From Oscillospiraceae bacterium (lineage in GTDB: Bacteria > Bacillota > Clostridia > Oscillospirales > CAG-272): a DNA stretch of 33,452 bases. The notes under the pieces were generated by a model. That model worked only from the letters and a program-made list of their open reading frames with translations, made no database searches and was not told where the DNA came from. The translations under genes were made by a program, and so were the position numbers. Positions 1 to 33,452 of this stretch are shown one piece after another. The stretch spans positions 1 to 33,452 of the forward strand of contig SVQS01000003.1 of the NCBI GenBank assembly GCA_015065205.1, given 5' to 3'. How positions within the stretch are numbered: the first letter of the stretch is position 1; every line of letters begins with the position of its first letter.

Positions 1-935
1 CCTTCCGCTCCCCGGCGGTAGCTCTTATGCCTGATGTTACTGTAAAGCCGCTCCGTTCCAAGGCGAATGCCATTATCAACCTCACCGGCACGGCAGGAGC
101 CATGCTTGTTCTTGCACTTGGAATCGTGTTTGCAACCTCCCAAAATCATTATATGCAATACACGGGCTACGTTGTGGCCGTTGTTGCCATTATGCTCGCG
201 GGACTTATCGTCTTCCTTCTTACGGTTAAGGAGAAAAAATGGGCGCGTGAGATGGAAGAAGAATCGTTCCGTCTCGGTCTTGAAGATGCTCCCGACGAGG
301 ATGCCGACAAGGAAAAGCGCAAGCTCTCAAAGGGAGAGATGACCTCTTTGCTTCTCATTTTGGCATCGGTTACTCTTTGGTACATCGGCTACAACTCCAT
401 CACCAGCAAATATTCGGTATATGCCACCAATATTCTGGGCTTTGACTTCAACCTCACCCTCATTATCGCGCAGGCGGCAGCGATTGTTTCCTACATCCCT
501 GTGGGAATTATCGCCTCGAAAATTGGCAGAAAAAAAACCATTCTTGCAGGCATTATCATTCTTGCGTCTGCGTTCTTTATTGGCAACTTTATCACTCCCA
601 ATACTCCCGAGATGATTATGTACCCCGTGTTTGTTCTTGCGGGCATCGGTTGGGCAACCATTAACGTTAACTCCTTCCCAATGGTCGTTGAGCTCGCAAG
701 AGGCGGTGACATTGGTAAGTATACGGGTTACTATTACACCGCTTCGATGTCGGCACAGATCATCGCGCCTATCCTTTCGGGTGTGCTTTATGACCTTATC
801 GGCATGCGCTACGTTTTCTTTGCGTTTGGTACGGTATTTGTTCTGTTCTCCTTTGTTACGATGTTCTTTGTAAAGCACGGAGACGCCAAGGTAATTGAGA
901 AGAAAGATCTGCTTGAGCAGCTCGATGTTGACTGA
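1..935 (+). CDS. MFS / GPH-type (SLC45-like) sugar transporter, C-terminal part; 5' end lies outside the window
   Basis: The frame is open from base 3 (FRSPAVALMPDVTVKPLRSKANAIINLTGTAGAM...), so the ATG at 27 is internal; multiple hydrophobic TM segments; stop at 933-935. Confidence 0.8.
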   Translation, partial: FRSPAVALMPDVTVKPLRSKANAIINLTGTAGAMLVLALGIVFATSQNHYMQYTGYVVAVVAIMLAGLIVFLLTVKEKKWAREMEEESFRLGLEDAPDEDADKEKRKLSKGEMTSLLLILASVTLWYIGYNSITSKYSVYATNILGFDFNLTLIIAQAAAIVSYIPVGIIASKIGRKKTILAGIIILASAFFIGNFITPNTPEMIMYPVFVLAGIGWATINVNSFPMVVELARGGDIGKYTGYYYTASMSAQIIAPILSGVLYDLIGMRYVFFAFGTVFVLFSFVTMFFVKHGDAKVIEKKDLLEQLDVD

Positions 936-940
936 TAGCC

Positions 941-1750
941 ATGGTATTGATAGGAATTATTGTATCACTTTTGGTGATACTGATAGCAATTTATCTTTTG
1001 GTGCTTGTTCGTCCCACCAAGAAAACAAAGCCGAATAAGGCTCTGCTTTGCGACTATGCGCACAGAGGGCTTCATAACGGCAAGGATGCGCCCGAAAATT
1101 CGCTCGCGGCTTTTGAGGCAGCCTGCCGTGCAGGATACGGCATTGAGCTTGACGTTCAACTCTCGCGCGATGGAACGGTAATGGTCTTTCACGACTACAC
1201 GCTCATCCGCATGACAGGATGCGACAAAAAGCTCTCGGAGCTTGATGCAAACGAGCTGACGGCTCTTACGCTCGGAGAATCGGATCAAAAGATTCCCACC
1301 TTTGAGGAAGTGCTGTCTCTTGTTGATGGCAGAGTTCCTCTCTTGGTTGAACTCAAGGGAGAGAATTTTGATACCTCGCTTTGCGCCAAGGTTGCGGATA
1401 TGCTTCGCAATTACCGTGGGCTTTACTGCATTGAATCCTTCAATCCTTTGTTGATAGGGAACATGAAAAAGCAGATGCCAGAGATCTTTTGCGGCCTGCT
1501 CTACACCAACGTCTGCAGAGATAAGAAAAAGAACTCGATACTCAATATCGCGCTCACGGCAATGGCACTCAATGTTGTGGCAAAGCCGGACTTTATTGCG
1601 TTTAACAAAGTGGATAGAGATTCTTTGCCTGTCAAGATCACTACACAGCTCTTTGGTGCGCCAAAGTTCGTTTGGACTGTCAATACACCCGAGGAGCTCG
1701 ACACTGCGCACAAGAATGGCGAATTGCCCATATTTGAGAATATATTTTAA
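941..1750 (+). CDS. Glycerophosphodiester phosphodiesterase family protein with N-terminal TM anchor
   Basis: HRGLHNGKDAPENSLAAFEAACRAGYGIELDVQLSRDGTVMVFHD is the GDPD catalytic motif; N-terminal hydrophobic helix. Confidence 0.9.
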   Translation: MVLIGIIVSLLVILIAIYLLVLVRPTKKTKPNKALLCDYAHRGLHNGKDAPENSLAAFEAACRAGYGIELDVQLSRDGTVMVFHDYTLIRMTGCDKKLSELDANELTALTLGESDQKIPTFEEVLSLVDGRVPLLVELKGENFDTSLCAKVADMLRNYRGLYCIESFNPLLIGNMKKQMPEIFCGLLYTNVCRDKKKNSILNIALTAMALNVVAKPDFIAFNKVDRDSLPVKITTQLFGAPKFVWTVNTPEELDTAHKNGELPIFENIF

Positions 1751-1767
1751 GTGAATTTGAATCTATA

Positions 1768-1810
1768 AACACAAACCGCACCGTCAACTGTTGACGGTGC
1801 GGTTTGTGTT
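1768..1810. terminator. 43-nt palindrome (21-bp perfect arms, 1-nt centre) between convergent genes
   Basis: AACACAAACCGCACCGTCAAC-T-GTTGACGGTGCGGTTTGTGTT. No strong T-tract follows, so terminator function is inferred from position. Confidence 0.6.
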
Positions 1811-1890
1811 GCAAAAGGGATATTTACATTTGTAGGGTGAGGCTTGCTTGGAACTCCCATACGCTTGTGTCTCAAACGATTATAAATCAA

Positions 1891-2016
1891 CAAACTCACT
1901 GTATGTCATCCTGAGCGGAAAACCGCAAAGCGGTTTGCGAAATCGAAGTTTTTCCGAGCGAGGAGCGAGGTAAAACCGAGGAGCGAATGCGACGAGGGGA
2001 TCTCTTAACGAGTTTG
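1891..2016. repeat. Intergenic repeat element of the 'TGTCATCCTGAGCG...GGATCTC' type
   Basis: GTCATCCTGAGCGG...AATCGAAG...GGGGATCTCTT core, bounded by CAAACTC (1891-1897) / GAGTTTG (2010-2016); internal hairpin AAACCGC-AAA-GCGGTTT. The motif is familiar from intergenic repeats in many gut bacterial genomes. Confidence 0.6.
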
Positions 2017-2022
2017 GGTGGC

Positions 2023-2673
2023 TTATTTCAATTTTCCCAATTTTGCCGTATTTGCAAGAACGATTAGTGTAGTTTCTGCATCAAGCGTTTGTTCGGGATT
2101 GATGTTTACGTTGACCCTTTCACCCTTTTTCATAGCGACAATATTGAAGCCGTATTTTTTACGAAGATTTAATTCTATCAAGTTTTTACCGCACCACTCG
2201 TTCTTCACATCAATCTCGACCATAGATACATCTCTCGACAAAGCGATCATATCAATAAAGCCTGAGCTGAGTAGGTTCTTGGCAAGGCGTACGCCTGACT
2301 CCTTTTCCGGGAAAACCACCTGATCCGCGCCCACACGAAGCAATATTTTTTGATGCATTTCATTGGCGCACTTTGCAATAACGTTCTTAACGCCTGCCTC
2401 CTTGCAAAGCGTTACTGCCATAACGCTCGCCTCAAGATTGCTCGCTATACAAATAATGACGGTATCAACATTGCCGATACCAAGGCGCGAGATAACCTCC
2501 GCATCGGTTACATCTGCACACTTACACACAGGCAAATATGCGGCTGCATCGTTGACGATTCTTTGTTCGGTATCAACGGCAATAACCTCCATTCCGTTCT
2601 CTACAAGCTCTCTTGCCACGGCAGTGCCGTATCTTCCAAGTCCAAAAACTGCATATGTTTTCTTTGCTTTCAT
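2023..2673 (-). CDS. ktrA: Potassium uptake system regulatory subunit, TrkA-N/TrkA-C (KtrA-type)
   Basis: YAVFGLGRYGTAVARELVENGMEVIAVD Rossmann motif; single RCK unit of 216 aa; adjacent to the TrkH/KtrB gene. Confidence 0.9.
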   Translation of the reverse strand: MKAKKTYAVFGLGRYGTAVARELVENGMEVIAVDTEQRIVNDAAAYLPVCKCADVTDAEVISRLGIGNVDTVIICIASNLEASVMAVTLCKEAGVKNVIAKCANEMHQKILLRVGADQVVFPEKESGVRLAKNLLSSGFIDMIALSRDVSMVEIDVKNEWCGKNLIELNLRKKYGFNIVAMKKGERVNVNINPEQTLDAETTLIVLANTAKLGKLK

Positions 2674-2685
2674 TGCTTTTCTCCT

Positions 2686-4047
2686 TTATCCTATACTGAT
2701 ATCTTCCGTCGGCTCGGAAATGACGTTTTGGCTCTCGTTTTTACTGCCAAGTGCCACCGCAAGTGAGATCGGACCGACTCTGCCGAAATACATCGTTACT
2801 ATGATAATTAGCTTGCCGAATGTGTTAAGCGTTGCCGTCAGATTTCTCGAAAGACCGACGGTTGCTGTTGCGCTGACCGTTTCATAGACTGCGTCAATGG
2901 CAGATGCGTTACTCGTTGCCATCAAAAGCAGGGTGGCGGCGGCGCAAATCGTAAGAAATGTTACGACCACGGCAACTGCTTTTTTCACCGATCCCTCGGA
3001 AATACGACGACCGAACATGGTTGGGTTATTTTTATTGCGAATTGTAGCAAACGCTGAGCAAACGAGGACGGCGATGGTTACGGTTTTCATGCCGCCTGCC
3101 GTTCCCACGGGTGAACCACCGATCAACATCAAAATAATAGATGTGGCAGCAGAGGCGTTTGTCAAATTTTCTTGTGGAATGGTAGCAAAGCCTGCCGTTC
3201 TTGTGGTGACAGATTGGAAGAAGGATACTTGAATCTTATCGAATAAGGACATCTTTCCAATGGTCAATGGGTTAGCATATTCAAAAATAAATATGAGAAT
3301 TGCGCCGATAAGAATGAGTCCTGCGGTAACTGTAATTGCTATTTTGCTATGCAAGGTAAGGTACCTGAATATCTTTCTATTCTTTTGTGAACGGCTCTTA
3401 ACGACACGAAGCACATCCCACCATACGATATAGCCGAGACCGCCGAGAATAATGAGTGCGGAGGTGACGGTGTTGATCAAGGGGTTGGTGGCGTAATTAC
3501 AAAGGCTGTTCTCTGCAATAATGTCAATACCTGCGTTGCAAAAAGCAGAAACAGAATTGAATACTGATATCCAGATGCCTTTTGCGCCAAACTCGGGGAT
3601 GAACACGAGCATATACAGAACTGCGCCTATTCCTTCGATGATCAGTGTGCCGAACAGTACGTTTTTGACAAACTTGGCAAGCCCTGACATAGTATTAAGA
3701 TTCAACGCATCCTGAATGAGCAAACGGTCACCAATGCCCATTTTTCTATTCAACAGAAGCATCAGCCCCGACATAATGGTGATGATCCCAAGCCCACCGA
3801 TCTGTATTAGAAGCAATATGACGATTTGCCCGAACACGCTCCAAGTCGACACCGTTGGAAGTGTAACAAGCCCTGTCACGCAGGTAGAGGTGGTTGCTGT
3901 GAAGAGGGCATCAAGATAGGGAACAGCTTCACTGCTTGCGGAACTGATCGGTAATGCCAAAAGTGCGCTTCCCACGAGAATGGTCACAAGGAAGCTGAGC
4001 AATATGATTTGCGTAGTTGAGAGTGTAATTTTCTTCTTTCTAATCAT
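2686..4047 (-). CDS. ktrB: Potassium transporter membrane subunit, TrkH/KtrB family
   Basis: SALLALPISS...YLDALFTATTSTCVTGLVTLPTVSTWSVFGQ filter motif; multiple TM helices. Confidence 0.9.
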   Translation of the reverse strand: MIRKKKITLSTTQIILLSFLVTILVGSALLALPISSASSEAVPYLDALFTATTSTCVTGLVTLPTVSTWSVFGQIVILLLIQIGGLGIITIMSGLMLLLNRKMGIGDRLLIQDALNLNTMSGLAKFVKNVLFGTLIIEGIGAVLYMLVFIPEFGAKGIWISVFNSVSAFCNAGIDIIAENSLCNYATNPLINTVTSALIILGGLGYIVWWDVLRVVKSRSQKNRKIFRYLTLHSKIAITVTAGLILIGAILIFIFEYANPLTIGKMSLFDKIQVSFFQSVTTRTAGFATIPQENLTNASAATSIILMLIGGSPVGTAGGMKTVTIAVLVCSAFATIRNKNNPTMFGRRISEGSVKKAVAVVVTFLTICAAATLLLMATSNASAIDAVYETVSATATVGLSRNLTATLNTFGKLIIIVTMYFGRVGPISLAVALGSKNESQNVISEPTEDISIG

Positions 4048-4069
4048 AAGGATTTTCCTCTAAAAGCAT

Positions 4070-4105
4070 AAGGAACCAACGTCCTCTACAGTCAGCTGGT
4101 TCCTT
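4070..4105 (-). other. 5' leader hairpin of the ktrBA transcript
   Basis: AAGGAACCA (4070-4078) pairs with TGGTTCCTT (4097-4105), 18-nt loop, between the promoter and the ktrB start codon. Confidence 0.55.
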
Positions 4106-4126
4106 TTATAATTATTTGTTTTTATT

Positions 4127-4155
4127 ATTATATCACATTTCGTTGTTTATGTCAA
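4127..4155 (-). promoter_or_regulatory. Sigma-A type promoter for ktrBA
   Basis: On the minus strand TTGACA (4155-4150), 17-nt spacer, TATAAT (4132-4127). Confidence 0.75.
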
Positions 4156-4226
4156 TACATTTTCGCGCTGTACAGTATCATACAAATTATTATGGTCGAT
4201 TTATTATATGATAAAACTCTCAAAAT

Positions 4227-4265
4227 GTAAAAAAAGACGGCTTGAATTTTCACTCAAACCGTCTT
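4227..4265 (-). terminator. Rho-independent terminator of gdhA
   Basis: Minus strand AAGACGGTTTGAGTGAAAATTCAAGCCGTCTT followed by a T-run; downstream of the gdhA stop. Confidence 0.8.
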
Positions 4266-4332
4266 ATTTGCCAGAATCTACTTATAATATTTGAATATTA
4301 CAGGGTTTCTTGTCACACAAACCGAATATTCC

Positions 4333-5685
4333 TTAAACAACACCGTAAGCGAGCATTGCGTCCGCAACCTTCAAAAATCCTGCAATGTTAGCACCTGCTA
4401 CCAGGTTGCCTTCCATGCCGTACTTCTTTGCGGCTGCAACAGAGCTGTCGTAAATGTTCTTCATAATGTCTTTCAGCTTTGCGTCAACTTCTGCTGCAGA
4501 CCAGCTGTAACGCATCGAGTTTTGAGACATTTCAAGGCCGGATACGGCAACGCCGCCGGCATTTACTGCCTTAGAAGGAGCAACAACTACGCCGTTTGCT
4601 TGCAGATATGCAACTGCCTCGTTGGTGGTAGGCATATTGGAAACCTCAACGTAGTACTTCAGGCCGTTTGCGACCATCTTCTTGGCATCGTCGATGTTGA
4701 CCTCGTTCTGCGTAGCGCAGGGCATAATAACGTCAACCTTTTCGCCCCAAGGCTTTTGACCTGCGAAGAAGGGAACACCAAACTTATCTGCATAATCCTC
4801 TACGCGGTTGCGGCAGGATGCGCGCATTTCAAGCAGGAAGTCGACCTTCTCTTGGGTGGAAATGCCGTCTTTATCGTAAACGTAACCGTCGGGGCCGGAG
4901 ATGGTAACGACCTTACCGCCAAGCTCGTTGACCTTGATAACGGTACCCCAAGCAACGTTACCGAAGCCGGAGATCGCAAAGGTCTTGCCCTTGATCTCTT
5001 CGCCGTAGGTCTTGAGCATTTCTGCGGTGTAGTAAACTGCGCCAAAGCCGGTAGCTTCGGGACGGATGAGCGAGCCGCCATAGGAGCGTCCCTTGCCGGT
5101 CAGAACGCCGGTGAACTCATCGCGCAGTCTCTTGTATTGACCAAAGAGGTAGCCGATCTCGCGTGCGCCAACGCCGATGTCGCCTGCGGGAACGTCGGTA
5201 TCGGGACCGATGTACTTTTGCAGCTCTGTCATAAAGCTCTGACAGAAGCGCATAACCTCTCCGTCAGATTTGCCCTTGGGGTCAAAGTCGGAGCCGCCCT
5301 TACCGCCGCCCATAGGCAGACCTGTCAGGGAGTTCTTAAAGGTTTGCTCAAAGCCGAGGAACTTGATAATGCTTTCGTTTACAGAGGGGTGGAAGCGGAG
5401 TCCTCCCTTGTAAGGACCGATAGCGCTGTTGAATTGAACGCGGAAGCCGCGGTTGACTTGAACCTTGCCGTTGTCGTCTACCCACGGAACGCGGAACTTG
5501 ATAATTCTTTCGGGCTCAACCATCATATCAATGATGCCGCGCTCGATGTAAATAGGGCTTTGCTCCACAACGGGCTCGAGGGATTCGAGAACCTCGCTAA
5601 CGGTTTGGTGGAACTCGCTCTCGCCGGGGTTACGGGCGATAACGTCAGCCAATACCTTCTTTAAATATTCGTTTTGAATGCTCAT
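4333..5685 (-). CDS. gdhA: NADP-specific glutamate dehydrogenase
   Basis: PMGGGKGGSDFDPKGKSDGEVMRFCQSFMTEL, DVPAGDIGVGAREIGYLFGQYKRL. Start trimmed to MSIQNEYL (5685), preceded by AGGAGGAATTGTATT. Confidence 0.95.
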   Translation of the reverse strand: MSIQNEYLKKVLADVIARNPGESEFHQTVSEVLESLEPVVEQSPIYIERGIIDMMVEPERIIKFRVPWVDDNGKVQVNRGFRVQFNSAIGPYKGGLRFHPSVNESIIKFLGFEQTFKNSLTGLPMGGGKGGSDFDPKGKSDGEVMRFCQSFMTELQKYIGPDTDVPAGDIGVGAREIGYLFGQYKRLRDEFTGVLTGKGRSYGGSLIRPEATGFGAVYYTAEMLKTYGEEIKGKTFAISGFGNVAWGTVIKVNELGGKVVTISGPDGYVYDKDGISTQEKVDFLLEMRASCRNRVEDYADKFGVPFFAGQKPWGEKVDVIMPCATQNEVNIDDAKKMVANGLKYYVEVSNMPTTNEAVAYLQANGVVVAPSKAVNAGGVAVSGLEMSQNSMRYSWSAAEVDAKLKDIMKNIYDSSVAAAKKYGMEGNLVAGANIAGFLKVADAMLAYGVV

Positions 5686-5708
5686 AATACAATTCCTCCT
5701 TGTTGGAT

Positions 5709-5778
5709 GCTTTTTGCAAGTTTTGTGCTGCAAAAATGCAATTTAAAATGCAAATAAGTGCATAATTTTGCAAAAAGC
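5709..5778 (-). promoter_or_regulatory. gdhA leader: TGCA-rich region bounded by an 11-bp inverted repeat
   Basis: gctttttgcaa (5709-5719) and ttgcaaaaagc (5768-5778); TGCA at 5715, 5729, 5737, 5749, 5759, 5769. Confidence 0.5.
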
Positions 5779-5794
5779 ACGCCACTATGCCAAT

Positions 5795-5823
5795 ATTATA
5801 ATACAGAATATGCAACTTGTCAA
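5795..5823 (-). promoter_or_regulatory. Sigma-A type promoter for gdhA
   Basis: Minus strand TTGACA (5823-5818), 17-nt spacer, TATAAT (5800-5795). Confidence 0.75.
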
Positions 5824-5883
5824 CCGCTTTTTTGCAAAAAAATCATAGTTGGAAAAATTTTTTATGAGTAAATGTGCCTGATT

Positions 5884-6765
5884 TTATACGTCGAACAGCT
5901 CGCATAGGCGTCTGGCGGTCTCGGGAGCGGGAGGACAGAGCGGGAGTCGGTATTCGGGGTGGCAAAGTCCCATTTTTGATGCTACGTGCTTAACGGGGAT
6001 GGGGTTGGTCTCCCAAAACAGTGCTTGCATCTTGCCAAGTACTTGCTTTTGGCGCTGATAAGCGAGCTTCCAATCTCCCGTGGCACAATGACGACAGATC
6101 TCTGTCATCTTTCGAGGGGCTATGTTGGAATAGACCGATATCACTCCCGAGGCACCCAAGCGTATGGCCGAGACCGTGTGATGGTCGTTGCCTGTGTAAA
6201 CATCGAGCTTTGTACCCAATTCGCCGCACAGAGAGGCAAGGAGCGAGAGGTCGGGTGAAGCTTCTTTCACCGCCACAATGTTCGGGTGCTCGGCAAGCTC
6301 GCGATAATGCGAGAGTGTCATCGAAAAGCCCGTTCTCGCGGGAACGTTGTAAAGAATCAGCGGTTTTTCGGTTGCATCCGTCAAAGCGTGATAGTGTGCT
6401 ACGATACCGCGATCGTTGGTGCGATTATAGTAGGGCGTGACTGCCAAGAGTGCATCTGCGCCGCTCTCTGCCACAGCCACCGCCAATTCGCAAGCGTGCG
6501 AGGTGGAATTGGAACCGCATCCCGCCAGGAGTGGAAGCCTGCCTCTGATTTGCCGCGCGGCGAAGGAGACAAGCTCAGCGTGCTCGTCGAGGGAAAGTGT
6601 AGGACTTTCTCCGGTTGTTCCCGCCAGCAGAATCGCCCCAACACCGGCATCAATTTGCGCCTCTATTAGATTTTGCAACGCCTCGTAATCAATTTCGCCC
6701 TTATAAAAGGGGGTAATTAAAGCCGTTGCGACTCCCTTGAATATGGTTTGTTTTTCAATGCTCAT
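5884..6765 (-). CDS. dapA: 4-hydroxy-tetrahydrodipicolinate synthase
   Basis: GVATALITPF, LLAGTTGESPTLS, TPYYNRT, LYNVPARTG, AVKEAS motifs; AAAGGAG RBS. Confidence 0.93.
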   Translation of the reverse strand: MSIEKQTIFKGVATALITPFYKGEIDYEALQNLIEAQIDAGVGAILLAGTTGESPTLSLDEHAELVSFAARQIRGRLPLLAGCGSNSTSHACELAVAVAESGADALLAVTPYYNRTNDRGIVAHYHALTDATEKPLILYNVPARTGFSMTLSHYRELAEHPNIVAVKEASPDLSLLASLCGELGTKLDVYTGNDHHTVSAIRLGASGVISVYSNIAPRKMTEICRHCATGDWKLAYQRQKQVLGKMQALFWETNPIPVKHVASKMGLCHPEYRLPLCPPAPETARRLCELFDV

Positions 6766-6794
6766 AAAGGAGAACTCCTTTCAATTTCATTGCC

Positions 6795-6972
6795 ATAGGT
6801 AAACAACTCTCTGAGCGGATAGGGTCTTGGCGGTGCCTTGCCGCTAGCGAGAGCAAAAGCGAGCGGTACGCTCGTGTCGACCGTCCGTTGCAAGACTGAC
6901 GAATCTATTTTGGTGATTTTGTTAGGAAGTTTTTGAAGGGGTGTGGGGGAACTTTTTCCAAAAAGTTCCCCC
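6795..6972 (+). repeat. Intergenic repeat family A, copy 1, ending in a G/C-armed palindrome
   Basis: Ends GTTTTTGAAGGGGTGTGGGGGAACTTTTTCCAAAAAGTTCCCCC (palindrome 6945-6972); upstream part resembles 21930-22060. Confidence 0.7.
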
Positions 6973-6989
6973 ATAAAACCCAAAAACAG

Positions 6990-7018
6990 TTGCAAAACTT
7001 TTCATTTTGATGTATAAT
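6990..7018 (+). promoter_or_regulatory. Sigma-A type promoter for queA
   Basis: TTGCAA (6990-6995), 17-nt spacer, TATAAT (7013-7018). Confidence 0.6.
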
Positions 7019-7105
7019 AGTATCAATATGCGACCGCGGATACTTACAGTATATGAAACGTGTGTCAATTTGCGAATTTACAAAAGAAGGATTTTTTGAG
7101 ATTTT

Positions 7106-8185
7106 ATGAGTGAAACTATCAAAAACGCGTTGCCCGAAACCGACCTGCGCACGGCGGATTTTTACTATGATTTACCACAGGAGCTCATTGCGCAGCACCC
7201 GATGGAACAGCGCGATACCTCGCGTCTGATGGTGCTTGACAGAGCCGAGGAGAGCATCACGCACCGTCATTTTTATGATATTCTGGACTATCTGCACGAG
7301 GGTGACGTGTTGGTCATCAACGATTCCAAGGTCATCCCTGCGCGTGTGTATGGTCACGTCGAGGGTAGGGAAGAGGCACTGATCGAGTTGCTTCTTCTCC
7401 GCCAACACGAACTCGATACTTGGGAGTGCTTGGTCAAGCCCGGCAAGCGCGCACGCATTGGCATGAAGCTCGTATTTGGCGAGGGGATGCTTTTGGGTGA
7501 GGTCAAGGATATTGTAGAAGAAGGCAACCGTCTCATTCATTTTACCTATGACAAAGAAAAATATGCCAACATCTATGATGTATTGAGTGTTGTTGGATTG
7601 ATGCCCCTGCCGCCCTACATCACCGAAAGATTGACGGACAATAGCCGCTATCAAACGGTCTACGCGCGCGAGGAAGGCTCGGCTGCGGCTCCCACTGCGG
7701 GACTGCACTTTACTCCCGAATTGCTCGCACGTATTCGCGAAAAAGGCGTGGCAATCGCGCCCGTAATGCTGCACGTGGGCCTGGGAACCTTCCGTCCTGT
7801 TAAGGAAGAAAACATCACCGACCACGTGATGCACACCGAATTTTTCTCGGTTCCCGAAGAAGGTGCACGCATTATAAACGAATGCAAAGCCGCAGGCGGA
7901 CGCATCATTTGCGTGGGAACGACATCCTGCCGCACTATCGAAAGTGTTGCGCGCGAGGACGGAACCATTCCCGCGATGAGCGGTGACACCGGCATTTTTA
8001 TCTACCCGGGCTACAAATTCAAGGCAGTGGACGCACTCATCACCAATTTCCATCTGCCCGAGAGCACTCTTTTGATGCTCGTTTCCGCGTTTTATGACAA
8101 AGAAAAGGTGATGGAAGCGTATCACACCGCAGTTGAAGAAAAATACAGATTTTTCAGCTTTGGCGATGCGATGTTTATTCAGTGA
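7106..8185 (+). CDS. queA: S-adenosylmethionine:tRNA ribosyltransferase-isomerase
   Basis: DFYYDLPQELIAQHPMEQRDTSRLMVLDR; VLVINDSKVIPARVYG; AAPTAGLHFTPELL; TNFHLPESTLLMLVSAF. Confidence 0.96.
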   Translation: MSETIKNALPETDLRTADFYYDLPQELIAQHPMEQRDTSRLMVLDRAEESITHRHFYDILDYLHEGDVLVINDSKVIPARVYGHVEGREEALIELLLLRQHELDTWECLVKPGKRARIGMKLVFGEGMLLGEVKDIVEEGNRLIHFTYDKEKYANIYDVLSVVGLMPLPPYITERLTDNSRYQTVYAREEGSAAAPTAGLHFTPELLARIREKGVAIAPVMLHVGLGTFRPVKEENITDHVMHTEFFSVPEEGARIINECKAAGGRIICVGTTSCRTIESVAREDGTIPAMSGDTGIFIYPGYKFKAVDALITNFHLPESTLLMLVSAFYDKEKVMEAYHTAVEEKYRFFSFGDAMFIQ

Positions 8186-8214
8186 AAATTTATTTTGTGA
8201 AAAGGAGAAAGAGT

Positions 8215-9597
8215 ATGAAAAACATTTTTAAAATTGCAACATTATTTTGCTTGGCCATTTGCGTTATGCTATTGATGGCTGCTTGCAACACAAAGGATGA
8301 AACACCACAAACAACAACTAACGAAGAAACTACCTCTCCCGAAATTACCACTCCCGAAATCACAACCCCTGAGGAAACAACTGCTACCGATACTTCTGTA
8401 ACCTACACAGTAACCGTGGTGGACGAGAACAACGCGCCTCTTGCAGGTGCTACCGTTCAGCTTTGTGTTGGCGAGCTTTGCAGACTTCCCGTGTTTACCG
8501 GTGCAGACGGTGTTGCAATTCTTAAGATTGACGAAGCAGACTACACCGTAAAGGTAACCCTTGGCGGCTACACCGGCGAGGCAGAATATCACTTTGCCGC
8601 AGGCTCAACCGAGCTTACGGTTCAACTCACAAAAGTTCCCGAGGAAACATCAGAAGAAGATCTTTACCCCGAGCCGGTCAAGCAGCTGCTGACAAATAAC
8701 CAACCGTATTCTTTGGAGTTCGTTTCCAATGGAGACGGAACCTGCTATGTTAGCAAGCTGTATTTGAACAATCGATACGAGACTGCATTTGACATAATCA
8801 TTCCCGAACAATCCCCCACGGGAGATACTGTTACGGGCATTGACTTTGGGGACTCTCTCACCTCTCCGAATGACATAGTGCCTCGATTCTTGACGCAAAA
8901 TCAAGTAAATGAGATTTTAACGCAGGTCAAGGCAGATTATCCGGATCTGGAAAACGGCGATGTCGACAGATGGTGGATAAATGCATACCTTCATTTCGAT
9001 GTTTCAAAAATGTCACCATTGATGGCTCAAGAAATGATTAAAAGATATCCAGTGCTTGAATATATGAATATTATTTTTTCTTGGTCTTCCAAAATGTCTA
9101 AAGTTGATGACACCTTCTTGAGACTTAAAATGGCCGACATTACGTTGTCTGTAGCAAAACAGTGCTATGAAGACCTTATTCAAGAGATGCGTGATGCAGG
9201 TGCGCCCGAAGAAACGCTGACCATTTATAAAGAACTCTTAGAGGCAATGCCTGTGTACGTAAATCAGAGCGAATATGTTCGCTATTTACACATTCCGTCA
9301 TCGGTTACCAATATCAATGCAGAGTCGTTATCTTGTTTGATGTTTGAGTTTGAATATGATGGTGAGTGTATCGATAGAGGTGTTGTTCTTCCTGCGTTTG
9401 ATTTGCAAACCACAAATGCAATAAAGCGCGCCGTTGCCGCAAGTTTGCCTGATGAGTATGAATTTGTTATTTTTTCTCAAAGCACGTCCTCTGTTGGGTA
9501 TGAGGAAATCGACAATTTTGCAATCTATTCTCCTGAAGAACCCGAAAGCAATGTTCTTGCTTGGCACTATGTAGATGGTGTGCCGACGCTTTGGTAA
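8215..9597 (+). CDS. Secreted lipoprotein with T/E/P-rich linker and Cna-B/carboxypeptidase-regulatory-like domain; remainder uncharacterised
   Basis: Signal peptide with lipobox-like LLMAAC; repeated PEITTPE linker; VTVVDENNAPLAGATVQLCVGE...YTVKVTLGGYTG. Start at 8215, preceded by AAAGGAGAAAGAGT. Confidence 0.75.
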   Translation: MKNIFKIATLFCLAICVMLLMAACNTKDETPQTTTNEETTSPEITTPEITTPEETTATDTSVTYTVTVVDENNAPLAGATVQLCVGELCRLPVFTGADGVAILKIDEADYTVKVTLGGYTGEAEYHFAAGSTELTVQLTKVPEETSEEDLYPEPVKQLLTNNQPYSLEFVSNGDGTCYVSKLYLNNRYETAFDIIIPEQSPTGDTVTGIDFGDSLTSPNDIVPRFLTQNQVNEILTQVKADYPDLENGDVDRWWINAYLHFDVSKMSPLMAQEMIKRYPVLEYMNIIFSWSSKMSKVDDTFLRLKMADITLSVAKQCYEDLIQEMRDAGAPEETLTIYKELLEAMPVYVNQSEYVRYLHIPSSVTNINAESLSCLMFEFEYDGECIDRGVVLPAFDLQTTNAIKRAVAASLPDEYEFVIFSQSTSSVGYEEIDNFAIYSPEEPESNVLAWHYVDGVPTLW

Positions 9598-9651
9598 TAA
9601 ATCGATTGCGCGGGAAATTATCGCACAAAAAGTAATCATCGAATACCCCCC

Positions 9652-9681
9652 GCCCGAGGACAAAATCCTCGGGCTTTCTTA
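9652..9681 (+). terminator. Rho-independent terminator
   Basis: GCCCGAGGA-CAAAA-TCCTCGGGC followed by TTTCTTATT. Confidence 0.85.
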
Positions 9682-9696
9682 TTGTTACGGTGAAAC

Positions 9697-9795
9697 TAAC
9701 CAAAGCCTCCCTCCGAGAGGGGGGCGAGTAAAATGAGCCAGATGAGGTGTAGCCGCCCTTGGCGGCGTTAGGTACAGTCAACTATCAGTTGATAT
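9697..9795. repeat. Intergenic repeat of the 'GCCTCCCT...' family (variant copy)
   Basis: actaaccaaaGCCTCCCTCCGAGAGGGGGG... directly downstream of the terminator; the same arrangement recurs after the second terminator at 10499. Confidence 0.5.
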
Positions 9796-9813
9796 TCAAA
9801 AAGCAAAAACCTA

Positions 9814-9842
9814 TTGACAATCCATCCATTATGTGTTACAAT
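9814..9842 (+). promoter_or_regulatory. Sigma-A type promoter for ORF 9914
   Basis: TTGACA (9814-9819), 17-nt spacer, TACAAT (9837-9842). Confidence 0.65.
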
Positions 9843-9913
9843 AAATTTGTGAGGGGGACGGCACCCATAACAAAAAACGGCATCACAAAATAATTGCATA
9901 TCACTATAAGGGG

Positions 9914-10492
9914 GTGACACCCATCGAAAAAAACATTATTGTAGTAGATGAGCAAGGAAATGAATATGAGGCGACCTATCCAAAACGGGCAAAAGGTCTT
10001 GTAAAAAACGGCAGGGCACGCTTCGTAGACGAAAACAAAATATGCCTTGCGTGTCCTCCGGATAAAATTTTGGAGGAAGAAAAAGTGTCTAATAATACAA
10101 ACGAATTGACCGCAAAGGAAATCTTCACACAGATTACCATTCTGCAAAAGCAGCTTACCGAAAACAGTCAAACATCTTTGCATCGCCTTGGGGATGCGCT
10201 TTCAACGTTCGAGAGTGAAAACGTTGAGGATTCCGGTGAGCAAATTTCCGAAATTTGCAATGTTTTTTATACGAGAGAGCTGACACTTCTCAAGATGCTT
10301 GAAATGTATGAAAAGATGTACAATGACATTCAAAACGAGGAAACCAAAAAAGTTAATTTGGTAAAATCGGCATTTGATAACAATATGGCAATGATAAAGG
10401 AATCCAATATGGAAACACAAGACAAGGTTGCAGCTCTCAGCTACGTTACCGATAAAATTGCAGAGCTTGTAGAAAAAGCAATCACCAAATAA
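9914..10492 (+). CDS. Uncharacterised protein: N-terminal PLMP/RRXRR-like domain plus helical C-terminus
   Basis: GTG start; IIVVDEQGNEYEATYPKRAKGLVKNGRARFVDENKICLACPP then a largely helical region; own promoter and terminator. Confidence 0.75.
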   Translation: MTPIEKNIIVVDEQGNEYEATYPKRAKGLVKNGRARFVDENKICLACPPDKILEEEKVSNNTNELTAKEIFTQITILQKQLTENSQTSLHRLGDALSTFESENVEDSGEQISEICNVFYTRELTLLKMLEMYEKMYNDIQNEETKKVNLVKSAFDNNMAMIKESNMETQDKVAALSYVTDKIAELVEKAITK

Positions 10493-10498
10493 CAACCC

Positions 10499-10527
10499 GC
10501 CCGAGGACAAAATCCTCGGGCTTTTTT
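10499..10527 (+). terminator. Rho-independent terminator, duplicate of the one at 9652
   Basis: GCCCGAGGACAAAATCCTCGGGC followed by TTTTTTATT. Confidence 0.88.
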
Positions 10528-10549
10528 ATTGTTTGCAGTGACTAACGAT

Positions 10550-10685
10550 AGGCTCCCTTGTGTAAAGGGATGCTGTAAAATGTCGCAAGCGACAAGGGAC
10601 TGAGGGATTGTCTTAAAAGAATTTTGTTTTTAAAAATCCCTCCGCCTCGTATACACTCGGCACCTCCCTTTACACAAGGGAGGCT
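10550..10685. repeat. MITE-like intergenic element with ~20-bp imperfect terminal inverted repeats
   Basis: Left GGCTCCCTTGTGTAAAGGGA, right TCCCTTTACACAAGGGAGGC; internal pairing GAGGGATT...AATCCCTC. Confidence 0.75.
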
Positions 10686-10842
10686 TTCTCATTCGCGCCT
10701 TTTTGTCAACTCCTACAAAACAAATTATCACATTTTTCAAAAAAATGTTTGATATAGGGCTTTTCATACGTCGTTTTTTGTGGTATAATATGTATTTGGT
10801 ATGTTTTGAAAAAAATTTGGACGAATATGGAGAATTGGAAAA

Positions 10843-12687
10843 GTGATCAGAGAAGATTTGAGAAACGTGGCAATTATCGCGCACGTTGACCACGGTAAAA
10901 CGACATTGGTAGACGGGCTCCTCAAGCAGGGCGGCATCTACCGCGAAAATCAAGAGACCGTTGTTCGCGTTATGGACTCCGGCGACCTTGAAAAAGAGCG
11001 CGGCATTACCATTTTGGCAAAGAACACCGCCGTTCACTATAAGGATATTAAGATCAACATCATCGATACCCCCGGCCACGCCGACTTTGGTGGCGAGGTT
11101 GAGAGAATTTTGAAGATGGTAAACGGTGTTATCCTTTTGGTTGACGCTGCCGAGGGACCTATGCCCCAAACACGCTTCGTTTTGCAAAAGGCGTTGGAGT
11201 TGAACCACCGCGTTATCGTTTGCATCAACAAAATAGACAAGCCCGATGCCCGTCTTGGCGAGGTTGAGGACGAAATTCTCGAACTCTTGATGGACCTTGG
11301 CGCAAACGACGAACAGCTCGACAGCCCGATGATGTACTGCTCGGGTCGTGCAGGTACTGCTACCGAGGATCCCCTCGAAGAGGGCGTTGACCTGACTCCT
11401 CTGTTTGAAAAGATCGTCAACTATATGCCTGCTCCCGAGGGAGATGAGACGGGTGATCTTCAGCTGCTCGTTTCCTCCATCGACTACAACGATTACGTTG
11501 GACGTATCGGTATCGGACGCATCGAGCGCGGAAACATTCGTGTAGGTCAAGAGGTTGCCATCTGCAACTATCACACCCCCGGCGCCATTAAAAAGACCAA
11601 GGTTGTCTCTCTTTACCAAATTGACGGTCTTGTTCGTCAGCCTGTTGAAAGAGCTACCGTTGGCGACATCGTCTGCTTCTCCGGTGCGGGCGACATCACC
11701 ATTGGCGACACATTGACCACCGTTGCCCATCCCGAGCCTTTGGAGTTCGTTAAGGTCTCCGAACCCACAATGGAGATGACCTTTATGGTCAACAACAGCC
11801 CCTTGGCGGGCAAGGAGGGTAAGTTTGTTACTTCCCGTCAGCTGCGCGACAGACTCTACCGCGAGCTGCTCAAGGATGTTTCCTTGCGCGTATCCGACGG
11901 TGACACCACCGACGAGTTCCGCGTTGCGGGCAGAGGTGAAATGCACCTTTCTATCCTTCTTGAAACCATGCGCCGCGAGGGCTTTGAGCTTGCTTGCTCC
12001 AATCCCCGTGTGCTTTACAAGGAAATCGACGGCAAAAAGTGCGAGCCTATGGAGCGCGTAACGCTTGACGTTCCTATGGATTACGTTGGCGTTGTTGTTG
12101 AAAAGCTCTCCCAACGCAAGGGCGACCTGCTCTCGATGAACCCTGTCGGAAGCCGCACACGTATCGAATATTCTATTCCGTCTCGTTGTCTGTTTGGCTA
12201 CCGTTCCGAGTTCCTCACCGCTACCCACGGCGAAGGTGTTATCAACACCATCTTCGATGGTTACGCACCTTATCGCGGAGAGATCACCATGAAGTTCACA
12301 GGCTCTCTCATCGCGTCCGAGGCAGGTGAGACCACCCGTTACGGTCTCTACAACACCCAGGAGCGCGGGCAGCTCTTTGTTGGTCCGCAAACGCAGGTTT
12401 ATGAGGGAATGATCGTTGGTGAAAACCCGAAAAACGATGACATTGCCGTCAATCCTTGCAAAAAGAAGCAACTCACCGCCATCCGTTCTGCGGGTGCGGA
12501 CGAAAAGCTTCTCTTGACTCCTGCCAAGATTTTCACCTTGGAAGAAGCAATCGAATATATCACCGATGACGACCTCATCGAGGTCACACCCAAGTCCATC
12601 CGTCTGCGCAAAAAGATCCTCAATACCGAACTCCGTATGAAGGAAATGATGCGCCGCCGCCGTGAATTGGAAGCACAAAAGAAGTAA
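10843..12687 (+). CDS. typA: Translational GTPase TypA/BipA
   Basis: NVAIIAHVDHGKTTLVDGLLKQ, ERGITILAKN, DTPGHADFGGEVERIL, NKIDKPDAR; GTG start. Confidence 0.97.
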   Translation: MIREDLRNVAIIAHVDHGKTTLVDGLLKQGGIYRENQETVVRVMDSGDLEKERGITILAKNTAVHYKDIKINIIDTPGHADFGGEVERILKMVNGVILLVDAAEGPMPQTRFVLQKALELNHRVIVCINKIDKPDARLGEVEDEILELLMDLGANDEQLDSPMMYCSGRAGTATEDPLEEGVDLTPLFEKIVNYMPAPEGDETGDLQLLVSSIDYNDYVGRIGIGRIERGNIRVGQEVAICNYHTPGAIKKTKVVSLYQIDGLVRQPVERATVGDIVCFSGAGDITIGDTLTTVAHPEPLEFVKVSEPTMEMTFMVNNSPLAGKEGKFVTSRQLRDRLYRELLKDVSLRVSDGDTTDEFRVAGRGEMHLSILLETMRREGFELACSNPRVLYKEIDGKKCEPMERVTLDVPMDYVGVVVEKLSQRKGDLLSMNPVGSRTRIEYSIPSRCLFGYRSEFLTATHGEGVINTIFDGYAPYRGEITMKFTGSLIASEAGETTRYGLYNTQERGQLFVGPQTQVYEGMIVGENPKNDDIAVNPCKKKQLTAIRSAGADEKLLLTPAKIFTLEEAIEYITDDDLIEVTPKSIRLRKKILNTELRMKEMMRRRRELEAQKK

Positions 12688-12696
12688 TTGTCAAGG

Positions 12697-12801
12697 TCTA
12701 ATTTCATTGCTAACAAGTCTAATTTAATCGCTAACAAGATTGGGTTAAAAAATGCGATGTTTAATTTAATCGCTAACAAGTACAATTTAATCGCTAACAA
12801 G
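12697..12801 (+). repeat. Left repeat block: four ~21-nt copies on a 21-nt register
   Basis: TCTAATTTCATTGCTAACAAG (12697-12717), TCTAATTTAATCGCTAACAAG (12718-12738), unrelated 21-nt gap, TTTAATTTAATCGCTAACAAG (12760-12780), TACAATTTAATCGCTAACAAG (12781-12801). Confidence 0.9.
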
Positions 12802-12816
12802 AAAATACCAAAGCAG

Positions 12817-12858
12817 AAGGACGGGACTCCAAAATTGGAGTTCCGTCCTTTTGCTTTT
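12817..12858 (+). terminator. Terminator downstream of typA
   Basis: AAGGACGGGACTCCAA-AA-TTGGAGTTCCGTCCTT followed by TTGCTTTT. Confidence 0.75.
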
Positions 12859-13001
12859 AAAACCGTATCGACCGCAGGCTCAATTTCTTTGAAATCGTGT
12901 GATTTATCGGTTATCTGTAAAGTGTTTTGAATGTTACGGATTATTTTATCCTTCGTAATTTCTTTTTCGTGTTGCTCTGTTCTGTCATATATTAAAAAAT
13001 A

Positions 13002-13030
13002 TTGAAAAACGATTGAATATATGATATAAT
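13002..13030 (+). promoter_or_regulatory. Sigma-A type promoter of the DUF4132 cassette
   Basis: TTGAAA (13002-13007), 17-nt spacer, TATAAT (13025-13030). Confidence 0.65.
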
Positions 13031-13062
13031 AGACCATATAAAGCTTGTATTGGAGAATTTTT

Positions 13063-13497
13063 ATGCCTAACAAAAGCATTCAAATATACGTTGCCCTAAA
13101 GCACATGGGAAACGTAGCAAGAAAAGTAAAAGAATATCCGTTCTTACTCGGTAAGACACCGCGCACGTTTCGTGAGTTGATCGAAGAATCGGTAAGATCT
13201 TGCGTTGATGCATACAAGACACGCGCAAACAATGCGAACAACCCCGCACCGCTTACCGATGAGCAGCTTGACGGGATGCGCGAGATCGGCAAATTTGCGT
13301 TTGGTGTGCATTACAATGAAAACAAAATAGACGAAGAAAAAGCTATTCAAACTGCGATAGATGCGGTGACGGACGGACTTGTGCGCGTGTTCAAGGGGAC
13401 GAATGAAATTACCGATCTTGATGCCGAAATCGAAATATCCGAAGGCGATGTCTTTACGTTCGTAAGACTTACAATGCTCTCGGGCAGAATGTGGTAA
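13063..13497 (+). CDS. Uncharacterised ~144-aa protein, partner of the downstream DUF4132 protein
   Basis: Start at MPNKSIQIYV (13063) preceded by GGAG; stop 13 nt before the next ATG; C-terminus ITDLDAEIEISEGDVFTFVRLTMLSGRMW. Confidence 0.85.
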   Translation: MPNKSIQIYVALKHMGNVARKVKEYPFLLGKTPRTFRELIEESVRSCVDAYKTRANNANNPAPLTDEQLDGMREIGKFAFGVHYNENKIDEEKAIQTAIDAVTDGLVRVFKGTNEITDLDAEIEISEGDVFTFVRLTMLSGRMW

Positions 13498-13510
13498 AGG
13501 AGGGACCCCA

Positions 13511-16500
13511 ATGGCGGATAATGTTTCGGAAAAATACGAAGCAATGATGAAAAAGAAAAAGCTCGCGGAAGCTTATGCGGAAAAATTTCGCAAGCGCGAG
13601 GAATTGCTGAAAGAAAAGCTAAGCAAGGGGCAGTATGATTTTTTCAAAAATCAAGGACAATTCCTTGACCAGACCATCTATTCGAATCTCGTAACGGCAA
13701 TGAGAAATCCGAGTACCGTTCCTTCGGAATACGTATCCAAAAAATTGGGATGGCTCTTTGATTTTGCAATTCCAAGCCGTGAAAAGGACGTTATTTTGTA
13801 TTTTGCGGACAGACTGCAAGAATATCCTTATTCGGATTCTTACAGCAGAAGATCGTTCAGGGCAAAAGGGAACGGCGCATACGCATCGAAGCTTGCGTAT
13901 ATGATCCGTCAATATGGCAATGCCAATATGAATGTAGTCGACGAGCCCCTCGACAAAATTATCACCGGAGAAGTATCCGAACAGGCCAAGGCTTATCTTG
14001 ACGGCTATGCTTGGCGCGGATGCGGATATACGGGATGGCAGGTAGCATACGCACTTGATCATCATAACAGTAAAGTAGAAGAAGCCGTTCGTCGAATCCT
14101 GACCGAGGAAAACGGTTCGGGAATGATGACAAACGAGCTTATTCGCGGTGTGGTTTTCAGCCACAGAAGTGATTTTCATGAGCTTCTGGGCAAGCTGCTT
14201 CTTGCGGCAAGACTGCAAGAAGGTCTCCGCCAAGTCATCTGCGAAAATGCCGATTACGGCACAAAAGCCTGTTTTCTCACCATATTAAAGGTAATTGCCG
14301 AGGACAATTTGATCCGTTTTTCATCGGTTAAGCGCGCTGTGGGAACTTGGCTTGGTATCTTGACGGAAGAAGCGCGCGATCTTGACCGCGTCAGCGAAAA
14401 GAGCGTTCGTCTGATCATTGATTGTCTTGAAGACGAAAACGCACGAAAGAAACACCTTGCATCCGAGGATGCGATGAAGATCTATATTGCTCTTTGGAGC
14501 TACGGTCTCGATGATATTGACGATGCCATTCAAAAAATCGTTCAGATTGCAAACAACGGCTCAATACATCAGTTACTTGTAGCAGGCTATTTTGTGGCAA
14601 ATCTCGATCTGCCGTATCTATCCAATCAGATCGCAAAGATCGTGCTGAAGAAGCACTACGATAAGGACGAGGTTCTTGCAGTATGGCTTCCTTGCTTTAT
14701 GCCCACACGAGTGTCTGCCTTGTGGAATGCCATAAGAAACGAGCAGCCTATCGAATACAACACTTGGTTTGATAGTAAGGCTGAAATACACGAGCATTAT
14801 CAGCTTATCAAAGAGCTGTATTCTGCTTTCTCCGGCAAAACCAAAACATTCTCCCCCTGTGTTTTTCCGTGGTATGAAGCCAAAATTGCCAAGAGTGATT
14901 TTGCCGAACTTCTTTGCACCTTGACGGCTTTGTTGGGGGATAATGAAAAAATTGATGAAGCCTGCGGCTTGATCAAAGAATGTGATTCCAATCAAAGGCA
15001 AACTTATTTTTACGCCCTGCTGCACAATCCCAAAACACCGCTCCAGCGTAAAACCGTGTTGGAAGGTCTTGTTGATAGAGAAACATACACTCGCAAATCA
15101 GCTTACACGATTGTGTCCCAAATGAAATTGTCGGCTGATGAATATCACTCTATCGAGGAATATTTGCGTTTTAAGGGTGCAGATATTCGTAAAAACGTAA
15201 TAGAGCTTTTGCTCCGGCAAAATGATTCCGAACTCACCGCGTGCATCGGTCGACTGCTTGAAAACAGCAAGGAAGAAGTGCGCCTTGGCGGACTTGATAT
15301 GCTGTTGCAGCTCAAAAAGGATGCAAAACGCCACAAAATCACAGAGTCCTTTGCAAGTATTCTTTCCCAAAGAGCAAAAGCCGATGATCTTCCCTCAAAG
15401 GAAAAGATCTTGCTTGATTCTCTTGTTCCCGCAAAAGCGGAAACGAAAACGGAGGCAGTCAAGCTGTTCTGTGCAGAGGACAAATACCTGCCTGTCGAAT
15501 TTGATGCAGAGTATACAGAGCTGTGTGCAAAGACCTTTGCAGAATATTTCCCGGACTCGAAATTGCCCGAGCTGATTCGCGGCAAAAAGAGGGGGATGAA
15601 CTTTTTTGACAAGATCAAATCGGCATTGACTGATCCTGTTGCCTGCAAATCCGCAACTGTTGCGGCGATGGATATTCTGTCGCTTTCCAAGCTGATTGAT
15701 GAGCATAAACGCGATCCGTTTGTAAATTCGTGGGGCGAAACTGTACTTTTTGGAAACGTACCGCCGCATTCTCCCCACCTTGAGGACAAAGACGGTAAAT
15801 TCGTGTTTGCAGAGCTCTGGGATGAATGGAAAAAGACCAATGGAATAACCAATGCGCGCCTTGTTCGTGCGCTCGTTTTGTTCAAAGCATACAGAAAGAA
15901 AACACACTTTTCCGTGACTTGCGCAGAGACGATAAGAACCGTATTTGGAGCAGGCTTTGAACGTGGCGAAAATCTTCCTTATCCCGCTATTATCGCCATG
16001 ATTCTCAGTCACCTGCTTGACTGTGTGCCGAAGGAAGAGCTCTCACAACTTGCATCCGCAATTGCGATATGGTTTATCGGGTGCGTACCTGATAATATGG
16101 TTATGATTCACGCTCCAACACAGGAAAAATTGCCAATGCAACTGGAAATGGCACACCTGCTTGCACACGCTCAGTTGTATCAAATTTACAAATGGTTGAA
16201 ATGTGAAAACAATGCTGATTTGAAAAACACTTTCCCATTAGCTGTTGCATCTGCGGAACGTTGTGTGGCAGCTTTCAAGAAGATTCCCAAAGAAGAAACG
16301 AAGATCGGCAATTCCTATTACTACATTGGCGATTCACGTATTCGTGTTTTGCACGAGCCGCATGAGAGTATGTACGGTTCTCGCAATCCTCTTGTCGGTG
16401 TAAACGCATATTTGTTTGCGGCATATCAAGGTATTATTACCAAGGCTCAGTTGTTTGAATTCTTGCTTGATGCTGATAACCTACGCGAATCGATGGAGAC

Positions 16501-18760
16501 CGTGACTGCTATTGCATCGACTTACTACGAAAAGGGGAAGCAGATCTCCGCCCACGATTCTTACAAGGGGATTCGCAATGCCCGTAAGGTGAAAGAGTTC
16601 CTTGGCAAAGAGGATGAACCGAGTGCAGAGGATATAAAGATCATCGAGTACGTTTCTCATATTTATGAAGCTGTTATTCCCGTCGTTCTTGCTTCCGAGC
16701 TTAGCCGTGGCGATAGCCCCGCGACCTATACCAAGGGAATTCACGGCATCGCGCGCATTTACGGAGCAAAATATCTCTCGGAGATATTGTCCGCTATGGG
16801 TAACGATACCCTTGACAGAACCGCATATTACGGTTGGGGCGAAGCAAGTAACCGCAAAGGCTCGCTTTCCTACCTTCTTTCCGTTTGTATCCCGTCCGAC
16901 GAGGATTCTGTAGATACGCTTCGTGCGGCTCTTTCGGGGAAGAAGATCACCACCAAGCGCTTGATCGAAGCGGCATTGTTCTCTCCCGAGTGGATACCGA
17001 TCATTGGCAAATATCTTGAGATCGATTCCTTTGAATCGGTTTGCTACTACTTTATGGCGCACATGAACGAAAGGTTCGACGACAAGCGCAAGGCGATGAT
17101 CGCAAGATTTACGCCCCTTTCGGAGGACGAATTGAATCTCGGTGCGTTTGACGTGAATTGGTTCCATTCTGCATACGATTCCATCGGAGAAAAGGAGTTT
17201 GACCTGATCTACGATGCCGCCAAGTACATTTCCGATGGTGCAAAGCATTCCCGCGCGAGAAAGTATGCGGATGCGACACTTGGCAAATTTGGTGTGGACG
17301 AGACCGAAAAGACCGTTTCCGACAAACGAAACAAAGACCTTTTGATGGCGTATGCACTCATACCGCTTTCGGGCGAAGACGATATTTGCCGCCGCTATCT
17401 TTATATCCAAAGATTCCGCAAGGAAAGCCGTCAGTTCGGTTCACAACGTGTAGCAAGCGAAGGGAAAGCTGTTGAAATGGCGCTTACCAACCTCGCGATC
17501 AACGCGGGATATTCCGATACGATGCGTCTCACCTTGCGTATGGAGACCAAGGTCATCGACGACAGCCGAGCACTTCTTGAAGAACAGATAATCGAGGGGG
17601 TATCCTTAAAGATAACACTTGATGAAAACGGCAAGGCAAGTCTTGTTTGTGCAAAGGACGGCAAGACGCTCAAGAGCGTTCCCGCAAAGCTGAAAAAGAA
17701 TGAAACCGTTGTGGCTCTTACCGATATGGTCAAAACGCTCACCGAGCAGTACAGACGCACACGGGTGATGCTTGAGAGAGCAATGGAAGACAGCACCATC
17801 TTTACCTTTGGTGAGCTTTCAGCACTGTCGGCGCATCCCGTGGTTTATCCGATGCTCAAAAATCTCGTGCTGATCAGCGGCGATGCCGTTGGCTTCCTTG
17901 CCGACAACGGACTTGTGAATGATAATGGAACGATACAGCCTCTTGACGATAGTGCGAAAATCAAGATCGCCCATCCGTTTGATCTTTACAGCAAGAGCTG
18001 TTGGAGAGATTATCAAAAGTATCTCTTTCAAAACAAGATCGCACAGCCCTTCCGCCAAGTATTCCGCGAGTTGTATGTCAAGACGGCAGAAGAAATGGAT
18101 ATGTTCCATTCTCTCAGATATGCCGGCAATCAGATACAGCCCGCCAAAACAGTCGGTGCGCTTAAGAGCCGCCGTTGGGTAGCGGATATTGAGGACGGTC
18201 TGCAAAAGGTTTATTACAAAGAGAACATTGTGGCGCAGATCTATGCGCTTGCCGATTGGTTCTCGCCTGCGGATATTGAAGCTCCCACGCTTGAATGGGT
18301 GTGCTTTACCAACCGAAAGACAGGTGAAGAGATCAAGATCGCGGATATTCCCGACATCGTATTCTCCGAGGTCATGCGCGACGTTGATCTCGCAGTCAGC
18401 GTAGCGCACGCAGGCGGTGTCGATCCCGAAACAAGCCACTCCACAATCGAGATGCGTGCGGCTATTCTTTCCTTTGTTCTGCCTATGTTCCGCATAGCAA
18501 ACGTCAAGGTAGAAGGTCATCACGCCATCGTGGACGGCAAGCTTGCAGAGTATTCGATCCACCTCGGAAGCGGTGTCGTGCATCAGATTGGTGCTGCAAT
18601 GATCCCCGTCCTGCCCGTCCATTCACAGCATAGAGGAAAGATATTCCTGCCTTTTGTGGATGACGATCCCAAGACAGCCGAGATCATATCCAAGGTTCTT
18701 TTGTTTGCAGAGGATGATAAGATCAAGGATCCTATGATATTGTCAAATATCAGTAAGTGA
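13511..18760 (+). CDS. Giant DUF4132 / MolR(YehI)-family protein, 1749 aa, with HEAT-like central region
   Basis: C-terminus QPFRQVFRELYVKTAEE...YAGNQIQPAKTVGALKSRRW and AHAGGVDPETSHSTIEMRAAIL...YSIHLGSGVVHQIG...VHSQHRGKIFLPFVDDDPKTAEIISKVLLFAEDDKIKDPMIL is typical of DUF4132 proteins; AAGGAGG RBS. Confidence 0.85.
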   Translation: MADNVSEKYEAMMKKKKLAEAYAEKFRKREELLKEKLSKGQYDFFKNQGQFLDQTIYSNLVTAMRNPSTVPSEYVSKKLGWLFDFAIPSREKDVILYFADRLQEYPYSDSYSRRSFRAKGNGAYASKLAYMIRQYGNANMNVVDEPLDKIITGEVSEQAKAYLDGYAWRGCGYTGWQVAYALDHHNSKVEEAVRRILTEENGSGMMTNELIRGVVFSHRSDFHELLGKLLLAARLQEGLRQVICENADYGTKACFLTILKVIAEDNLIRFSSVKRAVGTWLGILTEEARDLDRVSEKSVRLIIDCLEDENARKKHLASEDAMKIYIALWSYGLDDIDDAIQKIVQIANNGSIHQLLVAGYFVANLDLPYLSNQIAKIVLKKHYDKDEVLAVWLPCFMPTRVSALWNAIRNEQPIEYNTWFDSKAEIHEHYQLIKELYSAFSGKTKTFSPCVFPWYEAKIAKSDFAELLCTLTALLGDNEKIDEACGLIKECDSNQRQTYFYALLHNPKTPLQRKTVLEGLVDRETYTRKSAYTIVSQMKLSADEYHSIEEYLRFKGADIRKNVIELLLRQNDSELTACIGRLLENSKEEVRLGGLDMLLQLKKDAKRHKITESFASILSQRAKADDLPSKEKILLDSLVPAKAETKTEAVKLFCAEDKYLPVEFDAEYTELCAKTFAEYFPDSKLPELIRGKKRGMNFFDKIKSALTDPVACKSATVAAMDILSLSKLIDEHKRDPFVNSWGETVLFGNVPPHSPHLEDKDGKFVFAELWDEWKKTNGITNARLVRALVLFKAYRKKTHFSVTCAETIRTVFGAGFERGENLPYPAIIAMILSHLLDCVPKEELSQLASAIAIWFIGCVPDNMVMIHAPTQEKLPMQLEMAHLLAHAQLYQIYKWLKCENNADLKNTFPLAVASAERCVAAFKKIPKEETKIGNSYYYIGDSRIRVLHEPHESMYGSRNPLVGVNAYLFAAYQGIITKAQLFEFLLDADNLRESMETVTAIASTYYEKGKQISAHDSYKGIRNARKVKEFLGKEDEPSAEDIKIIEYVSHIYEAVIPVVLASELSRGDSPATYTKGIHGIARIYGAKYLSEILSAMGNDTLDRTAYYGWGEASNRKGSLSYLLSVCIPSDEDSVDTLRAALSGKKITTKRLIEAALFSPEWIPIIGKYLEIDSFESVCYYFMAHMNERFDDKRKAMIARFTPLSEDELNLGAFDVNWFHSAYDSIGEKEFDLIYDAAKYISDGAKHSRARKYADATLGKFGVDETEKTVSDKRNKDLLMAYALIPLSGEDDICRRYLYIQRFRKESRQFGSQRVASEGKAVEMALTNLAINAGYSDTMRLTLRMETKVIDDSRALLEEQIIEGVSLKITLDENGKASLVCAKDGKTLKSVPAKLKKNETVVALTDMVKTLTEQYRRTRVMLERAMEDSTIFTFGELSALSAHPVVYPMLKNLVLISGDAVGFLADNGLVNDNGTIQPLDDSAKIKIAHPFDLYSKSCWRDYQKYLFQNKIAQPFRQVFRELYVKTAEEMDMFHSLRYAGNQIQPAKTVGALKSRRWVADIEDGLQKVYYKENIVAQIYALADWFSPADIEAPTLEWVCFTNRKTGEEIKIADIPDIVFSEVMRDVDLAVSVAHAGGVDPETSHSTIEMRAAILSFVLPMFRIANVKVEGHHAIVDGKLAEYSIHLGSGVVHQIGAAMIPVLPVHSQHRGKIFLPFVDDDPKTAEIISKVLLFAEDDKIKDPMILSNISK

Positions 18761-18856
18761 TTGAGGCATATTGAGCTTGAACGACTTACATAGGTTAGTT
18801 GATATCAGTAGAATGTCAATTTTTACGAAAGTTAAAATTGTTTGATAAGTCAACAG

Positions 18857-18892
18857 ACCCCCGAGGCAAATTTTGCGCTTCGGGGGTTCTTT
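18857..18892 (+). terminator. Terminator of the DUF4132 cassette
   Basis: ACCCCCGAGGCAAATTTTGCGCTTCGGGGGT followed by TCTTT. Confidence 0.75.
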
Positions 18893-19007
18893 GTAAAAAG
18901 GAAAAGTTTTCAAGATAAAAAGTCTTGTTTCAAAAATAGATGTAAGTTAACATTGAAGGGGCAAGTTTCTAACAAAGACAAAAACATCCGTTTTTATGCT
19001 TTATAAA

Positions 19008-19137
19008 CTTGTTAGCGATTAAATTAAACCTAAAAATAACGCATTTTCAGAAAAACAAATCTTGTTAGCGAATAAATTAGACCTGAAATGCTTAAAATTG
19101 CTCAAAAACACCGCAATCTGTTAGCGATGAAATTAGA
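19008..19137 (-). repeat. Right repeat block: three ~21-nt copies in inverted orientation relative to the left block
   Basis: CTTGTTAGCGATTAAATTAAA (19008-19028), CTTGTTAGCGAATAAATTAGA (19061-19081), TCTGTTAGCGATGAAATTAGA (19117-19137). Confidence 0.88.
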
Positions 19138-19161
19138 CTGTGACAGTAATTGAAAGAGAAT

Positions 19162-19235
19162 GCAGGGGGGGAACTTTTTTCCAAAAAGTTCCCCCCCTGC
19201 ACCTCCTTCAAAAACTTTTGCACAAAAGGGAAGGA
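19162..19235 (-). repeat. Intergenic repeat family A, copy 3 (inverted)
   Basis: Palindrome GCAGGGGGGGAACTTTTT-TCC-AAAAAGTTCCCCCCCTGC (19162-19200), then CACCTCCTTCAAAAACTTTTGCAC, the reverse complement of the copy 1/2 lead-in. Confidence 0.7.
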
Positions 19236-19286
19236 GAAGCCGTCGGTTCACAAACAGACGGAACGTCAGACAAATTCGGATAGGAA

Positions 19287-19324
19287 AACCGCCCCAAGAA
19301 GCCGCGTGGCTTCTTGGGGCGGTT
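19287..19324 (-). terminator. Terminator of the alpha/beta-hydrolase gene
   Basis: 17-bp stem AACCGCCCCAAGAAGCC-GCGT-GGCTTCTTGGGGCGGTT; T-rich on the minus strand. Confidence 0.8.
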
Positions 19325-19332
19325 GGGCTTTA

Positions 19333-21114
19333 TCAGCCGGTCAATGTGTTCGTTACGGTTAGTATACAAGCCGTAATCGCCATAATGATACCGCCGATGT
19401 AGGGGTTTTTCGTTTTCTTGTAAATGGTGTGGCTGATGAGAACCGACAAGGGAAGAATCACTACGATGGGGAAGAGCCAAATGCCCATAATGCCGGTAAT
19501 GGGGTCCAGCACCATCTTGCCCGTAATAAAGAACTTGGTGTATTGGATCGCGATCATCGTTGCAGGGCCGATGAAGACCCAGAACATTTGTGACAGAACA
19601 GAGGAGCGTTTGGTGTAGGTATAGCAGTTTGTGCATACGCTGGTTGCAATGTAGTAAACAAGCCAAAAGGGCAGGAAGCAAAGAACCTTAACCAGATGTT
19701 TTGCTTCAAACGCTCTGATGGTCGCAAAGCACCAGAGTCTGTAGTCGGTCAAGAAGAAGTAATCTGACAGGAATACCAAGAGGAATGCCGAAGTGACCAC
19801 CGCAAGTGCGAGAACGATGGTACGGAACATCATTCCCTTGCCAAGCTTCGCGCCTCTCTCATAGCGGTCGATGAAGGTGTGTTTTCTGATCTTGCGAATG
19901 GTGCCTATGGTAAACAGACCGCAAAGCAGCGACCACGCACCGATTGCAAAGGAGCCGCCTTGGTTCCAGATAGCAATTAGCATAGAGCCGACAAAGCCGA
20001 TAATAAAGCCAATAAAGTAGAAGGGAATGCTCCATACTGCACCCCAGAAGCTTCTACGGCGAGCCTTCTTTTTAGCAACATCCTCAAGCGCCGGCCAAGG
20101 GGTAACGGGAGCCTCTGCCTTCAGGACGGCAAAGTAGGGCAGGTTCAAGAGGGCAAAGGTAGCGGCGACCACAAACATAAAGAAGCCAACAATGCCCAAA
20201 GCATTGAATGCCGCCTTGAATTGCCAAATCTGATTGGTATGCTCCAAGGAGATGGGAGCACCTAACGCACGGTAAAAGAAATCGGTGCTAAAGCTGACAA
20301 CGTCACCCGAAAAATGCGCCCATGGGTGCGTAATTGCGGGATTGTAGATTGCGCGAATGGCGGTTTCACCATCTATTTTTTGCGCGTAGAACTCACCTGC
20401 GGTGCGCTTTTCAAGCCCCGTGGGGTCAACACCGAAGTGCAGGAAGGATTGCGCGGTAACTTGATCGATGTATTCACGGGGCGGGTTACCGTCCACACGG
20501 TGGAAGAATTCGTCGTATTGACAAGCAACGATGGCGGCATCTCTTGTGCCGAATTGGTTGTAGAAGTTGCCGTCCTCATCATAATACACTGCATCGTTGG
20601 AAACGAGCAGAGCGGCGGCAATGAGACCTTCACTGTCTTGTAATACGGCCTCGCGGCAGGCAAGAGCACCGTTGGAGTGTCCGGTTACGCCGATTTTGGT
20701 CGTATCAACAAAGGGGAGAGAGGCAACGTACTTTACGCCGTCGTAAAGTCCGTTGGCGTTGTTTTCGTCATCCCACCAGGTGTTTGATTCGATTGCTTCC
20801 GAGTCGCCGTGGCCGTACATACTAATGGCGAGCACAACGTATCCGCGGCGGGCATACTCAACGTAGTTGAGGTCCTGCATCTCGCGGTTGTTGTACCAAC
20901 CGTGGCTGACTACGATGGCGGGGGCTTTGTTTTCCGGAGTGGCTGTTTCGGGAACGAGCAAGAGGGCGTCGAGCTCGTGGCCGCTGTTTGTTACAAATGT
21001 CATATCGTGATATTCCACCCGCCCAAAGTCGGATTGGAAGATGCACGCTCCAAGAGAACTGATCAGGCATACGATCAAAGAAATGATAACGAGGGACTTT
21101 GCTTTCAATTTCAT
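19333..21114 (-). CDS. Secreted/membrane alpha/beta hydrolase fused to a polytopic C-terminal membrane domain
   Basis: VVSHGWYNNREMQDLNYVEYARRGYVVLAISMYGHGDS, GVTGHSNGALACREA nucleophile elbow, then several TM helices. Start trimmed to MKLKAKSL (21114), preceded by AAAGGAGCTCCCCCT. Confidence 0.8.
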   Translation of the reverse strand: MKLKAKSLVIISLIVCLISSLGACIFQSDFGRVEYHDMTFVTNSGHELDALLLVPETATPENKAPAIVVSHGWYNNREMQDLNYVEYARRGYVVLAISMYGHGDSEAIESNTWWDDENNANGLYDGVKYVASLPFVDTTKIGVTGHSNGALACREAVLQDSEGLIAAALLVSNDAVYYDEDGNFYNQFGTRDAAIVACQYDEFFHRVDGNPPREYIDQVTAQSFLHFGVDPTGLEKRTAGEFYAQKIDGETAIRAIYNPAITHPWAHFSGDVVSFSTDFFYRALGAPISLEHTNQIWQFKAAFNALGIVGFFMFVVAATFALLNLPYFAVLKAEAPVTPWPALEDVAKKKARRRSFWGAVWSIPFYFIGFIIGFVGSMLIAIWNQGGSFAIGAWSLLCGLFTIGTIRKIRKHTFIDRYERGAKLGKGMMFRTIVLALAVVTSAFLLVFLSDYFFLTDYRLWCFATIRAFEAKHLVKVLCFLPFWLVYYIATSVCTNCYTYTKRSSVLSQMFWVFIGPATMIAIQYTKFFITGKMVLDPITGIMGIWLFPIVVILPLSVLISHTIYKKTKNPYIGGIIMAITACILTVTNTLTG

Positions 21115-21227
21115 AGGGGGAGCTCCTTTCGGTTTTTTAATTTGGGGTCGCAGTTCTATTATATCATGAAATATATGGGATTGCAACAGAAAATGGGCAA
21201 TACGCTGTGCAAGTTTGTATTTTTATC

Positions 21228-21256
21228 TTGCAATCTATCAAGATTTCTGTTATAAT
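21228..21256 (+). promoter_or_regulatory. Sigma-A type promoter
   Basis: TTGCAA (21228-21233), 17-nt spacer, TATAAT (21251-21256). Confidence 0.65.
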
Positions 21257-21287
21257 GAGAAAAACCGACCGAAAGGAGCGTTTTGAT

Positions 21288-21833
21288 ATGACGGTATTTG
21301 AAAGAGAATTGAAAATCATTCGCAAAGAAATCATCAAACATATTGTTTTGGCGTGTGTTTCTGCTATTCCGGGATTGATACTTGCAGTGTTCGCTTTTGG
21401 AAAAGCATCTCCGTTACCTATGCTCATTATATCGCTCGTTTTCTTCGTGCCTGCTGCCGTATTATTGAGCGGTGCTATGAAACGTAAGAGCATACATAAA
21501 CAATATGCAAGCATTCAAAATACGCAAAAGTTTTACGATGTAAACTTGAAAAATCCAAAGGTGAAATTTCTTCTTGTCTCGCAAGGAAGACAGTCGTTTT
21601 CAAGGTCTTTGTTGGGTGTTGTGCTGATTGGCGAGAACCAAAATCGCTATTATTACATTTTGCCCGAGACTGTTTTGTTAAATTGGGAAAGCCTTGTTTT
21701 GGCACAGAACAAAATAAAAGAAAGATTCAACCGCGAAATTTGCATTCAATGCTACGAGAACACCAACGTGATTCGCTCTGTTGAAAAGGATGTTCATTTC
21801 TTGCGTTTTCATCGTGGTAAGCTGTGTGACTAA
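21288..21833 (+). CDS. Uncharacterised membrane protein with two predicted TM helices
   Basis: MTVFERELKIIRKEI...; hydrophobic segments IVLACVSAIPGLILAVFAFG and MLIISLVFFVPAAVLLSGA; GAAAGGAG RBS. Confidence 0.7.
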   Translation: MTVFERELKIIRKEIIKHIVLACVSAIPGLILAVFAFGKASPLPMLIISLVFFVPAAVLLSGAMKRKSIHKQYASIQNTQKFYDVNLKNPKVKFLLVSQGRQSFSRSLLGVVLIGENQNRYYYILPETVLLNWESLVLAQNKIKERFNREICIQCYENTNVIRSVEKDVHFLRFHRGKLCD

Positions 21834-21929
21834 TGGGGCTATACCTACAAGCTTTTGCACAAAAAGGGATTTGAAGATACAGATAGACACAAAGGGATAG
21901 CGCATTTGCTATTCCTTTGGTTTTTTGTA

Positions 21930-22113
21930 CGCAAACAACTTTCCTAGCGCGTGGGGTCTCGGTGGTGCCCACGCGCTCGCGACAGCAAAGCGCGTCGTAT
22001 GGCGCGCGTCAACTGTCTGTTAGCACACTAACGACTTGTTTTTATAGACCCCTTTGTGCGAGAGTTTTTGGGAGGGGTGTGGGGAGACCTTTTTGCAAAA
22101 AGGTCTCCCCACA
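21930..22113 (+). repeat. Intergenic repeat family A, copy 2, ending in a 36-nt perfect palindrome
   Basis: TGTGGGGAGACCTTTTTG|CAAAAAGGTCTCCCCACA (22078-22113) preceded by GTTTTTGGGAGGGG. Confidence 0.75.
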
Positions 22114-22170
22114 ATAACGCATCCCACATCGCAAATTTATATATTTCATATATAAAACTTTCAAAAAGGG

Positions 22171-22199
22171 TTGACTTTTATTTTGAAATGCGGTAAAAT
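22171..22199 (+). promoter_or_regulatory. Sigma-A type promoter for the yicC-rlmN operon
   Basis: TTGACT (22171-22176), 17-nt spacer, TAAAAT (22194-22199). Confidence 0.6.
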
Positions 22200-22235
22200 A
22201 ATAATGTATAGGCTTTTTTGGAAAGGAGTTTTGGT

Positions 22236-23123
22236 ATGATCCGCAGTATGACAGGATTCGGCCGCTGCCGTGCGACGGTAGAGGGTTTGGATATTACGGT
22301 TGAGATCAAGTCGGTCAACAGCCGCTTTTTGGATTGTACCGCCAAGATCAGCCGCGCCTACGGATATCTCGAGGAGCGCATCAAGCCCTACCTGATGAGC
22401 CGCGGTGTGACGCGCGGAAAGGTGGACGTTTGGATCTCGGTGGAAGTGATGGATTCGGGCAGTGTGCAGATCACGGCTGACGAAGGGTACTTGCAAGGGT
22501 ATCTTGAGGCTCTTTACACTCTGCGCGACAAATACGGCTTGCGCGATGACATCTCTGTAATGACGGTTGCGCGCAATCACGATATCTTCCAAATCAAAAA
22601 GCCCGAAGAGGACATTGAGCGCGATTGGGAAAGAGTTTTGACGGTTCTTGCAAAGGCTGTCGATACATTCCTTTCTGTTCGCGAGCGCGAGGGTGAGCGA
22701 CTTGCCGAAGATCTGCGAGGCAAAATGCAGAACATCAAGACGGCAACCGCACGCATTGAAGAGCTTTCCGAGGCTGATGTTTCTACTTATCGTGAAAGAC
22801 TTGCCGAGAGAATCCGCGAGGCGCTCAACGATAATCAGATCACGCCCGATGAAAATCGCCTTTTGACCGAGTGTGCCATTCACGCCGACAAGGTTGCTGT
22901 TGACGAAGAAATGGTTCGTTTGCGCACACACTTTGGCGCATTTGAGGAGATCCTTTCCTCGGGTGAGCCTGTCGGTCGAAAGCTCGATTTTTTGATGCAA
23001 GAAATGAACCGCGAGATCAACACCACAGGCTCCAAATGCTCCGATGCACAAATTGCGCATCTGGTGGTGGACGTCAAGTGCGAGCTTGAAAAGATCCGCG
23101 AGCAGATACAGAATCTGGAGTAA
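22236..23123 (+). CDS. yicC: YicC/YloC family endoribonuclease
   Basis: [10 protein letters not shown]...[12 protein letters not shown]...[16 protein letters not shown]...[27 protein letters not shown]. Confidence 0.93.
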
Positions 23124-23143
23124 TTCCAAAGGAGTGGCAAAAG

Positions 23144-23419
23144 ATGAGATTTATTAACGTCGGCTTTGGCAATATGGTGGCAGCCGAGCGCATCACCATT
23201 CTCGCAAGCCCCGATTCCGCGCCTATGAAACGCCTTGTGCAGGATGCAAAGGACGATGGCAGAGCCATTGACGTCACCTGCGGTCGTCGCACACGCGCCA
23301 TTATCATTACCGATTCGGAGCACGTCGTTCTGTCGGCTCTGCAACCCGAAACCATTGCCAACCGCTTGGAAAACAACACCGCTGATGAGGATACTCTCGA
23401 TGCGGAAAGCGACAACTAA
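23144..23419 (+). CDS. remA: DUF370/RemA family regulator
   Basis: [56 protein letters not shown]; canonical position between yicC and gmk. Confidence 0.9.
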
Positions 23420-23432
23420 AAGGAGACGGACG

Positions 23433-24035
23433 ATGCAAAAAGGATTGTTGATTGTTATCTCCGCGCCCTCGGGTAGCGGAAAGAGCACGGTGCGCGAGGA
23501 GCTGATGCGCCGTGAGAATTTTGCTTATTCGGTATCTGCCACCACGCGTCCCCCCAGAGCGGGAGAGGTGAACGGTGTGGACTACTGGTTCGTCACCCGT
23601 GAGCAATTTGAAGAAAAGATCAAAAACGGCGATATGCTGGAGCACGCCATATACAACGGCAACTACTACGGCACCCCTCTGCGTGAGGCTTTGCGAGTTG
23701 TCGAGTCGGGACGCAACCTGCTTCTTGAAATCGAGGTTGAGGGTGCGATGAACATCAAGCGCCAATATCCTGAGGCAGTTCTTATTATGCTGCTGCCGCC
23801 CTCTTTCTCCGAACAGGAGAGAAGACTACGCTCTCGCGGAACCGAGACCGACGAGGTCATTGCGGGGCGCCTGAAGCAGACTTATGAGGAAATGACCTAT
23901 TTTGACAGATACGATTATTTTGTTGTCAACGAAACCGTTGATAAATGTGCTGACGATATTCAAGACATCGTTCACGCAGAAAAGTGGGCGGTCAAGCGCC
24001 ACCTTGAGGTTCCCTCTACCTATTTTGAGGCTTAA
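23433..24035 (+). CDS. gmk: Guanylate kinase
   Basis: MQKGLLIVISAPSGSGKSTVREEL, VSATTRPPRAGEVNGVDYWFV. Start trimmed to 23433. Confidence 0.96.
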   Translation: MQKGLLIVISAPSGSGKSTVREELMRRENFAYSVSATTRPPRAGEVNGVDYWFVTREQFEEKIKNGDMLEHAIYNGNYYGTPLREALRVVESGRNLLLEIEVEGAMNIKRQYPEAVLIMLLPPSFSEQERRLRSRGTETDEVIAGRLKQTYEEMTYFDRYDYFVVNETVDKCADDIQDIVHAEKWAVKRHLEVPSTYFEA

Positions 24036-24076
24036 TACATCAAACGCAAATTTTGCACAAGCAAGGAGATAAAATT

Positions 24077-24421
24077 ATGCTACACCCTACCATTGAAGAA
24101 TTGACGAAGGGCGAATACAACCGCTACGAGCTGGCACTTGCCACCGCAAAGTGCGCGCGTCTTATCACCGAGGAGTACGTTCGTCAGCATGATGCTGCCG
24201 AAAAGTCCATCACCGGTAACAAGGAGACCGACCGTCCTTTGAATACTATGATCGACCGCGAGCTGCGCGACGAAAAGGCTGTTCACGTAGCCGTTAACCG
24301 TCTGTATGCCGGCGAGTATGTGATCGATATGAACGCAAACGAAGCCACCGAAGCTGAAGAAGAGACACAAGAAGCAGTGGCTGATGAACAAGCAGAGGAC
24401 TTTTTGTCCGATGCTGAGTAA
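24077..24421 (+). CDS. rpoZ: DNA-directed RNA polymerase omega subunit
   Basis: MLHPTIEELTKGEYNRYELALATAKCARLITEEYVRQ; position between gmk and priA; acidic C-terminal tail. Confidence 0.88.
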   Translation: MLHPTIEELTKGEYNRYELALATAKCARLITEEYVRQHDAAEKSITGNKETDRPLNTMIDRELRDEKAVHVAVNRLYAGEYVIDMNANEATEAEEETQEAVADEQAEDFLSDAE

Positions 24422-24434
24422 GTAGGAGATACAC

Positions 24435-26924
24435 TTGAGCCGATATGCGGGCGTATGCCTACTCGACAATCCGTTCTCAATTGACGGAGTATACGATTAT
24501 GTGATTCCCGAAGAGCTGGCAGGGGAAATTTCTGCCGGCTCGTTCGTCACGGTTCCGTTTGGCACAGTTAATCAACGCAGGTTGGCACTTGTTACGGAAT
24601 TGAAGGATAGTTCTGCCTACAAAGAGGCAAAGTCTATTCTTTCCGTGTGTCCCGAGGAGATGTTTTTGAGTGAGGAGATGTTGGGCCTTTGTTCCTTTAT
24701 GAAGCTTCGCACCCTATGTACTACGGGTGATGCTGTCAGGGCAATGATTCCCGCGTCCTCGCTCTCTCGTCTTGTCACTACGTATACTTTGTCCGAGGAA
24801 CACATATCCAACCCCTCCGACGACGTACCATCGTCGGATTTGTTTGTATATGAATACCTTCGCGAGAACGGGGAAATATCTCTCGATGCTCTGCGCCACC
24901 GTTTTGGCGTGGGCGTTGAGATCAAGCTCAAGCACCTTGTAACACTCGGCATTGCCAAAAAGGAAAGTGTTCTCCGGGAAGCCAAAGGCGAAAAGCTCGA
25001 GCGTGTTTGGCAGGTAGCCATCCCCACCGAGGATGCTTATGCACTCATCGACGGGGAAATCATCAAAGAGATCAAGCTGACGTCCGAGGCACAAAAAAAG
25101 GCACTCTCTTCCATTTTGGAAAGCGAGCTGCCTATGACTGCTACCGAGATAAAGGAGCGCGCAGGTGTGACTGACACACCACTCAAAACACTTTTGAGCA
25201 AGGGGATCGTTACAACTCTGCAGCTACGCCAAGAGCGCAATCCTTACGTAAACGCAAAATATTTGGGTAGAACACCCATACATCTGAACGACGAGCAATC
25301 GGCGGCAATGAGGACGCTTTCCGCGCTTGTCGATTCGGGGGAAGCAAAAGCGGCACTGCTCCACGGTGTTACGGGAAGCGGAAAGACCTGCGTAATGTTG
25401 ACTCTCATTGATAAACTTCTTGATGACGGTCGCGGTGTGATCGTCCTTTTACCCGAAATTGCACTCACCCCGCAATCGGTGGCTATCTTCTGCGCCCGTT
25501 ATGGAGAGCGCGTGGCGGTCATTCACTCGGGACTCTCAGCAGGGGAGCGTTACGATGCTTACTGCCGTATTCGCGACGGACGTGCCGATGTTGTCATTGG
25601 AACACGCTCGGCGGTTTTTTCGCCCGTTAAGAATTTGGGTGCTATCATCATCGACGAAGAACAAGAACACACATATAAATCCGACCAAAACCCGAAATAT
25701 CACACGCGCGACATTGCGCGCTACCGTTGTGCACACAACAAGGCTTTGATGCTTCTTTCCTCGGCAACACCGTCGCTTGAGAGCTATCAAAAGGCAAAAG
25801 AGGGAACCTATACGCTCATTACGCTCAAGCACCGCTTTGGTGGTGCAAAGCTGCCCCTGGTAAAGGTTGCCGATATGCGCGGTGAGGTGCAGGGTGGAAG
25901 TCTTTCTCCGCTTGGCGAAGAATTGATGGGGGAACTCTGCCGCGTGACAAATGCGCGCGAGCAAGCAGTGCTTTTTATCAACCGCCGCGGATATAATCAT
26001 TTTGTCAGCTGTCGCTCCTGCGGTGAGGCAGTCACCTGCCCATCCTGCTCGGTGGCAATGACCTACCACACGCGCCGCGGCACGTGGCACGAGGGCGACC
26101 TTGTTTGCCATTGGTGCGGCCACCGTATGCCGCTTCCCAAGGAGTGCCCGAGCTGTCACTCCGAGCATCTTGCCCGCATGGGCTTTGGCACACAGCGCGT
26201 TGAGGAAGAACTCCAAACGCTTCTTCCAAAGGCTAACATCCTGCGAATGGATACCGACACGACCACCACAAAATTTGCCTATGATGAACTGCTTGGGCGT
26301 TTTCGTGCACACGAAGCGGATGTGCTTCTCGGCACGCAAATGGTAACAAAAGGGCACGATTTCCCCGACGTTACCCTCGTGGGTGTTCTTTTGGCAGATG
26401 CCTCTCTCTACCTTGACGACTACCGTGCCGCAGAGCGAACCTTCGCAATGCTGACGCAGGTCATCGGTCGCGCGGGACGCGCCGACAAAGAGGGAATGGC
26501 TGTCATTCAAACAAACAATCCCGATAGCGAGGTCATTCGCCTTGCTTGCGCGCAAGACTACGAAAGCTTTTATGAGCGCGAGATCCGTTTGCGTAAGCTC
26601 TTGACCTTCCCGCCATTCTGCGACATCGCTCTCCTGACCGTTACGGGCTCTTATGAGACCGAGCTGCTCCGCGCCACCACAATGATGGCGCAAATGATAA
26701 AGGAGATGGCAGAGGGGGACTACAAGGACGTTACATTGGTTACCTTTGGCCCCTTTGAAGCCCCCGTTTATCGGGTGGATAATAAATACCGTATGCGTAT
26801 GGTGCTCAAGTGCAAGCTGACGCGCCGCACGCTCTCGATGCTGGCAGAGCTCCTCTCGACCTTTGGTCAGAGAGTGAGCAAAAAGGTGACGCTGAGCATC
26901 GATCTCAATCCGTCAAATCTCTAA
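24435..26924 (+). CDS. priA: Primosomal replication protein N' (PriA helicase)
   Basis: GVTGSGKTCVMLTLIDKLL, LPEIALTPQ, IIIDEEQEHTYKSDQNPKYHTRDIA, CRSCGEAVTCPSCS...CHWCGH...CPSC zinc motifs; TTG start. Confidence 0.95.
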   Translation: MSRYAGVCLLDNPFSIDGVYDYVIPEELAGEISAGSFVTVPFGTVNQRRLALVTELKDSSAYKEAKSILSVCPEEMFLSEEMLGLCSFMKLRTLCTTGDAVRAMIPASSLSRLVTTYTLSEEHISNPSDDVPSSDLFVYEYLRENGEISLDALRHRFGVGVEIKLKHLVTLGIAKKESVLREAKGEKLERVWQVAIPTEDAYALIDGEIIKEIKLTSEAQKKALSSILESELPMTATEIKERAGVTDTPLKTLLSKGIVTTLQLRQERNPYVNAKYLGRTPIHLNDEQSAAMRTLSALVDSGEAKAALLHGVTGSGKTCVMLTLIDKLLDDGRGVIVLLPEIALTPQSVAIFCARYGERVAVIHSGLSAGERYDAYCRIRDGRADVVIGTRSAVFSPVKNLGAIIIDEEQEHTYKSDQNPKYHTRDIARYRCAHNKALMLLSSATPSLESYQKAKEGTYTLITLKHRFGGAKLPLVKVADMRGEVQGGSLSPLGEELMGELCRVTNAREQAVLFINRRGYNHFVSCRSCGEAVTCPSCSVAMTYHTRRGTWHEGDLVCHWCGHRMPLPKECPSCHSEHLARMGFGTQRVEEELQTLLPKANILRMDTDTTTTKFAYDELLGRFRAHEADVLLGTQMVTKGHDFPDVTLVGVLLADASLYLDDYRAAERTFAMLTQVIGRAGRADKEGMAVIQTNNPDSEVIRLACAQDYESFYEREIRLRKLLTFPPFCDIALLTVTGSYETELLRATTMMAQMIKEMAEGDYKDVTLVTFGPFEAPVYRVDNKYRMRMVLKCKLTRRTLSMLAELLSTFGQRVSKKVTLSIDLNPSNL

Positions 26925-26939
26925 AGTGAGGATACTGTT

Positions 26940-27395
26940 ATGGCAAAACTCAAAATTGTAAAGCACGGCGACGAAACTTTGCGCAAGGTCTGCCGTCCCG
27001 TTGATAAAATCACCCCCCGAATCATCACGCTTCTTGATGATATGCTGGAAACGATGCACGCCGCCGACGGTGTCGGTCTTGCTGCACCGCAGGTAGGAGT
27101 GCTTCGCCGCATCGTCATCGTTGAGGTGGAAGAGGGGGAAGTATATGAACTCATCAACCCCCGCATCGTCGCTTTTGCCGGCGAACAGCAGGGGCAAGAG
27201 GGGTGTCTCTCTCTGCCCGGTCGCTGGGGTATCACCAAACGCCCCATGCACGTTACCGTGCGCGCCTTCAACCGCAAGGGTGAGGAGTTTGAGGTCAGCG
27301 GTAGCGGCCTTTTGGCACGTGCTTTCTGCCACGAGATCGACCATCTCGACGGCAAGCTCTTTATTGACGAAATGATCGAGGAGATCCGTGAATGA
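26940..27395 (+). CDS. def: Peptide deformylase
   Basis: GVGLAAPQVG, EGCLSLPG, CHEIDHLDGKLFID motifs. Confidence 0.96.
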   Translation: MAKLKIVKHGDETLRKVCRPVDKITPRIITLLDDMLETMHAADGVGLAAPQVGVLRRIVIVEVEEGEVYELINPRIVAFAGEQQGQEGCLSLPGRWGITKRPMHVTVRAFNRKGEEFEVSGSGLLARAFCHEIDHLDGKLFIDEMIEEIRE

Positions 27396-28345
27396 GTATG
27401 AAGATCCTGTTTATGGGCACGCCTGATTTTGCGCTGTTTTCTTTGCGCGCGCTTGTTGAAGCAGGGGAGAACATCATTGGTGTTGTCACCCAACCCGACA
27501 AGCCCAAGGGCAGGGGATATACCCTCACACCGCCTCCCGTAAAAGTGTATGCGACCGAGGTGGGCATCCCCGTTTACCAACCCAATACCTTGCGCGGTGA
27601 GGAGTTTGCAGAGCTTTTGGAAGAACTCTCTCCCGACCTCATCATCGTCGTAGCCTATGGCAAGATATTGCCGTCAAACGTGCTGGAATTCCCCAAGTAC
27701 GGCTGTATCAACGTGCACGGTTCTATTCTGCCCACTTATCGCGGAGCGGCGCCTATGCAGCGCGCCATTATGGAAGGACAACGCGAAACGGGTATTACCA
27801 CTCAAATGATGGCTGATGGTATCGACACAGGCGATATTTTGCTTATTAGCAAGGTCGCCATCCAAGAGAACGACAACTTTGAAACGATGCACGACAAGCT
27901 CGGCGAATGTGGAGCGAACACGCTTCTTGAAACGCTGAAAGAACTCCGCGCGGGAACGCTCACGCGCACAAAGCAAGACGATAGCCTTGCCACTTATGCC
28001 GCCAAGATCGAAAAGAGCGATTGTCTCATTGACTTTACAAAGAGCGCAAACGAGGTGCACAACCAAATTCGCGGTTTGTCTCCCATTCCGCTCGCATTCA
28101 CCTATACGCCTGACGGAAAAATGCTCAAGGTGACGGCAACCGAGATCGCCAAGCGCGAGGGAACACTCGCACCTGCGGGAACGGTTCTGTCTCTTACAGG
28201 CGGCAAAATCGAGGTTGCTTGCGGTGTTGGTTCTATCGCTGTTTTGTCGGTTCTCCCCGAGGGCAAAAAGAGAATGGCGGCGGCTGACTTTATCAACGGT
28301 CGCAAAATTGCCGTTGGCGACCTGCTTTCCGCCCCCAACGCATAA
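27392..28345 (+). CDS. fmt: Methionyl-tRNA formyltransferase
   Basis: KILFMGTPDFALFSLRALVEAGENIIGVVTQPDKPKGRG; INVHGSILPTYRGAAPMQRAI; start overlaps the def stop (ATGA). Confidence 0.96.
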   Translation: MSMKILFMGTPDFALFSLRALVEAGENIIGVVTQPDKPKGRGYTLTPPPVKVYATEVGIPVYQPNTLRGEEFAELLEELSPDLIIVVAYGKILPSNVLEFPKYGCINVHGSILPTYRGAAPMQRAIMEGQRETGITTQMMADGIDTGDILLISKVAIQENDNFETMHDKLGECGANTLLETLKELRAGTLTRTKQDDSLATYAAKIEKSDCLIDFTKSANEVHNQIRGLSPIPLAFTYTPDGKMLKVTATEIAKREGTLAPAGTVLSLTGGKIEVACGVGSIAVLSVLPEGKKRMAAADFINGRKIAVGDLLSAPNA

Positions 28346-28357
28346 GAGGAAAACACT

Positions 28358-28813
28358 ATGCAAGAAGTAACGATTTTAGACCTCAAAGAGACAAAAGGAC
28401 GTATTCTCGGCGTTGATTTTGGCGACACGAGAACGGGACTTGCCGTGTCTGACACGAGCCGCTTTTTGGCATCGGGCATCGGATATGTCAGCCCGGGTGG
28501 CATCGTCAAGACTGCCGATAAGGTTGCCGAGGTCGCACGCGAGCAGAATGTTTCTGCCATTGTTGTGGGACTTCCCAAGAATATGGATGGCTCCGAGGGC
28601 TTTCGTGCCGACCGTTGCCGCGAGTTTGCCGACCTTTTGCGCGAGCGTCTTGTCGACATTCCCGTTGCGATGATGGACGAGCGTATGACCACTATGAGTG
28701 CCTCGCGTTATCTCAACGAAACGAATACAAGAGGACAAAAGCGCAAGGGTGTGATCGACACGCTCTCGGCGCAGATCATTCTGCAAAACGCGCTCGACCG
28801 TCTTAAAAATTGA
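28358..28813 (+). CDS. ruvX: Holliday junction resolvase-like RuvX/YqgF
   Basis: ILGVDFGDTRTGLAVSD; VVGLPKNMDGSEG; MMDERMTTMSA. Confidence 0.93.
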   Translation: MQEVTILDLKETKGRILGVDFGDTRTGLAVSDTSRFLASGIGYVSPGGIVKTADKVAEVAREQNVSAIVVGLPKNMDGSEGFRADRCREFADLLRERLVDIPVAMMDERMTTMSASRYLNETNTRGQKRKGVIDTLSAQIILQNALDRLKN

Positions 28814-28863
28814 GAAACTGAACCCAAAATCCTTTCGCAATTTGCGAAAAAGAAGGAAGATAT

Positions 28864-29739
28864 ATGCAACATTTACCGCCGCGGCGCATTGCCGCAATAC
28901 ACGATTTTTCCTGCGTGGGCAGATGCGCGCTCACGGTTGTTATCCCTACCTTGTCGGTTATGGGGTATCAGACCATTCCGCTTCCCACCGCGCTCCTCTC
29001 CAGCCATACAGGTGGCTTTGAGGGGCTGTATTTCCGCGATCTGACTGCGGATATGCATCATATCTCGGCACATTTTGACCGCCTCTCTATGACCTTTGGT
29101 TCTATCTACACGGGCTTTCTTGGTAGCGTTGAGCAGATTTCTACGGTGCGCGAATTTATTGAGCGTTTTGGAAAAACACCTGACGAAACAGGCAAAGCCC
29201 CCCTCATCCTCGTTGACCCCGTGATGGGCGACGACGGTGTTCTCTACGCTACATACACCAAGGCACTTGCCAACGGTATACGCGAGCTCAGCACACACGC
29301 ACAAGTGCTTACCCCAAATCTTACCGAGGCCTGCTTTCTGACCGACACGCCGTATCAAGATACCGCTGTGCTTTCCGAGGATGAAGCCGAAGCGTTTGTG
29401 CTAACTTTGCTCGAAAAGCTCTCCCACATTTGCCACGGCAAAATCGTGGTGACGGGTATCGGCCTTACGGGTGGCATCGTTGCCAACGCGGGCAGAGACA
29501 CCGACGGGTGCATCTTTTGGGTCAAGCGTGCGTGTCAGGATATTTCCTATCCCGGCACAGGTGATATTTTTGCTTCTGTTTTGCTCGGTGCCCTGATGCA
29601 AGGGGATGATTTTGAGACCGCCTGCACACGCGCGGCAGATTTTATTGTTCTGCTCATTACCGAGTCGGCAAAGATCGACACCCCTGTGCGTATGGGAGTC
29701 GCGCTTGAGGCGCACCTTGGCAAACTGCTACAAAAGTAA
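28864..29739 (+). CDS. Pyridoxine/pyridoxamine kinase (PdxK/PdxY-like)
   Basis: IAAIHDFSCVGRCALTVVIPTLSVMGYQTIPLPTALLSSHTGGF; DPVMGDDGVLY; PGTGDIFASVLLGAL. Confidence 0.92.
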   Translation: MQHLPPRRIAAIHDFSCVGRCALTVVIPTLSVMGYQTIPLPTALLSSHTGGFEGLYFRDLTADMHHISAHFDRLSMTFGSIYTGFLGSVEQISTVREFIERFGKTPDETGKAPLILVDPVMGDDGVLYATYTKALANGIRELSTHAQVLTPNLTEACFLTDTPYQDTAVLSEDEAEAFVLTLLEKLSHICHGKIVVTGIGLTGGIVANAGRDTDGCIFWVKRACQDISYPGTGDIFASVLLGALMQGDDFETACTRAADFIVLLITESAKIDTPVRMGVALEAHLGKLLQK

Positions 29740-29749
29740 GGAGGAGACT

Positions 29750-30460
29750 ATGTCAAACGGACATAATATGCGCGTTTTTTTGCGCGTGGTCAAGTGGAGT
29801 ATTTCGCTTCTTTTGTGCCTGATTTGTGGCATCCTCATTTGGCGTATGTGCTCTTCGGGCGACCCCGAAAAGGTGAAATACCTGATGGGAAATGAGGCAC
29901 TTTATCAAGCCTATGACGAGCACGGTGAAGACCTTGTCCTGCAATATCAAAACCAGGATACCATTACGACCGCCGAGTATAACAGAGGGTATTTTTCCAT
30001 TACGCAATACGTTTTTATTCCCGAGGCGAAGCAGGTGCAATTGGTGTTCCGCTACAACAACAGCACCATCAAAAACCTCGCAAAGGATTATGGCCTTGCC
30101 GAGATTCCCGACAAGAGCGAGGAGCTTTTTGACCTAACGCTTGTCTCCGTTGTGGATAACACGCCCGACAACCGCGAGGACAACGAAAGCACCGATGCGC
30201 GCACAACAACGCGCTATTATCCCTCTGCCGCAACACGCACCGAGACCTCGCTCTACACCTATTATCGCTTTGTTTTTGACGACATTGAAGTTACTTCCGA
30301 TATGCTCTACGTCTTTGCCGATATTTATTACGAGGGAGACCTCGACTACGAAGAACGCCCCTACGGCACGCTTTGCCTTTATGACGATCAGTCGGAGTGG
30401 GTAACCTATAAGCTTTCGCGCACCGAGCGCAAAATGCTCGCCAAAAAAGAGGACGAGTAA
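29750..30460 (+). CDS. Uncharacterised single-TM protein with extracytoplasmic domain
   Basis: GGAGGAGACT RBS, start at MSNGHNMRVF (29750); TM helix WSISLLLCLICGILIW near the N-terminus. Confidence 0.75.
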   Translation: MSNGHNMRVFLRVVKWSISLLLCLICGILIWRMCSSGDPEKVKYLMGNEALYQAYDEHGEDLVLQYQNQDTITTAEYNRGYFSITQYVFIPEAKQVQLVFRYNNSTIKNLAKDYGLAEIPDKSEELFDLTLVSVVDNTPDNREDNESTDARTTTRYYPSAATRTETSLYTYYRFVFDDIEVTSDMLYVFADIYYEGDLDYEERPYGTLCLYDDQSEWVTYKLSRTERKMLAKKEDE

Positions 30461-30473
30461 GAGAGGATAGACG

Positions 30474-31463
30474 ATGAACATTCCTTATACACACGAAAGC
30501 ATCCGCCTCACGGGTCGATGGGATAGAGGTGCAGATCGCGCCACCGCTACGGCGACGGGCTCTTATATTGAGTTTGCATTCCGCGGCAGAATGGCGGTTG
30601 CCAAATTCAACATTGTTTCCAACGCACAGCCCAGACTCCATTTGTGGATTCAAATCGATGGCGGTGATATGATCGAAGCGAATATCGATTCTCACATCCG
30701 CATTATGGCAAAAAACGATGGCGACCACGTCTGCCGCATCATCTACAAGGGCGGCACCGAACTTGACAGACGTTGGTATCATCCGCTTACGGGAAAGGTA
30801 TCCTTTGTTGGTGTGCAAACCGAGTGTCCTATTCCGATTGCTCCCGACAATCGCAAGACGATCGAATTTGTGGGAGATTCCATTACCGAGGGCGTTTTGA
30901 TCGATACCGATTTCAACAACGGTGGCGACGTTCTTTCCACTGCCGTTTTTGATGCGATGCGTTGCTATCAAGATGACGTTTGTGCTACCTACGCGTGGCA
31001 GACCGCCGAAGCACTCAACCTGCGTCCCATCTTTATGGGGTACGGAGCGGTTGGTGTCACACGCGCAGGCGCGGGAGATGTCCCCGCCGCCCCCGAATCC
31101 TATCTTTACAATTTTGATGGCTCACCCATCACGCACGAGAGTGCGGATTACATCCTTATCAACCACGGGGCCAACGACCGCGCAAACGGCGTGGAGCGTT
31201 ACCTGCAAAAATACGAGGAATTGCTTAACGTTATCCGCAAACGCAATCCCTCGTCGGTTATCATTTCTCTTTCGGCATTCGTTGGCACGTTCCACGAGGA
31301 ACTCGGGAAAATGATTGAAGATTATAACCGAAAACACAACTGCTGTGTGCACTTTATCGATAGCTACGGCTGGATTCCCGAAGTGCCCCTGCATCCTCTG
31401 CGCGACGGTCACAATACCGTTGCCAAAAATTTAATTCCCCTGATGAGGGAGATCGTGAAATAA
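30474..31463 (+). CDS. SGNH/GDSL hydrolase family, CE2-like two-domain arrangement
   Basis: N-terminal beta-rich domain, then IEFVGDSITEGV, NHGANDR, and C-terminal PLRDGHN block. Confidence 0.82.
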   Translation: MNIPYTHESIRLTGRWDRGADRATATATGSYIEFAFRGRMAVAKFNIVSNAQPRLHLWIQIDGGDMIEANIDSHIRIMAKNDGDHVCRIIYKGGTELDRRWYHPLTGKVSFVGVQTECPIPIAPDNRKTIEFVGDSITEGVLIDTDFNNGGDVLSTAVFDAMRCYQDDVCATYAWQTAEALNLRPIFMGYGAVGVTRAGAGDVPAAPESYLYNFDGSPITHESADYILINHGANDRANGVERYLQKYEELLNVIRKRNPSSVIISLSAFVGTFHEELGKMIEDYNRKHNCCVHFIDSYGWIPEVPLHPLRDGHNTVAKNLIPLMREIVK

Positions 31464-31498
31464 AATATCCGTTAAGTGGATAGGAAAGGAGCCGACGT

Positions 31499-32779
31499 AT
31501 GAGCGCCCCCCGTAAAATTGCATACGATGTTCTGGTGCGATGTGCGTCGGCAGAGCAGTATTCCAATATAGCTTTGGATACTGCCATTAAGCGTTCCGCC
31601 CTAACACCTCCCAATAGAGGTCTGTTGACGACCCTCGTCTATGGCGTTATCGAAAGACAGATCACATTGGATGCTATTATAGACAACCTTTGTAACCGAG
31701 GAAGCAAGAGCATTTCTTTCGATGTGCGCACGTTATTGCGCTTGGGGCTTTATCAGCTTGCTTACCTCGACCGCGTCCCCGACCACGCCGCTGTGAATGA
31801 AACAGTGAATATGTCACCCAAACGCAACCGTGCATTTGTCAATGCCATTCTGCGTGCGTTCATTCGAGGCGGCAAGAAAATCCCCATTCCCGATAAAGAA
31901 AAAGATGCCGTTGGATATCTCTCGGTCAAATATTCATTTTGCCCCGCACTTTGCCGCAAGTTTATCGATACCTTTTCACTTGAACGTACCGAACAGCTCT
32001 TCGCCGCCTTTGGCGAGCAACCTGACCTGACTCTTCGCACCAATACGCTCCGCATCTCGCGTGAGGAACTGATTCAAAAAATCGAGGGGCAGGGAATCCA
32101 CGCGCTCCCCACAAAAGAGAGTGACGCAGGTATTCGCGTATGCGATAAATCCCCTGTGACCGAGCTTTACGGCTTTCTTGATGGACTCTTTTTCGTTCAG
32201 GACGAAGCCTCTCAGCTTTGTGTCAAAGCCTTGGATGCAAAACCCGGAATGAAAATTTTGGATGCCTGCGCTTGTCCGGGCTCTAAATCCTTTGGTGCCG
32301 CTATTGATATGAACAACAAGGGCAGTGTGCTTTCCTGCGACCTGCACCGCAACAAGCTTTCACTCGTCGAGAGTGGAGCGCAAAGACTCGGCATCACCAT
32401 TCTCACAACCGAGGAGCGCGATGCCCGAAACCAAAAAGAAGAGTGGATTGGAGCATTCGACCGTGTGCTCTGTGATGTACCTTGCTCGGGCTTTGGCGTG
32501 TTTGCCAAAAAGCCTGAATTACGCTACAAAGATCCTGCCGCCAGCGAAGCACTCCCCGATATTCAGTTGGCCATCCTAAAAAATGCATCCAACTATGTCA
32601 AGGTAGGCGGCAAGCTGGTATATTCCACCTGCACGCTTCTCCCCTCGGAGAACGAGGAGAACGTAGCACGTTTTCTTGGTGAAAACAATAATTTTGAACT
32701 CAAAGAACAACGCACGCTCTATCCCGATACCGACGAAACCGACGGCTTCTTTTATGCTGTGATGGAGCGCGTAAAATAG
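31499..32779 (+). CDS. rsmB: 16S rRNA m5C methyltransferase RsmB
   Basis: NusB-like N-terminus (AYDVLVRCASAEQYSNIALD); DACACPGSKSF; DVPCSGFGVFAKKPELRY; VYSTCTLLPSENE. Confidence 0.94.
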   Translation: MSAPRKIAYDVLVRCASAEQYSNIALDTAIKRSALTPPNRGLLTTLVYGVIERQITLDAIIDNLCNRGSKSISFDVRTLLRLGLYQLAYLDRVPDHAAVNETVNMSPKRNRAFVNAILRAFIRGGKKIPIPDKEKDAVGYLSVKYSFCPALCRKFIDTFSLERTEQLFAAFGEQPDLTLRTNTLRISREELIQKIEGQGIHALPTKESDAGIRVCDKSPVTELYGFLDGLFFVQDEASQLCVKALDAKPGMKILDACACPGSKSFGAAIDMNNKGSVLSCDLHRNKLSLVESGAQRLGITILTTEERDARNQKEEWIGAFDRVLCDVPCSGFGVFAKKPELRYKDPAASEALPDIQLAILKNASNYVKVGGKLVYSTCTLLPSENEENVARFLGENNNFELKEQRTLYPDTDETDGFFYAVMERVK

Positions 32780-32827
32780 AATTATACTTTTCGAAACTTT
32801 GGATAGAATAAAGAAAGGAGGCGCCAA

Positions 32828-33452
32828 ATGAACGAACAGCAAAAGCCCGCTCTGCTCTCTCTGACCGTTACCGAATTGGAAAATTGGATGGTTGAGAACG
32901 GTGAAGCAAAGTACCGCGCAAAGCAGATTTTTCAGCAGCTGCATCGCGGTATCTCTGTCGATGAAATGACCAATATCGGTAAAAAATTGCAAGAAAAATT
33001 GCGCGCATCTTTCTCTTATCATTTCCCCGAAATTGAGCAAAAATTGGTGTCTGCCATTGACGGCACGGTTAAGTTTCTCTTTGGTCTTGCCGACGGCAAC
33101 TGCGTGGAAAGCGTTGTGATGAAATACGAGCACGGCAACACCATTTGCATCTCCTCGCAGGTCGGCTGCCGTATGGGGTGCAAGTTTTGTGCATCCACTA
33201 TCGGTGGCCGCGTGCGCGATCTTGGACCCGATGAGCTTCTCGGGCAGGTCATTGCCGCGCAAAAAGACATCGGTGAGCGTATCTCCAACATCGTGATGAT
33301 GGGCATCGGTGAGCCCTTGGATAACTATGATAACGTCATCAAATTTTTACACCTTGTCAACTGCGAGGCGGGGCTCAATATCGGCTACCGTCACATTTCG
33401 CTATCAACCTGCGGACTTGTCGACCGCATCAAGATGCTGATGGAAGAGGATC
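32828..33452 (+). CDS. rlmN: 23S rRNA (adenine-C2)-methyltransferase RlmN, N-terminal part; truncated by window end
   Basis: Translation from ATG 32828: MNEQQKPALLSLTVTELENWM...ISSQVGCRMGCKFCAS...IVMMGIGEPLDNYDNV; no stop before 33452, hence absent from the ORF track. Confidence 0.95.
   Translation, partial: MNEQQKPALLSLTVTELENWMVENGEAKYRAKQIFQQLHRGISVDEMTNIGKKLQEKLRASFSYHFPEIEQKLVSAIDGTVKFLFGLADGNCVESVVMKYEHGNTICISSQVGCRMGCKFCASTIGGRVRDLGPDELLGQVIAAQKDIGERISNIVMMGIGEPLDNYDNVIKFLHLVNCEAGLNIGYRHISLSTCGLVDRIKMLMEED

Follow-up and report, generated by a model that had tools for sequence, protein, structure and literature searches.

Relatives of DUF4132 proteins have historically been named MolR, and the family is uncharacterised. 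In Escherichia coli, the DUF4132 protein YehI/MolR is encoded in a locus holding yehK-yehL(MoxR AAA)-yehM-yehP(vWA)-yehQ. In Deinococcus radiodurans, a short gene, DRA0165 (product SEP068184), is followed by DRA0166, which encodes a DUF4132 protein. DRA0166 is repressed in a DdrO-dependent manner and is induced by mitomycin C through IrrE (PMC8533742). DRA0165 is induced by radiation and by H2O2, its product binds thioredoxin 1, and a strain with a deletion of DRA0165 is viable, survives H2O2 better and is unaffected in DRA0166 expression (PMC9650054). I-TASSER threading places DRA0165 next to MoaD, SAMP1 and related MPT-synthase proteins, and it has been held that no RDRM is present upstream of DRA0165 and that DRA0165 is not conserved outside Deinococcus (PMC9650054).

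The second group of described systems with which the locus studied here can be compared is that of the Tn7-like transposons. Tn7, Tn6022 and elements of the CAST I-B class encode TnsA, TnsB, TnsC and TniQ/TnsD and have ends with multiple repeats, TGT/ACA tips, a 5-bp target-site duplication and insertion at the 3' end of a conserved gene. Here, we analyse a stretch of 33,452 nucleotides from an Oscillospiraceae bacterium (contig SVQS01000003.1; referred to as the window), in which a DUF4132 protein and a small partner protein are encoded by an element with these hallmarks.

Results

A two-gene operon for a small and a very large protein

The operon consists of a small gene at 13063-13497 and a large gene at 13511-18760, both on the plus strand and encoding proteins of 144 and 1749 aa, respectively. 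The 13-nt gap between them contains AGGAGG, and thus the small ORF, the short gap with a strong ribosome-binding site and the 5.25-kb gene that had been described for this region are all borne out. An alignment of homologues favours ATG at 13063 over the upstream TTG at 13045 as the start of the small gene. The operon had been proposed to have its own promoter at 13002-13030, and this plus-strand site (TTGAAA-17-TATAAT, 11/12, with TG ahead of the second hexamer) is the top-scoring promoter-like site of a region in which the total of such sites is at the level of chance (10 versus 11.1 expected). An intrinsic terminator, previously placed at 18857-18892, is predicted by folding at about 18856-18892 on the plus strand (-23.8 kcal/mol; z = -4.5); a simple pattern scan missed it. 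No Rfam family matched between 10500 and 21500.

The large protein contains DUF5724 (aa 55-1344; E 4.7e-292), DUF4132 (PF13569; aa 1384-1556; E 1.1e-43, 149.7 bits against a gathering score of 27) and DUF7737 (aa 1646-1747; E 2.1e-35), with all three Pfam matches far above the cut-offs. The earlier assignment to the DUF4132/MolR family, therefore, holds for the DUF4132 domain, which is common to the large protein and YehI, but most of the protein is made up of DUF5724 and a C-terminal DUF7737, and YehI has neither. A Pfam search found no WGR domain, in agreement with the preliminary description, and did not bear out the HEAT-like repeats that had been claimed (HEAT_2, E 0.18, not significant). 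PADLOC returned a single weak HEAT (HEAT-ARM) match (E 0.0083), and a profile search of the PDB gave generic HEAT-type matches and nothing more. The large protein was not found in phage records. Its invariant residues cluster in the last 550 aa (e.g. RDxDL, VDPExS, HLGS and FLPFxDxDP), and cysteine is missing from the list of invariant residues. Conserved polar residues of the C-terminal module include R1623, D1624, H1633, E1640, H1684 and H1704. The small protein belongs to a new family for which neither Pfam nor NCBIfam has a model; it had zero matches in Pfam, NCBIfam and PADLOC, and chance matches alone in a profile search of the PDB.

The historic name of the DUF4132 relatives would suggest that the pair functions in MolR-type regulation of molybdate metabolism. 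We consider this idea extremely improbable, because molybdate genes are unchanged upon DdrO depletion (PMC8533742), the large protein is without a WGR domain, and the translated ORFs in the neighbourhood of the cassette include no molybdate genes.

The operon is enclosed by a mobile element

The operon is enclosed by a mobile element of 6457 bp at 12689-19145. The left end (12689-12801, plus strand) has the tip TGTCA and four 22-bp repeats at 12696, 12717, 12759 and 12780 with the consensus GTCTAATTTMATYGCTAACAAG, while the right end (19008-19145, minus strand) has three inverted 22-bp repeats at 19008, 19061 and 19117 and the tip TGACA. Thus, there are seven matches to the repeat, i.e. four forward matches on the left (12696-12801) and three inverted matches on the right (19008-19138), compared to 0.01 expected. 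The element is flanked by the target-site duplication GTAAT, which at 12684-12688 overlaps the TAA stop codon of typA and at 19146-19150 follows the right end. In a congener with a 98% identical TypA (G850), the site is empty, i.e. the sequence past the typA stop codon is uninterrupted with a single copy of GTAAT, and the flanks of the element in the window, when joined, align to this empty site over 178 bp with 91.6% identity. With the ends, the target-site duplication and the empty site all seen, the earlier view of the pair as a self-contained module, with typA and a hydrolase gene on either side of the insertion, is confirmed. The transposon ends, the target-site duplication and the tnsC relic described below had been overlooked in that description.

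The 22-bp repeat is not found elsewhere in the same genome, which is a 75% complete MAG of 1.84 Mb. An exact-pattern scan of 85,462 genomes for the terminal repeat gave five genomic matches, all of which we attribute to chance as no further repeats are present beside them; the corresponding scan of viral contigs gave 0 matches, and a blastn search of plasmids with the left end gave chance matches alone. Just inside the left end, a near-perfect hairpin bordered by runs of A and T is present at 12811-12856 (z -9.7 on the plus strand and -7.1 on the minus strand). This hairpin is probably a bidirectional terminator; if so, typA and the element would be insulated from one another.

The 3' end of typA as a probable attachment site

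Element ends start exactly 1 nt past the typA stop codon in four genomes of the genus (the genome of the window, G860, G856 and G866), and at all four of these ends, a hairpin is present just inside the repeats. G860 has the repeat family and layout of the window element, while G856 and G866 have a second repeat family (TTACAACTCTNNNTGAAA), and in all three the repeats start at the identical base after typA. In ten other congeners in which the 3' flank of typA could be read, no such element end is present. We conclude that the 3' end of typA is very likely a recurrent attachment site. This site would set these elements apart from described Tn7-like transposons: two broad surveys (PMC10293859; PMC8649781) do not list typA among the Tn7 attachment sites in their main text, and a search of the literature on Tn7 and typA/BipA apparently yielded no paper on such a site.

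In G866, the contig reads typA, left-end repeats, tnsC, tnsB, tnsA, an uncharacterised ORF, tniQ, a gene for a 603-aa TniQ-like protein, and other cargo to the end of the contig, with all genes from tnsC to that for the 603-aa protein transcribed toward typA. TnsC is a TniB/AAA ATPase, TnsB has the rve and Mu-transpos_C domains, and TnsA is a Tn7_TnsA-like_N endonuclease. TniQ has 298 aa (TniQ domain, E 7e-15), while the second TniQ-like protein has the size of a TnsD, and this combination of a small TniQ and a larger TnsD-size protein matches the dual TniQ-TnsD loci that have been described (PMC10293859). Judged by its gene content, the G866 element is an autonomous Tn7-like transposon. It differs from other Tn7-like transposons in that tnsC, and not tnsA, is beside the target-proximal end. 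In 377 genomes of the family, a search for the G866 TnsD gave no match next to typA outside G866 itself (a single weak match was at an unrelated locus), and it is, therefore, the positional recurrence that points to targeting of typA by TnsD.

Origin of the element

The window element shares with Tn7-like transposons the inverted ends with multiple repeats, the TGT...ACA termini, the 5-bp duplication and the site-specific insertion adjacent to a conserved gene. By contrast, genes for TnsA, TnsB, TnsC and TniQ-TnsD, which its autonomous relative has at the same typA site, are absent except for a relic of tnsC. This relic (12846-12953, minus strand) comprises 36 codons, is 39% identical to residues 456-491 of G866 TnsC, and occupies part of the interval from the left repeats to the promoter of the cargo, in the orientation seen in G866. 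It was found by tblastn with an E-value of 2.9e-4 (next best, 0.42), and its alignment score of 77 compares to a maximum of 49 across 5000 shuffles. The relic region also has a weak match to DUF6063 (E 0.0021, below the gathering score); we prefer tnsC based on the position, the strand and the shuffle test. There are no other tns matches within the element. A search with TnsB protein found no homologue in the genome, as far as represented in the 75% complete MAG, and the rve gene of this genome encodes an unrelated IS30-type transposase. Because the relic is the sole tns remnant, we class the window element as a degenerate derivative and not as an intact member of the Tn7-like transposons.

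The Tn5090/Tn552 and IS21 groups also have TGTCA/TGACA tips, 5-bp duplications and multiple terminal repeats. Together with the difference in repeat sequence between the window element and the autonomous G866 element, these shared features would fit a non-autonomous cassette of such another rve-family transposon. We regard this as very unlikely, because the tnsC relic is next to the left end and its strand is the expected one, the insertion base is identical and the repeat spacing similar to those of an element with TnsA, TnsB, TnsC and TniQ, and the 3' end of a conserved gene is used site-specifically. Thus, a Tn7-like origin of the window element is highly probable. Nevertheless, owing to the sequence difference between the two repeat families, the exact parent transposase was not found among the elements compared.

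For an element of Tn7-like origin, we suggest the following history. The conserved 3' end of typA would have been the target of a selector of the TnsD/TniQ type, and insertion 1 nt past the typA stop codon would have been carried out by TnsA/TnsB bound to the 22-bp repeats. Later, an internal deletion would have removed tnsC-tnsB-tnsA-tniQ while sparing the cargo and the ends; such a deletion is the simplest reading of the loss of these genes. As a consequence, the element would be immobile unless mobilised in trans. Such mobilisation is possible and, because the MAG is 75% complete, a helper may exist.

Conservation of the gene pair

The small gene lies directly upstream of a gene for a DUF4132-DUF7737 protein in 22 of 23 loci, the window included, in four named phyla and the phylum of the window; these loci include two in other members of the class. 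The preliminary description had made conservation of the small gene beside DUF4132 genes one of its deciding questions, and these 22 loci answer it in the affirmative. In a plasmid collection, the small protein has matches in Bacteroides, Chondrinema, Fulvitalea and Deinococcus, which are located immediately ahead of DUF5724/DUF4132 genes. Using a profile of the family, more copies of the small gene were found ahead of DUF4132-DUF7737 genes of ~700-870 aa that lack DUF5724 (Chondrinema, Fulvitalea, Novosphingobium and Nonomuraea). An unbiased profile scan of 399 genomes of the phylum gave nine non-self matches, eight of which are directly upstream of a DUF4132/DUF7737 gene, while the ninth is a partial frame at an unrelated locus. 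One DUF4132/DUF7737 gene of Nonomuraea (L092) has no small gene beside it, and no homologue of the small gene was found in the E. coli YehI locus. Because YehI is without DUF7737 and the pairing is seen in 22 of 23 loci, the small protein accompanies mainly DUF4132-DUF7737 proteins. We conclude that the two genes almost certainly form a conserved functional pair. The two-gene unit is old.

The D. radiodurans pair is preceded, at a distance of 80 bp from the small gene, by TATGCTATTTACATA; this is the published RDRM, and it identifies the pair as DRA0165-DRA0166. Four Deinococcus species, D. radiodurans included, have this DdrO-box motif ahead of the small gene, at positions ranging from -73 to -195. 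Thus, the data contradict both statements that had been made about DRA0165 (PMC9650054), since an RDRM is present and homologues occur beyond Deinococcus; the first is also contradicted by other work (PMC8533742). DRA0165-DRA0166 and the window pair are alike in gene order and encode homologous proteins with 28% identity each. They differ in that the intergenic gap is 2 nt in DRA0165-DRA0166 and 13 nt in the window, and in that DRA0165-DRA0166 is DdrO-controlled and on chromosome 2, while the window pair is transposon cargo with a vegetative-type promoter. A stress function had previously been mentioned as a possibility, and the behaviour of the Deinococcus orthologue lends it support (PMC8533742; PMC9650054). 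By this comparison, a role of the pair in stress appears rather probable.

Alternatively, the pair could be an anti-phage defence or toxin-antitoxin system of the kind that is typical Tn7 cargo, with the small protein inhibiting a toxic large protein. Such a function would fit with the richness of Tn7-like cargo in defence systems (PMC8649781), the patchy distribution of the pair (7/292 genomes of the class) and the weak HEAT-ARM match in PADLOC. We consider it unlikely. Because the DRA0165 deletion is viable with better H2O2 survival and unaffected DRA0166 expression (PMC9650054), the role of an indispensable antitoxin fits poorly, and the Deinococcus and Bacteroides loci are outside recognisable defence islands.

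A candidate ubiquitin/MoaD-like partner

The small proteins have an invariant L-x-G near the C-terminus, with L139 and G141 invariant in an alignment of 13 sequences. In 9 of 23, the C-terminus is exactly GG (LAGG, LVGG or LKGG), as in MoaD, ThiS, SAMP and Urm1; the others end in G plus a few residues, and the small protein of the window ends in GRMW, not GG. GG ends are found in members of the Deinococcota, Bacteroidota, Pseudomonadota and Actinomycetota. Together with the independent threading of DRA0165 (PMC9650054), these C-termini suggest a ubiquitin/MoaD-like fold, which we consider somewhat probable. In a forced global alignment, the small family is colinear with MoaD to the C-terminal GG. 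By contrast, hhalign of the family against MoaD/ThiS gave probabilities of 1-9%, which are not significant with decoys reaching up to 6%; there is no Pfam ThiS/ubiquitin match for the small protein; and AlphaFold without an alignment gave a pLDDT of 45, while a second single-sequence model, of low quality, gave 36. Because the profile tests are below significance and the single-sequence models are poor, we infer the fold rather than assign it. The small family also differs from MoaD/ThiS/SAMP/Urm1 in length (~130-150 versus 65-100 aa), in that many members have 1-3 residues past the conserved G, and in that the operon is without a gene for E1, JAB or MoaE.

The lack of a significant MoaD/ThiS profile or Pfam match, and the 14 of 23 small proteins without a GG end, would also be explained if the small protein were an ordinary chaperone or structural subunit with the glycine tail being just a docking peptide. 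We regard this as possible but doubtful, because the I-TASSER neighbours of DRA0165 are all of the MoaD/SAMP type (PMC9650054), GG ends recur in four phyla, and the forced alignment to MoaD is colinear to the C-terminal GG.

Discussion

Based on these results, we suggest with reasonable confidence that the locus is a two-gene stress module stranded on a transposase-less Tn7-like element at typA, and that the small protein is possibly ubiquitin-like. In a tentative mechanism, to which we give slightly less than even weight, the C-terminal L-x-G-G (or G-x-x) tail of a ubiquitin-like small protein would dock on the DUF4132-DUF7737 region, where conservation of the large protein is highest and invariant polar residues abound. 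The docked small protein would regulate, or be a cofactor for, a putative enzymatic activity of the large protein, and the DUF5724 region would act as a HEAT-like helical scaffold, in the response to stress. Such a docking role is favoured by the conserved C-terminal residues, the suggested fold and the absence of an invariant cysteine, which at the same time disfavours an E1/E2-like role of the large protein. We found no literature report of docking of a small-protein tail on DUF4132-DUF7737. A bolder possibility is that the small protein would be a true ubiquitin-like modifier or carrier, with its C-terminal glycine processed or charged, and the DUF4132-DUF7737 giants its dedicated enzymes. 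The pair would then represent a stress/defence system without E1, E2 and JAB genes that has spread between phyla and been moved by typA-using Tn7-like elements. We consider this scenario quite improbable.

The type of transposon, degenerate cargo islands and DUF4132 proteins are of known kinds. What is new are the typA site, a defined gene pair with a distribution across phyla, and the possible ubiquitin-like partner. The site at the 3' end of typA offers a simple route to cargo, including that of transposase-less elements that are missed by searches based on tns genes. Moreover, three scattered clues, i.e. the uncharacterised family of DUF4132 proteins, an operon that is induced by damage in Deinococcus and a supposedly Deinococcus-specific peptide, are joined into one module present in multiple phyla. 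Thus, the function of DUF4132 becomes testable in the genetically tractable D. radiodurans, and with a defined partner.

An autonomous Tn7-like transposon is present at typA in the congener G866 (contig C27; L083 11570-20000 and L086), where it could be followed up to the contig edge, with its right end lying beyond. In this transposon, tnsC is the tns gene closest to typA, an additional 358-aa ORF sits between tnsA and tniQ, and there are two TniQ-family proteins of 298 and 603 aa. Its cargo includes two large, mutually related ORFs with near-identical N-terminal starts. Long GC-rich hairpins (e.g. GCAGGGGGGGAACTTTTTTCC...) recur 3' of typA within the genus, adjoining the insertion site, as at 19160-19202 in the window and in several congener typA 3' flanks (L042, L045, L049, L055); these hairpins look like dispersed repeat hairpins.

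The DUF5724-DUF4132 gene is broken into several frames in two genomes from another family, G737 (L037 3520-8277) and G797 (L039 3847-8333), pointing to either decay or assembly errors. In G737 the small gene is unbroken.

In Bacteroidota and Deinococcus, pair members occur on plasmid records or secondary replicons (L027, L028, L029, L030, L074, L075 and L076), all of which are typed as non-mobilizable in PLSDB. A Fulvitalea plasmid (L029 8349-17551) carries two adjacent small-protein/DUF4132 pairs, each on a different strand: a long pair that includes DUF5724, and a short one. For the D. radiodurans pair DRA0165-DRA0166, it was stated that the RDRM is missing upstream of DRA0165, and the small protein was called Deinococcus-specific (PMC9650054). 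However, an RDRM is located 5' of DRA0165 (L030 11870-12354), contradicting the former statement, and, contrary to the latter, the small protein family is not restricted to Deinococcus.
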